A DNA stretch of 64,000 bases from Chthonomonas sp. (GTDB lineage: Bacteria > Armatimonadota > Fimbriimonadia > Fimbriimonadales > Fimbriimonadaceae): NCBI GenBank assembly GCA_016788115.1, contig JAEURR010000007.1:62001-126000 (forward strand), given 5' to 3'. How positions within the stretch are numbered: the stretch's first letter is position 1; the number at the start of each line of letters is the position of its first letter. The notes under the pieces were generated by a model, which had not been told where the DNA came from, made no database searches, and was given only the letters and a program-made list of their open reading frames with translations. Below are positions 1 to 64,000 of the stretch, piece by piece. The translations under genes were made by a program, and so were the position numbers.

Positions 1-18
1 TTCATCACAGTTGAGCCC

Positions 19-2022
19 ATGCCCGTAGTCTGGTCGGCAATTCTCGGCAGCCTACCACGGGTACCGGAACTGCCGACTACTGTGCACTTCATGCTCGGTC
101 TCGTCCCTGTGAGCATCTTCGGGCTTGCCCTGGCGCGGCGACGTGTCACTCCGACCCCAAACCTTAAGGTCCTGGTGCCGCTCATGGTGCTCCTGGGGTT
201 GCTGTTCATCTCGGTCATCGTTTCGGTCGCGCGTTACATCAGCTTCGTCTCGTTCTTGGAGTGGGCCACGGCGGCGACCATGCTCGGCGCGATCCTCGTC
301 ACTGCTGGACGCGAACGTGGACCGCGGTTGCTGCTTGCGGCCATCGCCGTCGGCGGCGTGGCGGTGTCTCTCGTGGGCATTCAGGAGTACGCCGGCTCCC
401 GCGCACTGGATCCGAACTGGCGCATCTTCGGTGGTTGGATCAATCAAAACGTCTACGCCGCGGTACTGAACTTGTGCTTCTTCTCCGCACTTGCCTGGTG
501 CTGGACCGGCGAGCGGGTTGCTCGGCTGCTCGCGATTCTCGGCGCGGGCATCATCCTCTTCGCGCTGTATCTCACCCAATCCCGCGGTGGCGTGCTGTCG
601 ATCGCTTGCGGACTACTGGTGTGCCTGCTGCTGCCGCTCAGGCGTCCGACCGTGCGCCAGATCGGCTCCTTCGTCGCTCCATTGATTGTCGCGGCAGTGC
701 TCGTGGCGGGCGTGCTGGCCACCAAGCCAGGACCCAAGGGAGGCGGAACGACGGCGGGACCGCGTATTCTCGGCGGGGGCGCAGCCCCGTCGAACTCTGC
801 CGACTTCCGCAAGCTCCTCTGGAAGAGTGCGATCACCCTGGCCAAGGAAAACCCCGCGGGTTCCGGCCTGAATACGTTTCAGTACGTCGGCACGAAGCCA
901 GGGCTGGTAAGCAAGACCCAGCTCGCGCACTCTAGTTATCTGCAACTTGCCGCCGAAGCAACGCCCTTCGCCGCGGTGACATTCGTCGTCGTCCTCGTGG
1001 CAGTGATGCTCGAGCTTGGCCGTCGGTCGCACGGCGAACCCGAAGCAAACCAACTCATTCGCAGCGCAGTGCTCGGAGCCATCGTCGCGGCGGCGGTGCA
1101 CAACCAGTTCGACAGCCTGCTCTACCACTTCGAGTATCTTCTCCTGCTCTTCGGCATGATCGGGATCGGCCTCCAGGTGGCCGCAGACGGCTCATCGCCC
1201 GAAGTGATGCCAAAACCCGCGCGGATCGTGGCAGCCCTCGGTTGCGGGCTTCTCGTGGTCCTCTTAGGCAAGGCGGCGATGGGTGAGGTCCTGCGTGGCA
1301 CGGGCCTAGCGCAAATCTCGAGTCCCGAAGGAGCTGCAGCCATTCGTCAAGCGACGGCGCTGAACCCCGGCGACGGGATGGCCATGTACCTGGAGAGCGC
1401 ATTGCCGCCCACGGGCGCGGAGAATCGTCAGATTGAGTTACTCAGGCAGGCGGCAGCGGCGGAGCCCCGGATGCGCTACTATCGCGCGCTGTCCCAGGCT
1501 TACCTCGCGCGGTCCGAGCCGGAGAACGCGATGCTCGCTATTCGGGACGGCCTACGCCTGGACCCTTACAACCTCGACGCGCTGAACTCATTGCGAAAGA
1601 TCGCCATCAGTTCCGGCGACGACAGCGGAGCGCAAGAGGTGGCTCGACAGATGATCGAAGCTGAGAAGTCGACGACCTTCACTGTCCGTGCGATCCCCGA
1701 GATTGTCCCCACCGAGACCGCCGAGGCGCGGCAGTACCTTGCCGGTAGGAGCCTGATCGCCCACAAGCAGGCGGTGCTGTTGGAGCCCGCATGGCAGACC
1801 CTGGTTCAGTTCGCAACGGTGAGCGACCCGTTCGTCCGGAACGTGATCGGTGACGATTCGGAGGCGCGGTACGCCGGCGAATCGCTGGAAACGCTCAGCG
1901 AGAAACGGACCCTGGCCATTGAGATTGGTCGGCAGTTGGCGCGCGCGTATCGCGATCAGAATCTTGGTGGCAAGGCGGCGGAAGTTGAAGGGGTCCTGGG
2001 CACCTTGTTCAAAGCCGAGTGA
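19..2022 (+). CDS. O-antigen ligase-like membrane protein with C-terminal TPR region
   Basis: Polytopic membrane protein of about 667 residues. The N-terminal two thirds is a series of hydrophobic segments; a QSRGG motif near residue 188 and a later GLNTFQ...H-S-S-Y-L-Q-x-x-A-E segment near residues 283-312 are typical of the Wzy_C/O-antigen ligase (WaaL-like) family, which transfers or polymerises polysaccharide at the outer face of the inner membrane. Residues from about 430 onward look like TPR helices (ALNPGDGMAMY, AEPRMRYYRALSQAYL, LRLDPYNLDALNSL), a fusion common in this family. The frame is open all the way to the left edge of the window, so the true start may lie outside it. The 3' end overlaps the convergent transpeptidase gene by 67 bp. 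The acceptor or substrate cannot be told from sequence. Confidence 0.8.
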   Translation: MPVVWSAILGSLPRVPELPTTVHFMLGLVPVSIFGLALARRRVTPTPNLKVLVPLMVLLGLLFISVIVSVARYISFVSFLEWATAATMLGAILVTAGRERGPRLLLAAIAVGGVAVSLVGIQEYAGSRALDPNWRIFGGWINQNVYAAVLNLCFFSALAWCWTGERVARLLAILGAGIILFALYLTQSRGGVLSIACGLLVCLLLPLRRPTVRQIGSFVAPLIVAAVLVAGVLATKPGPKGGGTTAGPRILGGGAAPSNSADFRKLLWKSAITLAKENPAGSGLNTFQYVGTKPGLVSKTQLAHSSYLQLAAEATPFAAVTFVVVLVAVMLELGRRSHGEPEANQLIRSAVLGAIVAAAVHNQFDSLLYHFEYLLLLFGMIGIGLQVAADGSSPEVMPKPARIVAALGCGLLVVLLGKAAMGEVLRGTGLAQISSPEGAAAIRQATALNPGDGMAMYLESALPPTGAENRQIELLRQAAAAEPRMRYYRALSQAYLARSEPENAMLAIRDGLRLDPYNLDALNSLRKIAISSGDDSGAQEVARQMIEAEKSTTFTVRAIPEIVPTETAEARQYLAGRSLIAHKQAVLLEPAWQTLVQFATVSDPFVRNVIGDDSEARYAGESLETLSEKRTLAIEIGRQLARAYRDQNLGGKAAEVEGVLGTLFKAE

Positions 2023-3761
2023 CGTCGGGCAGGACCATCGACGCAGAACTCCTTGATGAGTCTCGAAGCAATCGGCGCGGCGACTTCGCCCCCGTGTCCC
2101 GCGTTTTCGACCGCCACCGCAATCGCGATCTTGGGGTTGACTGCGGGCGCGTACCCCACAAACCAGCTGTGGGTCAGGCTTCGACGGCCGTCTTCGGCAC
2201 TCCCAGTCTTGCCGCAGTATTGGAATCCCGGGATCTTGCTTCCTCGTGCGGTGCCAGTCTCCACAACCGCCAGAGCGGCGGACTGGAGTTGGTCCCAAAA
2301 CGTATCTGGTAAGTCAATCCGCTGGAGCACTTGCGGCGAGACCCGGTCGGCGCTGGTCTGTCCATACTGCTGGATCGCTCGCACGACGTGCGGTTTGTAG
2401 ACAATCCCGCGGTTCGCAACCGTCGCCACGAGGTTCGCCATCTGCATCGGCGTCATGGAAACCGCGTCTTGGCCGATCCCGAATTGGACCAGGTTGCCGC
2501 GGTAATAGCGCCCCTCACGGTTCTTTTGGACCCACGCCTCCGTGGGGATGATGCTTCTTCCCTCTTCGCGTAGGTCGATCCCCTGCATTGGGCCCAGATG
2601 CAGAAGCTCACATGCTTTGCGCAGGCCGTCCACTCCCACTCGGTTCGCCAGATCGCAAAAGTAGGTGTTGCACGACTTTTCGAACGCTCGATGGAACGTG
2701 ATCGACCCGTGGGTGCCCAAGCACTTCAGCGGTCGTCCCTTGCCGAACGAGTAGAAGCCAGGGCAGTACGCCGGACGATTCGGATCAAACTTGCCAGTAA
2801 GAGCGGCCGCGATCGCGGTGACGATCTTGAACGTCGAGCCGGGCTGGTAGGTCGCCTGCGTCGCGCGGTTGAAGCTCGGACGATCCTCATTCTGATACAG
2901 ATACTGGCTCTCTGCGGTGGTGAGACCATCGAGGAACATGCTCGGGTTGAAGCTGGGCGAGCTCACCATGCAAAGCACTTCGCCAGTATTCGGGTCGAGC
3001 GCTATTGCCGAACCTTTGCGACCGGAGAGCAACTCAGTTGCGAGCTGCTGTAGCCGACCGTCAATACCGAGCACGAGCTTGGAACCGGGGGTCGGCTCAG
3101 AGCGCTTCGAGATCTTCCGATCCTGACCTTTGCGCGGCGCATCCAGTTCGTCCTGCCCCGGCGTCCCCATCAGGTCAAGCTCGTGCGAGTACTCCACGCC
3201 GCTTTTGCCTACGAACATCCCGGGTTTAGCGTCGGCCGCTTTGAGCCGCTCCACGTCTTTCTCGTCCGGCGGACGGACAAAGCCGAGCACGTGGCTCATC
3301 CCCGCACCGCCGGGGTAGATCCGCAGAGGCTGGGAATCGACACCGAAACCGGGCAAATCGACGCTGCTCTCGGCGATCTTGGTCGCGGCGACGATATCCA
3401 CGCCCGTGGCCACCGGGACGGGCAAGATTCCCCGCCACTTCTCGGATTCGATCTTGGCTTTGAGCTCGGCGGGGGGGATGCCAATCAACTGGGCCACCCG
3501 CTGAATGACCTTCGCATCACGCAGGGCGATGCGCGGCTGAGCCGTCACGACGAGTTCAGCTTTCACCCCGGCGACGATGGTGCCATCGCGGTCAACGATG
3601 AGTCCTCGGGGTGCGGGAGTCTCGATCCGCTGCCGCCCCAACTGCTCCGCACGCTCAATGAGAGCGGGTGACTTGACGACTTGGATGTACCAAAGGCGCA
3701 AGAATAGGCCAAGAATCCCGATGAACGGAAGCGAGATGAGCAGCATGACGCGCGCATCCAT
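1956..3761 (-). CDS. Penicillin-binding protein 2-type transpeptidase
   Basis: Class B penicillin-binding protein: one N-terminal membrane anchor, a PBP dimerisation region, and a transpeptidase domain that cross-links peptidoglycan stem peptides in the periplasm. Counting from the upstream ATG at 3794, all three active-site motifs are present: S320-T-F-K, S374-C-N and K529-T-G. The dimerisation domain has the usual R-G-L-I-x-D-R-D-G motif near residue 63. I chose the ATG at 3761 because an AGAGAGG ribosome site lies 8 nt upstream; the ATG at 3794, directly after the stop of the preceding small gene, would add 11 residues. Whether it works in elongation (MrdA) or division (FtsI) is not decidable here, since no rodA, ftsW or mre neighbours are present. 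It is downstream of a small membrane protein and of a class A PBP on the same strand, so a wall-synthesis cluster is likely. Confidence 0.9.
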   Translation of the reverse strand: MDARVMLLISLPFIGILGLFLRLWYIQVVKSPALIERAEQLGRQRIETPAPRGLIVDRDGTIVAGVKAELVVTAQPRIALRDAKVIQRVAQLIGIPPAELKAKIESEKWRGILPVPVATGVDIVAATKIAESSVDLPGFGVDSQPLRIYPGGAGMSHVLGFVRPPDEKDVERLKAADAKPGMFVGKSGVEYSHELDLMGTPGQDELDAPRKGQDRKISKRSEPTPGSKLVLGIDGRLQQLATELLSGRKGSAIALDPNTGEVLCMVSSPSFNPSMFLDGLTTAESQYLYQNEDRPSFNRATQATYQPGSTFKIVTAIAAALTGKFDPNRPAYCPGFYSFGKGRPLKCLGTHGSITFHRAFEKSCNTYFCDLANRVGVDGLRKACELLHLGPMQGIDLREEGRSIIPTEAWVQKNREGRYYRGNLVQFGIGQDAVSMTPMQMANLVATVANRGIVYKPHVVRAIQQYGQTSADRVSPQVLQRIDLPDTFWDQLQSAALAVVETGTARGSKIPGFQYCGKTGSAEDGRRSLTHSWFVGYAPAVNPKIAIAVAVENAGHGGEVAAPIASRLIKEFCVDGPARRHSALNKVPRTPSTSAALPPRF

Positions 3762-3795
3762 GGTTTGGCCTCTCTCTTCGTGGATTACGGACATC

Positions 3796-4038
3796 TCAGG
3801 GGTTCTTCAGCTCCCGCCAAACTCGCTTCAGCCGTGACACAAGAGGCGAATCGTGAGTACGCGTCGCCTGGGTTTTGACCGGGGCACGTTTCGCCCCGGT
3901 TAGTTGCTTCGGAGGGACGATGACCTGAATGTACCAGAGGCGCGCAAAGACCGTAAGCAAGCCGAAACACGGCACCAGAAAAAGCATCCAGGTGCGGAAA
4001 TCCGTGTTCATGGGGCGGGGCTTTCTTCGCTCGGGCAT
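3796..4038 (-). CDS. Small membrane protein resembling the N-terminus of a class B PBP
   Basis: An 80-residue protein with one hydrophobic segment (about residues 16-34) followed by A-R-L-W-Y-I-Q-V-I and a basic, Pro/Thr-rich tail. The next gene, a PBP2-like transpeptidase, has L-R-L-W-Y-I-Q-V-V at the same place, so this looks like a stand-alone copy of a PBP membrane anchor. The start is well supported: GGAGGCAG sits just before the ATG at 4038. It ends 1 bp before the possible upstream start of the transpeptidase, which implies an operon. It has no catalytic domain. It may be a partner that pairs with the transpeptidase in the membrane, or a remnant of duplication; the clean frame and ribosome site favour a real gene. 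Confidence 0.7.
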   Translation of the reverse strand: MPERRKPRPMNTDFRTWMLFLVPCFGLLTVFARLWYIQVIVPPKQLTGAKRAPVKTQATRTHDSPLVSRLKRVWRELKNP

Positions 4039-4088
4039 ATGCTGCCTCCAGGCACAGAAGTATTAACTCGATTGACCAGGCAATCGTT

Positions 4089-6458
4089 TCATCCGCCGTG
4101 CTTTCTGCACGTCGATTTCGGCTCGCGGCCCCGACGGTACGTCCGGGGAGTCTTCTCCGGACACGCTGCGCTCGCCAGTTGACCCGTATCCGCGCATACC
4201 ATCACCGTGATGGTTCCTCGCTCCTCCTCGGGCGGTTTTGCAGCCGGGGGTGTTTGCCGCGGAGTCGTTTTGGGACCTGGCTCTGGCTTCGTCGCCGGGG
4301 GTTCCATCCCGCCTTGAGAACCGTCGTCATTGGGAGTCGTTCGCTCACCGGGAGGTGTGTCCGCGGGCTGGATCGGCGGTGCCTGCTCTGGCGAGCCTGC
4401 CGGGTCTCCGTTGCGATTCTCATCTGGATTCGGCTCGGTGTTGACAGGGGGATTCTCGTCTCTGGTGTTCGGGGTCTCGGCCTTCCACCCATCGATGGCG
4501 GGAGCGTTGTGCGAAGTTCCCCGCTCACCGTACTTGCGCTGCGCGCGCGCGACGATGTCGGTCCACATCTGCACCGTATGGGTACCGCCAAATACGTTGC
4601 TGGACATCTCCTCGTACTTCGGCACGATGATCCCGCCAGGGCGCTTTTCAAGGATCTCGTTGGCGATCCAGCCCACGCCAAGGAACTTGTCCGTGTAGCC
4701 CACGAACCATGCATCCCGGTTGTCGCTCGTAGTGCCGGTCTTTCCGCGCGCGTTGGTGATTCCGGACGCGGCCTTCGCCGTGCCAGAGGTGACCACCGAG
4801 CGCATGTAGCTGTCGAGCAGGTCTGCGACGTCGGCCTTTAGCTTGCCCCGCGTGATCCGACCGCGATTCGACACCAAGATGTCGCCGTCCGGGCCGGTGA
4901 TCTGGGAGATTCCAAACGGCTCGAACTGCCCACCGCTGAGCATGAACGTGCTGTAGCCCCGCGCCATCTCGATCGGGCTCACCTCACTCGCTCCGAGCGC
5001 GCTGCTCAGGTACGGGTAGATCTCGTGCTCGAAACCAAACGTTCGGCGACAGCGGCTAGAAAAGTCGGCGAGGCCACGGGACCTCCCGTAGCGATACAAC
5101 GCGTCCACTGCGGGCACGTTGATCGAAAACGAAATCGCGGTCCGCAAGTCCACGCTTCCTCCGTACCGGCCAGTCGAGTTGCGAGGCGAGTAGGGCGGCT
5201 GCCCCGAAAGTCTGAAGACTTGTTGCGCGTTGGTAAGCGCACTGTTCGGGCTCAGGATTCGCTGTTCAAGCGCAAGCGCGTAGACGAAAGGCTTGAAGGA
5301 CGACCCCGGCTGCCGCTTCCCTTGCGAGCAGACGTTGAACTGATTTCGGTTGTAGTCGCAGCCTCCGACCATCGCAAGGATCTCCCCATCGCGATTCAGG
5401 AGCAAGAACGAGCCGGTGGTCACCCGTGACCGGCGGTACCGATCGACGATCGTCTTCACCCGGTCCTCTGCCGCGTCTTGGAGCGAGGCGTCCAGCGTGG
5501 TCCGGATCTTGTAACCGCCTTGGTCAATATGCAGATCGGGATAGCTACGCTCAATCGTCTTTAGCACGTAATCAACGAAATACGGTGCGACCTTCTTGGT
5601 GCGCAGCCCAGGCGACGGCTTGCGCTTGTTAAGCACGAGTTGCTCATTTTTTGCGGCCTGGTACTGCGCCTCCGTGATCATCTTCTCATCGCGCATGATC
5701 ACCAGGACCGCGTCTCGATTGTGCAGGGCCACCTTAGGGTTCGCGATCGGGTTCTCGAAGCTGGGTCGTCGAACGCAGCGTGCCAGCGTCGCCGCTTCGG
5801 CGATCGTCAGTTCGTCGAGATCCTTGTCGAAGTACGTCTCGGCTGCCTTCTTGATGCCGTAAGACCAAGATCCGTAGTACACCTGGTTCAGATAGAACTC
5901 GAGGATGAACTCCTTGGTGTGGTGCTTTTCGATCTCAACCGCCAGGGCCATATCTTGCAGCTTGCGTTCGATGGTCTGCTTGGGGCTGGTGTAGACCCGC
6001 TTGGCGACCTGCATCGTGAGGGTGCTTGCTCCGCCTTCGATGCTACGCTCACGGGCATTGGTGACGGCTTGCCGCACAAGCGACCACGGGTCGATACCGC
6101 TGTGTGAATAGAACCGCTTGTCCTCTGCGGCCAGCGTCGCGTCCTGGACAATTTTGGGGACGTCTTTGAGCGCGACCCATTCGCGGTTCTCGCCGACCAT
6201 GCTGAAGAGGACCTTCCCGTCGCGGCTCAGGATCTCGGTCGGAGCGATGTCGATCTTGTCCTTGACCGAACTGAGCGTCACCGCGAGGGGCTCGGCCTCT
6301 TTGAGCTTCATGCCCCAGACGTACGAGCCAGCCAAGACGCCTACCGATGCAAAAATGAAGAGCACCAAGGCCGTAATCTTCAGCCGGTGCAACCATTTTC
6401 GCCGAGGCTTGCGCGCCGGACGTGCAGAGGCCTTTAGTGCGTTACCCTTGGTGGACAC
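4089..6458 (-). CDS. Class A penicillin-binding protein (PBP1A-like)
   Basis: Bifunctional peptidoglycan synthase of 789 residues, starting at GTG. Domains in order: basic cytoplasmic tail, one membrane anchor (about 27-48), a GT51 glycosyltransferase domain with catalytic Glu112 in E-D-K-R-F-Y-x-H-x-G and the G-G-A-S-T-L-T-M-Q motif at 142-150, then a transpeptidase domain with S386-S-F-K, S445-I-N and K573-T-G-T-T. The C-terminal part (about 650-745) is a long Pro/Glu/Thr-rich linker ending in a short Cys-containing tail (V-C-A-D-T-G...A-C-P-E-K) seen in many PBP1A proteins. The enzyme polymerises lipid II and cross-links the chains outside the cytoplasmic membrane. A TATACT hexamer lies 11 nt upstream of the GTG and no clear ribosome site is visible, so the leader is probably very short. 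Confidence 0.93.
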   Translation of the reverse strand: MSTKGNALKASARPARKPRRKWLHRLKITALVLFIFASVGVLAGSYVWGMKLKEAEPLAVTLSSVKDKIDIAPTEILSRDGKVLFSMVGENREWVALKDVPKIVQDATLAAEDKRFYSHSGIDPWSLVRQAVTNARERSIEGGASTLTMQVAKRVYTSPKQTIERKLQDMALAVEIEKHHTKEFILEFYLNQVYYGSWSYGIKKAAETYFDKDLDELTIAEAATLARCVRRPSFENPIANPKVALHNRDAVLVIMRDEKMITEAQYQAAKNEQLVLNKRKPSPGLRTKKVAPYFVDYVLKTIERSYPDLHIDQGGYKIRTTLDASLQDAAEDRVKTIVDRYRRSRVTTGSFLLLNRDGEILAMVGGCDYNRNQFNVCSQGKRQPGSSFKPFVYALALEQRILSPNSALTNAQQVFRLSGQPPYSPRNSTGRYGGSVDLRTAISFSINVPAVDALYRYGRSRGLADFSSRCRRTFGFEHEIYPYLSSALGASEVSPIEMARGYSTFMLSGGQFEPFGISQITGPDGDILVSNRGRITRGKLKADVADLLDSYMRSVVTSGTAKAASGITNARGKTGTTSDNRDAWFVGYTDKFLGVGWIANEILEKRPGGIIVPKYEEMSSNVFGGTHTVQMWTDIVARAQRKYGERGTSHNAPAIDGWKAETPNTRDENPPVNTEPNPDENRNGDPAGSPEQAPPIQPADTPPGERTTPNDDGSQGGMEPPATKPEPGPKTTPRQTPPAAKPPEEERGTITVMVCADTGQLASAACPEKTPRTYRRGREPKSTCRKHGG

Positions 6459-6602
6459 GATGCTCGTTCAGTATAACGCACAGGGTTCGAGAGTCGTGCC
6501 CGTGCTTCAGACTGATCTCCAAGAGGTTTAGACGTGAAGCGGGGCCTAGTTGCATGCAGCTTAGGCGAAAATCCCATGGTGCGCGCCAAACTAGAGGGAC
6601 CC

Positions 6603-7397
6603 ATGCGACCCATCTCCCGCAAATTTGACTCCCTAGCCCAAGCGGGTGAGAAGGCGTTAGTGACCTTCGTCACTGCGGGCGACCCGTCCCTGGACCAACT
6701 CCCGGCGATCCTGGACACTCTTTGCGAGGCAGGCTCGGACATTATCGAATTGGGAATCCCCTTCAGCGATCCGATCGCCGACGGCCCTACCATTCAGGCA
6801 AGTAGCCAACGTGCACTGGATCGCGGAGTCCGGCCGATGGCGGTCCTGGAGGCCCTCTCACGATGGCAAAACCCTGGGGCGCCGATTGTGCTCATGGGCT
6901 ACTACAACCCCGTGCTTCACGCCGGGATCGAGCGGTTCGCTCAGGCAATTCGTGATGCTGGCGCATCGGGCACGATCATCAGCGACCTCACGCCCGAGGA
7001 GTCGGACGCCTGGATTGCAACGAGCGAGGCGTGCGAGCTGGACCATATTTACCTGGCCGCACCGACGAGCACCGAGGCGAGGCTCGCGATGGTCGCCAAG
7101 TGTTCGAGCGGATTTCTCTATGCCGTGTCGAGAACGGGTGTCACCGGCGTGGGTTCGAAGTTCTCGGACCAGGTCGGTGACCTCGTGCTACGGTGCAAGG
7201 CCCATACCAATATCCCCATTTGTGTTGGATTCGGAATCAGCAAGCCGGAGCATGTGCACGCGGTGTGCGAGCAAGCTGATGGTGCGGTGGTGGGCTCTTC
7301 ACTGGTAGATTTGCTGGCGAGCGAATGGGATTCGGGCCGAGGCGCATCGACGATTCGTGAGTTCGTTCGTGGTTTGAAGGCTGGTACCCGACCATAA
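6603..7397 (+). CDS. trpA: Tryptophan synthase alpha subunit
   Basis: Cleaves indole-3-glycerol phosphate to indole and glyceraldehyde 3-phosphate, normally in complex with TrpB. The protein has the family signature E-L-G-I-P-F-S-D-P-x-A-D-G-P, which contains the catalytic Glu and Asp, the Y-Y-N-P loop, the S-x-x-G-V-T-G loop and the C-terminal phosphate-binding G-F-G-I-S and V-V-G-S-S motifs. The ATG at 6603 is preceded by AGAGGG at a good distance; longer in-frame starts at 6534 and 6576 lack this and would add residues unlike the family. Length about 264 residues, as usual. No other trp gene is visible in the window, so it is an orphan here. Confidence 0.95.
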   Translation: MRPISRKFDSLAQAGEKALVTFVTAGDPSLDQLPAILDTLCEAGSDIIELGIPFSDPIADGPTIQASSQRALDRGVRPMAVLEALSRWQNPGAPIVLMGYYNPVLHAGIERFAQAIRDAGASGTIISDLTPEESDAWIATSEACELDHIYLAAPTSTEARLAMVAKCSSGFLYAVSRTGVTGVGSKFSDQVGDLVLRCKAHTNIPICVGFGISKPEHVHAVCEQADGAVVGSSLVDLLASEWDSGRGASTIREFVRGLKAGTRP

Positions 7398-7410
7398 TAG
7401 AGGTGGGGAG

Positions 7411-7956
7411 ATGAAGACTCGACGGCTCTGGCACGGGATCGCAACTGCCTCCGCGTTCGCGATGGCGCTGTGTTGCGCTGCCCAGACCGAGCAACCGCTG
7501 GCCTCCAGTTCGAGCGCTTCCACCGAGATCGGCGTCCCCATCGCCGGGTTCTCAGAGACGATGGTCACTTACGCGCGCGAAGTCCTCGTCCGGATCAACC
7601 AGATCCGGTCCGAGGAGAAGCTCAAGCCCGTTCGACTGAACTGGAAACTCGCCGAAGCATCGCTTTGGCATGCGAAGGACATGGCGTCCAAGGGCTACTT
7701 CGACCACAAGGACTCACTCGGACGCACCTCCAAGGATCGTATTGAAGCGCTCGGCATCAAGGATTGGAAGGTGATCGCGCAGAACATCGCGGGCGGCGCG
7801 GCCGATCCGGCCACAGTGGTGAAGATGTGGATGGACAGTCCCGGGCACCGCAAGAACATCTTGCGGCCGGACGTGACCGAGATGGGGATCGGGTACTACT
7901 TCGACCCCGATAGCAAGTATCTGAAGTACTGGGTTCAGGACTTCCTCGGACGTTAG
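7411..7956 (+). CDS. Secreted CAP-domain protein (SCP/YkwD family)
   Basis: A 181-residue exported protein: N-terminal signal peptide (basic start, hydrophobic core ending near Ala-Leu-Cys-Cys-Ala-Ala-Gln), then a CAP/SCP domain with the typical N-x-x-R-x-x-E-x-L-x-P-V-x-L-N-W-x-L opening, H-A-x-D-M (near residue 90), G-Y-F-D-H and W-M-x-S-P-G-H-R-x-N-I-L. These His and Glu positions form the family cleft. Bacterial members are secreted or periplasmic and their activity is mostly unknown. A strong GGTGGGGAG ribosome site precedes the ATG. It follows trpA by 13 bp and may be read from the same transcript. Its end overlaps the convergent YqhQ-like gene by 4 bp. Confidence 0.88.
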   Translation: MKTRRLWHGIATASAFAMALCCAAQTEQPLASSSSASTEIGVPIAGFSETMVTYAREVLVRINQIRSEEKLKPVRLNWKLAEASLWHAKDMASKGYFDHKDSLGRTSKDRIEALGIKDWKVIAQNIAGGAADPATVVKMWMDSPGHRKNILRPDVTEMGIGYYFDPDSKYLKYWVQDFLGR

Positions 7957-9059
7957 GCGACGCTTGTCACCGGCTTCAGCTCGATCGGAGCGGCTTCGTA
8001 ATTGTCCGTCTTCAGTTCTTCACCGGTCGCTTCCGCTTGGAGCACGGCCTTGAGACTTGCAATCGCGACTTCCAGGTGCTTCTGTTCCGGCTCAAGCGTG
8101 GTCAGAAACTGCTGGCTCCACAGGCCGGGGGCAAACGCAATCGTGATGATCCGCTTGGATCGGAACCGCCCTGCCAGGCGCAAGAGCTCGTAGCTAACAC
8201 CGGCGATGAGCGGCACGATACAAAGTTCAATAAGCACGCGAACGGTGGTGTCGGCGAGCAGGTTGCCTGGAGCACCCGTCACCGGATAGCGGGGGACGAG
8301 CGGCAGGAACAGAAAGCTCACGATGAGGACGATGACGGCGAAGCTGGTTCCGCATCGCGGGTGCAATCGCGTGATCTTCGTCGCGTTCTCCAGGTTCAGT
8401 TCTTCCCCTGCCTCAATGACGTTGATCGCCTTATGCTCGGCCCCGTGGTATCGAAAGACGTCTTTGATAGCGGCCATGCGGCCGATAAGCCACAAGTAAG
8501 CTAGGAAGATAACGACCTTGGCGCATTCGGCAATGAAGTTGGTCGCCGTGCCTTGCTTATCGCCGGTCCAACGGCTGGAGAACTGCGCAACCAAGTTGGG
8601 AACGTACTGAAAGAGCATGATGCCCATCCCCAAGCCAACAACCAGCGCGCCGATGATTGAGGCACTCTGGATAGCGGTGCTTGTAGGCGCAGGCTGTGGC
8701 AGTCCTTCGGCTGGAACCGCCTTGGCGGCAGGCGTCGGAGTGCTGGCATTGGCGGAAGGTGTCGAGGCTAGAGCCTCAGGCTCAGGTGAAGCCAGTTCCG
8801 GGCGCATCTGAACGTCCCCGGCAAATCGCATCGACTTGATGCCAAGCGCCATGCCATCGAGGATTGCGAGCGTGCCCCGCAGAAACGGAAGTTTGAGCCA
8901 CTTCTGCCGACCGACCCAGGTCTTGGCGAGCTCTTCGGTGTGCACCACGATGTTCCCGTTCGGGGCCCGACAGGCCACCGCGAAGTAATGCGGAGAGCGC
9001 ATCATCACTCCATCGATGACGGCTTGACCGCCGAACTGTAAATACTCCGCATCTGGCAT
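7953..9059 (-). CDS. DUF1385 (YqhQ-like) membrane protein
   Basis: A 368-residue protein that begins with the DUF1385 signature F-G-G-Q-A-V-I-D-G-V-M-M-R-x-P near residues 8-22, followed by P-F-L-R-G and several transmembrane helices, and a conserved Y-H-G-A-E-H-K-x-I-x-x-x-E segment with L-H-P-R-C-G-T-S-F. This family is widespread and uncharacterised at the biochemical level. A Pro/Ala/Thr-rich insert at about residues 95-130 separates the first domain from the membrane part. A TACACT hexamer lies 10 nt before the ATG without an obvious Shine-Dalgarno sequence, so the mRNA leader may be only a few bases. Confidence 0.88.
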   Translation of the reverse strand: MPDAEYLQFGGQAVIDGVMMRSPHYFAVACRAPNGNIVVHTEELAKTWVGRQKWLKLPFLRGTLAILDGMALGIKSMRFAGDVQMRPELASPEPEALASTPSANASTPTPAAKAVPAEGLPQPAPTSTAIQSASIIGALVVGLGMGIMLFQYVPNLVAQFSSRWTGDKQGTATNFIAECAKVVIFLAYLWLIGRMAAIKDVFRYHGAEHKAINVIEAGEELNLENATKITRLHPRCGTSFAVIVLIVSFLFLPLVPRYPVTGAPGNLLADTTVRVLIELCIVPLIAGVSYELLRLAGRFRSKRIITIAFAPGLWSQQFLTTLEPEQKHLEVAIASLKAVLQAEATGEELKTDNYEAAPIELKPVTSVA

Positions 9060-9198
9060 AGGCGTTGGAAGTGTACCTAGGGTGAGTTTCGGCTCTTCTC
9101 CGGGATGTTTTCACAGAAGTCCCGCCAGATCACTGGGACTTTCGTGAACATTGCCGAAGATGAGGCGTCTAGAATAGAGCATTCCTTGGAGGGAAACA

Positions 9199-9396
9199 AT
9201 GAAGACCATCGACATGAAGTCGAATGGCCTTGTGCTCACCGAAGAGGAGGCGTTCGCGCTGCTGAACCTGGCATTGACCAGTCCGCAGAAGCTCGACGCA
9301 ACTTCGGAAGAGGCCATTCATAAACTGGCTGCGTTCTGTTCGCAATCATCTCATAAGTCTCTGCAGCCAGCGGGTGAGCTGGAACGGGCGGTCTGA
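9199..9396 (+). CDS. Small hypothetical protein
   Basis: A 65-residue acidic protein preceded by a clear TTGGAGGG ribosome site 6 nt before the ATG, and by TAGAAT as a possible -10 element. The sequence is amphipathic with a helix-rich middle (E-E-E-A-F-A-L-L-N-L-A-L) and no Cys pairs or membrane segment. I do not recognise the family. It is isolated: the neighbours on either side are on the opposite strand. Confidence 0.6.
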   Translation: MKTIDMKSNGLVLTEEEAFALLNLALTSPQKLDATSEEAIHKLAAFCSQSSHKSLQPAGELERAV

Positions 9397-9426
9397 TTCT
9401 CAGATCGCCTTGTTCGTTTCTGGAGC

Positions 9427-9460
9427 AAAAAAAGGCCCGCGTAGTGAAAGCCACGCGGGG
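9427..9460 (-). terminator. Rho-independent terminator on the minus strand
   Basis: A 7-bp perfect GC stem, CCCGCGT paired with ACGCGGG around a 10-nt loop, is followed on the minus strand by seven T. It lies about 180 nt downstream of the STAS-like gene that ends at 9638 and is the likely end of that transcript. The plus-strand gene ending at 9396 runs into the same hairpin but without a T tract on its strand. Confidence 0.75.
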
Positions 9461-9637
9461 GGAGATAGGAGTTGGTTGTATTGATTGCTACAGGCACGCT
9501 GAGCGGCCATCCCGCAGGTGTGGCAGGAAAGCCAGAAAGAGACGGCCACTCAACGTTTCCGGTTTATGATTTCAAAGAGAGCCCACAGAGGGCCGCGACT
9601 CACTGCATTGTTTCGCCGCGGCCTGGGGATGCATCGA

Positions 9638-9979
9638 TTAGGCAGCCGCGAGCTGGTACTCTTCCTCGCCTTCGAGGACTTGCTGCAGTCGGAGGCCGAT
9701 GATGTACTCGACCTCGGTTTGGGTCCGGGCAACACAGACGTACTTGGTTGCGCCACGCAGACGGCAATAGACCTGCGCCACGTGAAATGCCTCTAGGACA
9801 CCCTCATCCACTCGGTTCGCCTTTGAATAGTCGAGTTTGTAGGTGAACGGTCGCTGAGGGACGGCCCCCAGTTCGTGAACAATCGCATCGGCGAAGACTT
9901 GCGCCTCGCCAACCGTGACATTTCCGCCGAGGCTTGCCTCGAGTGTGTTTTCCTCTTCGTTCCAATTAACGATATACAT
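9638..9979 (-). CDS. STAS-like small protein lacking the phosphorylatable serine
   Basis: A 113-residue protein whose pattern fits a STAS (anti-sigma antagonist) fold: an N-terminal strand pair (L-E-A-S-L-G-G-N-V-T-V), a helix with A-Q-V-F-A-D-A-I, a central strand ending in K-L-D-Y-S-K, the loop N-R-V-D-E-G-V-L, then C-R-L-R-G-A-T-K-Y-V-C-V-A. In classical antagonists the loop reads D-S-S-G or similar with a Ser that is phosphorylated; here it is D-E-G, so regulation by phosphorylation is unlikely. The fold assignment is by eye and could be wrong. It is a single gene with its own terminator. Confidence 0.55.
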   Translation of the reverse strand: MYIVNWNEEENTLEASLGGNVTVGEAQVFADAIVHELGAVPQRPFTYKLDYSKANRVDEGVLEAFHVAQVYCRLRGATKYVCVARTQTEVEYIIGLRLQQVLEGEEEYQLAAA

Positions 9980-10288
9980 GGATTCTTTAGTCCCCGTCGG
10001 GAGCCAGATGAGCTTCCGATGGGTGGATTGTTCCCTGCTCCCTCGCCGCGCACGTTAGTCGAATTACGGGTGTCGATTGAACTCAAGCACCGTTTCCAGC
10101 TAGACCGTTTGCTGGCCCGTAAGGTGTCTAGCTGGAGGGTTGTACGGGGGCCTTTTGAACCTAAATCGGCAAGCTATCCCCGGCATTCGACGGGCTGCAT
10201 GGAGTGCCTCGGCGCGGGAACCGTAGGGGCAAAGAGATCGTCGGCCCGTTGATGCGTTCGGCTCTCGCAGGGTATCTTCTATCCCTAC
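9980..10288. other. Gene-free stretch upstream of the tRNA
   Basis: No supportable gene. It holds the promoter region of the STAS-like gene on the minus strand and one strong inverted repeat, described separately. Reading frames here are short and have no ribosome site. Confidence 0.5.
10095..10136. repeat. Perfect 11-bp inverted repeat
   Basis: TCCAGCTAGAC at 10095-10105 is matched exactly by its reverse complement at 10126-10136, leaving a 20-nt loop. Neither side is followed by a T tract, so it is not a standard terminator. It lies between the minus-strand STAS-like gene and the tRNA. Confidence 0.7.
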
Positions 10289-10364
10289 GCGCTCGTAGCT
10301 CAGTGGATAGAGCATCAGCTTGCGGAGCTGGGGGTCGGAGGTTCGAGTCCTCTCGAGCGCGCCA
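10289..10364 (+). tRNA. tRNA-Arg, anticodon GCG
   Basis: A complete cloverleaf can be drawn: acceptor GCGCTCG/CGAGCGC, D stem GCTC/GAGC with loop AGTGGATA, anticodon stem TCAGC/GCTGG with loop TTGCGGA, 5-nt variable loop, T stem GGAGG/CCTCT with TTCGAGT loop, discriminator G, and an encoded CCA at 10362-10364. The anticodon is GCG, reading CGC and CGU (Arg). The D loop keeps A at position 20, an arginine identity base. Most bacteria read these codons with ACG edited to ICG, so GCG is unusual. Confidence 0.93.
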
Positions 10365-10840
10365 CTTTCCCTCACCTTTACAGAGTCAAGACAGAACTCC
10401 ACAACAGGGGTCATTAATCTTGGACCACGCCTGCGACAGTGGTGCTTGAGCAGAAATCGCCTCCGCCGTCCAAGCATGTTCCAGCGACTTCGAACAACTG
10501 TTCGACCGGATTTTAGAACCGCAGACCCAATAGGCGCCGATTGGACCTTGGTGCTCCCGTTGAAACGTGACGTCCGGCATCACCTGTCCAGTTCGGATTG
10601 GGCCGGTCCCTGTATTTTTGCTCTTTTTGGTCCCAGGGCTGCAACTTTTGGCGATTCCGACCTATTCTAATGAATACGGTCTACCGAACGTGCCGAGTTT
10701 TCTTCGAGACCGCAGGCACGGGGGTAGGCAGCATTCCGCTCGAATGTAGATTCGAGTTCTTAAAAACGAGCGACTTCGGTCGCCGGGACGCAGCCAATGC
10801 GTCCAAGAAAGGATTGGCGAGGGTGCCCTGAGAAACAGGG
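10365..10840. other. Gene-poor stretch with consecutive hairpins near its right end
   Basis: I find no credible gene in these 476 bp. The last 90 bp, which run into the following gene, can fold as three consecutive hairpins on the plus strand: GCGAC-TTCG-GTCGC around 10769-10782, GGACGC/GCGTCC around 10787-10805, and a nested TTGGC.GAGGG.CCCTG / CAGGG.CCCTC.GCCAA structure around 10813-10856. This could be a structured leader of the uracil-DNA glycosylase gene or an independent RNA. No known riboswitch signature fits. Confidence 0.4.
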
Positions 10841-11542
10841 GTGCCCTCCAGCCAAGGAAAATTGCCTTCAGGTAAATCTCCCCTCGTGAACCCTCATGAC
10901 CGCTTGAACGCGGACATCACCGGTTGCCAAGCTTGTCCGCGGCTCCGGGCATGGTGCGTCCAGGTGGCCGCTGAGAAGCGTGCCTCTTTTCGGGATGACG
11001 ACTACTGGGGATTGCCCGTGCCAAACTTTGGGGACCCCGATGCCACGCTGCTCATCGTCGGGCTTGCCCCCGCGGCGCACGGCGCAAACCGGACCGGACG
11101 GATGTTCACCGGCGATCGGAGTGGGGACTGGCTGTACCGCAGTCTGCACGCGATCGGCGCGGCCAACCAGCCTCACGCGACGGATCGCGGCGACGGCCTG
11201 GCCCTTAGGGGCGCACTGATCACGGCGGTGAACCACTGCGCGCCGCCGGGCAACAAACCCACCCCGGAGGAGATGGATGCGTGCTCAGTACATTTGCAGC
11301 GGACGCTCGCGCTCCGACCATGGCGAGCAGTGCTTTGCCTCGGAGGCATTGCTTGGGATCGATTCCACAAGACCCTTGGTGAGAAGCCTCAGATGAAATT
11401 CGGCCACGGGGTCGAATCGACCTCCGTGACCGGATTGAGAGTCTTTGGGTGCTACCACCCCAGTCAGCAGAACACCTTTACAGGCCGGTTGACGCAGCCG
11501 ATGCTGGAACAGGTGCTGGCGCGGTGGTGGGCATGCCGTTGA
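10841..11542 (+). CDS. Family 4/5-type [4Fe-4S] uracil-DNA glycosylase (UdgB-like)
   Basis: Removes uracil (and, in UdgB enzymes, other deaminated bases) from DNA in the cytoplasm. The key motif G-L-A-P-A-A-H-G-A-N-R-T-G-R at about residues 74-87, with Ala in place of the usual catalytic acid, followed by M-F-T-G-D, is typical of family 5. Four cysteines fit an iron-sulfur cluster: C29 and C32 (C-x-x-C), C133 and C148. The C-terminal motif C-Y-H-P-S-Q-Q-N-T-F-T-G-R is also conserved. The GTG start at 10841 lies inside a predicted hairpin region, and a GTG at 10886 is an alternative, so the start is uncertain. The gene overlaps the convergent protease gene by 65 bp. Confidence 0.88.
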   Translation: MPSSQGKLPSGKSPLVNPHDRLNADITGCQACPRLRAWCVQVAAEKRASFRDDDYWGLPVPNFGDPDATLLIVGLAPAAHGANRTGRMFTGDRSGDWLYRSLHAIGAANQPHATDRGDGLALRGALITAVNHCAPPGNKPTPEEMDACSVHLQRTLALRPWRAVLCLGGIAWDRFHKTLGEKPQMKFGHGVESTSVTGLRVFGCYHPSQQNTFTGRLTQPMLEQVLARWWACR

Positions 11543-12698
11543 TTAGGTAGTCCCGCTCGACCACGAACTTCATAAGCTGGCCATTGCGAGAGACGGTGAT
11601 ATTGACCTTGGTGCCTTTTTGGCCCTCCATCATGTTCGCGAGCTTCTTGAACGAAAGTCCGCTCGGGTCCTCGCCATCAACGCTTAGAAGACTATCCCCT
11701 GCCTTCAGCCCCGCCTTGGACGCCGGGCTATTTGGCACCACGCGGAAGATCATCGTGCGCTCCATCTCCTCATAGTAGGCAGCCAGGATTCCCGTCTCGG
11801 CGATGGGCTTGCTCCCCGGGTCCTCGGTGTATCGCTCCAGCCAGACGTAGCGGCGCTCCATATCGAACGTGATGTTGAAGTTCTTGAGGAAGCCGAAGCC
11901 CACCGTGCCCGCGCTCTCGGCGGAGCTGCTGGGCAAGTCGATGATCGACCAGACACTCTCTTTGACCGGAACGCCAAAGATCTTCATGTCCTTCATGTAC
12001 ATGTACCAACTATCCACCGTTCCCGATGCCACGCCCGACTGCTTCATGAACTTTGGTGCGTCACCGATTTTCCAAATCCCCGCGTCCTCAAGGACGTCCT
12101 TGTGGGTGGTTGCATAAAACGCGTTCCCGGTGTCGAGCGCGAGTGTGAATCTCTTTCCAGTTGGTGCCTCCACGCGTAATTCGATTGAGTTGTTGCCCGT
12201 GGGGAGCATTTTCAGCAAAAAGGTCTTGACGTTGTCGGGCTTGCGCTTGCTGATGTCGTATGAATCCGGATAGAAAATGAACTTGCTCTTCTCGAAGTTG
12301 ATTTCGGTTGTCAGGTGGCTAATGGTTTCGAGCCCCATGATCCCGTCGCAGTGGACGCCATAGTTCTCGCTCATGTTTCCCTGGTCCTGCTGCACCGCGG
12401 TGAAGCCCTTGGTATCGATTTTCATCGCGCCGAGGGAGAGCGTCTTGATCGGCACGGTGGGGGCCTCGAATTGTCCGACGAAGTCCCGCAGTGTTATGGA
12501 TCCGGTCGGCTTTCCAATGTTCACCGATGGGCTGATGACGACGACACCTGAGAAGCCCGTATCGAACATGAAACTGCATTTCTGGCCGTTCACGAGCGCC
12601 TCGACGACCATAGCCTCTTCGGTCTTGATGAACGGGTGTTCGACAGGAGCGACCGGTCCGGCAGCAATGAGCAGACTAAGAAGTGTGGCTTGAATCAT
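11478..12698 (-). CDS. Exported retropepsin-like aspartyl protease with PDZ domain
   Basis: A 406-residue protein with a short signal peptide (about residues 1-18), two aspartyl-protease half domains with D46-T-G and D189-T-G, and a C-terminal PDZ domain (about 305-395) with the typical V-V-P-N-S-P-A-S-K-A-G-L-K-A-G-D and G-E-D-P carboxylate loop regions. It is probably a periplasmic or surface peptidase, the two halves forming one active site. The ATG lies 4 bp after the stop of the TPR membrane gene, so the two are co-transcribed. The natural substrate is not evident. Confidence 0.8.
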   Translation of the reverse strand: MIQATLLSLLIAAGPVAPVEHPFIKTEEAMVVEALVNGQKCSFMFDTGFSGVVVISPSVNIGKPTGSITLRDFVGQFEAPTVPIKTLSLGAMKIDTKGFTAVQQDQGNMSENYGVHCDGIMGLETISHLTTEINFEKSKFIFYPDSYDISKRKPDNVKTFLLKMLPTGNNSIELRVEAPTGKRFTLALDTGNAFYATTHKDVLEDAGIWKIGDAPKFMKQSGVASGTVDSWYMYMKDMKIFGVPVKESVWSIIDLPSSSAESAGTVGFGFLKNFNITFDMERRYVWLERYTEDPGSKPIAETGILAAYYEEMERTMIFRVVPNSPASKAGLKAGDSLLSVDGEDPSGLSFKKLANMMEGQKGTKVNITVSRNGQLMKFVVERDYLINGMPTTAPAPVPASAASTGL

Positions 12699-12701
12699 GT
12701 T

Positions 12702-13547
12702 CTAATTACTCTTACGCGCAGTGACCATGTAGATAGGCAACACCATCCACTGCATACCGCAGATCGTACACAGTATTGACGGTACGAGCCAGATGAAGTT
12801 TCCCCGCCGATCGACCAAGTCCATGATTGTCCAGAAGATTGTGCCGATCGTGAGGAAAAGAGACAAGAGACTCACCCAACCCGGCATCACGCTGCTCATG
12901 CGCTCGGACAGCTCTTTAGTTTTGTCCTGATTCTGAGCATTTGCCATCAACTCGGAGAAATAGGGGAGTAGCACCGTAACTGAATAGGCGAACACACACG
13001 CTGAGAGAAGGACCAACAGCCAACCGGCTGCGGTCCACAGACCGGCGTTCTTTGTAAGGAATGGCAAGGTGTGGACCGATCTGCTCTCATATCCCGCACG
13101 AGGCATGCTCTGGGGCGGAGCCGCCATCCCTCCATAAGGGACACCGGGGGGAGGAGCCATGGCGGGCTGGGAATGGGCCGCGGCACGCCGCTCCTCATCG
13201 ATCAGCCGCATCAGGTCCTGTGCGCTGTTCATCCCGCTATCGATCTGCAGGGCCTCACGAGCGAGCGAGTACGCCGAGTCCCGATCTCCCTGCTGATACA
13301 GGTGCGTCGCGAAGTTGTACCGCGCCTTGGCGTTCTGCAGGTCTGCATTGACGGCAACCTGGAACGCCCCGGTGGCCTCGGCCGATCGGCCAAGCTGAGC
13401 GAGCGCAATGCCACGAATCGTGTGCGCCTGCGACGACTTCTGAGATTCGGTGAGCGCCCCGTCTGCAGCACGCAAAGCGTCTTCAAACCGGTGTTCGCCC
13501 AACGCCTGAGTCGCTTCTTGGATGAGCTGATCGTACTTTTCGGACAT
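12702..13547 (-). CDS. TPR protein with C-terminal membrane helices
   Basis: About 281 residues. The N-terminal half contains TPR-type helices (Y-D-Q-L-I-Q-E-A-T-Q-A-L-G, A-L-R-A-A-D-G-A-L, A-T-G-A-F-Q-V-A-V-N-A-D-L), then a Pro/Gly/Met-rich linker, then four hydrophobic segments in the last 120 residues. It probably sits in the inner membrane with the TPR part in the cytoplasm, acting as a scaffold; no enzyme motif is present. The ATG at 13547 has AGAAGG 9 nt upstream; a longer frame from 13589 has no such support. It leads a two-gene unit with the PDZ protease. Confidence 0.7.
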   Translation of the reverse strand: MSEKYDQLIQEATQALGEHRFEDALRAADGALTESQKSSQAHTIRGIALAQLGRSAEATGAFQVAVNADLQNAKARYNFATHLYQQGDRDSAYSLAREALQIDSGMNSAQDLMRLIDEERRAAAHSQPAMAPPPGVPYGGMAAPPQSMPRAGYESRSVHTLPFLTKNAGLWTAAGWLLVLLSACVFAYSVTVLLPYFSELMANAQNQDKTKELSERMSSVMPGWVSLLSLFLTIGTIFWTIMDLVDRRGNFIWLVPSILCTICGMQWMVLPIYMVTARKSN

Positions 13548-13694
13548 AGAATTTTGCCTTCTGTGCCAGAGTATGAAGCTTACGCTCATTCGGCGTCAAA
13601 TCGGTTCGAACGGAATAGCTGGCATTCATTTCGGATCTGTCGTTATACTGGGACCCAAAATGCGTTCCGTGCGCATATCGGAGGGATACGGGTT

Positions 13695-14972
13695 ATGAAT
13701 TCAAAACTGTGGTTGATTTCTGGTTTGGCTACCTTGGCGGTTGCAATGACTGGCCTCAGCGGATGCAAGAAGGCGGAAGACTCCGCGGCGACGGGTGGGA
13801 CGCAGGCGGGCTCCACCGCGCCAGCAGACACCGTTCGACCGGCTCCTACCGCAGAGGGCAACAAGATGGCTGGCGAAACGATCAAGCTCGGCTGCGTGGC
13901 AAGCTTGACTGGCGATCAGAAGCCTTGGGGCGACGACAGCGCCAAAGGTGCCAAGCTCGCGGTTGATGAACTGAATGCCGCGGGAGGCATTGGCGGTAAG
14001 AAGATTGAGTTGCTGACCGAAGACTCCGCCAGCAAGCCGGACCCAGCCAAGACCGCCGCCGAGAAGCTCATTTCCGATGGCGTGCTGGCCATCGTCGGAG
14101 AAGTCGCGAGCGGCCACACGGAGCTGATCGCACGCACCGCGTACGAGAAGGGCGTCCCCGTCGTCTCTATCGGTTCGACGAAGACGACTATCACCGACAT
14201 CGGCACGAACGTTTTCCGCGTCTGCTACACGGACGATTTCCAAGGGCCGGTTATGGCTCAGTTTGCTTATGACGAACAAGGTATGCGCGAGATGGCGATC
14301 ATCACGGACCGCAAGGCTCCGTACTCGCAGGGTCTCAGTGCAAGCTTCAAGACGAAGTTCGAGAGCTTGGGTGGCAAGATCGTCGCCGAGCAGGCCTACC
14401 AGACCGGCGAAACCCAGTTCCAGGGCATCTTGAGCGAGATCAAAGCGAAGAATCCGCAGGGCATCTTCTTGAGCGGCTATTTCCCTGAAGTCGGCCCGAT
14501 CGCTTCGCAGGCTCGACAGGCTGGTATCACTGCAAAGTTCTTTGGTGGCGACGGTTGGGACTCCCCAACAATCCTACAGTCTGGCGGTGATGCGATCCTC
14601 GGCGGATTCTTGTGCAACCACTACAACAACAAGGAAGATCGACCGGAGGTCGGCAACTTCCTCACCAAGTACAAGGCGATCAGCGGCGGCAAGGAACCCG
14701 GCACCACCATGGCTGCGCTGGGCTATGATGCGGCTCTGGTCGTGATCGACGCTCTGAAGCGACTCGCCGCCGCGCAGAAAGAGTTCAACAGCAAGAACTT
14801 GATCGAGGAGATCGAAAACACGGTGAACATGGCAGGCGTCAGCGGCAACATCACGCTCAAGGGCATGAAGGGTAATCCTCCCAAGCGCGCACTCGTCGTC
14901 GAAGTGAGACCGATGGCCGAGGGATTCCAGGTGTTCCGCAAGGCTTACGAGTACGCGGACGTGATGAAGTAA
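13695..14972 (+). CDS. ABC transporter substrate-binding lipoprotein, branched-chain amino acid type
   Basis: A LivJ/LivK-like periplasmic binding protein of 425 residues. It starts with a lipoprotein signal whose lipobox is L-S-G-C near residue 24, then a Ser/Thr/Ala linker, then a Leu/Ile/Val-binding (type I periplasmic) fold beginning I-K-L-G-C-V-A-S-L-T-G and containing G-G-K-K-I-E-L-L-T-E-D and the E-x-G-V-P-V-V-S-I-G-S-T-K motif. CGGAGGG precedes the ATG at 13695; an open frame extends upstream to 13071 but that part is a shadow of the TPR gene. It is followed with no gap by livH-, livM- and livG-like genes. The ligand is probably a branched-chain or related amino acid, or an amide; this is inferred from the family only. 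Confidence 0.9.
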   Translation: MNSKLWLISGLATLAVAMTGLSGCKKAEDSAATGGTQAGSTAPADTVRPAPTAEGNKMAGETIKLGCVASLTGDQKPWGDDSAKGAKLAVDELNAAGGIGGKKIELLTEDSASKPDPAKTAAEKLISDGVLAIVGEVASGHTELIARTAYEKGVPVVSIGSTKTTITDIGTNVFRVCYTDDFQGPVMAQFAYDEQGMREMAIITDRKAPYSQGLSASFKTKFESLGGKIVAEQAYQTGETQFQGILSEIKAKNPQGIFLSGYFPEVGPIASQARQAGITAKFFGGDGWDSPTILQSGGDAILGGFLCNHYNNKEDRPEVGNFLTKYKAISGGKEPGTTMAALGYDAALVVIDALKRLAAAQKEFNSKNLIEEIENTVNMAGVSGNITLKGMKGNPPKRALVVEVRPMAEGFQVFRKAYEYADVMK

Positions 14973-16148
14973 ATGGTGCTCGGCTCCGGGCTTTTGGCAG
15001 CGTTTGAACTCCAAACGCTGCCAGAACAGTTGGTGAACGGCCTGCAGTACGGTGCGGTCTACGCGCTAATGGCGCTGGGCTACACGATGGTCTACGGTGT
15101 GCTGCGGCTCATCAACTTCGCGCATGGCGAAATCTACATGCTCGGAGCCTACACCGCTCTCTTCGTCTCCTGGGCGTTCGGGTTCAGCCCTGCACAAGAA
15201 CTCGGTACCCAAACCAACGTCTGGATTATCATCGCCATGCTCGCGGCGAGCATGGCCGTCTCCGCACTCTTCGGCGTGATCATTGAGCGATTCGCGTATC
15301 GACCCATGCGCAGTCAGCCACGCATTGCCGCGCTCATCACGGCCATTGGCGTCTCGCTGTTGCTGCAATACGGTGGTCAGCTCTTCTTGCCCAATTCTCC
15401 TGCGCCCAACGTGAGTCAGCGCGTGAACCCGTTCCCCGGCGCATACTCCTTCACGCTCAAAGCCGCCGACCCTGAGCTCACTGCCAAAGCCGAATCACAA
15501 CAGCAAGAGCTCAAGCGGCTCGAAGGCCTTTGGACCGCCCAGCAGATCAAAGAGAAGGACACCTACAACCCTTCGCCGGAGGGCAAGGCCATTCGCGACG
15601 CGTTCTTCAACACGCGCGCAACGTATGACAAGGCGGTCGCCGATGCTCGTGCGACTGCGATCACGGTAGGCATCAGCAAAGGGTACGTCATCATTTTTGT
15701 CGTCACCCTCGTCCTCATGGCGGCGCTACGGCATCTGGTGCTCTTCACCAAGGCAGGCCGGGCGATGCGCGCGGTGAGCCACGATTTCGATTCTGCCTCG
15801 CTGATGGGTATCAACGTGAACAAGATCGTGACGTTGACATTCGTGATCGGTTCTTCCCTCGCCGGCGCAGCGGCCATGCTCAGCGCCACGTTTCAAGCCG
15901 GCATCAAGATCGACACCTTCTTCGGACTGCTGCCCGGAGTTAAAGCGTTCGTTGCTGCCGTCCTCGGCGGCATCGGTAACATCCCCGGCGCGGTCTTGGG
16001 CGGGTTCCTGATGGGGCTCACCGAAACGATGGTCGTGTGGGGTGGTGGCAGTGATTACAAGGACGCCGTCGCCTTCGTCATTCTCATCCTCGTTTTGCTG
16101 GTGCGTCCAGGCGGTCTGCTGGGCTCGGCCAAGGTGGAAAAGGTTTGA
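14973..16148 (+). CDS. LivH-type ABC permease with an extra hydrophilic insert
   Basis: Inner-membrane permease of the branched-chain amino acid ABC family. It opens with the family pattern G-L-Q-Y-G-A-V-Y-A-L-M-A-L-G-Y-T-M-V-Y-G at residues 23-42 and ends with the conserved V-K-A-F-x-A-A-V-L-G-G-I-G-N-x-x-G-A segment. Length 391 compares with about 290-310 for usual LivH. The extra length is a charged, Lys/Glu/Gln/Ala-rich insert at about residues 161-230 between membrane helices, predicted to be helical. The start ATG follows the lipoprotein stop directly. A stop-start overlap (TTGA) couples it to livM. Confidence 0.9.
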   Translation: MVLGSGLLAAFELQTLPEQLVNGLQYGAVYALMALGYTMVYGVLRLINFAHGEIYMLGAYTALFVSWAFGFSPAQELGTQTNVWIIIAMLAASMAVSALFGVIIERFAYRPMRSQPRIAALITAIGVSLLLQYGGQLFLPNSPAPNVSQRVNPFPGAYSFTLKAADPELTAKAESQQQELKRLEGLWTAQQIKEKDTYNPSPEGKAIRDAFFNTRATYDKAVADARATAITVGISKGYVIIFVVTLVLMAALRHLVLFTKAGRAMRAVSHDFDSASLMGINVNKIVTLTFVIGSSLAGAAAMLSATFQAGIKIDTFFGLLPGVKAFVAAVLGGIGNIPGAVLGGFLMGLTETMVVWGGGSDYKDAVAFVILILVLLVRPGGLLGSAKVEKV

Positions 16149-17332
16149 AGTTCGCGCTGATCCGGGTGGGCTCTATCGCGCTCGCGATCCTGGGGGCCTT
16201 CGCCTTTGACACGGTCGTTAAAGGAGCGCTTGACTCGTTCGCCGTACGTCTGGTCTTCTTGGCGGGACTGTACGTGACCCTCGCGGTGAGCCTGAACCTG
16301 ATCAACGGCGTGACGGGCCAGTTCTCGATTGGCCACGCAGCGTTCTACCAAGTGGGGGCTTACGCAGCCGCCTACCTGTCCATCAACTACTTCGCGGGGC
16401 AATCGCTCTCGGCCCCGGTCTGGATCATCGCAATGCTCGTTGTCGGCGCGATAATGGCTTCGCTGGCAGGACTCATTGTTGGGCTTCCGAGCCTGCGGCT
16501 TCGCGGGGACTACTTGGCGATCGCGACCCTGGGCTTTGGTGAGATCATCCGCATCGTCGTCCAGAACACGCAGGAGCTCGGTGCAGCGCGCGGCCTGAGC
16601 GTCTCGCCCAAGGTAGAGGCGCCGCTCTGGCTGGCGGTGCTGTTGGCGACCGTCTGCATCGCCGTATGCCGAAACTTGCTGAAAGTTGCCCACGGGCTCA
16701 CTTTCTTGGCCGTACGCGATGACGAGGTGGCGAGCTCGGCGATGGGGATCAATGTCACCAAGACCAAGGTCGTTGCGTTCTTGGTCGGCTCGGCGTTCGC
16801 CGGATCGGCCGGCGCGCTCATGGCCCACAACAGTGGTTTCATCGAGCCGAACATGTTCACGATGGAGACCTCGTTCGTGATCCTCACGATGGTGGTGCTC
16901 GGTGGCACCGGATCGATCACCGGCGCAACCATTGCCGCGATCGTCCTCAGCATCCTTCCCGAGGCGCTACGCCTCATCGACGCAGTCACGATGTCCGGCT
17001 TGATCGGCGCAACGATATCGCTGATCGGAACGGTCGTCGTGCTTCGTCATGTCGGCGAGCACTTCCACGGCAAGGCATCGCAAAAGGCGGCTCGAATCGC
17101 TGGCACCCTGGTGGGTGCCGTCGTGGTCACCTACGTGCTGAAGTTCCTACTGGGGCTTATCCCAGCGCTGGCATCGGCTTCGGTCGAAGGGTCCAAATTG
17201 CGGCTGGTCATCTTCGCGGCAACGCTCATCATGGTCATGCTGCTCCGGCCACAAGGTGTCTTCGCCCACCACGAGTTCAGTTGGAACTGGGTCCGAGGGC
17301 TGTTCCGCAAGACTTCGGAGGCGAGGGCGTGA
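16145..17332 (+). CDS. LivM-type ABC permease
   Basis: Second inner-membrane permease of the branched-chain amino acid ABC system, 395 residues. The family motifs are visible: L-N-L-I-N-G-V-T-G-Q-F-S-I-G-H-A-A-F at about residues 51-68, the L-R-L-R-G-D-Y-L-A-I-A-T-L-G-F-G-E-I segment, and V-L-G-G-T-G-S-I-T-G near residue 255. It starts with TTG, overlapping the livH stop in TTGA, and its stop overlaps the GTG of livG, so all are translationally coupled. The C-terminus carries two extra hydrophobic segments compared with short LivM proteins. Confidence 0.9.
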   Translation: MKFALIRVGSIALAILGAFAFDTVVKGALDSFAVRLVFLAGLYVTLAVSLNLINGVTGQFSIGHAAFYQVGAYAAAYLSINYFAGQSLSAPVWIIAMLVVGAIMASLAGLIVGLPSLRLRGDYLAIATLGFGEIIRIVVQNTQELGAARGLSVSPKVEAPLWLAVLLATVCIAVCRNLLKVAHGLTFLAVRDDEVASSAMGINVTKTKVVAFLVGSAFAGSAGALMAHNSGFIEPNMFTMETSFVILTMVVLGGTGSITGATIAAIVLSILPEALRLIDAVTMSGLIGATISLIGTVVVLRHVGEHFHGKASQKAARIAGTLVGAVVVTYVLKFLLGLIPALASASVEGSKLRLVIFAATLIMVMLLRPQGVFAHHEFSWNWVRGLFRKTSEARA

Positions 17333-18099
17333 ACACTCCGATTTTGGAGCTCGACAAAGCAACGATTCAGTTCGGCGGGCTGATCGCCGTCAACCAAGTT
17401 TCGTTCACGGTGAACAAGGGCGACCTGTTCGGCCTCATCGGCCCGAACGGCGCGGGAAAGACCACTTGCTTTAATCTGGTGACCGGGGTCTACCGTCCGA
17501 CTTCCGGAGTCATCCGGTTTCAGGGGCGAGAGATCGCCGGCGACAGCCCCGACAAGATCTGCTCCAAGGGGATCGCACGCACATTCCAGAACATCCGCCT
17601 CTTCAGCACGTTGTCGGTCCTGGAGAACGTCGTCGTAGGGAGTTTCCTGCGCCACAAGTCGTCCTTGGCGAGCGCGTTTCTCCACATGCCAAGTGCGATC
17701 CACGAAACCAAGGAGCTTCGCGCCGAAGCGATGCGGCTCTTGGAGATCGTCGAACTCGCAGACGATGCGAACAAGCGGGGAGTGGATCTACCGTATGGCA
17801 AGCAACGGCGACTGGAAATCGCGCGAGCCATGGCGACACAGCCTTCGCTGCTGCTGCTGGACGAACCCGCGGCAGGGATGAATCCGCAGGAATCCGAGGA
17901 TCTCATGCGCACCGTCCGCCGAATCCGCGACGAGTTTGACAAGACGGTGCTACTCATCGAGCACGACATGAAGTTTGTGATGAACTTGTGCGAACGGATT
18001 GTAGTGCTTGATCACGGCGAGGAGATCGCGCAGGGTCCACCCGACTTGGTTCGAAGCAACCCGAAAGTCGTCGAAGCCTACTTGGGCGAACCCGTCTAG
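17329..18099 (+). CDS. LivG-type ABC transporter ATPase
   Basis: Cytoplasmic ATPase of 256 residues that energises the LivH/LivM permease. Walker A is G-P-N-G-A-G-K-T-T near residue 39, the signature region is degenerate (Y-G-K-Q-R-R-L-E-I-A-R-A, as usual for LivG), Walker B is L-L-L-L-D-E-P-A-A-G-M, and the switch His is in I-E-H-D-M-K. The GTG start overlaps the livM stop (GTGA) and has GGAGGCGAGG upstream. The operon ends here: a livF-like second ATPase is not present and the next gene is convergent with a 4-bp overlap. Confidence 0.92.
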   Translation: MNTPILELDKATIQFGGLIAVNQVSFTVNKGDLFGLIGPNGAGKTTCFNLVTGVYRPTSGVIRFQGREIAGDSPDKICSKGIARTFQNIRLFSTLSVLENVVVGSFLRHKSSLASAFLHMPSAIHETKELRAEAMRLLEIVELADDANKRGVDLPYGKQRRLEIARAMATQPSLLLLDEPAAGMNPQESEDLMRTVRRIRDEFDKTVLLIEHDMKFVMNLCERIVVLDHGEEIAQGPPDLVRSNPKVVEAYLGEPV

Positions 18100-19862
18100 G
18101 GCAAGCTCGCCTTGACCTCGTCTGGGAACTCGTCAGGCTCAAGCCACTCTCGCCCCATCGGGTCTAGGAGCGTCGCAACCGCCCTCAAGGCGTACCGCTC
18201 GGTGAGCGGCATGGTCAAGGTTATCCGCTGTGCGGGCTGGATGCGGTAGCGTCCCGTCGCTTCGCGTTTGGCGATGATCTCCCACGGTACCGCGCCTTGC
18301 ACATTGCCTTCAGGCAGGAACCGCCAGGTCCTCTCGATCTCAAGACGCAGGGCTGCGCCCGAAGGGATCGATTCGGGGACGAGGAACGTTGGTTCCCCAC
18401 CCACCTCGGCGAAGGGTGCCTCTCGCCCACGAATCCAGCCTGGGACTCCGTAAACGAGCGTGTTCAGGGTGCGCCAAGCCTCGGGACCCAGCATGCGCGC
18501 TGGGAGCGGCGCGCCGGCGATCAATTGGTTACGCTGGCTAGCTGTGAGCGCACCGAGGGTCGCCAACACACCACGCTCCAGTGCCAGCGCGGGCAAGCCT
18601 TGCCAGCCCGGGTGGGCCAGGCTAAGCTCAACCGTCAGCATCTCTTCGCTCTCGCCTCGTTCCAAGCGGTAAAGGGCGCTGGCCCAGTCGTTCAGATCGC
18701 TCTTCCCCGCAGCAATCCCGGTCTTCAACCTTTGCATCAGCGAGCGGTCGAAGTTGGCACTACGCCCCAGCACGTGACCGTACTGGCCGACGTCACGCGA
18801 GGCGAACGCGTTCGTCGGACGCGTGAGGAGCAGCACACTCGTTGCGAAGTCGTCCCCAAGGGCGAACACGCCGGTGTCGATCACATTGTCGCGGACTTGA
18901 TCAAACAGTGGACCCAAGCGCTGCGTTACGGGGTCGCCTTCTAGCGGTGCGCTGGGTTCGACGATTGCGAAGGGTTGGGTGAGCGACCTCTGCGCCCGTT
19001 CTGCGAACGCGACCATAACCGGGGACACCTCCTCGCGCACGAGAAAGGTCGTGCTAAGAAACTCCTCGGACGTTTCGGACCAGATCTCTTTCGAATCAGG
19101 AACCGAGGCGCGCGCGCGCTGCTCAAAGCTCGGGATGGAGAGTGTGAATTTCGGTTCAGAACCCAACTCGCGGGTCAGAATTACGATTGGGTCGGGGATC
19201 ACATCTTCCAGGATCGGGTCCAGGAGGGGCGGTGCGCCCAAGTCGGCGAGTGCCTTTGCCACCGAGTCGTTGAAAGCCATGGACTCCGAGTTGTACTTGT
19301 CCAACGCCTCCTGGAATCCGGCCGGAAAAAGCCGTTGCGCTTTGTTTGGCAGGGCCGCGAAGACTGCTCGCTCGCCCGGCAACATAGGCGCGGCTTCCTT
19401 CGGATCGATGAGCTTCGCCAGCCTTTCGCGAAGCCGGACCAGCGGATCGAAGGCCGCGATCTTCTCGGCGTTGCGAGCAGTGAGCCGATCGAGGCTAGTG
19501 ACCTGAGCTTGGGCAAGCATCTGGCGAACTCGCTCAGCGAGCGCGTCGCGAGTGCCCATCGGCGGTAGCTCTTCCTCTGCTGCGTCCGGAAGTCTCTTGG
19601 GGTTCGGCACCAGTTTGCGTGCACCCCCTGTGCCAGGCGCCCACCGGGCATCGAATGCAAGCGCGATGCTCTCAAGAAACTTGTCTTGATCCGCATCACG
19701 CGCAACGAGGTATCCGAGCCGACTCCCAAGCGACGCATCGAGGGTGAGCCGCAACCCAGTCGCCTGCGCCAACCTCGGCATCGTCATCGAGAGCGTCTCG
19801 ACTCGACCGTCAAGCTGAAGACCTTCAGCGCGCATCAGCAGCGCAAGGAGCAGCGCCGTCAT
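18096..19862 (-). CDS. Hypothetical protein with an STN-like N-terminus
   Basis: A 588-residue protein I do not recognise as a known family. The first 15 residues are hydrophobic and could be a short signal peptide. Residues about 16-75 (L-x-x-L-A-Q-A-T-G-L-R-L-T-L-D-A-S-L-G...D-Q-D-K-F-L-E-S-I-A-L-A-F-D-A-R-W) resemble a secretin/TonB short N-terminal (STN) domain. The rest is rich in Leu, Arg, Pro and Glu with no repeat or catalytic motif that I can see. Its start overlaps the stop of the upstream glycosyltransferase (ATGA), so the two are translationally coupled and may act together at the cell surface. Confidence 0.65.
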   Translation of the reverse strand: MTALLLALLMRAEGLQLDGRVETLSMTMPRLAQATGLRLTLDASLGSRLGYLVARDADQDKFLESIALAFDARWAPGTGGARKLVPNPKRLPDAAEEELPPMGTRDALAERVRQMLAQAQVTSLDRLTARNAEKIAAFDPLVRLRERLAKLIDPKEAAPMLPGERAVFAALPNKAQRLFPAGFQEALDKYNSESMAFNDSVAKALADLGAPPLLDPILEDVIPDPIVILTRELGSEPKFTLSIPSFEQRARASVPDSKEIWSETSEEFLSTTFLVREEVSPVMVAFAERAQRSLTQPFAIVEPSAPLEGDPVTQRLGPLFDQVRDNVIDTGVFALGDDFATSVLLLTRPTNAFASRDVGQYGHVLGRSANFDRSLMQRLKTGIAAGKSDLNDWASALYRLERGESEEMLTVELSLAHPGWQGLPALALERGVLATLGALTASQRNQLIAGAPLPARMLGPEAWRTLNTLVYGVPGWIRGREAPFAEVGGEPTFLVPESIPSGAALRLEIERTWRFLPEGNVQGAVPWEIIAKREATGRYRIQPAQRITLTMPLTERYALRAVATLLDPMGREWLEPDEFPDEVKASLP

Positions 19863-21217
19863 CGCTCTCCTCCCACCGACCGCAGTTGAAGCTCATGTGC
19901 GGCGTAGTCGGTTGCCAACCAGGTCGCCGTCCCCATGAGGAGCACCAACGCAAGAGGAGTCCAAACCCGCATCGACCGCGGAATCCAGCGGAGCAGTCCA
20001 ACCGACAAGCCGATCGCGATGGCCGCAATGGCGGGATAGAGGTACCGCCCTTGCGCCTGGAAGTAGGTCAAGTTGAACTGGAGGAAGAGGAGGCACACGA
20101 GCCCCACGAGCGTGGCGGCGAGGATGTGGAACTTGCGCTCGGTAGGTTCAAACTCTTCCTTGGCGCGACGGATCGTGAGAAGCCATCCCAAGGCGCAAAG
20201 GCCCAACAGTCCAAGCGCGACACGATAAACGGTCGCAGAAAAGAAGACGTCCATTTGACCAAAGGCTCCGACAAAACTGCGCCCCGTCCACCACCCAAAC
20301 CAGTTCACCCAGTAGTCCGCCGCGGCACCGCTCGGAGCCAAGCCGTTCGCCTCGCGCATCATCGCCACCATCTGCATCATGTCCTTGCGCTGAGCGGTCC
20401 CTACGAACGCCTCTTTGAAGGCCCGCATGGCGAGCGGGTCCGAGTACAGCGTCATATTGCGCATCCAGACCGGTGACGCAATGAGGAGCGGCAAGCCCAA
20501 AACGAGTGCCGTAACCCATCTCGGCTGCAAGCTCTCTCGGGTCTGCCAGCATAAAATGAGCGCGACCGGCAGAAGCACCAGCGCGGTGGTTTTCGTGATG
20601 AGGCTCAGTCCCATCACCAATCCCAATGCGAGCGCAAGCTTCACGGTCCAACCCTCCCTCAAGACTCGCGCCATGAGCGCAAGCGACCACGTACAGCCCA
20701 GGATTAGAAGTGGATCGTTGCTGACTGCCGAGTGCAGAGCCACAAACATAGGCATAAGGCCCGCCAGGGCGGCGGCCGTCAGCGCCGAGGTCTCGCTCCC
20801 GGTTCCCCACCGGGCCGCTGAGTAGATGCCCACCAAGGTCAGGAGTCCCAACAGCGTATTGAAGAGGCGCAGGCGAAAGCCGTCAGCTTGGGTCTGAGGG
20901 TCCAAGCCAAGCGCTTGGCTCCACCCCGCAGCGAGGATGTAGTACAGCGGTGGCTGGTGCGACTGGTAGGTCTCGTACAGATCGGACGATCCCGGACGAA
21001 AGACGGGCAGCGAGCGCTCCTTTAGCACCGTCGCAACGTAGTTTGCATGCTGACGTTCGTCAGGCGCACCGACATCTTGGGTCGTCGCCCGGCTCCCGTC
21101 CGCCTGCCGCTGAAGATGCAGCTCACCGGCCGTGCGGTACGGTGTGGCCGCGTTCATTCGAACGGCCGAGATCGCAAAAACGACCAGGATCAGTGCGAGG
21201 ATCCAACGTCCGGGCAT
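19859..21217 (-). CDS. Family 39-like membrane glycosyltransferase
   Basis: Polytopic membrane protein of about 452 residues. The first periplasmic loop has the D-E-R-Q-H-A-N-Y-V motif and a later Y-E-T-Y-Q-S-H-Q-P-P-L-Y-Y segment, both typical of GT39/ArnT-like transferases that use polyprenyl-phosphate sugars outside the cytoplasmic membrane. About ten further hydrophobic segments follow. The start is uncertain: ATG at 21217, 21241 and a frame open to 21286 are possible; I took 21217 because the hydrophobic N-terminus follows at once. It is coupled to the downstream hypothetical gene. The acceptor is unknown. Confidence 0.78.
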   Translation of the reverse strand: MPGRWILALILVVFAISAVRMNAATPYRTAGELHLQRQADGSRATTQDVGAPDERQHANYVATVLKERSLPVFRPGSSDLYETYQSHQPPLYYILAAGWSQALGLDPQTQADGFRLRLFNTLLGLLTLVGIYSAARWGTGSETSALTAAALAGLMPMFVALHSAVSNDPLLILGCTWSLALMARVLREGWTVKLALALGLVMGLSLITKTTALVLLPVALILCWQTRESLQPRWVTALVLGLPLLIASPVWMRNMTLYSDPLAMRAFKEAFVGTAQRKDMMQMVAMMREANGLAPSGAAADYWVNWFGWWTGRSFVGAFGQMDVFFSATVYRVALGLLGLCALGWLLTIRRAKEEFEPTERKFHILAATLVGLVCLLFLQFNLTYFQAQGRYLYPAIAAIAIGLSVGLLRWIPRSMRVWTPLALVLLMGTATWLATDYAAHELQLRSVGGER

Positions 21218-21271
21218 AACGCGATTATGAGCGAGCGGCATAGATTGTTGAAGACAAGTGGCTCGGTACGC

Positions 21272-21277
21272 GTACAA
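21272..21277 (+). promoter_or_regulatory. Candidate -10 element of the thioredoxin-fusion gene
   Basis: TACAAT lies 37 nt before the ATG of the thioredoxin-fusion gene. A weak TTGAAG (19-bp spacing) or GAAGAC (17-bp spacing) could serve as the -35. The divergent glycosyltransferase starts nearby on the other strand. Confidence 0.4.
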
Positions 21278-21314
21278 TAGAGTCAACGACTCCTATTTAC
21301 AACAGGGTGAACTT

Positions 21315-22286
21315 ATGAAGAAGCTATTGTCTCTAGCCGTGTTTGTGGGTGTGAGCGCCTTCGCGCTCGCCCAAACGAACCCGCTCACTACTTTCATGAA
21401 GAAGATGAGCTCAGCAGAAGGTCTGAAGACCAGTTACACGGTAACGGGTCTTGATGGCGTGGCCGCGAACTACACGATCACGCTTGGCCGACCGGGCAGC
21501 GCTCGGATCGACGGACCGCAGAAGTTGATCGTGGCCGACGGCACCAACATCACTGTCCTCGTCAAGAGCCTGAAGAAGTACTACACCAAGCCGCAGACCA
21601 AGGCCGAACTCGCGAAGCAGTTTGCGGATCCGGCGGTGATGCTGTGGTCAGGCTTCTTTGACGCAGGCATGGCGAGCAAGTTGACGACTAGTCGACTGCC
21701 CGACGCCAACCGAAACGGAGTCAAGCTCCAGGCGGTCAAGGTCGTCGTTGACTCAAGCAAGGGTTCGACCATCACCGCCTTCTTCGATCCGAAGAGTGGC
21801 GATCTGAAACAAGCGGTTCTGGAAAAGGGCGCTGGCAAGAGCGCACAAGTGCTCGACATCACCACGTTGGCTTTGGGCCCGTCTGATCCTGCCACCTTTG
21901 CATTCAAGGCCCCCGTCGGGACCGAAGAAGTGAAGGAAGCCGACTTGATCACGCAGAAGTGGATCGAGAGTCTGGACGAAGCGCTCGCCCTGGCAAGCCA
22001 GACCAATCGTCCGATCCTCGTGGACTTCTATGCCACCTGGTGTGGCCCCTGCAAGATGCTTGAGGCGAACGTGTTCACGACTGAGAAGTTCAAGAACTTC
22101 TCAGCCAACATGGTCCTGTGCCGAATCGACGTTGATCTTCAGCCGCAAATCGCGCAAAAGTTCATGATCGAAGCGATGCCAACTACGATTCTGCTCAGCA
22201 GCTCGGGCGCAGAGCTGGGACGATTCGTTGGATACGTCGAGGTTGACGAGTATCTCTCGAACCTCAAGGGCTTCATCGGAAACTAA
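21315..22286 (+). CDS. Exported LolA-like domain fused to a thioredoxin domain
   Basis: A 323-residue protein with a cleavable signal peptide (M-K-K-L-L-S..., cleavage after A-L-A near residue 19). Residues about 22-200 look like a lipoprotein-carrier (LolA) or DUF2092-type beta domain: T-F-M-K-K-M-S-S-A-E-G-L-K-T-S-Y-T-V, then Y-T-I-T-L-G-R-P-G-S-A-R-I, then a K-K-Y-Y-T-K-P segment. Residues about 212-320 are a thioredoxin fold with the active site W-C243-G-P-C246-K and a cis-Pro in M-P-T-T-I. It probably acts in the periplasm as a thiol-disulfide protein, perhaps delivering a hydrophobic ligand or reducing a surface protein. The ATG at 21315 follows an ACAGGGTGA ribosome site. A strong terminator follows. 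Confidence 0.82.
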   Translation: MKKLLSLAVFVGVSAFALAQTNPLTTFMKKMSSAEGLKTSYTVTGLDGVAANYTITLGRPGSARIDGPQKLIVADGTNITVLVKSLKKYYTKPQTKAELAKQFADPAVMLWSGFFDAGMASKLTTSRLPDANRNGVKLQAVKVVVDSSKGSTITAFFDPKSGDLKQAVLEKGAGKSAQVLDITTLALGPSDPATFAFKAPVGTEEVKEADLITQKWIESLDEALALASQTNRPILVDFYATWCGPCKMLEANVFTTEKFKNFSANMVLCRIDVDLQPQIAQKFMIEAMPTTILLSSSGAELGRFVGYVEVDEYLSNLKGFIGN

Positions 22287-22299
22287 TCCTCGCCGACGC

Positions 22300-22338
22300 A
22301 CGCCCCCTGGACCCATCTCGGTCCCGGGGGCGTTTTTT
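22300..22338 (+). terminator. Rho-independent terminator after the thioredoxin fusion
   Basis: A long GC-rich stem (about 14 bp, ACGCCCCC...GGGACC side matched by GGTCCC...GGGGGCGT) with a 5-nt loop is followed by six T. It starts 14 nt after the stop codon. Confidence 0.92.
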
Positions 22339-22446
22339 GTCACGATCTTCTGGCGATTGAGCCTGGAGTTATCCACATTTGATGCCAATGCGAAGGTAAG
22401 ATGAACGACCGACCTTCGTCCGACCCACGGACTTGGAGAACCAGTT

Positions 22447-23574
22447 TTGGGAAGTTCTGCCACGACGCCAAAAAGCACTAAGAAGTCCTTCAAACCATCC
22501 ACGGCCGCTCAGCGGCCGCGAGACCTTTTGACCCGCGAGGAGCAGCTTGAGATCCTCGACCAGTTGTTCTTGGCGCGTTACTTCGACGTCCGACTGGTCA
22601 AAGAGAAGCGACGCGGGCGTCTCACCGGCACCCTGTATAGCTCTCACAACCAAGAGGCGATCCTCGTCGGTTCCCTCTTCGGCTTGCGTCCAGACGACTG
22701 GATCAGCCCGATCCACCGCGACATGCCAGCCTTCTTCATGAAGGACCTCCGCGCCGGTTGGGACAACGACGACCGCATGGGTCTGACGATCGAGCAGCTC
22801 TGCTCCCAGGTCTGGTGCAAGGCAGACTCGCCGGGTCGCGCACGGGACAACTGGAGCCACATCGGCAGTAAGGCCAAGCGCATTATTCACTCGACATCGA
22901 TGCTTGCTGGGACCATCCCTGCCGCCGCGGGAGTCGCCTATGCCGACAAGCTGAACGGGGGAGACTCCGTCGTCCTGACTTACAATGGCGAAGGCTCAAC
23001 GGCTCAGGGCGTCTTCCATGAGGCGATCAACTTCGCCGCGGTACACCGCCTGCCCGTCATCACGATCATCGAGAACAATCAGTGGGCTTATGGCACACCG
23101 ACCCACTTGGAGTACTCGCTTGAAGACTTTGCTCGCCGCGCGGACGGTTACGGAATCCCGGGCCTGATCGCTGACGGGCAGGACGTCTTTGACGTCTACG
23201 ACAAGGTGATGCAGGCGGTTGAATGGGCTCGCGCAGGCAACGGTCCCAGCATCATCGAATGCAAGACGTTCCGCAGCTACGGGCACGGAGACCATGACGA
23301 CGACCGCGCCGCACGGTATCGACCGACTGCAGAAGTCGAGCGTGGACGTAGCCGAGATCCCATCGCCTTGTGCAAGCAGGCGCTCCTCGAGCGCGGATAC
23401 CTCAGTCCCGACCAGGCCAACCAGTACAAGGCCGAGGGCAAGGGTGCGGCCGAAGCCTCTGACGAGGACTTCCCTCCGCGCGTCGTCGAATATCTGAAGC
23501 GAGGCGTCCAGTTCGCCATCAACTCGCCACTACCCCCCGCCGAAGAAGGCGCGATGTGGGTGTTCCGGGAGTAG
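22447..23574 (+). CDS. 2-oxoacid dehydrogenase E1 alpha subunit
   Basis: Thiamine diphosphate-dependent E1 alpha of a pyruvate, branched-chain or acetoin dehydrogenase complex, 375 residues. The ThDP/Mg motif is present as N-G-E-G-S (about residue 181) followed about 27 residues later by E-N-N-Q-W-A-Y; G-E-G replaces the usual G-D-G, a known variant. S-H-I-G-S-K and the phosphorylation-loop-like Y-G-H-G-D-H-D-D-D motif follow. The start is TTG with GGAG upstream. It is 10 bp from the E1 beta gene. The substrate cannot be fixed from sequence alone; the HRDMPAF and SHNQEA segments fit the branched-chain/acetoin-like branch. Confidence 0.88.
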   Translation: MGSSATTPKSTKKSFKPSTAAQRPRDLLTREEQLEILDQLFLARYFDVRLVKEKRRGRLTGTLYSSHNQEAILVGSLFGLRPDDWISPIHRDMPAFFMKDLRAGWDNDDRMGLTIEQLCSQVWCKADSPGRARDNWSHIGSKAKRIIHSTSMLAGTIPAAAGVAYADKLNGGDSVVLTYNGEGSTAQGVFHEAINFAAVHRLPVITIIENNQWAYGTPTHLEYSLEDFARRADGYGIPGLIADGQDVFDVYDKVMQAVEWARAGNGPSIIECKTFRSYGHGDHDDDRAARYRPTAEVERGRSRDPIALCKQALLERGYLSPDQANQYKAEGKGAAEASDEDFPPRVVEYLKRGVQFAINSPLPPAEEGAMWVFRE

Positions 23575-23584
23575 TCCAATTTTC

Positions 23585-24586
23585 ATGAGTACCGTCGCCT
23601 CAACCAAGAAGAACTATTTGACTGCCATCAAGGAAGCCATTGCCGAAGAGATGGCTCAGAACCCGGACATGGTTTGTCTGGGTGAAGATATCGGCATCCT
23701 CGGGGGCGCATTTGGCGTGACCGATGGCCTGTCCGAAAAGTTTGGCCCCCAGCGGGTCATCGACATGCCTATCAGCGAAGCGTGTATCGTCGGCGCGAGT
23801 GTCGGCATGGCGCTGAACGACAAGACCGTCATGGCCGAGATGCAGTTCATCGACTTCATCTCTTGCGGATTTGACCAAATCGTCAACATGATGGCGACGT
23901 ACCACTACCGGACCGCTGGCGAAGTAGCCCTGAATGTCACCCTCCGCGGGCCTGCTGGCGGGTACGGAGGCGGAGCGCTGTACCACAGCCAGATGAACGA
24001 GTCGTGGTTCTGCCACTCGCCTGGGCTCAAGGTCGTCTGCCCGTGCACTCCGTACGACGCAAAGGGACTCATGAAGGCGGCCCTGCGCGACCCCAACCCC
24101 GTGTTGTTCTTCGAGATCAAGCAGCTCTATCGCTGGAAGGACATCGAAGAGGAATTGCCTGAAGAAGATTACATTGTGCCGATTGGCAAAGCACGCATCG
24201 CGCGACCTGGCAAGGATCTGACCATGATCACTTATGGCCAAAACGTCTACCACTGCCTCGAAGCGTGCGATCGACTCTTCGATATGGGATACGACGTCGA
24301 GATCATCGACCTGCGGTCGCTCGTACCGCTCGATGAAGAGGCGATCGTCGAATCGGTCCGCAAGACCAACCGCGTCATGGTGGTAAACGAAGCGCCTAAG
24401 ACCTGCGGTTACGCGGGCGAAGTCGTCGCACGGGTCAATGAGCTCGCGTTCGAGCATCTGGATGCTCCGGCGTTGCGCGTCACGCGCATGGACACTCCGG
24501 TTCCCTGGGCCAAGCCGTTGGAGTCGCACGTGCTCCCGTCGGTGGATGACATCACCCAGACGGCGCTTCGACTACTGACGTTCTAA
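23585..24586 (+). CDS. 2-oxoacid dehydrogenase E1 beta subunit
   Basis: Partner of the preceding E1 alpha, 333 residues. Conserved features: an N-terminal I-K-E-A-I-A-E-E-M-A-Q-N-P...G-E-D-I-G pattern, R-V-I-D-M-P-I-S-E-A at about residues 52-61, M-A-E-M-Q-F-I-D-F, R-G-P-A-G-G-Y-G-G-G and the C-terminal transketolase domain with D-L-R-S-L-V-P-L-D. No E2 or E3 gene follows: the next gene is the convergent flhB, overlapping by 4 bp. The E2/E3 parts must be elsewhere. Confidence 0.93.
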   Translation: MSTVASTKKNYLTAIKEAIAEEMAQNPDMVCLGEDIGILGGAFGVTDGLSEKFGPQRVIDMPISEACIVGASVGMALNDKTVMAEMQFIDFISCGFDQIVNMMATYHYRTAGEVALNVTLRGPAGGYGGGALYHSQMNESWFCHSPGLKVVCPCTPYDAKGLMKAALRDPNPVLFFEIKQLYRWKDIEEELPEEDYIVPIGKARIARPGKDLTMITYGQNVYHCLEACDRLFDMGYDVEIIDLRSLVPLDEEAIVESVRKTNRVMVVNEAPKTCGYAGEVVARVNELAFEHLDAPALRVTRMDTPVPWAKPLESHVLPSVDDITQTALRLLTF

Positions 24587-25656
24587 CTCGCTTTCTTCGT
24601 CGCCGAAAGCACCTGGTACACATACGCAAGAATTTCGGCGACGGCTGCGAATTGATCTCGCGGCACGAAGTCACCGACCTCGCATTGCTTGTAGAGGGCG
24701 CGTGCCAGAGGCGGGTTCGGAACGATCGGGATACGGTGTTCTTTCGCCATCTCTCGGATCCGCAGAGCGAGGTAGTCCTGTCCCTTGGCGACCACCATTG
24801 GCGCGTGCATCTCGCTCCGGTTGTACTTGATGGCAACGGAGAAGTGGGTCGGGTTGGTGACGATGACGTCCGCAGTCCTAATCTTGTCCGCCATACGACC
24901 TTTGGTGAGTTTACGAGCGCGGCGCATCCGCTCGCCTTTAAGTTCAGGCGAACCCTCCTGCTCTTTCATCTCACGTCGAAGTTCGTCTTTTGTCATCTTG
25001 AGTTGCTTCTCGATCTGCTTCCGCTGGAAGCCGTAGTCGATGAACCCAATAACAAGCCAGATCAGCGCAACCCGCATAAGAATCGTGTGCGCGATGTGCC
25101 CGACGATGGTTGCAGACTCCGCCGCGCTTAGATAGCCGAGCGACGCGACAAGATTCCAATTGGCGGCGATGACCGAGAATGCGACAAACCCGAACAACAA
25201 CCCCTTCGCGAGCGCCTTGATCCCTTCGAAAACGGACCGGAAGGAGAGCAGCCGTTTGAACCCTTCGAGCGGGTTGAGCTTGGCGAGCGACGGTTGGAGC
25301 GACTCTGCACTCAGCACAAAGCCAACTTGAGCAAAGCTCGCGCCGAGGCCAGCGACCATGGCCACTCCGACGATCATGAGGAAAGCGAGCATGCCGGGCC
25401 GGGCAATCGTCCAAACCGAGTCCATAAGGGAGGCGTTGCTGAACTCGGTGGGGACGATGGTCATGCCCCGTTGAAAGGCGAGCAAGAGTCCGCTTGAGAG
25501 CTGACCCGCGGCGCTCGGGATCGCGAGCCCGACCGCCAACAGGACAATCGCGCCCGTAAGGTCGGTGCTCTTGGCGACGGTTCCCTTCCGACGCGCGTCC
25601 ATGCGGCGCTTCGGTGTCGGGTCCTCAGTCTTTTCTCCGGAGTCACTTGACGCCAT
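24583..25656 (-). CDS. flhB: Flagellar export gate and switch protein FlhB
   Basis: Membrane component of the flagellar type III export gate that switches substrate class. It has the N-terminal signature E-K-T-E-D-P-T-P-K-R-R at residues 8-18, four membrane segments, and the self-cleavage motif N268-P-T-H271 in D-V-I-V-T-N-P-T-H-F-S-V, as in Salmonella FlhB. Length 357 is typical. The start overlaps the 3' end of fliR by 14 bp. It is the last gene of the flagellar operon here; flhA does not follow. Confidence 0.96.
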   Translation of the reverse strand: MASSDSGEKTEDPTPKRRMDARRKGTVAKSTDLTGAIVLLAVGLAIPSAAGQLSSGLLLAFQRGMTIVPTEFSNASLMDSVWTIARPGMLAFLMIVGVAMVAGLGASFAQVGFVLSAESLQPSLAKLNPLEGFKRLLSFRSVFEGIKALAKGLLFGFVAFSVIAANWNLVASLGYLSAAESATIVGHIAHTILMRVALIWLVIGFIDYGFQRKQIEKQLKMTKDELRREMKEQEGSPELKGERMRRARKLTKGRMADKIRTADVIVTNPTHFSVAIKYNRSEMHAPMVVAKGQDYLALRIREMAKEHRIPIVPNPPLARALYKQCEVGDFVPRDQFAAVAEILAYVYQVLSATKKAS

Positions 25657-26419
25657 GTGCAGGGCCTCCGGTTCTGGTCATGTTTGAAAGTGCGTCGAAG
25701 CTGTGCTCGAGCCCCGCAGTGACGCCCGAGACCAGGATCGGCAGCGAAATGGTCACGGCCATGACGCCCATGAGAATCTTGCCCGGCATGGCAACCATGT
25801 AGACCTGCATCTGAGGCACCGACTTGTTGACAATGCCCGCGGCAATATCGACAAGCAAGGCAACGGCTCCCGCAGGCGCAGCGATCTGGATCGCAAGAAG
25901 ACACATCTTTCCGAGCAGCTGCACCAAGCCAAACTCGGCCATCGACACCACCGGTGATGCGGTGAGCTGGTAGCTCTGCACGAACGCACCGAGCATCATG
26001 TGGTGCCCGTCGAGGAGAAGGATGAGGACCAGCGAGAGCCACATCTTGAGGCTTCCAAACAGCGTCGTGTGCGAGCCCGCGAGGGGGTTGAACAGCTGCA
26101 TCGAGGCCATGCCGATCTGGATATCAAGCAGCGATCCGGCCATCTGCGCGGCGTAAACAACCATTTGCAGGCACATCCCGATCAGGATGCCGATGGCTAC
26201 CTCATTGAGGATCAGTGGCAGAAAGTCACCCAGGTTTTTGATGTCGGCCTGGATGTACGGGCTCAGAACGGGGTTAAGTGCAAAGGCGATGGCGGCGCAA
26301 AGCAGAACGCGCACCTGCACGGGTGTTGTGTTGCCAAAGAGGGGCGACGCGAGCAAGCAAGCCGATATTCGGACGAAGATCAGAAAGAGGCTGACAAGGC
26401 TGGCGGCCCCAAGGGTCAA
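25643..26419 (-). CDS. fliR: Flagellar export protein FliR
   Basis: Export-gate membrane protein with six hydrophobic segments, about 258 residues. The N-terminal F-L-I-F-V-R-I-S-A-C-L-L-A-S-P-L-F-G pattern is characteristic. I placed the start at a TTG (26417-26419) that overlaps the fliQ stop as TTGA; the frame is open to 26485, but that extension overlaps fliQ by 70 bp and is unlike FliR. It follows fliQ and precedes flhB, the usual order. Confidence 0.93.
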   Translation of the reverse strand: MTLGAASLVSLFLIFVRISACLLASPLFGNTTPVQVRVLLCAAIAFALNPVLSPYIQADIKNLGDFLPLILNEVAIGILIGMCLQMVVYAAQMAGSLLDIQIGMASMQLFNPLAGSHTTLFGSLKMWLSLVLILLLDGHHMMLGAFVQSYQLTASPVVSMAEFGLVQLLGKMCLLAIQIAAPAGAVALLVDIAAGIVNKSVPQMQVYMVAMPGKILMGVMAVTISLPILVSGVTAGLEHSFDALSNMTRTGGPAHGVK

Positions 26420-26685
26420 CGCATCACCTGTGCAGCGTGCTGGAAGCAGAAGCGTGTGAACGCCACAAGCGTGCTCATCATCCAACTGCCGAAGAGAACC
26501 ACCATGATTCCCGCGCCAATGAGCTTGGGCACGTAGGTCAAGGTCATTTCTTGGACCTGCGTCACCGCCTGAAAGACGCTTACCAACAGACCAATGAAGA
26601 GCGCCATCGCGAGGATGGGCATGCCCACCATCACGGCGACCGTGAGTCCTTGTCTGGTCAAATCAAGTACGGATGTCTCGTTCAT
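26416..26685 (-). CDS. fliQ: Flagellar export protein FliQ
   Basis: An 89-residue protein with two membrane helices and the family pattern M-P-I-L-A-M-A-L-F-I-G-L-L-V-S-V-F-Q-A-V-T-Q-V-Q-E near the middle. It is part of the FliPQR export gate. It starts 2 bp after the fliP stop and couples to fliR. Confidence 0.95.
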   Translation of the reverse strand: MNETSVLDLTRQGLTVAVMVGMPILAMALFIGLLVSVFQAVTQVQEMTLTYVPKLIGAGIMVVLFGSWMMSTLVAFTRFCFQHAAQVMR

Positions 26686-26687
26686 GG

Positions 26688-27458
26688 TTATGCGTACCCG
26701 GAGAGAATGGTGCTAACGAGGAGTGACCAACCGTCAGCGAGGATGAAAACGAGGATCTTGGCCGGTAGGGCCACGACTGAGGGCGGCATCATCATCATGC
26801 CGAGGCTCATGAGGATGCTCGCGACCACAAGGTCGATGATCACAAACGGCACCAGGATGTAGAAGCCCACAACGAACGCAGTCTTAAGCTCGCTGATGAT
26901 GAAGGCGGGAATGAGGGCGGTAAGCGAAACGGTTTCGGGGGTCGCCTTCTCATTTCGAAGGTTCAAGAACAAGTTCAGGTCCTTGTCGTACGTGTTCTTG
27001 AGCATGAACTTTCTCAGCGGCTGTTGTCCCCGCTCAATTGCCTGGTCCATGGTGATCTGCTTCTTCAGATAAGGCTGGATCGCCTTCTGCTGGAGCTCGT
27101 CGTACGTCGGGGCCATGACGTAGAACGTGAGGAACAGTGAGAGCCCGATCAGCACCTGGTTTGGCGGAATGCTCGTCGTTCCGAGCGCAGTTCGCGTCAA
27201 GCTCATGATGATGACGATGCGGGTGAACGCCGTCGTCAGGATCATGATCGCTGGCGCAAGGCTCAGGATCGTGAGCAACGCCAGGATCTGCAGGCTTGAG
27301 CTGATCTGATCATCGCCCGGCTTGCCCGGAATGCCCAGATTAATGTTGGGCACCGAAAACTGGGTTGGGGCTTGAGCTGTCTGTGCAGTGGCGAATACCC
27401 CTAAAAGTACGAGGGTCGCGATCAGCACGAAGCGAAGGGGGTGGCGAAAGGGTGTCAT
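26688..27458 (-). CDS. fliP: Flagellar export protein FliP
   Basis: A 256-residue gate protein with a signal-peptide-like N-terminus (cleavage near A-T-A-Q) and the conserved M-T-A-F-T-R-I-V-I-I-M-S-L-T-R-T-A-L-G region (here T-T-A-F-T-R), P-P-N-Q-V-L-I-G-L-S-L-F-L-T and the C-terminal M-M-M-P-P-S-x-x-A-L-P-x-K-I segment. It forms the core pore with FliQ and FliR. Located between fliO and fliQ. Confidence 0.97.
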   Translation of the reverse strand: MTPFRHPLRFVLIATLVLLGVFATAQTAQAPTQFSVPNINLGIPGKPGDDQISSSLQILALLTILSLAPAIMILTTAFTRIVIIMSLTRTALGTTSIPPNQVLIGLSLFLTFYVMAPTYDELQQKAIQPYLKKQITMDQAIERGQQPLRKFMLKNTYDKDLNLFLNLRNEKATPETVSLTALIPAFIISELKTAFVVGFYILVPFVIIDLVVASILMSLGMMMMPPSVVALPAKILVFILADGWSLLVSTILSGYA

Positions 27459-27464
27459 CTCGGT

Positions 27465-28160
27465 TTAGCCAGTCAGCCGACGCAATCGGCTCAGCGCAGA
27501 TTCAATTTGGTCGCGATTGAGGTCGCGAAAAGCGGCAGGCGCGGCAGCGCGTGAGGTGGCGAAATCGGCTTCGTCGTCGTCCTCATAGGGCGTGTGCACG
27601 ACGGCGGATAGAAGTGTCGGGCTCTTCTCCTGCGCCGCATCGACGAGTTCGAAGAAGGCAGGCTCGGGCGAAGGAGCTGGCGCACTTGCCACGGTGGGCT
27701 GCGCAACAGGTGCCGGAGACTCGGTGAGGTCGGCCAGGCACGAGACGCCCTGCTGCGTGCATGAGAGCAACAGCGTGCGCGACTTTGCTTGCACGATGTA
27801 CAGCGTGCCAGCGGCAAACGACGCGGTCTCTTCAATACGAATGGAGCTGCCGAGGCGCGCGTTCATCCGCTTGTTCATGAGCGGCATCAACCGCGGCAAC
27901 GCAAACTTTAGCAGACCGATGACCACACCAACCGCAAGTAACATCTGCAGGATCGGCATCATCCCTGGGCCCGTCGAGAACGATTTCGTCTCGGGGAGTA
28001 CGAGGTCCTTCTTGGTTCCGAACTCAGTCTGCGCCAAGGCCAGAGCCGAGAAGCTCATGCCGAGGACGATGAGCGTGACCCGCGAGATCATCCGAGAACG
28101 GATTTTCTCGGCGCGACGCCGCACGAGTCCATCAAGCTTGAACCAAGATCGGAGTGTCAT
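27465..28160 (-). CDS. fliO: Flagellar biosynthesis protein FliO
   Basis: A 231-residue protein with an N-terminal signal or anchor, a second hydrophobic segment (I-L-Q-M-L-L-A-V-G-V-V-I-G-L-L-K-F), and a cytoplasmic FliO domain with I-R-I-E-E-T-A-S-F-A-A-G-T-L-Y-I-V-Q. The C-terminal 90 residues are Pro/Ala-rich and poorly conserved, as usual. The ATG shares its A with the fliY stop (TAATG). FliO assists FliP assembly. The identity rests mostly on position between fliY and fliP plus this pattern. Confidence 0.88.
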   Translation of the reverse strand: MTLRSWFKLDGLVRRRAEKIRSRMISRVTLIVLGMSFSALALAQTEFGTKKDLVLPETKSFSTGPGMMPILQMLLAVGVVIGLLKFALPRLMPLMNKRMNARLGSSIRIEETASFAAGTLYIVQAKSRTLLLSCTQQGVSCLADLTESPAPVAQPTVASAPAPSPEPAFFELVDAAQEKSPTLLSAVVHTPYEDDDEADFATSRAAAPAAFRDLNRDQIESALSRLRRLTG

Positions 28161-29068
28161 TAGGCGGCATCCTGAAGGCGACTGAGTCGCTCTTGCGGAC
28201 TCAAGATTTCGGTGACGCGAACGCCAAAGTTATCTTCGATGACGACGACTTCTCCACGGGCCACGAGGCGTCCGTTCACGAAGACGTCTACCGGCTCACC
28301 GGCGGCCTTGTCGATCTCAATGATGCTGCCCGAACCCAAGTCGACCACGTCCTTGACCATCATGCGAACCCGACCGAGCTCAACGCTGATCTCGAGCGGG
28401 ATGTCCATGAGAATCTCTAGGCTGCCGGTTTCATCAGGAAGCGCATTGATTTCCGCCGTCTTGGCGTCTTCCACAGCGGTCGCCAGAGAGGTCCCCTCGG
28501 CATTGACCATCACGCCGGCGATCGAGCTCGCGGTTTCTCCATCGATGATCCACGTAAGCGAGCCGTTCACCACATTGCTGGTGATCGCGATGCTCGTGCG
28601 CATAACCGATTCGGCCTTCTGCAGGCTCGGCGGGAAGTTGAAAATTTGGTATCGGACCGTCAGGCCGAGCGCGACCAGCGGCTCGTTCTTGATGTTTCCG
28701 ACGGCAAGGCAAAGACCCTGAACGATGGCGTCGATGAGGGGGCGGGCATCGGCAACCAAGTTCTCGTCAATGGCCGTGATCTCGATCGGATCGACCTTCT
28801 TCGCCATGGCGGCGAGGTCTGCGAACGTCTCCTGAGTCATCAAGATGACCTGCTGGTTGTCCGGCTGGTCTGCCAGCGCAAACTGGATGATCAGCTTCGG
28901 GCTCGCCATCTCCGAGAACAGGTCGTTCGTCGTGGTGACGTCCGGCAACGGCGAACCAAAGGTCAGAGTGTCGCCAATCGCCTCGCTACAGGTGATCGAG
29001 ACGGTCTGCCAGATCTGGTTCTGGACGTTGCTAAACTTTGTCAGTACTTCTTCAGAGATCTTAGGCAT
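28160..29068 (-). CDS. fliY: Flagellar motor switch protein FliY/FliN
   Basis: A 302-residue switch-complex protein. The last about 80 residues are a FliN/SpoA domain (I-P-L-E-I-S-V-E-L-G-R-V-R-M-M-V-K-D-V-V-D-L-G-S-G-S-I-I-E split by G-E-P-V-D-V-F-V-N-G-R-L-V-A-R-G-E-V-V-V). The N-terminal 200 residues contain a CheC/CheX-like region, including D-E-N-L-V-A-D-A-R-P-L-I-D-A-I-V-Q-G, so the FliY architecture (CheC-like plus FliN) is likely, rather than short FliN. It forms the C ring with FliM. The N-terminal part is less certain as a phosphatase. Confidence 0.9.
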   Translation of the reverse strand: MPKISEEVLTKFSNVQNQIWQTVSITCSEAIGDTLTFGSPLPDVTTTNDLFSEMASPKLIIQFALADQPDNQQVILMTQETFADLAAMAKKVDPIEITAIDENLVADARPLIDAIVQGLCLAVGNIKNEPLVALGLTVRYQIFNFPPSLQKAESVMRTSIAITSNVVNGSLTWIIDGETASSIAGVMVNAEGTSLATAVEDAKTAEINALPDETGSLEILMDIPLEISVELGRVRMMVKDVVDLGSGSIIEIDKAAGEPVDVFVNGRLVARGEVVVIEDNFGVRVTEILSPQERLSRLQDAA

Positions 29069-29071
29069 GGC

Positions 29072-30124
29072 TTATAGGTTCTCGATGGTGTCGGTTACAG
29101 TGAAAATCATTTGCTTGCCCCGGTGCGATGGGCTCACGGTGAACTTGGGATTCTTCTGAATCCGCATAATCAGGTCTTCGTCCTTCTTCTGGTCCAGGGA
29201 GACGACATCGCCGACTTTGAGTTCGAGCATGTCGCGCATGGAAATCTTCGCTTTGCCGAGTTCGACGGCGCAGTCGATCGGAGCCTGGCGGGTGTGGTAG
29301 GCCAGCAGCTTGCGAGAAATACCCGCGTTCTTGCGGCTATTGTTCACGAACCACTTCTGCGCGCTGAGCTTCGCGGTGATTGGCTTGAGAACCAGATAGG
29401 GCACGCAGATGCTCATGGCACCCCGCGAGTTACCGATCTTGACCTCAAACAGGATGGTGACGACGATGTCGTTGGGGGGCGAAATCTGGACGAACTGTGC
29501 GCTCGTCTCCATGGTCTCAATGCCGGGGTTCAGGATGACGATCCCTTCCCATGCGGTCTTGAGAGCAGAGAACATCCGCTCGATCATCTGGCGCACGAGC
29601 GGTTTCTCGATATCCGAGAGGTTCGTCCGGTGAATGCTTCGACCGGGTCCACCGAGCAGACGATCGACCATGGTGAAGATGAGTTGGAACTCCAGCTCCA
29701 GCACCGCCTGGCCGCTGAGCGGGGGGAGCGACATGACGGTGAAGACGGAGGTGTTGATGCTGCGGAGGTACTCCTCGTAAGGCACCTGCTCTAGAGAGAT
29801 CAAGTCGATGGAGACCGGACTGCGGAGGTAGGCACTGAGCCCCGTCGCGGCGACACGGGCAAAGGTCTCGTGCAGCATCTGCATGGTGCGGAGCTGATCC
29901 TTGCTGAACTTGTCCGGTCGTCGAAAATCGTACAGCTCGTAGGCCACGGCACTCTTAGAGCCGGTGCCCGCGACGTTTACAAGGTTGTCGAGGTTGGCGA
30001 ACACCTTGTTCGGGTCAGATGAGGACGCGCCGGCAGTAGGGCCTGAGGCATCTCCCTTCCCTTCCTCATCGGTCAATGAGTTTAGGAGGGCTTCGATTTC
30101 AGACTGCGACAGAATATTGGACAC
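29072..30124 (-). CDS. fliM: Flagellar motor switch protein FliM
   Basis: A 350-residue C-ring protein. It begins with the CheY-P-binding peptide S-N-I-L-S-Q-S-E-I-E-A-L-L, followed by the FliM middle domain (Y-D-F-R-R-P-D-K-F-S-K-D-Q, H-E-T-F-A-R, G-G-P-G-R) and a C-terminal SpoA domain with V-G-D-V-V-S-L-D-Q. The GTG start has only a weak GGTG ribosome site. It is the first gene of the flagellar operon and lies 3 bp upstream of fliY. The CheY-binding peptide implies chemotactic control, though no che gene is in the window. Confidence 0.96.
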   Translation of the reverse strand: MSNILSQSEIEALLNSLTDEEGKGDASGPTAGASSSDPNKVFANLDNLVNVAGTGSKSAVAYELYDFRRPDKFSKDQLRTMQMLHETFARVAATGLSAYLRSPVSIDLISLEQVPYEEYLRSINTSVFTVMSLPPLSGQAVLELEFQLIFTMVDRLLGGPGRSIHRTNLSDIEKPLVRQMIERMFSALKTAWEGIVILNPGIETMETSAQFVQISPPNDIVVTILFEVKIGNSRGAMSICVPYLVLKPITAKLSAQKWFVNNSRKNAGISRKLLAYHTRQAPIDCAVELGKAKISMRDMLELKVGDVVSLDQKKDEDLIMRIQKNPKFTVSPSHRGKQMIFTVTDTIENL

Positions 30125-30239
30125 GTGCTACACCAAACTTTCGGGCCCATGTGGGGCTGTCAGTTCGGTTATTGGAGATTCGGCCTCGTTCTATAGGGTT
30201 GCGCGTACAAATCCTAAAGTGGTGTGAGAGAATCGGGGG

Positions 30240-30776
30240 ATGGTTCTGCTCCAAGAAGCCTTAGAGTTTATGGTGGCCGCGCACCGAGGCCAACTCCGCG
30301 AGGGCACTTCGGCGCTGCCCTACTGTATGCACCCCATGGACGTCGTGCACAAGCTCCGTGTCGTCGGCGAGGTCACAGACGAAAGCCTCTTGTGCGCGGC
30401 CGCGCTGCACGACCTGCTGGAAGAGACTCCCGTGACGGTAGAAACCCTCCAGGCGAAGTTCCCGGCTCGGATTGTGGATCTCGTCGTGAATCTCACCCGA
30501 GACGAGCCGACGGCCGCGCAGATCAGAGGGATGGATGCAGAGACGGTGTGGCGACTCAGGGCAGACATGCTCATAGCGGAGGTCGCGGCGATGCCGGCGG
30601 ATGCCCAGGTCATTAAGCTTGCCGACCGGCTCTCGAACGTCGAAGAAGCGTGGCGGACACGCTCAAAAAAGAAGCTAGAGCGCTATCTGTGGCAAACCCG
30701 CCGGTTGCTCGATGTTATTCCAGAGCAGCGGAATGTCGGGCTGTGGCGCGCGGTCCAGGCCCTCAGCGATCGCTGA
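30240..30776 (+). CDS. HD-domain hydrolase (SpoT/MESH1-like)
   Basis: A 178-residue stand-alone HD-domain protein. Metal ligands visible: A-H14-R-G-Q, C-M-H-P-M (about residue 31), A-L-H-D-L-L-E-E (about 55) and K-L-A-D-R-L-S-N (about 126). This arrangement is that of (p)ppGpp hydrolases of the SpoT/MESH1 type, so it may degrade the alarmone, but a related nucleotide is possible. The ATG at 30240 follows GGGG. It diverges from fliM. Its end overlaps the convergent M48 protease by 14 bp. Confidence 0.75.
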   Translation: MVLLQEALEFMVAAHRGQLREGTSALPYCMHPMDVVHKLRVVGEVTDESLLCAAALHDLLEETPVTVETLQAKFPARIVDLVVNLTRDEPTAAQIRGMDAETVWRLRADMLIAEVAAMPADAQVIKLADRLSNVEEAWRTRSKKKLERYLWQTRRLLDVIPEQRNVGLWRAVQALSDR

Positions 30777-31578
30777 GTCGCTCGCGGCTGCCCCGCTTCA
30801 CATCGAACTTCGTGAGCTCGGGGAACTTGACGCCTTTCTTCTTGTCTCGGTCGATCCACTTCTGAATATTCGTGATCCGGTTCTTATCGCTCGGGTGGGT
30901 GCTCATCCACTCCGGCGGCTTGCTCCCGCCCTGCTTGGCAAGGAGCTCAAATAGCTTCACCATCCCTTCGGGGTTGTAGCCCGCGCGGACCATGAGCTTA
31001 TATCCGCCTTCGTCGGCGCGGTTCTCGCTCCTTCGGCTGAACTTGGAGCCGAAGACGACGTCGTTGGTGATGCTTGCGACGTTGACCACTTGCTGATTCG
31101 CATTCAGAATTGTGAGGAGTGCGGCGAGGCCGATGCCCCGGCGCTGTGCAGCCGCGTAGTCGCTGGCGAAGTGCTCCTCGCGCGCGTGGGTGAGTTCATG
31201 GGCCATCACGCCCGCGAGTTCGTCCTCCGTGGTCAGCTTTTCCAGCAACCCGGTGTAGATAAAGGTCGGCCCGCCAGGCAAAGCGAAGGCATTCACCTCT
31301 TTGCTCTCCACAACTTCGAAGGTGTAGGTGAACGGCTTGGGATTCTTTTCCTTTGAGTCGTCCTGCAGATACAGAGCGCGGAGCTTCTCGCCGACAAAGC
31401 TCACGTACATCGAGCGGGGATCGGTCGCAGGCAGGACTTTCTCCGTCTTCCGGACCTCACCAGCGGCGCGCTGACCAAGTTCCGCCTGCTCCTTCGCAGA
31501 GATCTTGAACGGATCGGCAGTGGCCGAGACCGCAGCAGAGGCCAGAACTAGTGCGAGGATGGGGATCTTTGTCTTCAT
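30763..31578 (-). CDS. Exported M48-family zinc metalloprotease
   Basis: A 271-residue protein with a signal peptide (M-K-T-K-I...A-T-A, about 21 residues) and an M48 peptidase domain. The zinc motif is H-E-L-T-H in V-M-A-H-E-L-T-H-A-R-E-E-H, with the third ligand in S-E-N-R-A-D-E. G-G-x-x-F-I-Y-T-G-L-L upstream is also family-typical. It resembles periplasmic BepA/LoiP-type proteases involved in envelope quality control. GAAGGT precedes the ATG. Monocistronic. Confidence 0.88.
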   Translation of the reverse strand: MKTKIPILALVLASAAVSATADPFKISAKEQAELGQRAAGEVRKTEKVLPATDPRSMYVSFVGEKLRALYLQDDSKEKNPKPFTYTFEVVESKEVNAFALPGGPTFIYTGLLEKLTTEDELAGVMAHELTHAREEHFASDYAAAQRRGIGLAALLTILNANQQVVNVASITNDVVFGSKFSRRSENRADEGGYKLMVRAGYNPEGMVKLFELLAKQGGSKPPEWMSTHPSDKNRITNIQKWIDRDKKKGVKFPELTKFDVKRGSRERLSDR

Positions 31579-31750
31579 AGCTACCTTCGGATTTGACGAC
31601 GGTCTCAGCGTACTCGTTCCGGCGGAGTGAACTCAAGAACGAACAAAACCCCGCAATTTTTCGGTGTGCCCGCACCTTTCTGATCGGGAAGGTCTAAAGC
31701 GAAGGGGCCATGGCTCCGACATCTCCAATGGGAAGGTTTGCAGAAAAACT

Positions 31751-32116
31751 ATGAAGCGCTCTCGAAACAAAAAGGGCTTTACGCTCGTTGAAATCATGAT
31801 CGTCGTTTTGATCATTGGCATCCTGCTTGCGATCGCCGTGCCGAACTTTGTTCGAGCTCGAGAGCGAAGCCGGGCCAAGACCTGTATGGGCAACCTGAAG
31901 CAGATTGACTCCGGCAAGGAGCAGTACGCCATGGAGAACCGCCTCAATGAGGGTGACGCCGTTGACGGTGCCGACCTTTGGGGTGACGGTTCGACTCCGG
32001 GTGACTACATCAAGGCCGAGCCGCTTTGCCCGTCGGGTGGTACCTACGATGTCGCCGCAGTTGGAACGGATCCGACTTGCAGCATCGGTGGCGACCACGC
32101 CCTCAACATCCCCTAA
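31751..32116 (+). CDS. Prepilin-like protein (type IV pilin / pseudopilin)
   Basis: A 121-residue prepilin. The leader K-R-S-R-N-K-K-G is followed by the canonical cleavage and methylation motif F-T-L-V-E and a 20-residue hydrophobic helix. Two Cys flank the C-terminal segment (L-C-P-S-G-G and P-T-C-S), consistent with a disulfide D-loop. It would be processed by a prepilin peptidase and assembled into a pilus or pseudopilus. It has its own terminator and so is probably the abundant major subunit of this cluster; the assembly ATPase and peptidase are not in the window. Confidence 0.9.
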   Translation: MKRSRNKKGFTLVEIMIVVLIIGILLAIAVPNFVRARERSRAKTCMGNLKQIDSGKEQYAMENRLNEGDAVDGADLWGDGSTPGDYIKAEPLCPSGGTYDVAAVGTDPTCSIGGDHALNIP

Positions 32117-32138
32117 ACTACTAGGGCAAACCACTTAG

Positions 32139-32172
32139 AAAGGTCGTCGCGGAAACGCGACGACCTTTCTCT
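32139..32172 (+). terminator. Hairpin terminator after the first prepilin gene
   Basis: A 13-bp perfect stem (AAAGGTCGTCGCG with its complement) closed by a GAAA tetraloop, 22 nt after the stop codon, followed by a T-rich run. It separates the first prepilin gene from the minor pilin genes and may allow read-through. Confidence 0.82.
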
Positions 32173-32250
32173 TGCATTTGTACTAGTTTCGCACTGACCC
32201 TTGTAGAAATTTGCTCTGCTGAGGAATAAGCGAAGAGGAACGAAGCCGCT

Positions 32251-32703
32251 ATGAAACAGCACCGAAAACAAAAGGGGTTCTCCCTAATAGAGGTTCTCTT
32301 CGCCGTCCTCATCACGGGGACGGTGGCTGCTATCCTCGCGGCAACACTGCCCATCGCGACGACCTCTCGCGAGCGTGCCGACCTGAACAATGCGGCAACA
32401 GGCATCGCGCAGAAACAGCTTGAGCGGGTGAAGGCGCTCGGGTATGCGAACTTGACCGCGGCGCAACTGCTCACGAACGGAGCGATCGACTCGGCAACGC
32501 CGGTTAGCACCAACAAGTATGCATTCACGAATGTGGATTCCAACCGAAGCGACAGCGCAGCCCAAGTTTTGCCCACCGGAAAGGCGTATATCACCATCCA
32601 GCAAGTCGACTTAGACTTGCGCCGCATCACCATCGAAGTCACTTACCGAGAGAGCGGCAAGACCCACTCGCTTGTACTCGGAACGCTGGTCGCGAACCTA
32701 TGA
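32251..32703 (+). CDS. Minor pseudopilin-like protein
   Basis: A 150-residue protein with a prepilin leader K-Q-H-R-K-Q-K-G followed by F-S-L-I-E-V-L-F and a hydrophobic helix (GspI/PilV-like N-terminus). The rest is a small beta-rich domain. AGAGGA precedes the ATG. Its stop overlaps the start of the next gene (ATGA), so the two are coupled. Likely a minor component at the tip of a pilus or pseudopilus. Confidence 0.88.
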   Translation: MKQHRKQKGFSLIEVLFAVLITGTVAAILAATLPIATTSRERADLNNAATGIAQKQLERVKALGYANLTAAQLLTNGAIDSATPVSTNKYAFTNVDSNRSDSAAQVLPTGKAYITIQQVDLDLRRITIEVTYRESGKTHSLVLGTLVANL

Positions 32704-33299
32704 CAAACACGATGAAGCATCTGACTCGAAAGCGAACTAGGCGGCACGCCGGCGCGACGATGGTCGAAGTCGTCGTTGGCGCGGGCATCAGTACCGTGGT
32801 GCTGTTTGCCCTCATTGTTTCGTTGCTCACGGGAATGTCCCGATGGGCGGACGGAACCGGAAAGCTTACAAGTGAGATGGGCGTTCAATCGGGGATGAGA
32901 ACCGTCACCCAGGAACTCCGGGAAGCGATGCAAGTGACCGTCGCATCGAACGGTCAGAGCCTTACTTATCGCCTACCGCAAATGACCAACGGCAGCTACG
33001 TTGTGCCTATCGTCTGGGATGGTGTCTCCCGCTCCATCGAATACAAGAGTGCGACCAAATCAGTCGTGATCAAGGAAGGCACCACCGAGCGCGTTGTGCT
33101 GAGGAATGTAGTGGTTCAGGAGCGCGCGCTCGACGGTCGTTCGAACAACTACCGGCTGTTCACCGCCGGCACAGGTTCAGTCACGCGCCAAGTCACGGTG
33201 ATGTTCGTCGCTGAGAACTACGGATCGAGTTCGGTGAAGAAGTCTGCGCGGGCACGTGAAGAGGTCTTCTTGAGAAATGTCCCCACTACAACCCAGTAA
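32700..33299 (+). CDS. Minor pseudopilin-like protein with an atypical cleavage site
   Basis: A 199-residue protein. The basic leader ends in R-R-H-A-G, followed by A-T-M-V-E-V-V-V and a hydrophobic helix. The first residue after the Gly is Ala rather than Phe/Met, but Glu at mature position 5 is kept, so it should still be processed. The C-terminal part is beta-rich (GspJ/PilW-like position in the cluster). Coupled to the previous gene; the next gene's ribosome site lies at its stop. Confidence 0.82.
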   Translation: MTNTMKHLTRKRTRRHAGATMVEVVVGAGISTVVLFALIVSLLTGMSRWADGTGKLTSEMGVQSGMRTVTQELREAMQVTVASNGQSLTYRLPQMTNGSYVVPIVWDGVSRSIEYKSATKSVVIKEGTTERVVLRNVVVQERALDGRSNNYRLFTAGTGSVTRQVTVMFVAENYGSSSVKKSARAREEVFLRNVPTTTQ

Positions 33300-33309
33300 G
33301 GAGTCACCC

Positions 33310-35151
33310 ATGCCGCAAAAGAGACAAAAACGAAATCGAGGCTCAGTCCTCATCAGCAGCATCATCGTCCTTGGCCTCTTGGCCGTGGGAACCGCTTCAT
33401 ATGTGACCCACGCCACGCAATCGGTCCGGACTTCCGCTCGGCAAACCCTCGACGTCACGGCGAGCCACTTGTGCGAAGCAGGCACCCAGTCGGTTCTCCG
33501 GCAGTTGTGGCGACCTTTCAAGGTCGATCAGGACTTTGCGGAGATGGACTCGATGTGCTCGGGCGCAAGCCAGGACTCGCCAGTAGCAAGCAACGTCGGT
33601 TCGATTGACAACGTAGGCAAGTTCTCGGCTGGCATTATCAGCTACACCACCCCGAACGGCAACACGTATGCGCGTGAAGTCGTGGTCCGGTCTGTTGGTT
33701 ACTTCGACGCGAACAACAACAATCGTCTGGATGCCGGTGAGGCTCGCAAGGTCGTTGATGTTACGGCGCGCTACGAGCTAGCTCGCAGTCAGGTGTTTGA
33801 CTACACGTACTTCGTTAACAACTACGGGTGGATGGACGGCTTTGGACCCAACGATCTTATCGTCAATGGCGACATGCGTGCGAACGGAAACTTCCAGTTC
33901 CTGAACGGCTCGCCGACGGTGAACGGCTCTGTCTACGCTTCGGTGAATGACAAGCTCGTGCCTGCCGCGGTCGGACTCATCAATACAGGCCCGGTCAAGT
34001 GGGCCAACTCGACGTATGCGACCCGCGCAGCGACCGATGCTCGGATGCGTCCCAGTTACTCTGAGGCTTTGGTTGGGGCGATTGGATCGGCGACGCACCA
34101 ACAGTGGCAGGACTTCGTCTTCAACTCGACCGCTTCGGTCGCAAACGGCCGCTTTGGCGGTGCGCTCTTGGGTGATGCTGCGGGCTACCGCGGGTGGGAT
34201 CGGACGAGCACTAGCGCCACCGCCACGAACACCGTGCTTGATTCGACTTCCACGAAGGAAGTCGTCATGCCCGACTTGAACGACCTGGAGTACTACAAGA
34301 CCCAGAGCAACAGCTACAGCAACAAGAAGACCGCATTCAAGGACGGGACCGCGAACCCGAACGCCAACCAAGGTGCGTACGTCGAGACCTGGAGCTCCAG
34401 TCAAAACAAGTACGTGCGACTGTCAACAAACGGCGTCATCACCGGCTCGGCGATCCTCGTCGGTACGACCGACAAGCCGATCAAGATCAACGGCCCGGTC
34501 ACGATCACTCAGGATGCGGTGATCAAAGGGACCGTCGAAGGTCAAGGAACCATTTACACCGGCCGGAATGTGCACATCGTCGGCTCGATCACGTACAAGA
34601 ACCCGCCGGATTTCCGCGGAACGAACATGACGTCCATTGACAACAGCAATGAGAAAAGGGACTTCTTGGGGCTGGCGGCTCGGTCTTCCGTTATCTTTGG
34701 CAACCCGAAGACGTTTGCAAATCCGTACCCGCTGAAGTACATGACGCCGCCCTTCACGAAAGACCGGTACGACGAAGCTGGCAATCTGATCCCTGCTTAC
34801 GACGCAACCAAGAGGGACTCGACCGGAACCCTGCTTTACAAGAGCGTCCTGGGCGACTCGGCTCTAGATTCCATCAGCTCCGGCATTAACCAAGTCGACG
34901 CCGTTATCTACACGAATTTCGTGGGCGGCGGCAACCTGGGCTCGGGCGGCGGTGGAGTCAAGTTCAATGGAACGATCATTTCACGGGACGAAGCCATGGT
35001 TATCTGGAGCTTGCCGGTTATTCAGAACTACGACAACCGTATCCGCGAGCGCCAGCTGACTCAGCAGCCACTCATCGACTTGATGCTGCCCCGCAGCCCG
35101 ATCTTGCTCCGCAGCACTTGGCGTGACCGCGGATTTAGCAGCGGAGACTAA
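33310..35151 (+). CDS. Large PilX-like pilus-associated protein
   Basis: A 613-residue protein. The basic start K-R-Q-K-R-N-R-G is followed by S-V-L-I-S-S and a hydrophobic helix, as in PilX/GspK-type minor pilins, which often lack Glu5. The remaining about 580 residues are Asn/Thr/Ser/Gly-rich and look like a beta-rich secreted domain, with many N-G and G-S-I repeats (for example V-N-G-D-M, V-N-G-S-V, K-I-N-G-P-V). It is much larger than usual minor pilins. TAAGGAG precedes the ATG at 33310, overlapping the stop of the preceding gene. Probably an adhesive or capping subunit; that is inference. Confidence 0.78.
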   Translation: MPQKRQKRNRGSVLISSIIVLGLLAVGTASYVTHATQSVRTSARQTLDVTASHLCEAGTQSVLRQLWRPFKVDQDFAEMDSMCSGASQDSPVASNVGSIDNVGKFSAGIISYTTPNGNTYAREVVVRSVGYFDANNNNRLDAGEARKVVDVTARYELARSQVFDYTYFVNNYGWMDGFGPNDLIVNGDMRANGNFQFLNGSPTVNGSVYASVNDKLVPAAVGLINTGPVKWANSTYATRAATDARMRPSYSEALVGAIGSATHQQWQDFVFNSTASVANGRFGGALLGDAAGYRGWDRTSTSATATNTVLDSTSTKEVVMPDLNDLEYYKTQSNSYSNKKTAFKDGTANPNANQGAYVETWSSSQNKYVRLSTNGVITGSAILVGTTDKPIKINGPVTITQDAVIKGTVEGQGTIYTGRNVHIVGSITYKNPPDFRGTNMTSIDNSNEKRDFLGLAARSSVIFGNPKTFANPYPLKYMTPPFTKDRYDEAGNLIPAYDATKRDSTGTLLYKSVLGDSALDSISSGINQVDAVIYTNFVGGGNLGSGGGGVKFNGTIISRDEAMVIWSLPVIQNYDNRIRERQLTQQPLIDLMLPRSPILLRSTWRDRGFSSGD

Positions 35152-35153
35152 CC

Positions 35154-35615
35154 ATGAACTCACTACACCGAGTCCTCGTCTTGGCATCCCTTGTTGGTTG
35201 CAGCGTGACCGCGATGGGCTGGAACAAGGATAAGCCGTCTGACGTTGACGTGATCCCTGAAGCCAGCCAGGAGCGGCTCGCCCAGGAACAGGCTATGAAC
35301 CAAACCGTTGGTGAAGTCGGAGTTGTGCCCAAACGAATCGAGGCACGCCCCGATGTGCCATGGACAACAGACAATGACGGCGATGGCGCGAGCGACGTCG
35401 CCAACGCAAACGTCCAGGCAGCCGAGACCCTCAAGGTCGCGGCAAAGCCCGTCGCAAAGCCCAAATCTACTCCTACGCCTTGGTTTGCCGGGCTGCTGCT
35501 CGCGGCCGGGGTCGGCGCGGCGGTCAGCTTGAAGCGGTACGCGGACCGAAACATGCCGTCCTATGATGCGGTCAAGCTCGCCGCAAAGCGAAAGTCGAAG
35601 AAGGACTCGAACTAG
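35154..35615 (+). CDS. Small exported protein with C-terminal membrane segment
   Basis: A 153-residue protein of unknown function, 2 bp after the large PilX-like gene. It has a signal peptide (about residues 1-22), an acidic middle with D-N-D-G-D-G-A-S-D, which resembles a calcium-binding loop, and one hydrophobic helix near residues 107-120 followed by a basic tail. The order (signal, acidic region, membrane helix, Lys/Arg tail) is like a surface protein held in the membrane. The family is not recognised. Confidence 0.65.
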   Translation: MNSLHRVLVLASLVGCSVTAMGWNKDKPSDVDVIPEASQERLAQEQAMNQTVGEVGVVPKRIEARPDVPWTTDNDGDGASDVANANVQAAETLKVAAKPVAKPKSTPTPWFAGLLLAAGVGAAVSLKRYADRNMPSYDAVKLAAKRKSKKDSN

Positions 35616-35686
35616 GCATCGCACGCCAACCGTCCCACATCGCAGCGGTAACCTCTCGCCAAGGGCCACCGTCTAAGCAAGGTGTA

Positions 35687-36250
35687 GTGGTGTCGCGTGC
35701 AATGAATTCGATATCGTCCGCGAAGTTCGATGAGGATACGATTCTCATCGAAGGGTTTCTTGCGGGCGATTCTGAATGTTTCGAGCGACTTTACCAACGC
35801 TACTATCCGAAGGTCCAGGTGATTGCCCACGGCATCCTCCTGAATGCCGAAGACACGGAAGATTCCGTTCAGGAGATCTTCACCGCGGCATACCGCGGGC
35901 TGGCCAAGTTTGACGGTCGGTCTCAGTTCGCCACTTGGCTCTATCGCATCGCGGTCAATCGCGCGATCCAGTACAAGCGCAAGCTACGTCACCGCGCCCA
36001 CGACGTGGAGCTGCGCGAAGACAGCGCGACCACTACCGAACAATTTGTCACCTCCACGGACCCCAGAATCGCCTTTGCTCTGGGCCAGCTCAGCCGCGAT
36101 GACCGTGCGGTTCTGGGACTTTACTACTGGCAAGAGCAGAGCCTGGCAGAGATCGCGTTCAGCCTCGGCTGCAATGAGAACGCTGCCAAAACACGCCTGT
36201 TCCGCGCCCGCGAGCGGTTTGCCAAGCACTACCGGGGATGGGGCTCATGA
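35687..36250 (+). CDS. ECF-type RNA polymerase sigma factor
   Basis: A 187-residue sigma-70 family protein with region 2 (Y-Q-R-Y-Y-P-K-V...A-E-D-T-E-D-S-V-Q-E-I-F-T-A-A-Y-R-G-L-A-K-F, F-A-T-W-L-Y-R-I-A-V-N-R-A) and region 4 (L-S-R-D-D-R-A-V-L-G-L-Y-Y-W-Q-E-Q-S-L-A-E-I-A-F-S-L-G-C-N-E-N-A-A-K-T-R-L-F-R-A-R). The start is either a GTG at 35687/35690 or the ATG at 35702; ribosome-site evidence is weak. Its stop overlaps the start of the membrane partner gene (ATGA), a common sigma/anti-sigma arrangement. Confidence 0.93.
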   Translation: MVSRAMNSISSAKFDEDTILIEGFLAGDSECFERLYQRYYPKVQVIAHGILLNAEDTEDSVQEIFTAAYRGLAKFDGRSQFATWLYRIAVNRAIQYKRKLRHRAHDVELREDSATTTEQFVTSTDPRIAFALGQLSRDDRAVLGLYYWQEQSLAEIAFSLGCNENAAKTRLFRARERFAKHYRGWGS

Positions 36251-36984
36251 GCATCTCTCCCAACGACGAGTTGATGTGGCTCATCGCCGAGAACGAGAAT
36301 GACGAGGCGATTGAGGCGTTTGCCCTTCGTTACCCCTCGGACCGCGCCGAACTGATGCGGAGGGTCAACCTTGTCCGAGGACTTCGTACAGCCAGTCCTG
36401 AGGAACCGCTCAGTGCAGGCCGCCCCTTCCGCCCGAACGTCGAGCCACGATTCACCCAGCCCCGCTATGCAGTTACGGCGGGATTCGCGATGGCGCTCTG
36501 CCTCATCGGTTTTGCCGCGTTCTACGGTGCAAAGAGGGTGAGCCAACCCGCAATGTCGCCCGTCGTGGTGCAACCCGCCGAGCAGCGCCCGATGGTGACA
36601 ATCCCTGCGCCCGAGGAATCGGGGCCAGTCTCACACGAATCGCTGGAGCCGGGCTCGGTGCCCCCGGTCGGCGAGGCGCAAAAAGTCGATCCAGCGCAGA
36701 AGTTGATCTTTCTGAGATCGGAACCGAAACCGCTTTCGCGCCTACTGGCGGAGATCCAACGTCAGTCGGGCCTCATCATCGAGATCGCCCCTGGAACCGA
36801 GGACGACCTGATCGCAGCGAACTATGAGGGCGTCCCGGCAATGGATGTGTTACGGGCGCTGGGCTTGCAGTTCGGGTTTACACCGCTGGAGCAAGAGCCC
36901 GGACACGTGCTCATCGTGCCTGCACTTCCCAGCACACCCGCCGCTGACCCGCACGTAGGTGACCTCGATCTGCGAGATCGCTGA
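36247..36984 (+). CDS. Putative membrane anti-sigma factor with STN-like domain
   Basis: A 245-residue single-pass membrane protein coupled to the sigma gene (ATGA at 36247, GGGGATGGGG upstream). The first 80 residues are acidic and helical with no zinc-binding Cys/His set, then one membrane helix (about 78-97), a Pro/Glu linker, and a C-terminal domain (about 155-230) that matches the STN pattern: P-L-S-R-L-L-A-E-I-Q-R-Q-S-G-L-I-I-E-I...Y-E-G-V-P-A-M-D-V-L-R-A-L-G-L-Q-F-G. STN domains are found in secretins and TonB receptors/FecR systems. It probably senses an envelope signal and holds the sigma factor; this rests on gene order. Confidence 0.72.
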   Translation: MSISPNDELMWLIAENENDEAIEAFALRYPSDRAELMRRVNLVRGLRTASPEEPLSAGRPFRPNVEPRFTQPRYAVTAGFAMALCLIGFAAFYGAKRVSQPAMSPVVVQPAEQRPMVTIPAPEESGPVSHESLEPGSVPPVGEAQKVDPAQKLIFLRSEPKPLSRLLAEIQRQSGLIIEIAPGTEDDLIAANYEGVPAMDVLRALGLQFGFTPLEQEPGHVLIVPALPSTPAADPHVGDLDLRDR

Positions 36985-37050
36985 AGGAAAATTAGTACTG
37001 GTGCCGAACATTAATCCTTGAGGGTCGGCGGACGCCTGCCCCGAGGGACT

Positions 37051-37773
37051 ATGCCGCATACAGAGAGAAGCTCAGACGTTCAAGAAGTTCACGGCGAGCA
37101 CGCGCTGGAATTTGGGATCGGCGGACTGGTCGCGGTCCTGCTCGGCGCGCTGTTCATTTACTACCAGGGAACACTCTTTGTGCTGGGCATTCTGCTTGCC
37201 GTCGGGGGTACAGCTTCTTTAGGATACGCGATCTACTGCTACCAACAGATCAAGAAGGTGCCCAGCTTCAGCATCGCATGCCCGTACTGTCACGGCAAGA
37301 ATGTATTCACGGAGGAGCCGCAGGAGGACGAAACCTGCGTCCAATGTCATCGGCTCATGCCCATCGTGAAGGGTCGCCTGCTGCGCGTTTCCCAGGTTCG
37401 ATGCGGTTTTTGCGGGACGCTCAACTACTACAGCGAGAAGAGCGTGGGTTTGCTTTGCGAGGAGTGCGACCGCGAGATCCCGATCGCGGTGAGCGATGGG
37501 ATGGCGACCGAGGCAACCCACAAGTTCGCGGCCAAGACCGATGATAAGCGTTACGAGCTAATCTTGACCGAAACGGGTCATAAGAACGAACAGCTCATCC
37601 AACATCTGCAACATCTTCTTGCACTAAACCGTAATCAGGTCAAGGACATGATCGCTGCCGTGCCGTGCACGCTGCTGACCAATGTTCCAAGAATGAAAGC
37701 GGAACTTGTACAGAAAGATTTAGCGAAGTTTGAGGGGAAAACCGACATCATCGAGCTTTCGCGCATGAACTAG
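37051..37773 (+). CDS. Membrane zinc-ribbon protein with L7/L12-like C-terminal domain
   Basis: A 240-residue protein of unknown function. Two membrane helices (about 21-38 and 42-62) are followed by eight Cys in four C-x-x-C pairs (77/80, 96/99, 118/121, 136/139), giving two zinc ribbons. Residues about 167-236 (Y-E-L-I-L-T-E-T-G...K-N-E-Q-L-I-Q-H-L...L-N-R-N-Q-V-K-D-M-I-A-A-V-P...A-E-L-V-Q-K-D-L) match the pattern of the ribosomal L7/L12 C-terminal domain and ClpS-like folds. GAGGGA precedes the ATG at 37051. The cytoplasmic side is likely for the ribbons. The combination is unusual. Confidence 0.75.
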   Translation: MPHTERSSDVQEVHGEHALEFGIGGLVAVLLGALFIYYQGTLFVLGILLAVGGTASLGYAIYCYQQIKKVPSFSIACPYCHGKNVFTEEPQEDETCVQCHRLMPIVKGRLLRVSQVRCGFCGTLNYYSEKSVGLLCEECDREIPIAVSDGMATEATHKFAAKTDDKRYELILTETGHKNEQLIQHLQHLLALNRNQVKDMIAAVPCTLLTNVPRMKAELVQKDLAKFEGKTDIIELSRMN

Positions 37774-37839
37774 GCACGAGGCGCTCGGAACAGGCGACGT
37801 CAGAGCCCGGTAAATGCCCCTCTTTTGAGCCTGTTCGGG

Positions 37840-37868
37840 TTCATTTTTGGCCCAAACACGGGTATCAT
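37840..37868 (+). promoter_or_regulatory. Candidate promoter of the pyrophosphatase gene
   Basis: TTCATT at 37840-37845 and TATCAT at 37863-37868 are 17 bp apart. Transcription would begin near 37875, about 60 nt before the chosen ATG. Confidence 0.35.
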
Positions 37869-37938
37869 TCGCCCGATTGATCGGGGTTTCGTGCTCGAAG
37901 CTCCGATCGACTACACACTTGGGGGTCGTTTTCCACTC

Positions 37939-40900
37939 ATGTCTTGGATTATCAACCGAATCCGAAGCAAGGCTTCTGCGGCAAGTCCTCGCATGCTAGC
38001 AATGTTGCTGGCAATCGTTGCGATGATGGTGCCGACCATGGCCTTTGCGGCGGGCGGTGAGAACGTTCGACTTTCGTTCACATCGCAGGATAAGATTTAT
38101 CTCTTCATTTCGCTCGGCCTTGGCGTCATCGCCATTGCCGTCGCACTCATACTTCGCAGCTCTCTCATGGCGCAGTCGCGCGGTGACGAGAAGATGGTCG
38201 AAGTCGGCGACGCCATTCAGGCCGGTGCCATGGCGTACCTTCGCCAGCAGGTTGCCACGATGTCGATCTTCGTGGTGATCATCGGCTTGGTACTGTTTGG
38301 CGCGCACTACAAGGATTACGGCCCAACCATGGCCGGGTTCCTGGGATTGAGCTTCGTGGCGGGCGTTGCCGCGTCGTACATCGCAGGTTACATGGGGATG
38401 GTTATGGCCGTCGGCGCGAACACGCGCACTGCCCACGCAGGCCTTACGAGCTACGCGCTCGCTCTGCGAACGGCCTTCCGGTCGGGTGCAGTTGCAGGTC
38501 TGTTCACGGTCGGCATGGGCCTTATTGGCGCAACTTTGATCTTCCTCTTCGCCGAAGCCGATGCGATGAAGCTCTTGGTGGGCTTTGGGTTCGGCGGCTC
38601 GTTGGCTGCACTGTTCATGCGCGTTGGTGGCGGTATCTTTACCAAGGCTGCGGACGTTGGAGCTGACCTGGTTGGCAAGGTCGAAGCTGGCATCCCTGAG
38701 GATGACCCGCGCAACCCGGCAACGATTGCTGACAACGTCGGCGACAACGTCGGTGACTGTGCAGGTATGGCCGCGGACGTTTTCGAATCGTACGAGGTCA
38801 CGCTCGTCGCCGCCATCATTCTCGGTGCGGCCACGGCGGCAATCTTTGATCAGCAGACTTGGATGAAACTCGTGCTGTTCGCGCTCATGGCGCGCGGCGT
38901 TGGCATCCTTGCCTCCATCATCGGCATCTATTCGGTGAAGGGCTCTGACGACATCGACAGCGATCCGCTGAAGGCGATCCGAAAGGGCTTCTACGCATCG
39001 GCAGCGATTGCTGCAGTTCTGACCGGCGGACTTGCCTACTTCATGATGGGCGGAATGGGCGGTGCGCCGATTCAGGCCGCCAAGATTGTTACGCAACAGC
39101 AGGGTCAGCAGGAACTGTTCGACGTGATCAAGGAAGCTCAGGACCGCATCGCCAGTAAAAAGTACGATGGCGATGTCAAGAAGGTCAAGGGCGAAGATCT
39201 GAAGGACGAGAAGTTCTACAAGGATCTGGAACTTGGTCGCGAAGACAAGAAGGGTGTGCTCACCAGCTTCCTCGGCATGGATCGCGAGAAGCGACCAGAA
39301 GCGAAGGCGCTTGAAGGATTCGCCCGAGTCAACTACAAGGACACTCAGAACCCTGTTCTGGGCTACGCGGTTCCGAAACCGCAAGAGTCGGCAACACCCG
39401 CACCGTCAACAGACTACATCACACTGGGCGAGTTCCTGAAGGCACAGTACGATGAGGCCGGAAAGCCCATTGCCGACAAGCAGCTAAAGGTTTGGGAGAT
39501 CAAGGTCACCCAGACGACTCCGGCGACTCCGCCGGCGCAGCCGACGACCCAGACTCAAATGGGCAAGTTCGGCCCAATGGACAAGGCGACGCTCGATCGA
39601 CTGATCAAGCAAGCCACGGAGACCAACAAGAACCTCAAGGTCGAGCCGAGTGGCAAGACTTGGGATGTTCAGATCATGGCCAACACGAAGGGCGATCTCG
39701 CGGTCGGGATTGTGAACTTCGACATGAAAGACCAGGTCTCTCCGCTCGGATTCGACGCGAGCTACTACAAGCTCTCGCCCGACGCCGTGAAGAAGGGTAC
39801 GGAAGAGTCTCAGAAGGCCACTGACGGTTCGGTCGCCCCGCCTGAGGTCAAACGCATGGATACGGTTGGCGCGAAGGTGATCAACGCCGACTGGTGGCGA
39901 TTCCTCGCGTGTGTACTCTTCGGGCTTCTCATGGCATTTGCCTTCGAGATGCTCACCGACTACTACGTTTCCACGCACCGCAAGCCGGTCCAGGAAGTTG
40001 GAAAGATGGCCACCGCAGGCCCAGCCCCGATGATCATTCAGGGTATGAGCTACGGTATGGAATCGAGCGTGTTCTCGGTTCTTGCCATCGTGGTGTCGCT
40101 GATGGCGCCGCTCTTCATCTTCCCGCCTGCGCTGTTCGGTGGCTATATCCTTAGCTTCTACGGCATCGCTCTGGTGGGTCTCGGACTCCTCACGACCACG
40201 GGTTACATCCTCGCGATGGACACCTTCGGTCCGATCTCGGACAACGCCCAGGGCGTTTTTGAGATGTCAGGAGCTGGCCACGCAAATCCTGAAGCGAGCA
40301 AGGGCATTCAGCGCCTTGACGCGGCAGGCAACACGACCAAGGCTCTGACCAAGGGCTTCGCAATCGCCACCGCGGTGGTTGCGGCGGTCGCACTGTTCCA
40401 CAGCTATGTCGAATCGGCGAAACTTACAGAAGCAGGCATGCGACTTGAAGTGCCCGAGATCTTCCTCGGCCTTCTCATCGGTGGTGCCGCTCCGTACCTG
40501 TTCGCTGCGTTCTCGATCAACGCCGTGGGTCGCGCTGCGTTCGACCTCATCAATGAGGTTCGACGGCAGTTCCGCGAAGACAAGGGGATCATGGCTGGCA
40601 CGTCCAAGCCCGACTACAGCCGCTGCGTGGCGATCGTCACCGCTGCTGCTCAGAAGGAGCTCATGGGCCCTGGCATTCTCGCGATCTTCCTGCCGGTAGC
40701 GGTGGCCTTTGGCTTCAGCATCGGCGCGGCACCGCAGTACGTCGGTGGTGTGCAGGTGAATCTCGGTGGCGCACAAGCTCTGGGTGGCTTCTTGGCCGGA
40801 ACGATCCTTTCGGGTCAGCTGCTGGCTGTGATGCTCGCCAACTCGGGCGGCCTCTGGGATAACGCGAAGAAGCTCATCGAAGACGGCCTGCACGGTGGCA

Positions 40901-41166
40901 AGGGCACGGAAGCTCACAAGGCTGGCGTTGTCTGCGATACCGTCGGCGACCCGTTCAAGGACACGGCTGGCCCAGCGCTCAACCCGCTGATCAAGGTTAT
41001 GAACCTGGTCGCGCTGTTGCTCGCTCCGGTCATCATCAAGCCGATGGACCATGCGATCACGATCTCCATCACGGTCGTCGCGGTCCTGGCACTTGCATTC
41101 TCCTTCATGTGGTCCAAGCGAGGCTCGCTCAGCGATGGCCTCAAGGGCACGACGGACGAAGCGTAA
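37939..41166 (+). CDS. hppA: Membrane-bound H+-translocating pyrophosphatase with large extra loop
   Basis: Couples pyrophosphate hydrolysis to ion pumping across the cytoplasmic membrane. 1075 residues, against about 670-770 for the family. It has the catalytic motif D-V-G-A-D-L-V-G-K-V-E near residue 239, the D-D-P-R-N-P-A and D-N-V-G-D-N-V-G-D-C motifs, and the C-terminal D-N-A-K-K and D-P-F-K-D-T-A-G-P-A motifs. Lys801 and Thr804 in G-N-T-T-K-A-L-T-K mark the K+-independent, H+-pumping class. The N-terminus is a signal peptide (cleavage near A-F-A, residue 37), which would place the mature N-terminus outside. A hydrophilic insert of about 270 residues (380-649) lies between helices 8 and 9. 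An ATG at 37939 was chosen; GTG 37891 and TTG 37825 are in-frame alternatives. Confidence 0.92.
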   Translation: MSWIINRIRSKASAASPRMLAMLLAIVAMMVPTMAFAAGGENVRLSFTSQDKIYLFISLGLGVIAIAVALILRSSLMAQSRGDEKMVEVGDAIQAGAMAYLRQQVATMSIFVVIIGLVLFGAHYKDYGPTMAGFLGLSFVAGVAASYIAGYMGMVMAVGANTRTAHAGLTSYALALRTAFRSGAVAGLFTVGMGLIGATLIFLFAEADAMKLLVGFGFGGSLAALFMRVGGGIFTKAADVGADLVGKVEAGIPEDDPRNPATIADNVGDNVGDCAGMAADVFESYEVTLVAAIILGAATAAIFDQQTWMKLVLFALMARGVGILASIIGIYSVKGSDDIDSDPLKAIRKGFYASAAIAAVLTGGLAYFMMGGMGGAPIQAAKIVTQQQGQQELFDVIKEAQDRIASKKYDGDVKKVKGEDLKDEKFYKDLELGREDKKGVLTSFLGMDREKRPEAKALEGFARVNYKDTQNPVLGYAVPKPQESATPAPSTDYITLGEFLKAQYDEAGKPIADKQLKVWEIKVTQTTPATPPAQPTTQTQMGKFGPMDKATLDRLIKQATETNKNLKVEPSGKTWDVQIMANTKGDLAVGIVNFDMKDQVSPLGFDASYYKLSPDAVKKGTEESQKATDGSVAPPEVKRMDTVGAKVINADWWRFLACVLFGLLMAFAFEMLTDYYVSTHRKPVQEVGKMATAGPAPMIIQGMSYGMESSVFSVLAIVVSLMAPLFIFPPALFGGYILSFYGIALVGLGLLTTTGYILAMDTFGPISDNAQGVFEMSGAGHANPEASKGIQRLDAAGNTTKALTKGFAIATAVVAAVALFHSYVESAKLTEAGMRLEVPEIFLGLLIGGAAPYLFAAFSINAVGRAAFDLINEVRRQFREDKGIMAGTSKPDYSRCVAIVTAAAQKELMGPGILAIFLPVAVAFGFSIGAAPQYVGGVQVNLGGAQALGGFLAGTILSGQLLAVMLANSGGLWDNAKKLIEDGLHGGKGTEAHKAGVVCDTVGDPFKDTAGPALNPLIKVMNLVALLLAPVIIKPMDHAITISITVVAVLALAFSFMWSKRGSLSDGLKGTTDEA

Positions 41167-41191
41167 ACGAAGCTCGGAACCCGAGCAACAC

Positions 41192-41228
41192 GCCCCGAAG
41201 TTCATCTGGACTTCGGGGCAACTTTTTT
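41192..41228 (+). terminator. Rho-independent terminator after hppA
   Basis: A 10-bp perfect stem (GCCCCGAAGT with ACTTCGGGGC) and 8-nt loop, followed by AAC and six T. It lies 25 nt after the hppA stop. Confidence 0.93.
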
Positions 41229-41278
41229 GGAGCAGGTCAGAGTAATCCTATGTCGAATCCCCTTCTTGGAGGCGTTCG

Positions 41279-41518
41279 ATGTCAGATATTCGCGATGTTC
41301 ATGCGCTGAAGCACCTTCGGCTAGAGTTTCTGAAGCGGAAGATCGACACTTCTATGGCTGACCTGCGTGTCTCCCATGGGGTTGCCTACATTCGGGGCAC
41401 CCTCAAGATGGACTCGGATGGCGCAGGCGATATCCACGACAACGTCAATCATGCCATGCACGCTCTGAAGGGCCGCCAAGAGTTTCGCGACATCGTTCTG
41501 GACGCCATCCTGCGGTAA
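41279..41518 (+). CDS. Small protein, possibly BON-like
   Basis: A 79-residue protein with TTGGAGGCG before the ATG. The pattern L-R-V-S-H-G-V-A-Y-I-R-G-T-L-K-M after a helical N-terminus resembles half of a BON domain, but the match is short. No signal peptide. It is between the hppA terminator and the CoA-transferase gene and could share a transcript with the latter (35 bp gap). Confidence 0.55.
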   Translation: MSDIRDVHALKHLRLEFLKRKIDTSMADLRVSHGVAYIRGTLKMDSDGAGDIHDNVNHAMHALKGRQEFRDIVLDAILR

Positions 41519-41553
41519 ATGTGCCTCCGCGAGTAAGCTCCTAATCAGGCACG

Positions 41554-43479
41554 GTGCCTGATATGCCGAGCGACCGATTCGAGCAAGAGTTCGTTCAGAA
41601 GACCGTTTCCGCGCAACAAGCCATCGCGCGTATCCGAAGCGGGGATCGGGTCTACGTTGGCTCAAACTGCGGGCATCCGGTCACGCTCACCGCCGAACTC
41701 GTCAATCATGCCGATCGGCTCAGCGGAGTCGAGGTGGTCCACCTCGCCACCTTTGGTCCCGCCCCATACGTCGAGCCGGGCCTCCGGGAGAGCTTCCGCC
41801 ACGTTGCGTTCTTCATCGGCCCGAACACGCGTGCAGCCAGCGATGCGGGCCGGGTCGAATACATGCCAGTCTTCCTGAGCGACATCCCTCGACTGTTCAA
41901 GTCCGGGCAGCTGGGTCTCGATGTCGCTCTCGTGAGTGTCAGCCCTCCGGACGACCACGGGTTCTGCTCGCTGGGAGTGAGCGTGGACATTGGCTACGCC
42001 GCGTGTCGTTCGGCGCGATCGGTGATCGCCGAGGTCAACCCGAACATGCCCCGCACTCTTGGAGACGGGTTCCTGCACGTATCAGAGATTGACGCCTTTG
42101 TCGCTGTGGAGACTCCCATCATCGAGTTCTCTTCGAGTACCAGCGATCCGGTGACCGCTCAGATCGGCCGTAACATCGCAGTGATGATCGACGATGGGGC
42201 GACGCTGCAGACCGGCATCGGAGCAATCCCAAGCGCGGTTTTGAACGCGCTTGGAGACAAGAACGACCTTGGTATCCACACCGAGCTCTTTGGCGATGAA
42301 CTGGTCGCGGCCATTGAACGCGGCAACGTGAATTGCAGGCAGAAGACGCTGCACCGTGACCGGGTGGTCGCCACATTTGTATTGGGAACCCGACCCACCT
42401 ACGATGCGATTCACAACAACCCGTTCTTCTACCTTGCGCCCACCGAGTACGTAAACGACCCGAACGTGATCGCTCGAAATGATCGGATGGTTGCGATCAA
42501 TGGTGCGTTGGAGGTGGATCTTACCGGCCAAGTCGTCGCCGATAGCATCGGCAGCCGGATCTATAGCGGTATCGGCGGTCAAGTGGATTTCATTCGCGGA
42601 GCGTCTCTCAGCAAGGGCGGCAAGCCGATCCTCACCTTGCCCTCAACGGCTCGCGGGGGCGAAGTCAGCCGCATTGTGGCTCAGCTCGCCCCAGGCGCAG
42701 GCGTCGTTACCTCGCGCGCCGACGTCCGGTACGTGGTGACCGAGTACGGAGTCGCTTACCTGCATGGCAAGACGCTTCGGCAGCGAGCGCTCGCCCTCAT
42801 CCGCATCGCCCATCCGAGCTTCCGCGACGCGCTGCTGGCACAGGCAAAGGAGCTCGGTCTAGTGCCCCAAGATCAGCCGTCGGTGGAGGTGAACTACCCC
42901 GCCCACTTGGCGCGCGAAATCCATCTTAATGACGGCACCGCGCTGTGGCTACGTCCGATTTTGCCCACCGACGATCAGCTGCTGCGACGGCACTTCCACA
43001 CGCTCAGCCCCGAGGCGGTGCACCACCGATTCCACCGCGCGATCCGCATGCTCAGCGACCGGGTCGTGAGCGACCTGGTGAACGTCGATTATCAACGGCA
43101 CATGGCCTTAGTCGCGACGGAGCGCGTGGGGGAGGTCGAGACGATTGTGGCGACAGCGCGCGCTATTTTCAATGACGTCGACATGACTGCCGAACTCGCG
43201 TTCGCCATCATCGACCCCTATCGCGGCCGCGGCCTGGGTCGCGTGTTGCTCGCCGCCCTAATCGACCATGCGCGTAGCCAGCGCATCGTCGCACTCAAGG
43301 GTTACATCGAGCAGGATAATCGCGCGATGATCCACCTCATGGAGACGTGCGGACTTCCCTACGCCGTGACCCACGAAGAGGACATGAAGGTTTTCACGCT
43401 TGAGGTGACGCCGACTCGGAGTGCACCCCAAGTCCCAGCGCCCGACCGATCTGACCTACCAAGTAGAAGCTCCCTGTGA
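41554..43479 (+). CDS. Acetyl-CoA hydrolase/CoA-transferase fused to a GNAT acetyltransferase domain
   Basis: A 641-residue two-domain protein. Residues about 15-430 form an acetyl-CoA hydrolase/transferase (Cat1-like) domain, with the R-S-G-D-R-V-Y-V-G-S-N start, the catalytic Glu in G-I-H-T-E-L-F-G-D, and G-I-G-G-Q-V-D-F near residue 341. Residues about 455-620 are a GNAT domain with the acetyl-CoA-binding R-G-R-G-L-G-R motif. The fusion is known in other bacteria. It may move CoA between acids and acylate a partner. GTG at 41554 or ATG at 41563 could start it; the GTG is given. The 3' end overlaps convergent folC by 86 bp. Confidence 0.85.
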   Translation: MPDMPSDRFEQEFVQKTVSAQQAIARIRSGDRVYVGSNCGHPVTLTAELVNHADRLSGVEVVHLATFGPAPYVEPGLRESFRHVAFFIGPNTRAASDAGRVEYMPVFLSDIPRLFKSGQLGLDVALVSVSPPDDHGFCSLGVSVDIGYAACRSARSVIAEVNPNMPRTLGDGFLHVSEIDAFVAVETPIIEFSSSTSDPVTAQIGRNIAVMIDDGATLQTGIGAIPSAVLNALGDKNDLGIHTELFGDELVAAIERGNVNCRQKTLHRDRVVATFVLGTRPTYDAIHNNPFFYLAPTEYVNDPNVIARNDRMVAINGALEVDLTGQVVADSIGSRIYSGIGGQVDFIRGASLSKGGKPILTLPSTARGGEVSRIVAQLAPGAGVVTSRADVRYVVTEYGVAYLHGKTLRQRALALIRIAHPSFRDALLAQAKELGLVPQDQPSVEVNYPAHLAREIHLNDGTALWLRPILPTDDQLLRRHFHTLSPEAVHHRFHRAIRMLSDRVVSDLVNVDYQRHMALVATERVGEVETIVATARAIFNDVDMTAELAFAIIDPYRGRGLGRVLLAALIDHARSQRIVALKGYIEQDNRAMIHLMETCGLPYAVTHEEDMKVFTLEVTPTRSAPQVPAPDRSDLPSRSSL

Positions 43480-44725
43480 CAAGAACCGCGTCGGCGTGAC
43501 AGGCCCGGGCGGCAGCGCACGCGGCTAAGATCGCTTCCGCATCGTTCGCGACCGTCTCTACTGCGAAGCCAACTTGCTTCAAAGCGTCGGCAGTGACATG
43601 GGGCTCCCGCGCCCGGTAGAAGATGATGGGCGGAACGATGATGCTCTCGATGACGCCCCTGAGCGGTGTGTAGAAGGTTCCCAGGTCATGCCCGTCGATC
43701 ATGTTCGAGATGAGTACCACCGACCGAATCCCTTCTTTTGCGAGCGTCGCGCTCAAGTTCTCTGCCGAGTTCAGATTGTGCGCTCCATCCAAAATGAAGG
43801 GCACCCCCGCGTGCTCGGTCCGTTGAAAACGCCCAGGGATGAAGGCGCGGGCCGCACCCCGCGCGAGGGCGGCGGGATCAGAGCCAGCTCCGGACGCCAG
43901 CATCGCCGCCACCGCGAGCGCCATGTTTTCCGCCTGCATCATTCCGGTCAGCCCCGGTTTCAGACCGCCGACTTCACCGAAGGGGGTCGCCACCGCATAG
44001 CAGTCGCCCGAGAATTCCAACAAGACATCGCGACCCAGCAAGTAAGCCGGTGCTCCCACCGCGTCCGCGCGACGCAGAATCGCCTCGCGCGGCTCCGAGA
44101 GCATGGGTCCTACGATCACAGGTACGCCCGGTTTGATAATCCCGGCCTTCTCGGTCGCGATTTCCCCCAGCGTCGAACCCAGAATGCTCATGTGGTCCCA
44201 GCCGATGCTGGTGATGACCGAACACCGGGGTGTCACCACATTGGTGGCGTCGAGCCGACCACCCAGACCGACCTCGAGCGCGACCCACCGGGCCTGCATT
44301 GCCTTCCAATAGGCAAAGCCGAGCGCGGTCTTGAATTCGAACTCCGTTGGGCCATCGAACTCGGTCTTCTCCAGTGCCTCCGCGACGGGACGGAGCTGAG
44401 TCGTGAACCGGGCGAATTCCTCTTCGGAGATATGTTGACGCCCGAGCTGCACCCGCTCGCGGATGTCGTACACGTACGGACTGAAGAACGCACCTGTCAC
44501 ATGGCAATGCTCCACCAGCATGCTTTGGAGCATTGCCGTGACGCTGCCTTTGCCGTTCGTCCCGGCGACGTGTACGAACCTGGGCCCGCGCTCGCCGATC
44601 CCTATGGCATCTCCCAAGCCCGCCTGAAACACGAACTCATCCATGCGGTCGAGGCCGAGCCGCCAACCGCGTTTTTCCAGCGATGCAATGTATTGGACCG
44701 ATTCCGGAAAGTTCATGCTAGACAT
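43394..44725 (-). CDS. folC: Folylpolyglutamate/dihydrofolate synthase
   Basis: A 443-residue Mur-ligase-family enzyme that adds glutamate to folates (and may make dihydrofolate). Visible motifs: H-V-A-G-T-N-G-K-G-S (P-loop) near residue 47, S-P-Y-V-Y-D-I-R-E-R, the D-A-T-N-V-V-T-P segment, and H-N-L-N-S-A-E-N in the C-terminal domain. ATG at 44725 or 44716; neither has a convincing ribosome site. It diverges from the HIT gene, with only 28 bp between the two starts. Confidence 0.93.
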   Translation of the reverse strand: MSSMNFPESVQYIASLEKRGWRLGLDRMDEFVFQAGLGDAIGIGERGPRFVHVAGTNGKGSVTAMLQSMLVEHCHVTGAFFSPYVYDIRERVQLGRQHISEEEFARFTTQLRPVAEALEKTEFDGPTEFEFKTALGFAYWKAMQARWVALEVGLGGRLDATNVVTPRCSVITSIGWDHMSILGSTLGEIATEKAGIIKPGVPVIVGPMLSEPREAILRRADAVGAPAYLLGRDVLLEFSGDCYAVATPFGEVGGLKPGLTGMMQAENMALAVAAMLASGAGSDPAALARGAARAFIPGRFQRTEHAGVPFILDGAHNLNSAENLSATLAKEGIRSVVLISNMIDGHDLGTFYTPLRGVIESIIVPPIIFYRAREPHVTADALKQVGFAVETVANDAEAILAACAAARACHADAVLVTGSFYLVGQIGRALGLGVHSESASPQA

Positions 44726-44753
44726 TCGTTCTACGCGGGATAATGAGCGAATT
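44719..44753 (+). promoter_or_regulatory. Candidate leaderless promoter of the HIT-family gene
   Basis: TAGACA at 44719-44724 and TAATGA at 44741-44746 are 16 bp apart, and the -10 hexamer ends 7 nt before the ATG at 44754. Transcription would begin at the start codon itself. There is no Shine-Dalgarno sequence between them. Confidence 0.4.
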
Positions 44754-45209
44754 ATGGCGCTCCATCAGATTCCGTGTGAATTGTGCGATCAGCTCATTCT
44801 ATGTCGCGACGGATCGCACCCGCGCCTCATCTCCGAGATGGAATCTGGCTTCGCCGTGCTTGGGCCATCCCAGTATTTCTACGGTTATTCACTCCTGATA
44901 TGCAAAGAGCCCGCAACGGAGCTGGACGAGCTTGAGCCGCTCTTCCGCAAGCAATACCTTGACGACATGGCGCGGCTGGCGCAGGCGGTGAGGCTCGCCG
45001 TCCGACCGAACAAGCTCAACACCGAGGCCCTGGGGAACGTGTGCCATCACCACCATTGGCACGTCTTCCCGCGGTATCTCAATGAACCGGAGCCCCTGCT
45101 GCCGGTGTGGCAGTGCATGCCCACCGAGGACGAGGCTGCAGAGCACTTGTTCGATCGCGTGAGACACGAGGACTTGATCCAGCAGATTAGGCGACGGCTC
45201 AGAGATTGA
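44754..45209 (+). CDS. HIT-family nucleotide hydrolase
   Basis: A 151-residue histidine-triad protein. The triad is in C-H-H-H-H-W-H-V-F-P-R near residue 100, and the N-terminus has a C-E-L-C pair typical of zinc-binding HIT proteins. Members hydrolyse dinucleoside polyphosphates or adenylylated substrates. The frame extends upstream to 44643, but that part lies in folC on the other strand; the ATG at 44754 sits just before the conserved sequence. The end overlaps the convergent argH by 11 bp. Confidence 0.85.
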   Translation: MALHQIPCELCDQLILCRDGSHPRLISEMESGFAVLGPSQYFYGYSLLICKEPATELDELEPLFRKQYLDDMARLAQAVRLAVRPNKLNTEALGNVCHHHHWHVFPRYLNEPEPLLPVWQCMPTEDEAAEHLFDRVRHEDLIQQIRRRLRD

Positions 45210-46389
45210 GCTTGGCGGCAACGCGTCGATACGCCTCGCGGAACGAGATCCCTTCCCCCTGGACGAGCGCATAAGCACGCTCGGCAGCATAGAGGTCGGG
45301 CGTCATGGCATGGTCGAGCGTCGCGGGATTGAACCTCACGCCTCCGAGCGCATGGGCCGCAATGCTGAGGCACGCCTTGGTCCGGTCGATGCACCGAAAG
45401 AGCGGTGCCTTCATCAATTGCAGGTCCCGGAAGTACCCGCTCGACAGCCGCGTCGTGAGCGCTTGGATCGCGGCGAGATCGGCATTGGCCTGCGTCGCAT
45501 GGGCGCGAATCAGCTCGAAGACGTCGGGGTTGCGCTTCTGAGGCATGATCGATGAACCGGTCGTGAAAGCTGGATCGAGGGTGACAAAGCCGTACTCCGT
45601 GGTCGCGAAGAGCACCAGGTCCGATGCCGCACGGCTCAGATCACCCTGCAGTAGCGTGCATGCGAACGCAAACGCCGACTCCGCTTTGCCGCGACTGAGT
45701 TGCACCGCGGTTACAGGTTCCTGCGGGCTAGCGAATCCGAGTTCTTCTGCCACCCATACGCGATCGAGTACGAGTCCCGGCGTGCCGTAGCCTGCGGCCG
45801 AGCCGAGCGGGCACAGGTTCCACAGTCCGCTGAGCGCATCCAACGTGTCCGCGCTATGCATCAGCTCGGCGGCATGCGCACCTGCCCAATCCGCAACGGT
45901 ACTGGGCATCGCGCGTTGCAGGTGAGTGTAGCCGGGAATGCTCAGATTGCCCTGGCGCACGACGAGAGCGTTGAACGCGTTTGACGCGGCGGCGGCCAGG
46001 TTGCGCATCTCCTCCGCTTCAGCGCGCAGGTAAAGCCGCATCGCAGTCAGCACTTGATCGTTGCGCGAGCGGCCGAGGTGGATCCGCTGGCCCAGGTCAC
46101 CCAGCCGCATGGTCAGGTGCGCTTCAATGGCTGTGTGACAATCCTCTTGCTGGGGAAGAATCGACCACTGCCCTTGTGCGTGTTCTGCCGCTAGATCGCT
46201 CAGTGCTACTGCCAACCGCTCGGCGTCTTCCGTGCTGAGGTAGCCACACCGTGCGAGCATGCGGGCGTGGGCAACACTTGCGGTGCAATCGTGCCCGACG
46301 AGCCGCGCGTCCAGGGTCACGTCGTCACCTACGGTGAACTCCAGAACCGCGGCGTCCACCGCGGTCCCCTTCTCCCACAGGCGACTCAT
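45199..46389 (-). CDS. argH: Argininosuccinate lyase
   Basis: Final step of arginine synthesis: argininosuccinate to arginine and fumarate. The fumarase-superfamily signature G-S-S-I-M-P-Q-K-R-N-P is present near residue 280, and H-L-G-R-S-R-N-D-Q-V near residue 103. Length 396 is shorter than the usual about 460: the protein ends soon after the F-R-E-A-Y-R-R-V-A segment, so the usual C-terminal part is missing. It is the last gene of the arginine operon; its start overlaps the argE stop (ATGA). Confidence 0.94.
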   Translation of the reverse strand: MSRLWEKGTAVDAAVLEFTVGDDVTLDARLVGHDCTASVAHARMLARCGYLSTEDAERLAVALSDLAAEHAQGQWSILPQQEDCHTAIEAHLTMRLGDLGQRIHLGRSRNDQVLTAMRLYLRAEAEEMRNLAAAASNAFNALVVRQGNLSIPGYTHLQRAMPSTVADWAGAHAAELMHSADTLDALSGLWNLCPLGSAAGYGTPGLVLDRVWVAEELGFASPQEPVTAVQLSRGKAESAFAFACTLLQGDLSRAASDLVLFATTEYGFVTLDPAFTTGSSIMPQKRNPDVFELIRAHATQANADLAAIQALTTRLSSGYFRDLQLMKAPLFRCIDRTKACLSIAAHALGGVRFNPATLDHAMTPDLYAAERAYALVQGEGISFREAYRRVAAKLNL

Positions 46390-47462
46390 GAAGCCACCTC
46401 TGCGAACCGGTCGATCAGTGCGGAATAGAAGCGCGCCCCATCGAGAAGCTCGCTCTCAAGGACGAACTCGTCGGCGGAGTGCGACCGGGCTGAGACCCCT
46501 GGGCCCACCTTGATCGTGGGGACGTCTTGGAAGAAAACTTGATCGCTCATCGTTTGGCTCGCGAAAGTCCGGCGGTCCGGTGCGGCTTGCTGCGCAGCTC
46601 TGACAATTGCCGCATCGGGTGGACACGCATATGGCAAGAGCCGAGTCGAACGTGGTTCGATCTCACCTTCGACCAGCGAGCTCAAATAGTCCACCAGCGC
46701 CCCGTGCTCTATGCCCGGCGAGGTTCGAATATCTAGCGTCGCCGAGGCTTGGCCGGGGACCTGATTGGAAACCTCTGCGCCCCGTAGCATGGTGACTTGG
46801 AGGGTCGTTGGACCAAGCTCGGGGTGCGGAGATCCCAGGTTTGCGCTCTTTAGGGCGACGAGGTCACGCGCAAGTTGCCAACCCGGCGAATCGATGCCCA
46901 AGGAGTCGGCATTGGCGGCGTGGCAGGCAGTGCCACGGGCGATCAGGTTCAAGATCATGAGCCCCTTTTGCGCAGTTCCGATGTGGAGATCGGTGGGCTC
47001 ACCCACCACGACGCCGTTGGGTCGCCAGCCCAGTTCGTCGCGCAGCCAGGGCCAAGCGACTTCGGTCCCCAGCCCGCCGGTCTCTTCGTCGCCGACAAGC
47101 ATGAGGACGACCTCGCAGGGTCCTCCGGACTCGTGGGCCCGCAAGAAGGCAGCGATCATTGCGGCGACGCTGGCCTTCGTGTCGTTGCTGCCCAGACCAT
47201 AGACCCGCCCGTCCTCTTGAGCCGGATCCCACGGATCGCGCGTCCAGCTAGAGTTTGGGGGCACGGTGTCGAGGTGTGAGTTTAAAAGCAACCGCTGGCC
47301 GCGACCAGTCCGCGCGATGACGTTGTGATGCAGGCGGTGCACCTCGACTCCTGCGCTGCTCAGAAACTCGGACACGAAGTCAGCGATCTCACCTTCTTCA
47401 TGCGAAACGCTGGGGATTCGGACCAGGTCCCGGTGGAGTTGCAGCAGCTGCGCTTCGGTCAT
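46386..47462 (-). CDS. argE: M20-family deacylase, probably N-acyl-ornithine/citrulline deacylase
   Basis: A 358-residue zinc peptidase-family enzyme. Metal ligands are in S-H-L-D-T-V-P (about 57-63), G-S-N-D-T-K-A-S, G-D-E-E-T-G-G and E-P-T-D, with the C-terminal His in the final domain. Position between argB and argH and the presence of an AOTCase/SOTCase-type argF' imply it removes the acyl group from N-acylcitrulline (as in Xanthomonas and Bacteroides) rather than from ornithine. Both ends overlap neighbours by ATGA. The acyl group is unknown. Confidence 0.88.
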   Translation of the reverse strand: MTEAQLLQLHRDLVRIPSVSHEEGEIADFVSEFLSSAGVEVHRLHHNVIARTGRGQRLLLNSHLDTVPPNSSWTRDPWDPAQEDGRVYGLGSNDTKASVAAMIAAFLRAHESGGPCEVVLMLVGDEETGGLGTEVAWPWLRDELGWRPNGVVVGEPTDLHIGTAQKGLMILNLIARGTACHAANADSLGIDSPGWQLARDLVALKSANLGSPHPELGPTTLQVTMLRGAEVSNQVPGQASATLDIRTSPGIEHGALVDYLSSLVEGEIEPRSTRLLPYACPPDAAIVRAAQQAAPDRRTFASQTMSDQVFFQDVPTIKVGPGVSARSHSADEFVLESELLDGARFYSALIDRFAEVAS

Positions 47463-48334
47463 AGGAGGTCACACTCAGTAAGGCTGATGAGCGTGCCGCA
47501 CCCCTCGTTTGTGAAGAGCTCGGTCAAGATCGAATCGGGGTACCCAAATCCGATGACGTGGACCCGATCGACGCCACCCTTCAGCGCCGAATGAATCGCG
47601 GACGATTTGGGCAACATGCCTCCCGACAACTTTCCAGACTCGATCAGGGCTTCGAGCTCGGTGAGCGCCAGCTGCGAAATCAGCGTAGTCGGGTCGCCAA
47701 ACGTCTCCAGAATCCCTTCCGCCCCCGTGAGCATGATGAGTTTGGAAGCTCCGATCGCAACGGCGATCGCTGCTGCGACGGTGTCGGCGTTGATGTTCAG
47801 AGGCTCGCCGTTGGCGTCGGCCGCAAGAGGGCTTACGATCGGGAGATGACCACGATCCAAGAGTGATTCCAGGACTTTGGTATCGATCCCGACGATCTCG
47901 CCGACATGCCCAAAGTCGATGGGGACTTTGCTGCGCGGCTCAGCTTGGATGAGCCCCGAGTCGATGCCAGAGAGGCCGACCGCATCCACTCCCAGCTTGC
48001 GGCAGGCTCCGAGCAGCGTCGCTTGAACTTCCCCGTTGAGCGCCAAGATCGAGACCTGCAGCATCTCGCGACTGGTTGCTCGACGACCCTCCACGAAGGT
48101 GTACTCGACCCCCAGCCGCTTTGCCAGTTCGTTTGCTTGGGTTCCACCGCCATGGACGAATACGACGCGAACTCCCAGATCGTGCAGGACTTGCAGTTGC
48201 TCCAGGACCCGGAGCGCCTCTTCTTGCGTGCGTAGCCCTTCCCCGCCGCACTTGACGACAAAGGTCTGGCCGCGGTGGTGCCGCAGATAGGGAATCGCGT
48301 GCCTGAGCGATGCGACGGGGCTAGGATGCTCCAT
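47459..48334 (-). CDS. argB: N-acylglutamate kinase
   Basis: A 291-residue amino acid kinase. The N-terminal phosphate-binding motif reads V-V-K-C-G-G-E (instead of the common K-Y-G-G), then V-H-G-G-G-T-Q near 62-68, N-I-N-A-D-T-V-A-A near 182, L-T-G-A-E-G-I and the C-terminal G-G-M-L-P-K-S. No acetyltransferase domain is fused to it, unlike the bifunctional enzymes of Xanthomonas. It overlaps argF' by 14 bp and argE by 4 bp. Confidence 0.92.
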   Translation of the reverse strand: MEHPSPVASLRHAIPYLRHHRGQTFVVKCGGEGLRTQEEALRVLEQLQVLHDLGVRVVFVHGGGTQANELAKRLGVEYTFVEGRRATSREMLQVSILALNGEVQATLLGACRKLGVDAVGLSGIDSGLIQAEPRSKVPIDFGHVGEIVGIDTKVLESLLDRGHLPIVSPLAADANGEPLNINADTVAAAIAVAIGASKLIMLTGAEGILETFGDPTTLISQLALTELEALIESGKLSGGMLPKSSAIHSALKGGVDRVHVIGFGYPDSILTELFTNEGCGTLISLTECDLL

Positions 48335-49319
48335 TGTTCTTCTCCATGAGGTGGGTCATGATCGCCTTCTGCACGTGCAGCCGATTTGCAGCTTGGGCCA
48401 GCACGATGCTGCGCGGCCCATCGAGCACTTCGTCGGCGACTTTCACATTGCGCCTTACCGGGAGGCAGTGCATAAATTTTGCGTTGGGGCGTGCCGATTC
48501 GAACCATGATTCGGCCACGCACCAATCGCGAAGGTGGGACCGGGCGGCGAGTTCGGCATCAGGATGGCCGTACAGGTCGGGGCGGCACCACGACTTGCAA
48601 TACAAGACGTGGGCACCATCAAGCGCAACGACCCGATCGTCGGTAGTCTGTACTCTGGTGTAGGCGCGGGCTTCGACCAGGATCTGATCCGGCAGGTCGT
48701 ATCCAGCCGGACGCAGCACGGTGACGTGCATGCCACGCCGGGCAGCCATCATGAGCGCGGCGCGTGGGACGGCATACGGGAGCGGTTTGGGATGGTACGC
48801 CCAACTCAAGACAAATTTGCCGTCACGAGGGACGTCGATGTCATCGAGCGTTTTCCAGTCGGCGAGGGCTTGGCATGGGTGGTCTGACGCCGATTCCATG
48901 TTGATGACGGGCTTTGGGGACAGGTCGGCGATCTGCCGCATCAGTCCGTCAGCCAGATCCTCGCTGAGCGACTGCTGCTTCGCAAAGCAGCGCACGCCGA
49001 GCAGGTCACAATACTGCGCAAGCACCGGAATCGCCTCGCGCAGGTGTTCTTGTTCCGCGCCATCCATAACGATACCGTCGCGGGTCTCCAGTTGCCACGA
49101 GCCCGAGCCCGGCTGGATCACGAACGATCCGCCGCCAAGCTGCGCCACCCCCGACTGAATCGAGGCGAGTGTGCGCAAGCTTGGGTTCATGAAGAGCAAG
49201 CCAACGACCTTGCCCGCCAGCGGCCTTGCATCGGGATGGGTCTTCAAATAGTCCGAAAGCCGAAGAAGCATCTCGGTCTGATCGCTCGCTAAATCCGTGA
49301 GGGAGAGATAGTTCCTCAT
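48321..49319 (-). CDS. argF': N-acylornithine carbamoyltransferase (AOTCase/SOTCase family)
   Basis: A 332-residue carbamoyltransferase of the acyl-ornithine branch. It has N-P-S-L-R-T (45-50, carbamoyl phosphate), V-M-D-G...E-H-L-R-E-A-I-P-V-L (84-100), V-I-N-M-E-S-A-S-D-H-P-C-Q-A-L-A-D, Y-H-P-K-P-L-P and H-C-L-P-V-R-R-N-V. These match Xanthomonas N-acetylornithine and Bacteroides N-succinylornithine enzymes and differ from normal ArgF. The residue that sets the acyl group (Glu92 in Xanthomonas, Pro90 in Bacteroides) aligns with Gln90 here. Start overlaps the argD stop (ATGA). Confidence 0.92.
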   Translation of the reverse strand: MRNYLSLTDLASDQTEMLLRLSDYLKTHPDARPLAGKVVGLLFMNPSLRTLASIQSGVAQLGGGSFVIQPGSGSWQLETRDGIVMDGAEQEHLREAIPVLAQYCDLLGVRCFAKQQSLSEDLADGLMRQIADLSPKPVINMESASDHPCQALADWKTLDDIDVPRDGKFVLSWAYHPKPLPYAVPRAALMMAARRGMHVTVLRPAGYDLPDQILVEARAYTRVQTTDDRVVALDGAHVLYCKSWCRPDLYGHPDAELAARSHLRDWCVAESWFESARPNAKFMHCLPVRRNVKVADEVLDGPRSIVLAQAANRLHVQKAIMTHLMEKNNGAS

Positions 49320-50440
49320 GCTGGCACCTTGCGAAGCGCCGCTAAGAAAGTATCGACCGCGGCGTCATCGATGACCAAGGGAGGTAGCAGGCGCACAACG
49401 TTGGGGTCCTTGGCATCGCCAGTGATGAAACCGGCATCGAGCAACTCGGCCCGGACATCTCGGCTCGGGCGGATGGTGTGCAGTCCGATGAGTAGGCCCC
49501 GCCCAGAAACGCTGCGGACCACGCCGCCTCTGGTTTCTGTCATCAGTCGTTGGCTGATCCGATTCACATTCGCAAGGAACGCAGGCCGACTCACCGCCTT
49601 GATCGTGATATCCATCGCGGCACACGCCATGGGCCCGCCGCCGAAGGTAGTACCGTAGCTTCCTTTCGGCAAGTCTTTGCAAAGCTCGGAACCTGCACAG
49701 GTCGCCCCAATCGGGAATCCGCCCGCGAGCCCTTTGGCAGCCGTGAGAATGTCAGGGATGACTCTCAGCGCTTCGATCGCGAAGAAGGTTCCGCAACGAC
49801 CCGCGCCGGTCTGGACTTCGTCGGCGATCATGAGTGCACCCGTTTCCGTGCAGCGCCGCCGTGCAGCCTGAACGAACTCGGTGCTCAGTGTCCTGGCCCC
49901 CGCGACCCCTTGGACTGGCTCGAAAATGAACGCCGCCGTCTGGTCGGTGACCGCGCTCTCCAGCCCATCAAGATCTTCGGGCTCAAGCCAGTCGACTTCG
50001 AAAGGTCGATTCGGAAACCCGTACCAGCTGGTCGATCCGTCGGTGATGGCGGCCGCCGCCGCGGTTCTGCCGTGAAATGCTCCGCGCAGAGCCGTCACGC
50101 GTAGGCGCTGCGTATGGGTCAGCGCAAGCCTCAGGGCATTCTCGTTGGCCTCCGCGCCCGAGTTCACCAAGAGCACGTGGTCCACGCCGCTAGGCAGTTG
50201 CCCAACCAGCCGTTCGACTGCGCGCGTGCGGACCGGCACTTCAATCGCATTGGATTGAAACACAAGGTCCTTTGCCTGCGCGGAGATGGCCTGGCTCAGA
50301 CCGGCATGACTGTAGCCTAGCGAAGCCACCGCGTGGCCGCCGTAAAAGTCGATGTACTCGCGACCGTGCCCGTCGCGCACGGTGACGCCGCAACCGGAGA
50401 CCAACTCTGGACCGATGCGTGTGTAGACGGGGAACTCCAT
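49316..50440 (-). CDS. argD: N-acylornithine aminotransferase
   Basis: A 374-residue class III aminotransferase (PLP enzyme). Visible features: G-G-H-A-V-A-S-L-G-Y-S-H near residue 34, N-S-G-A-E-A-N-E-N-A-L, G-A-F-H-G-R-T, D-E-V-Q-T-G and the PLP lysine in L-T-A-A-K-G-L-A-G-G-F-P. It converts N-acylglutamate semialdehyde to N-acylornithine. I chose the ATG at 50440, 2 bp after the argC stop; the frame is open to 50512 but that would overlap argC. Confidence 0.94.
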   Translation of the reverse strand: MEFPVYTRIGPELVSGCGVTVRDGHGREYIDFYGGHAVASLGYSHAGLSQAISAQAKDLVFQSNAIEVPVRTRAVERLVGQLPSGVDHVLLVNSGAEANENALRLALTHTQRLRVTALRGAFHGRTAAAAAITDGSTSWYGFPNRPFEVDWLEPEDLDGLESAVTDQTAAFIFEPVQGVAGARTLSTEFVQAARRRCTETGALMIADEVQTGAGRCGTFFAIEALRVIPDILTAAKGLAGGFPIGATCAGSELCKDLPKGSYGTTFGGGPMACAAMDITIKAVSRPAFLANVNRISQRLMTETRGGVVRSVSGRGLLIGLHTIRPSRDVRAELLDAGFITGDAKDPNVVRLLPPLVIDDAAVDTFLAALRKVPA

Positions 50441-50442
50441 GG

Positions 50443-51501
50443 TCAGATCCAGCCCGGCACGGGGTGCATCAGCCCTGCCGCTTGGTCCAGGCCGCAGAGC
50501 CGATTCATCCACTGCACAGCGCCGCCAGCCGCACCCTTCACCAGGTTGTCGATGACCGAGGTCAGCACCAACTGTTGCCCCTGGACGGCTACCCCGATGT
50601 GGCAGCGATTCGATCCCGCGATCTCCTTGACGCTAGGCATGCGTGTACCGACCTGCACGAACGGAGTTGCCGAATAGAACTCTTGGAGCTGCTGGACGAT
50701 TTCCTCAGCGGAATGTGGTCGGTGGAGCTGGGCAAAGACGGTTGCATGGATACCGCGCGCGAACGGACCGGAATGCGGAACGAACGCCAAAGTCGGAGTC
50801 GTGCCGAAACGCGCGGCGATCATCGTCATTTCCGCTTGGTGCCGGTGGCGCAATGGCTCGTAGGACCACAAAGCGCTTTGGCGTTCGGGATGGTGCGTAC
50901 CGGCGCGGGGTTGCCGACCGGCTCCGGTACTACCGGTGACTGCGCTCACCGCGTAGTTCGGGACCGTGAGTTCGAGCGCTTGGAGCGGAGCCAAGGCGAG
51001 CACGACCGTGGTGGTGAAGCAACCTGGATGGGCGATGTAAGCATCGGGAGTCTCCTTCTGCAGGTCCGGACAGGCGCAGATGAAACGGTGCATCAGACCC
51101 TTGGCCCCGTGCTCTTTGCCATAGATCGCTTCGTACTGGTCGGCCCCCGGGTAACGGAAGTCTGCTGACATATCCACCACGCGAACGGCATCGCCGGAGC
51201 CCTTCAGCAGGTCGTCCAGCGCGGCGGCCGTCTCCCCGTGAGGGAGCGCTGAGAAGACCGCAAGCTGACGCTTGGAGGCGATCAGCTCCTTCGCGACCGA
51301 CAGATCGCTGAACGCCAAATCGCGAGCTGCGCCCGCCAGGTGGGGGAACTGCTCGTCCACCCGCTGATCTGCGTGCGTGGTCGAGATGACCGCCTCGATC
51401 CGGAAGTTCGGATGGCCCAGCAGCAGGCGCATGACCTCGGCAGCGACATAGCCGCTCCCTCCAAGGACGAGAGTGGGAATCGTTTTAGATAGCACGGGCA
51501 A
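50443..51501 (-). CDS. argC: N-acyl-gamma-glutamyl-phosphate reductase
   Basis: A 352-residue reductase: G-G-S-G-Y-V-A-A-E (NADP fold, 14-22), D-M-S-A-D-F-R (110-116), active Cys161 in H-P-G-C-F-T-T-T, S-T-G-A-G-R, and H-R-H-Q-A-E with the catalytic His. The motif H-P-G-C replaces the common N-P-G-C. It reduces N-acylglutamyl phosphate to the semialdehyde. It overlaps the upstream P-loop gene by 17 bp and lies 2 bp before argD. Confidence 0.94.
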   Translation of the reverse strand: MPVLSKTIPTLVLGGSGYVAAEVMRLLLGHPNFRIEAVISTTHADQRVDEQFPHLAGAARDLAFSDLSVAKELIASKRQLAVFSALPHGETAAALDDLLKGSGDAVRVVDMSADFRYPGADQYEAIYGKEHGAKGLMHRFICACPDLQKETPDAYIAHPGCFTTTVVLALAPLQALELTVPNYAVSAVTGSTGAGRQPRAGTHHPERQSALWSYEPLRHRHQAEMTMIAARFGTTPTLAFVPHSGPFARGIHATVFAQLHRPHSAEEIVQQLQEFYSATPFVQVGTRMPSVKEIAGSNRCHIGVAVQGQQLVLTSVIDNLVKGAAGGAVQWMNRLCGLDQAAGLMHPVPGWI

Positions 51502-52543
51502 GCTCCATTCGGTTGATCACAGCGTTGGCAAGTTCGGCCGGATTCTGGCGGGCGTTGACCCCGCTGATCCCGGTCTCGCGGGTGAGGATTTTGGTGCCGG
51601 ACTCATTGTCAGTGGCGGGCCCGGTGATGACGTGCGGGCACAGATCGTAACGAGCTTGGAGCAGTTCGACTCCGCCCCATGCTCCCACGGGATCGCCCGC
51701 GGCGAGGACGGTCCCTCGGAACGCCTTGCGCAACGACGGATCGGCAAGGATTGAATCGACCCCGTATTCGCCGAGCAGACCGTCGCCCAGCTCGAGCACA
51801 ATCACGTCCGGTCGATCCGCGGCGAGGCGGTTCAGCATTGTTCGCGCACTCCCCAATCCGTTCGATCGGCTGGTTGTGACGATGCCGAGGTCGGTGAAGA
51901 TCATCGTGCGCGATGCACCCGCATCCTCCATTGCGAGGATGTCGCGCCGCAGGCTGACCCCGGTTGCTTTCGCTGCCATCACGTTCAAGCCCCGGCGGAC
52001 GAACTGTTGGATGATCGCGAGACACGCCTCCGTTTTGCCCGAGTTCATGCACGTGCCGATCACTCCGATGATCGGGACTTCGCCGACATCGAGCCCTTCA
52101 TCGAGTGGCCCTACGACTCGGGCTATATTGGCGGGCACGCCCTTGCGGCTTTGGAGTACGGGAAACTCTAAGACTTGGCCAAGCACTTCGCACTCGAACG
52201 GTTTCCCGACTGCCGGGGAGTACGCCGTGCACGTGCCGAGAACGCCTCCAAGGTTTAAGAGCTGGATCGTATCGCCGACAGCCAAGCTACTCGGGATTAC
52301 CCCGGCATAGCCGAGCAGCGCATTGCGGTGGCCTAGCGCACCGGCGATGACGTCGCCGGCCTTGAGGGTGGACATGCGACCCGACGGTAGCTCAAGTTGG
52401 TTGTACGAAGACTTGTTGTTGAGGATGCGCACCGCTAGGACGTCCCCCTCGTTACAGTGTATGTCCGAGCCTAGCCGGGCGTCGCGTCGCAGGGTGCAGT
52501 TGCGCGTCACCGAGGCGATCTTGTCCAGGACGACCGCTTTCAC
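51485..52543 (-). CDS. Unrecognised P-loop protein embedded in the arginine operon
   Basis: A 352-residue protein. Residues 1-150 look like a beta-rich domain (G-D-V-L-A-V-R-I, L-K-A-G-D-V-I-A-G, L-A-V-G-D-T-I-Q-L). Residues 155-352 form a P-loop domain: Walker A G163-T-C-M-N-S-G-K-T171, then G-L-N-V-M-A-A-K-A-T-G, D-L-G-I-V-T-T, and a Walker B-like I-V-L-E-L-G-D-G (248-255). I do not recognise it as a known arg gene. Dethiobiotin synthetase-like and DUF1611-like P-loop domains have a comparable layout. It starts at GTG, overlapping the argG stop (GTGA) with GGGAGAAAGC upstream, so it is translationally coupled. The operon has no argA or argJ. Confidence 0.85.
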   Translation of the reverse strand: MKAVVLDKIASVTRNCTLRRDARLGSDIHCNEGDVLAVRILNNKSSYNQLELPSGRMSTLKAGDVIAGALGHRNALLGYAGVIPSSLAVGDTIQLLNLGGVLGTCTAYSPAVGKPFECEVLGQVLEFPVLQSRKGVPANIARVVGPLDEGLDVGEVPIIGVIGTCMNSGKTEACLAIIQQFVRRGLNVMAAKATGVSLRRDILAMEDAGASRTMIFTDLGIVTTSRSNGLGSARTMLNRLAADRPDVIVLELGDGLLGEYGVDSILADPSLRKAFRGTVLAAGDPVGAWGGVELLQARYDLCPHVITGPATDNESGTKILTRETGISGVNARQNPAELANAVINRMELARAI

Positions 52544-53757
52544 GCTTTCTCTCCCGCTCGGGCGTGCAGCACGCTTGAGAGTCCAAACAGTCGTGAGAAG
52601 CCAAGCGCCTCGGCGGGGGTCCACTCACCTACCGCCTCACCGTACACTGCGCGCGATGCGGCATGAAGCGAATACGGCGACTGAACTCCCTCGACCATGA
52701 AGCTCCCCGTGCGGAGCCGCACAGCGACTTCACCGGTCACTCGCTGCTGGCTGGAGGTGAGCAACGACTCAATGTCTCGGCACGCCGGATCGCACGCCAA
52801 CCCTTCGTGAATCCAATCGCCGTACATGGCCGACACCGCATCTTTGGCTTGGATCTGTCGCTTCGTCAAAACGAGCTTCTCGAGCTCCCGGTGCGCCGCG
52901 ATGAGGATCGTCGCGGCCGGGGCCTCGAACGCGACGCGCCCCTTGATTCCAAGGATGGTCTCGCCGAGATGGATCCCCCGCCCGATGCCGTATGACCCAC
53001 CGAGAGTATTCAGCTCGGTGATGCAGATCACCGGTTCGAGCTCGTCCCCGTCGAGTGCAACCGGTGTACCGTCTCTGAATCCGATCTTGATGAGGCGAGA
53101 GGGCATCGGATGGTCGAAGGCGTTTCGGGTCCAGAGCCACTGCGACTCCGGGATCGACTCGGCGGTACCGGTCGTCTCTTTGCCACCGATGGTGACGCCC
53201 CAGAGCCCCGCATTGACCGAGTACTGTGCCTTCTCTGGCACCGGATAGCCGAGCTTCTCCAGGTCCTCGATCTGTTCAGCTCGGCTGGGAGCGAGGTCTC
53301 GCACCGGAGCGATCACGTTCAGCTCGCTCGCGACGCTACGCAGCGTAATCTCAAACCGGACCTGGTCGTTCCCCGCGGCAGTGCAGCCATGGGCGACCGC
53401 CTCGCACCCTTTCGCAACCGCGACCCTAGCGACTTCTTGCGCCTGTAGGTTGCGCTCCGCGCCCACGCACAGCGGGTAGGTGCCACCGCGTAAAACGTTC
53501 CCAGCGATCAACAGGCGCAACGTATCAGCATAGTATGCATTTGACGCATCAATATGCACATGATCGATTGCCCCGAGTTGTTTGGAGAGTTCGGCAAATG
53601 CGGTTGCATCCGCTTGCCCGTCACCGGTCACATCGACGGTCACGGTGACAATTTCGTAGCCTGAATCAAGCAGCTTCGGGATGCACCACCGCGTATCGAG
53701 CCCGCCGGAGAAGGCGAGCGCGACACGCGGTCGAGGATCAGCAGAGCCAAGATTCAT
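52540..53757 (-). CDS. argG: Argininosuccinate synthase
   Basis: Joins citrulline and aspartate using ATP. A 405-residue enzyme with the ATP-binding A-F-S-G-G-L-D-T-R-W motif at the N-terminus, A-H-G-C-T-A-A-G-N-D-Q-V-R-F, and P-Y-S-V-N-A-like segment E-K-A-Q-Y-S-V-N. It is the first gene of the operon. The ATG at 53757 is directly at the expected transcription start of the upstream promoter; a TTG at 53793 gives 12 more residues that overlap the -35 hexamer, so ATG is preferred. AT-rich codons near residues 67-78 coincide with operator-like sequences inside the gene. Confidence 0.94.
   Translation of the reverse strand: MNLGSADPRPRVALAFSGGLDTRWCIPKLLDSGYEIVTVTVDVTGDGQADATAFAELSKQLGAIDHVHIDASNAYYADTLRLLIAGNVLRGGTYPLCVGAERNLQAQEVARVAVAKGCEAVAHGCTAAGNDQVRFEITLRSVASELNVIAPVRDLAPSRAEQIEDLEKLGYPVPEKAQYSVNAGLWGVTIGGKETTGTAESIPESQWLWTRNAFDHPMPSRLIKIGFRDGTPVALDGDELEPVICITELNTLGGSYGIGRGIHLGETILGIKGRVAFEAPAATILIAAHRELEKLVLTKRQIQAKDAVSAMYGDWIHEGLACDPACRDIESLLTSSQQRVTGEVAVRLRTGSFMVEGVQSPYSLHAASRAVYGEAVGEWTPAEALGFSRLFGLSSVLHARAGEKA
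53525..53559 (-). promoter_or_regulatory. Intragenic operator-like pair in argG
   Basis: Two TGCATA-type elements, GTGCATATTGATGCGT (53559 to 53544 on the minus strand) and ATGCATACTATGCTGA (53540 to 53525), lie 19 bp apart, the same pitch as the pair over the promoter. They are in the coding region about 200-230 bp after the start and use AT-rich codons. B. subtilis argC has a comparable intragenic arginine operator. Confidence 0.45.
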
Positions 53758-53793
53758 AGCGCATATTATTGCACATTGATCATAAGTATGCAA
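53757..53793 (-). promoter_or_regulatory. argG promoter overlapped by operator-like pair
   Basis: On the minus strand, TTGCAT (53793-53788), a 17-bp spacer and AATAAT (53770-53765) form a good promoter, and 7 nt after the -10 is the A of the argG ATG, predicting a leaderless mRNA. TTGCATACTTATGATC (53793-53778) and GTGCAATAATATGCGC (53774-53759) cover the -35 and -10 respectively and resemble arginine-repressor boxes. No ribosome site is present. Confidence 0.55.
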
Positions 53794-53811
53794 GTCCCAC
53801 TTGCTTGAATG

Positions 53812-55443
53812 TTACGGCGCTTGATGGAAGGGATAGCGGTAGTCGGTCGGCGGATTGTACGTTTCCTTGATCGTCCGCGCGCTCAGCCAGCGGTACAGAT
53901 TGAGGGCCGATCCCGCCTTATCGTTTGTGCCGCTCGCCCGCGCCCCACCAAACGGCTGTTGGCCCACGACCGCGCCGGTTGGCTTATCGTTGATGTAGAA
54001 GTTGCCCGCGGAGTTCCTCAGCCGCGCGACTGCTCGATCCACCGCGTCTCGATCCTGACTGAGGACCGCGCCGGTGAGGGCGTACGGTGAAGTCGAATCG
54101 ACCAGGTTCATCGCGCCTTCGAAATCGTTCTCGGGGTAGGTGGTCATCGTCAGAACCGGTCCGAAGATTTCTTCGCACATGGTCGTCGATTTGGGATCGG
54201 TGGTTTCGATCAGGGTCGGTTCGACGAAGTATCCCTCCGACTTGTCGGCACCGCCTCCTTGTAGGATCGTCGCACTCGGGTTGGCACGTTCGCCGTCGAT
54301 GTACCGAACAATGTTGTCGAACGACTTCTCATCGATGACCGCGTTGACGAAGTTCGAAAAGTCATCGACCGGCCCCATCTTGAGCGTCTTCATGTCCGCG
54401 ACTAATCGGTCCTTCACCGCACCAGCGAGGTTACTAGGGAGGTAGGCGCGACTTGCCGCAGAGCACTTTTGCCCCTGATACTCATATGCCCCGCGCAGGA
54501 GCGCGGTTGCAACGACGGCGGGGTCAGCGGATGGGTGCACCAGGACGAAATCCTTGCCGCCCGTCTCCCCGACGATACGCGGGTAGCTCTTGTACCGGCC
54601 AACATTCGACCCGATCGACGCCCACATAGAGTTGAAAACGCCGGTCGAGCCGGTGAAGTGGACGCCGGCGAAGTCGCGATGGGCAAAGCAGACTTCCCCT
54701 ACGGTCGGTCCGTTAGCGGTCACGAGATTGATGACTCCCGGAGGCAGCCCCGCCTCGAAGAGGATCTGCATGAAAACGTGCGCACTGTAGACCTGGGTGT
54801 TCGCTGGCTTCCACACGACGACGTTCCCGCACAGCGCAGCCGAGGTCGGCAGATTGCCTCCAATCGCCGAGAAGTTGAAAGGAGTGACCGCGAGGACAAA
54901 CCCTTCCAGTGGGCGGTACTCCATACGGTTGTGCATGCCCGCGCCCGAGATCGGTTGCTGGCGATAGATCTCGTCGAGGAAGTGGACGTTGAATCGCAAG
55001 AAGTCGATGATCTCACAGGCGGAGTCGATCTCGGCCTGGTAGGCGTTCTTGCTTTGGCCAAGCATCGTTGCGCCATTCAGGTGCATGCGATACTTGGTCG
55101 CAATGAGGTCGGCGGCCCGGAGGAAGATGTTGGCTCGATTCTCCCAACTCAGCGATGCCCAGTGCTCGCGCGCGGCGAGCGCCGCATCGATCGCCGCTTG
55201 AACATTGGCGGCGCTACCCGCGTGAAAGTGGCCTAGCGTGTGCGCGATTTTGTGCGGCTGGACGATGGCTTTCAGGTCGCCGGTACGTACTTCGGCTCCA
55301 CCGATGAACATCGGAATATCGACCGATTCAGATTGAAATGCGGCCAGCTGCGCCTTTAGCCTTGCGCGTTCGGGCGAGTTTGGTGCGTACTGCAGGACCG
55401 GCTCATTGACAGGTAGCGGGTAGGTGAAATTGCCCCAGTTCAT
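53812..55443 (-). CDS. 1-Pyrroline-5-carboxylate (glutamate semialdehyde) dehydrogenase
   Basis: A 543-residue aldehyde dehydrogenase that oxidises glutamate semialdehyde to glutamate in proline/arginine degradation. Features: V-T-P-F-N-F-S-A-I-G-G-N, W-K-P-A-N-T-Q, F-T-G-S-T-G-V-F, the catalytic Glu in G-E-T-G-G-K-D and the catalytic Cys in Y-Q-G-Q-K-C-S-A-A-S-R, and the C-terminal Q-P-F-G-G-A-R-A-S-G-T-N-D-K-A-G. The long N-terminal part places it in the P5CDH (ALDH4) group. ATG 55443 was chosen; upstream in-frame sequence overlaps a terminator. TACACT ends 7 nt before the ATG, suggesting another leaderless start. argG lies 54 bp downstream. Confidence 0.9.
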   Translation of the reverse strand: MNWGNFTYPLPVNEPVLQYAPNSPERARLKAQLAAFQSESVDIPMFIGGAEVRTGDLKAIVQPHKIAHTLGHFHAGSAANVQAAIDAALAAREHWASLSWENRANIFLRAADLIATKYRMHLNGATMLGQSKNAYQAEIDSACEIIDFLRFNVHFLDEIYRQQPISGAGMHNRMEYRPLEGFVLAVTPFNFSAIGGNLPTSAALCGNVVVWKPANTQVYSAHVFMQILFEAGLPPGVINLVTANGPTVGEVCFAHRDFAGVHFTGSTGVFNSMWASIGSNVGRYKSYPRIVGETGGKDFVLVHPSADPAVVATALLRGAYEYQGQKCSAASRAYLPSNLAGAVKDRLVADMKTLKMGPVDDFSNFVNAVIDEKSFDNIVRYIDGERANPSATILQGGGADKSEGYFVEPTLIETTDPKSTTMCEEIFGPVLTMTTYPENDFEGAMNLVDSTSPYALTGAVLSQDRDAVDRAVARLRNSAGNFYINDKPTGAVVGQQPFGGARASGTNDKAGSALNLYRWLSARTIKETYNPPTDYRYPFHQAP

Positions 55444-55470
55444 GCCTTGGAGTGTACCGGCCAGGCAACG

Positions 55471-55505
55471 AAAAGCCCCTCCCCGCCTATCAAGCGGAGA
55501 GGGGC
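55471..55505 (-). terminator. Terminator after the PEP-CTERM gene (minus strand)
   Basis: GCCCCTC/GAGGGGC plus an inner CCGC/GCGG stem with a 7-nt loop, followed on the minus strand by four T. It starts 12 nt after the stop of the PEP-CTERM gene and separates it from the P5C dehydrogenase. Confidence 0.8.
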
Positions 55506-55517
55506 ATAACCGACGGT

Positions 55518-56321
55518 TTATGCTTTGCGACGACGTCGCGCGAGCAGCAAGAGGCCTGCGCCGATGGCGGCGAGGCTTCCGGGCTCGGGCACCGCGTAGG
55601 CGTACCCGCTGCACGAGCTGAACACTGCATTCGGGTTCGTCAGAGGCCTAATCGTCACTTCGATCTCCGACCCGAGATAGTAGCTACCTGCGCCAGAGGC
55701 AAGCACGGAGTTGCCCAGACCGCCGAACAACGACAACGAATCGCCGTTGGCGATCGTGTAGGTGCGGCAGATGAAGGTCGATTGCGTGCCGGAGGCCGCG
55801 TGCGAGAGGTTCATCGCAGGGTTCGAACCCAACCGAACACTCGCTGAGGTGCTGGATGCCGTCGGGCTAAAGCCGGACGTGAAGCTCTTCAGCGTCAAGC
55901 AAATCTGCCAATCGAGTGGCGCACCAAACGCAATCGACGGGGTCCAGAATTCGATCTGGTCCTTGAATCCCAGGTTGTAACCGGGGTTGGTACCGGCCGG
56001 TGGTTGTGTGGTCGAGCCGACGGTACCAGAACCTTCGATCGCGGCGTAGGTGGTCAGGCGCATCGCGCCGTACTGAGCGTAGCCGGAAGTGTTGATGTAC
56101 GCCGAACCGACGCTCGTCGGGATATCGGTCGTGTTATCGTACAGAAAATCCGCCGCGTCCGGCAGGATGTTGCTGTCCATAGGATTGCTGCTGCTCGAGT
56201 TCGAAACGTTTCCGAAAGTCGTACCGACACCACGCACCCAGCAATTTGGATCGCTCGCTTGCGCCAGCGCCGAAAATGCAAAAACAACTGCCCCTAGGGC
56301 AGTCAAACGAAAAGTTGACAT
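55518..56321 (-). CDS. PEP-CTERM surface protein
   Basis: A 267-residue exported protein with an N-terminal signal peptide (T-A-L-G-A-V-V-F-A-F-S-A-L-A-Q-A, cleavage near residue 23), a Ser/Thr/Gly/Asn-rich beta domain with six Cys, and a C-terminal sorting signal: V-P-E-P-G, a hydrophobic stretch A-I-G-A-G-L-L-L-L-A and R-R-R-R-K-A. In other bacteria such signals are recognised by an exosortase. The ATG at 56321 follows AGAGGAC; the frame is open to 56339. Monocistronic with its own terminator. No exosortase is in the window. Confidence 0.9.
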   Translation of the reverse strand: MSTFRLTALGAVVFAFSALAQASDPNCWVRGVGTTFGNVSNSSSSNPMDSNILPDAADFLYDNTTDIPTSVGSAYINTSGYAQYGAMRLTTYAAIEGSGTVGSTTQPPAGTNPGYNLGFKDQIEFWTPSIAFGAPLDWQICLTLKSFTSGFSPTASSTSASVRLGSNPAMNLSHAASGTQSTFICRTYTIANGDSLSLFGGLGNSVLASGAGSYYLGSEIEVTIRPLTNPNAVFSSCSGYAYAVPEPGSLAAIGAGLLLLARRRRKA

Positions 56322-56444
56322 GTCCTCTGTCCTCCGCATCTGATTCTATCCGCGACGCGGCACGGTTAGGCCGGTGTCTTTGCTGGGTTTGCGTGCGAGA
56401 TTGTCACATTGTCCGTAGTTTCGTGCTCAGTTTTTGCGGTTCGA

Positions 56445-58082
56445 TCACACGAGTCCAATGATTTGATCGTCGATGACGTCGATTCCAAAGGCGGCGGGCT
56501 CTTTCCCGAGCCCCGGCATAAGCATGATTTCGCCCGCGAGTGCGGTGATGTAGCCCGCACCAGCTAGGGGCCGAAGCTCTCGGATCGTCACCTCGAAATC
56601 GGTCGGCGTGTGTCCCTTCGCGGCGTCGTCAGCGAAGCTGTACTGAGTCTTGGCCACGCAAGGCGATAGGTGCCCCATTCCATGCTTCTCGGCCCAGACC
56701 AACCGGCGGCGTGCTCCATCGAGAAGCCGGATTCCAATGGCACCGTAAACCTCGGAAGCAATGAGATGAAGCTTTCGGGCGATGGAGTCGGTGGGCCGAT
56801 AAAGCGGTTCGAATGTTGACGGCTGATTGGCGACGCGGTTGACCACTTTTGCGAGTTGCCGACATCCCTCCCCACCACCACCCCAGGGGTTTGCACTTGC
56901 ACAGCCGACGTCCATCGCGCGACACGCCTCATGAATCACGCGGTGATCGTGCTCTTCGTCGTCCTCAAATCGGTTGATCGCCACGACGACAGGCGCGCCG
57001 TATTTCTTGAGGTGCGATGCGTGCTGCTCCAGGTTCCGGAGGCCAGGGCCGAGCTCGCCGCCCCCATGGTGACGAAGCGCCCGGACAGTCGCGACGAGGA
57101 CCACCGCCTCTGGGGCCTTCCCGATCTGCGGCACAACCAGATTCATGAACTTCTCCGCTCCGAGATCGCTCGCGAAGCCTGCCTCGGTGACCGTGAACTC
57201 GGCGAGGCCAAGGCTGCACTGGGTCGCGAGTACTGAGGAACAGCCGTGGGCGATATTTGCAAACGGCCCGCCATGGACGAATGCCAGACCACCTTCGAGG
57301 GTCTGGACCAAGTTGGGACGGATCGCCTCACGGAGCAGTGCGGCCATCGCTCCGACCACCCCAAGCGCGCCGGCACGAACGGGGGCCGCCTGATCATCTT
57401 GCCCGACGACAATCTGTGCAAGCCGGGCTTTCAAGTCTTCCATTCCCGTGGTCATGCACAGGATCGCCATGATCTCGCTCGCAGCACAGACGACAAAGCC
57501 ATCCTCCCGCGAATAACCGTTGGTTGAGCCGCCGAGCCCGATGACAATCTCTCGAAGCGCCCGGTCGTTCATGTCGATCGTTCGCGGCCAGGTAATTCTA
57601 CGGGCATCGAGGCGACAGCGGTTACCATGGTGCAGGTGCGCGTCTATTGCTGCGGCAAGGAGGTTGTGCGCGCTTGAGACCGCAGGGAAATCTCCGGTGA
57701 AGAACAAGTTGATGTCTTCCATCGGCAGCACCTGGCTGTACCCGCCTCCGCATGCGCCGCCCTTGTTGCCGAAGATTGGACCGAGAGAGGGTTCGCGCAC
57801 GCAGGGGATCGCAGTGTGCCCGATCTTACACAGCCCCTGAGCGAGGCCAATCGTGGTGGTCGTCTTCCCTTCCCCCGCAGGAGTCGGCGTAATGGCAGAG
57901 ACCAACACCAGCTTCCCCTTTTTGCCCGTCACAAGTCTGCGGATTCCATCGCGCGAGAGCTTCGCCTTGGCCCGCCCCAGCGGTTCGAACTCATCGTCCG
58001 CGAGGTGGTAGCCCGTTGCCAGCGCCTGGATGTCCTGTAACTTGGCGGCTTGGGCGATATAGAGATTGGTCTCGGTCGGCAT
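56445..58082 (-). CDS. fhs: Formate-tetrahydrofolate ligase
   Basis: Makes 10-formyltetrahydrofolate from formate, THF and ATP. 545 residues from ATG 58082 (an in-frame ATG at 58100 adds 6). The P-loop is T-P-T-P-A-G-E-G-K-T-T-T near residues 66-77, followed by E-P-S-L-G-P-I-F-G-N-K-G-G-A-C-G-G-G and F-V-H-G-G-P-F-A-N-I-A-H-G, all conserved. It is divergent from the following gene and has the PEP-CTERM gene downstream on the same strand. folC at 43-45 kb belongs to the same folate pathway. Confidence 0.95.
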   Translation of the reverse strand: MPTETNLYIAQAAKLQDIQALATGYHLADDEFEPLGRAKAKLSRDGIRRLVTGKKGKLVLVSAITPTPAGEGKTTTTIGLAQGLCKIGHTAIPCVREPSLGPIFGNKGGACGGGYSQVLPMEDINLFFTGDFPAVSSAHNLLAAAIDAHLHHGNRCRLDARRITWPRTIDMNDRALREIVIGLGGSTNGYSREDGFVVCAASEIMAILCMTTGMEDLKARLAQIVVGQDDQAAPVRAGALGVVGAMAALLREAIRPNLVQTLEGGLAFVHGGPFANIAHGCSSVLATQCSLGLAEFTVTEAGFASDLGAEKFMNLVVPQIGKAPEAVVLVATVRALRHHGGGELGPGLRNLEQHASHLKKYGAPVVVAINRFEDDEEHDHRVIHEACRAMDVGCASANPWGGGGEGCRQLAKVVNRVANQPSTFEPLYRPTDSIARKLHLIASEVYGAIGIRLLDGARRRLVWAEKHGMGHLSPCVAKTQYSFADDAAKGHTPTDFEVTIRELRPLAGAGYITALAGEIMLMPGLGKEPAAFGIDVIDDQIIGLV

Positions 58083-58147
58083 GAGTACAGTTTTCCTCAT
58101 GCGCAGAATCTTCGCTGGCGAGTTCGCGGCGGTATCCTTACTTCGCG

Positions 58148-58786
58148 ATGAACGATCCGAACGACCAACCTATGGAGCCGAAGAAGTCTGATCAGCCGAT
58201 TGATCTGGATAGCGGTGGGATTGAGATCAACGGCGCTCCGGACCCGGTAGTGGCAAAGCCCGATTCGACCGGCAACCCCGATATCGTCATCAAGACAGAA
58301 GACGAAGGCTCGGGCTACTTTGACCTTACCGAGCTTTTCAACACTCCAAGCGAGCCAGCGATTGCACACACGATGCCGCAGGCCACCCCGGCCCCCAAGC
58401 CAGCTGTTCCTGCAGTGGGTGGATTTGGGGACCTGGAAATCGTGAAAGATCCCCCAAAGGGTTCCGACGACTTCGAGATTCGATCCGCGAACAAGATGTC
58501 GGACGCGGGTTGGAAGACGAAGAAAGCGCAACCCTCGACCGGGAAGATTTTGTCCATTTCGCTGTTGACACTGATCGCGGTCGCTGTGCTACTTTGGGTC
58601 TTGATCGGTCTTAATCGGACCCAAGGCGAGCCGACGGAAGCGCCGCCGTCCGAGGCCCCGATCATCGCTCAGCCTGCACCCGCAGCTGGCGCAACCACCA
58701 CCCCACAGACTCCTACGACTCCGGTTCCGACCACGCCTCGCGGCCCATCGGAGCAGCCTGGCGACACGTCGAACGAAGGGGAATAA
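58148..58786 (+). CDS. Single-pass membrane protein of unknown function
   Basis: A 212-residue protein. The first 130 residues are acidic and Pro-rich with repeated short motifs, one membrane helix lies near residues 137-157 (I-L-S-I-S-L-L-T-L-I-A-V-A-V-L-L-W), and the last 50 residues are Thr/Pro/Ala/Gln-rich and probably extracytoplasmic. No domain is recognised. The ATG has no ribosome site; TATCCT is 9 nt upstream, so the leader may be very short. Confidence 0.6.
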   Translation: MNDPNDQPMEPKKSDQPIDLDSGGIEINGAPDPVVAKPDSTGNPDIVIKTEDEGSGYFDLTELFNTPSEPAIAHTMPQATPAPKPAVPAVGGFGDLEIVKDPPKGSDDFEIRSANKMSDAGWKTKKAQPSTGKILSISLLTLIAVAVLLWVLIGLNRTQGEPTEAPPSEAPIIAQPAPAAGATTTPQTPTTPVPTTPRGPSEQPGDTSNEGE

Positions 58787-58800
58787 GTCCAGACATAACC

Positions 58801-58832
58801 ATGCCCCGGCTACCACGTGGGAGCCGGGGCAT
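58801..58832. terminator. Hairpin between convergent genes
   Basis: An 11-bp perfect stem (ATGCCCCGGCT with AGCCGGGGCAT) and 10-nt loop lie between the stop codons of the plus-strand membrane protein and nrdJ. No T tract follows on either strand, so it may act as a weak bidirectional or Rho-assisted terminator. Confidence 0.55.
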
Positions 58833-58843
58833 GTGGAAGTGAC

Positions 58844-61800
58844 TTAGCTGCAGCCGCTGGTCGCGCCGCAGGTGTTGCACTTCAGACACACGCCATTGCG
58901 GACGAGCGTGAACGCCCCGCAATCCGAGCACGGGTCGCCTTCGTAACCCTTCAGCCGGGCTTCGCGTACCTTGGCGGTGAGTTCCCCACCGACAGTGACC
59001 GGCACAGCGGGGGCCGATTCCGGCGAGCGTTGAGCGGGGACGCCAATGCCGCCGAGCGGGTCGCCTTCCTTAGGGCCTTGGCCAAATCCGCGGGCAGTGT
59101 GGTCTTCGGTCGAGAGTCCTGGGATCGACCCCTGCACTTCGTCGCCATCCTCTTCCTCCTCGAATTCGAGGGTGCTGGAAGGTCGGTGCATCGCATCGCT
59201 GCGAAGGTCTTCCGGCTTGACTTGCACGAGGTCGGTGCGTCCCAGATAGGTCAGCGCGAGCTCGCGGAAGATGTAGTCGATGACCGATGTGGACATCTTG
59301 ATGTTGTCGTGACCGTTGACGATGCCGTTTGGTTCGAACCGCGTGAAGACGAATGCTTCCACGAATTCCTCCAGCGGCACCCCGTACTGCAGACCCAGTG
59401 AGACAGCAATGGCGAAGCAGTTCATGAGCGAGCGGAACGCCGCCCCTTCGCGGTGCATGTCGATGAAGATCTCGCCGAGCGCTCCGTCCTCGTATTCGCC
59501 GGTGCGTAGATACACCTTGTGGCCCGCGACGCGTGCCTTCTGGGTGTAGCCCTTGCGCCGACCTGGCATCAAGCGCCGCTTAGCGATGTACCGGTAGACC
59601 AGTTTCTGAGCGATCTGCTCAACGGTCGCTTCGGAAGGCGCATCGCCGAGCGAAGCTTCAAGGATTGCCGCAGCCGCATCGTCCACCGCCGCGTTGAGCG
59701 GCTGGGACAACTTGGAGCCATCGCGATAGAGCGCGTTGGCCTTAAGTCCGAGCTGCCAGGAGAGCAAGTAGGCGTTGCTGACGTCTTCGATGTGGGCGTG
59801 GGAAGGTAGGTTGATCGTCTTGCTGATCGCGCCCGAAAGGAACGGCTGAGCCGCCGCCATCATGCGGATGTGCCCTTCGGCGAGGATGTATCGCTTGCCA
59901 GTCTTGCCGCACTTGTTGGCGCAGTCGAAGATTGCGTAGTGCTCAAGTTTCAGGTGCGGCGCACCCTCGATGGTCATCGTGCCGCAAACGTAGTCGTTGG
60001 CTTCGGCAATCTGAGCCTTGGTGAACCCCATCGCCTCCAGCATGCTGAAGTTCCAGTCATTGAGCTGCTCCTCGGTGAAGCCAAGGTACTCGCGGCAGAA
60101 CTCTTCGCCCAGCACGAACTTGTTGAAAACGAACGGCAGTTCGAAGGCGTTCTCAATGCTCGACTCAATCTTTGCGATGATCTCGCTGGTGAAACCACGA
60201 GCGCGTAGCTCTTCGGGGTTGATATGAGGACAGCCGACGAGCGACTTGGAGCCCAAGCAGTAGCCGATGATGTCCTCGATCTGCTCTTGGCGATAACCCA
60301 GATGCTCGAGCGCTGGCGGCACCGATTGGTTGACGATCTTAAAGTAACCGCCACCGGATAGCTTTTTGAACTTGACCAAGGCAAAGTCGGGCTCGATGCC
60401 TGTTGTGTCGCAGTCCATGATCAGGCCGATCGTGCCGGTCGGGGCGAGAACGGTCACTTGAGCATTGCGATAGCCGTGGGCCTCGCCGAGCTTCTCGGCG
60501 CGATCCCATGCCTCTCGGGCGGCTTTGAGCAGACCGGTCGGGCACTCGTCCGAGTCGATCCCGACGGGGGCGACGTGGAGCGATTCGTACTGATCATTCC
60601 CGGCGTTGTACGCTGCACGACGATGGTTGCGCACAACCCGCAGCATGCTGTCCGAGTTGCGTGCGTAACCCGGGAATGGGCCAAGTTCACGTGCCATCTC
60701 CGCGCTCGTGGCGTAACTTTCGCCGCCGAGCACTGCGGTGAGAGCTCCCGCGATCGCGAAGCCCTGCGGGCTGTCGTATGGGATCGCCATCTGCATGAGC
60801 AGCGCACCCAGGTTTGCGTAACCCAGGCCGAGCGTCCGGAACTCATAGCTGAGCTTGGCGATTTCGTGGCTTGGGAACTGCGCCATGAGCACGCTGATCT
60901 CGAGCACCATGGTCCAGATGCGAATCGCGTGGCGATAGCCATCGATATCGAACTCATTCGTGGCGGGTTCGTAGAACTTGATCAGGTTGATGGACGCGAG
61001 GTTGCACGCCGTGTCATCGAGGAACATGTACTCGCTGCACGGGTTGCTGGCGTTGATCCGCCCATCGGCCGGGCACGTGTGCCAGTCGTTGATCGTTGTG
61101 TCGTACTGAAGGCCCGGATCGGCGCTCGCCCACGCGGCTTCGCAGATCTGCTCCCACAGGTCGCGAGCAGGCAACGTCTTGATCACTCGACCGTCGATGC
61201 GTGCCGTCAGATTGAAGTCTGCACCCTTGTTGACCGCAGTCAGGAAGTCGTGCGAGACCCGGACCGAGTTGTTCGAGTTCTGACCCGAAACGGTGACGTA
61301 TGCCTCGCTCTCGTAGCCCGTGTCGAAGACGGGGAAATCGACCGACGTCACACCGTTCTCAGCAAGTTGGATGGCCCGCTGTATGTAGTTCGGGCTGATT
61401 GCCGCGGACTTGGCTTCCGCAACGGCGGTGTACAGTGCCTGGTTCTTGCGCGGGTTGAACTTGTCTGCCTCGGTCTCGGGCGAGGCCATGCCGGTGTGGC
61501 ATGCGCGGATGATGGCGTTCAGATGCCGCTGATTCAGGGCCGTACCTGTCACCAGGGCTGCGACCTTCTGCTCTTCCTTGACCTTCCAATTGATGAAGTC
61601 TTCGATGTCTGGATGGTCGACGTCTAAGCAGACCATCTTGGCGGCGCGGCGTGTGGTGCCGCCGGACTTGATCGCTCCCGCCGAGCGATCGCCGACACGC
61701 AGGAAGCTCATCAGGCCGCTCGACTTGCCGCCGCCGGAGAGCTTCTCGTTCTCGGCGCGGATGCGCGAGAAGTTCGTCCCGACGCCCGAGCCGTACTTGA

Positions 61801-62422
61801 AGATGCGAGCTTCGCGGGTCCATAGATCCATGATGCCGCCTTCGTTGACGAGATCGTCCTTCACCGAGAGGATGAAGCATGCGTGGGGCTGTGGTCGTTC
61901 GTAGGCATTGACCGAGCGCTGCAATTCGCCACTCTTCGGATCAACGTAATAGTGTCCCTGTGCCGTGCCGGTGATTCCGTACGCGTAGTGCAGGCCGGTG
62001 TTGAACCACTGCGGGGAGTTCGGCGCAGCCATCTGGCGAGCCATCATATGGCAGAGCTCGTCGTAGAACGATTGCGCATCTTCGGCGGAGTCGAAGTAGC
62101 CGTGCGACTCACCCCATGTGCGCCAGCAACCTGCCAGTCGGTGGAAGACTTGCCGTGCGTCCGTCTCGTGATCGGAATTCGGGTCACCAAATTCGCTCAG
62201 GTGCTGTTCGGCATTCCAGGCGTCGGACAGTCCCGCCTTGCGGAAGTACTTCTGCGCGAGGATATCGGTGGCAACCTGACTCCACTGTGTCGGTACCATC
62301 ACGTTCTCCATCGAGAAGACCGTGCTGCCATCGGGGTTCCGAATCTCGCTCTTGCGAGGCTCGAATTCGATGCCGGTGTAGGGACCTAATCCCGTCTGTG
62401 TAAAGTAGCGGCTGACCTTCAT
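58844..62422 (-). CDS. nrdJ: Class II (B12-dependent) ribonucleotide reductase
   Basis: Reduces ribonucleotides to deoxyribonucleotides using adenosylcobalamin. A 1192-residue protein with the class II pattern: Q-W-F-N-T-G-L near residue 117, [34 protein letters not shown], and [18 protein letters not shown]. The C-terminus has a zinc-binding cluster C-x-x-C...C-x-x-C-x-x-C that carries the redox cysteines. No intein was seen. nrdR lies immediately upstream on the same strand. Confidence 0.97.
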
Positions 62423-62469
62423 TGCGTGGACCTCACTCCGTTGATTGCGTGCATCATCCTGACATGACT

Positions 62470-62486
62470 AGTAGACATATTACTAC
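62470..62486 (-). promoter_or_regulatory. Palindrome in the nrdR-nrdJ intergenic region
   Basis: TAGTA and TACTA flank a 7-nt AT-rich centre, 48 nt before the nrdJ start. It is a candidate regulatory site; its halves do not match the NrdR box upstream of nrdR. It also contains a TAATAT-like -10 hexamer on the minus strand. Confidence 0.4.
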
Positions 62487-62524
62487 GTTTTCCCTCGTTT
62501 GAATTCTCTTTTCTCTACCGACCT

Positions 62525-63007
62525 CTACTGTTTCTGGGTCGATTGAAGTCGCTTCTGATCGCGACGCAAGGCATCCACCACGGCATTAAATTGGCCCGCA
62601 TCGGCAAATTCGCGGTAAACACTCGCGAAGCGCACATACGCGACACCATCCATATTCAGGAGCGCACTTTCCACCCGCTCTCCGATTTCTGTCGAATCGA
62701 TTTCGGGCTCGCAAAGATCGAACAGTTCGCGCTCAATGCGCTCCGCTGCATCTCGAAGATCGTCGTGCCTCACGGGGCGCTTCCGACATGCGGTGACCAT
62801 CCCCATGAGGACCTTGTCACGGCTGAACTCTTCACGTTCGCCGGAGCGCTTCACGACAAACAGTCGCGGCTTTTCCGGCTGCTCAAACGTCGTGAATCTT
62901 CGGCTGCATTGCAGACACTCACGTCTGCGGCGTATTGCCTCCTCCTCCCGGGAGGGGCGCGAATCGAGCACCTTTTGCTCTTGATAACCGCAGTACGGAC
63001 ACTTCAT
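62525..63007 (-). CDS. nrdR: Transcriptional repressor NrdR
   Basis: A 160-residue repressor of ribonucleotide reductase genes. The N-terminal zinc ribbon has C-P-Y-C (3-6) and C-L-Q-C (34-37 area) with R-R-R-E-C, followed by R-F-T-T-F-E and an ATP-cone domain (V-V-K-R-S-G-E-R-E-E-F-S-R-D-K). It senses ATP/dATP and binds tandem 16-bp boxes. Such boxes are visible just upstream of its own start. nrdJ is its likely target and lies 102 bp downstream. Confidence 0.96.
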   Translation of the reverse strand: MKCPYCGYQEQKVLDSRPSREEEAIRRRRECLQCSRRFTTFEQPEKPRLFVVKRSGEREEFSRDKVLMGMVTACRKRPVRHDDLRDAAERIERELFDLCEPEIDSTEIGERVESALLNMDGVAYVRFASVYREFADAGQFNAVVDALRRDQKRLQSTQKQ

Positions 63008-63021
63008 CGATTTCTCTGGAA

Positions 63022-63067
63022 ACCACTATATCTTGTGGCTGATCCATGATGCACCACAACAGGTGGT
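63022..63067 (-). promoter_or_regulatory. Tandem NrdR-box-like palindromes upstream of nrdR
   Basis: CCACTATATCTTGTGG (63023-63038) is close to the NrdR box consensus (ACACWATATMTWGTGT type), and ACCAC-5-GTGGT (63053-63067) has the same half-sites. Their centres are about 30 bp apart, close to three helical turns, the usual geometry for NrdR pairs. The first box is 16 bp before the nrdR start. Confidence 0.6.
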
Positions 63068-63243
63068 ATCGTCAACCCCTTTCTGCCCCCCATTTTTCCC
63101 ACGGCTTTTTCGCCATTTTCCACCGCGTTATTCACAGCTGTTCCCCGAGATCATCAGGACAGTCAAAAGATCAATGACAAAAAAGTGTTGGTTCGGCGGG
63201 AGATTGCGGAACAACTGTACTGGCACTTAGCGGGGGAGCTAGA
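63068..63243. other. Intergenic region between nrdR and the membrane sensor gene
   Basis: AT-richer sequence without a credible gene. It should carry the promoters of the divergent nrdR and sensor genes; a short open frame at 63033-63230 has no ribosome site. Confidence 0.4.
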
Positions 63244-64000
63244 GTGCTCAGTGACGACATGATTGGGGATCACAAGCGGGGTGCATGCGGCACGGTGAAG
63301 CAAAGTCTTTCACCGTTCTGGCTTGCTATTGCCCTCAATGCCGTGCTCTTCGTCTCTTGCTTCTGGTCGCCGTTTGAGCTGACGACTACAGAAACCGTTT
63401 CGACGGTGATCGATATTCTCATCGGCCTCGCGGTCATCGGCGGTTTTCTGAAAGCAGCGCTGCGCAACCGCTACGCCATCCCGGCACCGGCCCGGTGGCT
63501 GCTGGTCGCGGTGGGATTATTCGCGCTCGGCAACATCTACTTCCTGGCCTACCAGCTGAAGTACGGCAGGGAGCCCGTGATCAGCTTTGCTGACATGGCA
63601 TTCCTTACCTACTACATCGCAGTAGCCTGGGCGGTCTGCACTTTGCCACAGGTGCGCACAGGCGGTACCCAGCGGATCAAGCTTCTGCTGGACTCGATGC
63701 TTTGCATCCTGTCGCTGGCGATGTTCTCCTGGTTCTTCAGCATCCAGCCCATTCTTGGGATCGCGACGGGTTCCTGGCTTGAACAAACAGTTTTGGTCGC
63801 CTACCCCATCGGCGACCTAGTTCTCGTCTCGTCGCTGATCTTGCTGAGCATCCAGACGGCTTCCGGCATGGTACGCGCAGTACGATGGCCGCTGGTGGTG
63901 GGCGGGATCGGATTCTTCGTCGCTGACTACTGGTTTGCGCAAGAGAGCCTTGCGCCCGGATACAACCGCCCGCTCGTCGCCAACATGGGGTGGACATTGG
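63244..64000 (+). CDS. Multi-helix membrane sensor protein (partial, cut at the right edge)
   Basis: The frame is open from a GTG at 63244 (GGGGGAG 6-7 nt upstream) to the window end, 252 residues so far. It has about seven hydrophobic helices and patterns like F-A-D-M-A-F-L-T-Y-Y-I-A-V-A-W-A-V and K-L-L-L-D-S-M-L-C-I-L-S-L, which are common in the N-terminal membrane part of sensor diguanylate cyclases (GGDEF/EAL) and some sensor kinases. The catalytic domain lies outside the window, so the output is not known. Confidence 0.65.
   Translation, partial: MLSDDMIGDHKRGACGTVKQSLSPFWLAIALNAVLFVSCFWSPFELTTTETVSTVIDILIGLAVIGGFLKAALRNRYAIPAPARWLLVAVGLFALGNIYFLAYQLKYGREPVISFADMAFLTYYIAVAWAVCTLPQVRTGGTQRIKLLLDSMLCILSLAMFSWFFSIQPILGIATGSWLEQTVLVAYPIGDLVLVSSLILLSIQTASGMVRAVRWPLVVGGIGFFVADYWFAQESLAPGYNRPLVANMGWTL

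Follow-up and report, generated by a model that had tools for sequence, protein, structure and literature searches.

We analysed a 64,000-nucleotide stretch of DNA (the window) and identified in its arginine operon a P-loop gene (PL) whose product is, with a probability of about 0.7, the first enzyme of arginine synthesis, acting as a P-loop N-acyl(succinyl)glutamate synthase. We infer this activity, including its substrate, acyl group and chemistry, from the gene, its operon, the conservation of both, the phylogenetic exclusion of known enzymes, the absence of those alternatives that were open to testing and the predicted fold. PL occupied a conserved operon slot and occurred only in genomes in which no known first-step enzyme was found, and it therefore probably represents an enzyme of a new kind for the first step. 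No description of the protein was found in the literature searched. The genes of the operon were as follows.

52540..53793, minus strand: argG, argininosuccinate synthase (TIGR00032)
51485..52543, minus strand: PL, 352 amino acids with a GTG start, the proposed N-acyl(succinyl)-L-glutamate synthase
50443..51501, minus strand: argC, N-acyl-gamma-glutamyl-phosphate reductase (TIGR01850, 290.7 bits, over cut-off)
49316..50512, minus strand: argD, acylornithine aminotransferase (TIGR00707/Aminotran_3)
48321..49319, minus strand: argF', acyl-ornithine carbamoyltransferase (NF003384, 355.6 bits)
47459..48334, minus strand: argB, acylglutamate kinase, 291 amino acids (TIGR00761, 206.6 bits)
46386..47462, minus strand: argE/dapE-like M20 deacylase (M20 model)
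45199..46389, minus strand: argH, argininosuccinate lyase, 396 amino acids (TIGR00838, 285.9 bits)

Family models placed these genes in one direction, from 53793 down to 45199, in the order argG-PL-argC-argD-argF'-argB-argE-argH. The open reading frame coordinates agreed with the first-pass annotation, which had put PL between argG and argC with short overlaps. The PL start and the argG stop share 4 bp, and PL overlaps the most upstream possible argC start, a putative TTG, by 17 bp. Two annotated starts were refined. The TIGR00032 match began at residue 23 of argG, whose true start is probably inside the annotated frame. The listed start of argD was the longest option, and an ATG at 50440 was a better fit. 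The operon had also been described as lacking argA, argJ and an acetyltransferase fused to argB, and the family models and protein lengths confirmed this. An acetyltransferase fused to argB or argH was ruled out by the lengths of both proteins together with their family models. Every other arginine step was present in the operon, and the first step was the only one without a candidate.

Two features of the flanks were observed besides. A gene for L-glutamate gamma-semialdehyde dehydrogenase (TIGR01236; 53812-55614, minus strand) ended 18 bp before argG in the window, and a similar gene lay just after argH in a related locus (L007). The position of these genes beside the arginine operon suggested a possible link between the metabolism of proline and that of arginine. 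An ArgR-like repressor gene, recognized by eye, was located upstream of argG in four loci (L007, L010, L032 and L058), and none was seen there in the window.

The gene arrangement was conserved well beyond the window. When about 85,000 species genomes were scanned, 217 relatives of PL were found, and the loci of the best 80 of the 217 were taken for comparison. These 80 proteins were about 49-67% identical to PL and came from Armatimonadota, Planctomycetota, Acidobacteriota, Myxococcota and Gammaproteobacteria. The order argG-PL-argC was intact in 76 of the 80 loci. The other four were cut by contig ends (L025 and L070) or had no detected argG (L077 and L080). Where the contig permitted, argD, argF' and argB mostly came next. 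In the family to which the window belongs, each PL gene lay directly upstream of argC. The occurrence of relatives in several phyla with a conserved gene order indicated that the operon position of PL is not due to chance. In an alignment of 45 homologues, some 80 columns were invariant, among them G163, G169, K170, T171, K192, the LRRD motif at 198-201, E206-A210 and E251. Three records deserve mention by themselves. PL was split across two frames in one genome (G215, L150) and contained an in-frame TGA in another (G143, L096), each a sequencing error or decay. One locus (L008, JADZEW010000026.1) was titled Methanoregulaceae archaeon, a label that looks wrong when compared with G198:C26 from the window's bacterial family.

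The distribution of PL was compared with that of the known first-step enzymes. The family of the window was represented by 61 genomes, which we searched for argC, ArgJ (PF01960) and PL, and 46 of them had a true or truncated true argC. PL was found in 24 of the 61 genomes and ArgJ in 20, and no genome had both. The remaining two argC genomes (G211 and G228) carried LysX-type ATP-grasp proteins beside a LysW ending in EEEEDWGE. They are of the LysW-carrier pathway type and are not exceptions to the complementarity of ArgJ and PL. Thus, each argC genome had one known or proposed glutamate-capping route (24 PL, 20 ArgJ and two LysW/LysX). The 15 genomes without argC had neither PL nor ArgJ. Fisher's test, in which shared ancestry was not corrected for, gave P = 4e-11 for the exclusion between PL and ArgJ and 2e-12 for the tracking of argC. 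In ten ArgJ genomes that were inspected, argJ came after argC, and no PL or argF' was detected near argJ.

The same absence was found on a wider scale. Whether argJ exists elsewhere in the genome had been left as a check by the first-pass annotation, and ArgJ was not found in the 2.4-Mb, 97%-complete genome of the window. Among 42 further PL-carrying genomes, ArgJ was found in none, and none had a full ArgA over cut-off. Apparent TIGR01890 matches were present in all 42, and these were rejected as the argB kinase domain and weak GNAT fragments, none of them over cut-off. PL was the sole linked first-step candidate in genomes holding the rest of the pathway. A divergent, unlinked GNAT protein could perform the first step in these genomes. 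The genome of the window contained 14 GNAT matches, mostly of no assigned function, and none of the ten of these proteins that were scanned reached a glutamate N-acetyltransferase model. These results supported the earlier proposal of an N-acylglutamate synthase, for which PL remained the best candidate by its conserved slot, its exclusion with ArgJ and LysW/LysX and the lack of ArgJ and full ArgA in 42 carriers. The acetyl form of that proposal became less likely than the succinyl form.

The protein was then described by its motifs and its predicted structure. The following features were located in the PL gene.

52094..52543, minus strand: N-terminal beta-rich domain, residues 1-150 (AF2 pLDDT 90.5; no PDB match found)
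52031..52057, minus strand: Walker A motif GTCMNSGKT, residues 163-171 (read from the sequence; GKT ending in 45/45 homologues)
51941..51952, minus strand: LRRD motif, residues 198-201 (R199 and R200 invariant only in the arginine-operon subfamily)

An AlphaFold model built from the homologue alignment had a mean pLDDT of 93 and a pTM of 0.90. The P-loop that had been noted at residue 163 was exact, and the model bore out the beta-rich N-terminal half. Residues 154-350 formed a SIMIBI-type P-loop domain with an intact Walker A motif, Lys192 and Glu251. The best fold matches of this domain were CTP synthase (Z 17.2), the DUF1611 structures 2g0t (Z 16.7) and 2obn (Z 16.6), dethiobiotin synthetase (Z 16.3) and DgcN 7xrj (Z 15.2), all of which were near ties. 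The N-terminal domain alone gave no match in the PDB (Foldseek best E 0.86; VIA best Z 3.0), a result that does not in itself prove a new fold. Searches of the PDB with phmmer and with the family profile gave no match for PL. No Pfam or NCBIfam model exceeded its cut-off, and MobB stayed below threshold at 18-20 bits. A GNAT domain was not matched in Pfam or NCBIfam at E<=1. The dethiobiotin synthetase (BioD) models TIGR00347 and PF13500 did not match PL, and PF13500 was absent from its own genome. By fold and by a Walker A motif with GK[T/S], PL belongs to the SIMIBI class, in the group of dethiobiotin synthetase, MobB and CTP synthase.

A special tie to DUF1611 and DgcN, which had been suggested by eye, did not hold. 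The DUF1611 model PF07755 gave no match to the window's PL at E<=1 and no match in its own genome. Sub-threshold matches were present in 24 of the 45 homologues (best E 1.7e-4), and the relatives that matched scored 16.5-21 bits against a cut-off of 25 bits. Judged by GxDxxxGKM(S/T), the form of the motif expected for DUF1611, the Walker A ending was GKM in 28 of 29 DUF1611 proteins and GKT in all 45 aligned PL proteins. In profile-profile comparison, PL was nearer to MobB (E 3.5e-9) and to AAA_26/dethiobiotin synthetase (6e-6) than to DUF1611 (E 0.0025), whose match covered only 40 columns around Walker A. Membership of PL in DUF1611 was therefore ruled out by the cut-off, the Walker A motif and the profile controls. 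In the profile and structure comparisons that had been proposed as a check, the P-loop fold was shared with both DUF1611/DgcN and dethiobiotin synthetase, and no family-level score to either was obtained.

Dethiobiotin synthetase, CTP synthase and CobB/CbiA, all SIMIBI relatives, form C-N bonds with ATP. K192 of PL aligned with the second-strand lysine of dethiobiotin synthetase. The residues that were invariant also in relatives outside arginine operons were the Walker A residues K170 and T171, K192, D201, D207 and E251, and they suggest a common nucleotide chemistry. Those invariant only in the arginine type were R199, R200, E206, T311, D312, K8 and K44, and they suggest a shared acidic substrate. 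R199 and R200 are candidate carboxylate-binding residues, as judged from the alignment. In the mechanism that we propose, an Mg-nucleotide would be bound at the Walker A motif, and Lys192, Asp201/Asp207 and Glu251 would make up an active site like that of dethiobiotin synthetase. R199-R200 and the other invariants of the arginine subfamily may hold the dicarboxylates. ATP-dependent activation of free succinate is slightly favoured over transfer from succinyl-CoA. On this reading, which by itself is less likely than not, PL would be an ATP-dependent P-loop amide ligase that joins free succinate and L-glutamate without CoA and so starts arginine synthesis in a broad set of bacteria.

The other share of the synthase reading, nearly as large and by itself also less likely than not, is a DgcN-like reaction. 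The acetyl or succinyl group would come from acyl-CoA, the P-loop would hold the CoA phosphates, and ATP would not be used. It draws on the presence of 2g0t, 2obn and the N-acetyltransferase DgcN among the best fold matches and on the sub-threshold PF07755 matches, but the different Walker A ending and the short, weak DUF1611 profile match argue against it.

The identity of the acyl group was approached through the specificity residues of ArgF'. In the acetylornithine carbamoyltransferase of X. campestris, these are Glu92, Asn185 and Lys302, and the succinylornithine enzymes have A/S/P/V/Q, P and V/I/E at the same three positions (PMC4581275). We aligned 70 ArgF' proteins from PL operons, including that of the window, to the X. 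campestris enzyme and read the corresponding residues. The Glu92 position was A, V or Q in all 70, the Asn185 position was P in 68 of 70, and the third position was V, A, E or K. These residues indicated that the missing product is more likely N-succinyl-L-glutamate than N-acetylglutamate. The window's ArgF' had the succinyl-type residues Q90 and P181; its third residue was Lys, as in acetyl-type enzymes, which counts against the succinyl-type reading. Judged by these positions, PL operons probably encode a succinyl-type arginine pathway like that of Bacteroides. There, BT3761 is the probable N-succinylglutamate synthase and is numbered next to argG, BT3760 (PMC7311316). The place of PL in its operon was comparable. 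At the first committed step in a linear route to arginine, PL would cap the amino group of L-glutamate with an acyl group, most probably succinyl, and N-succinyl-L-glutamate would then pass through ArgB, ArgC, ArgD and ArgF' before the M20 protein takes the acyl group off.

It is improbable that PL instead assists the linear succinyl pathway as an activator, sensor or scaffold that binds ATP or GTP, while an unlinked divergent GNAT makes N-acylglutamate. Such a role would fit the GNAT matches in the genome and the metal and cofactor chaperones among MobB- and HypB-like P-loop relatives. The exclusion of ArgJ alone is no proof of catalysis and would also arise if PL aided another step of the linear pathway. 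However, PL was as conserved as the neighbouring enzymes, and it carried a full set of active-site-like invariants together with the subfamily-specific Arg, Glu and Thr-Asp residues. None of the scanned GNAT proteins reached an N-acylglutamate synthase model, and no such helper gene was reported for the Bacteroides succinyl pathway (PMC7311316). A role for PL in some other pathway-specific step, for instance a different way of deacylation or the conversion of another intermediate, is very improbable. In its favour, the gammaproteobacterial PL operons yielded no M20 homologue of the argE in the window. Against it, both PL and the M20 gene were present in the window and the other Armatimonadota operons, and only the first step was left without a candidate.

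Relatives of PL were also found outside arginine operons. A tblastn search of plasmids detected relatives at 26-33% identity, and when five members from outside arginine operons were compared by profile with the arginine type, the match had E 1e-41 over 290 columns covering both domains. The plasmid relatives in Rhodobacterales (L264, L265 and L266) lay directly upstream of an ABC transporter gene, two of the three after an alpha/beta hydrolase, and were annotated as 'DUF1611 domain-containing' or 'dethiobiotin synthase'. They possibly form a separate biosynthetic system. A distant relative on the Priestia megaterium plasmid NZ_CP085446.1 (L267, 7896-8957) belonged to a phosphonate-type cluster, together with genes for PEP mutase, two TPP enzymes, two ATP-grasp ligases, an ornithine carbamoyltransferase, an M20 hydrolase and a flavin-dependent oxidoreductase. 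Like the arginine operon, this cluster brings together a P-loop protein, a carbamoyltransferase and an M20 hydrolase. The position of non-arginine relatives beside ABC transporters indicated that the chemistry of the superfamily is not fixed. Two further observations concern relatives. In one locus (L260, 7985-13339, G002), a divergent 364-aa relative was followed by a protein with a CapA-like C-terminal part, recognized by eye, and then by a likely ABC transporter. A Mariana Trench survey reported dgcN in Woeseiales (PMC12363236). The arginine-type PL was common in Woeseiales too, and some of those dgcN assignments might confuse the two.

If the proposed function is correct, PL would be a new fold for a classic metabolic step. 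It would fill the first arginine step in hundreds of genomes now read as incomplete, and predictions of arginine auxotrophy could be corrected in Armatimonadota, Woeseiaceae-like Gammaproteobacteria, Myxococcota and others. Glutamate capping would have evolved independently, in a fold unrelated to the GNAT, ArgJ and ATP-grasp (LysX) solutions. The GNAT-type synthases (ArgA, S-NAGS, O-NAGS, NAGS-K and BT3761) share with PL the proposed reaction and the pathway position, but they have a GNAT domain, whereas PL is a SIMIBI P-loop protein without one. ArgJ, the ornithine acetyltransferase, is the source of N-acylglutamate in sister genomes within the window's family, and it is an unrelated protein that is mutually exclusive with PL. 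LysX/ArgX with LysW caps glutamate or aminoadipate at the amino group in an ATP-dependent manner. Unlike PL, it uses an ATP-grasp fold and a protein carrier, and it was present in the sole two argC genomes without PL and ArgJ. DUF1611/DgcN has a SIMIBI-like P-loop domain (Z 15.2-16.7) and a length similar to that of PL, but its Walker A ends in GKM and its profile match to PL was no better than those of other P-loop families. Dethiobiotin synthetase/AAA_26 and MobB share the GTxxxxGKT Walker A motif and the aligned second-strand lysine and gave the best profile matches to PL, whereas they have no N-terminal beta domain, belong to different pathways and resemble PL weakly overall.
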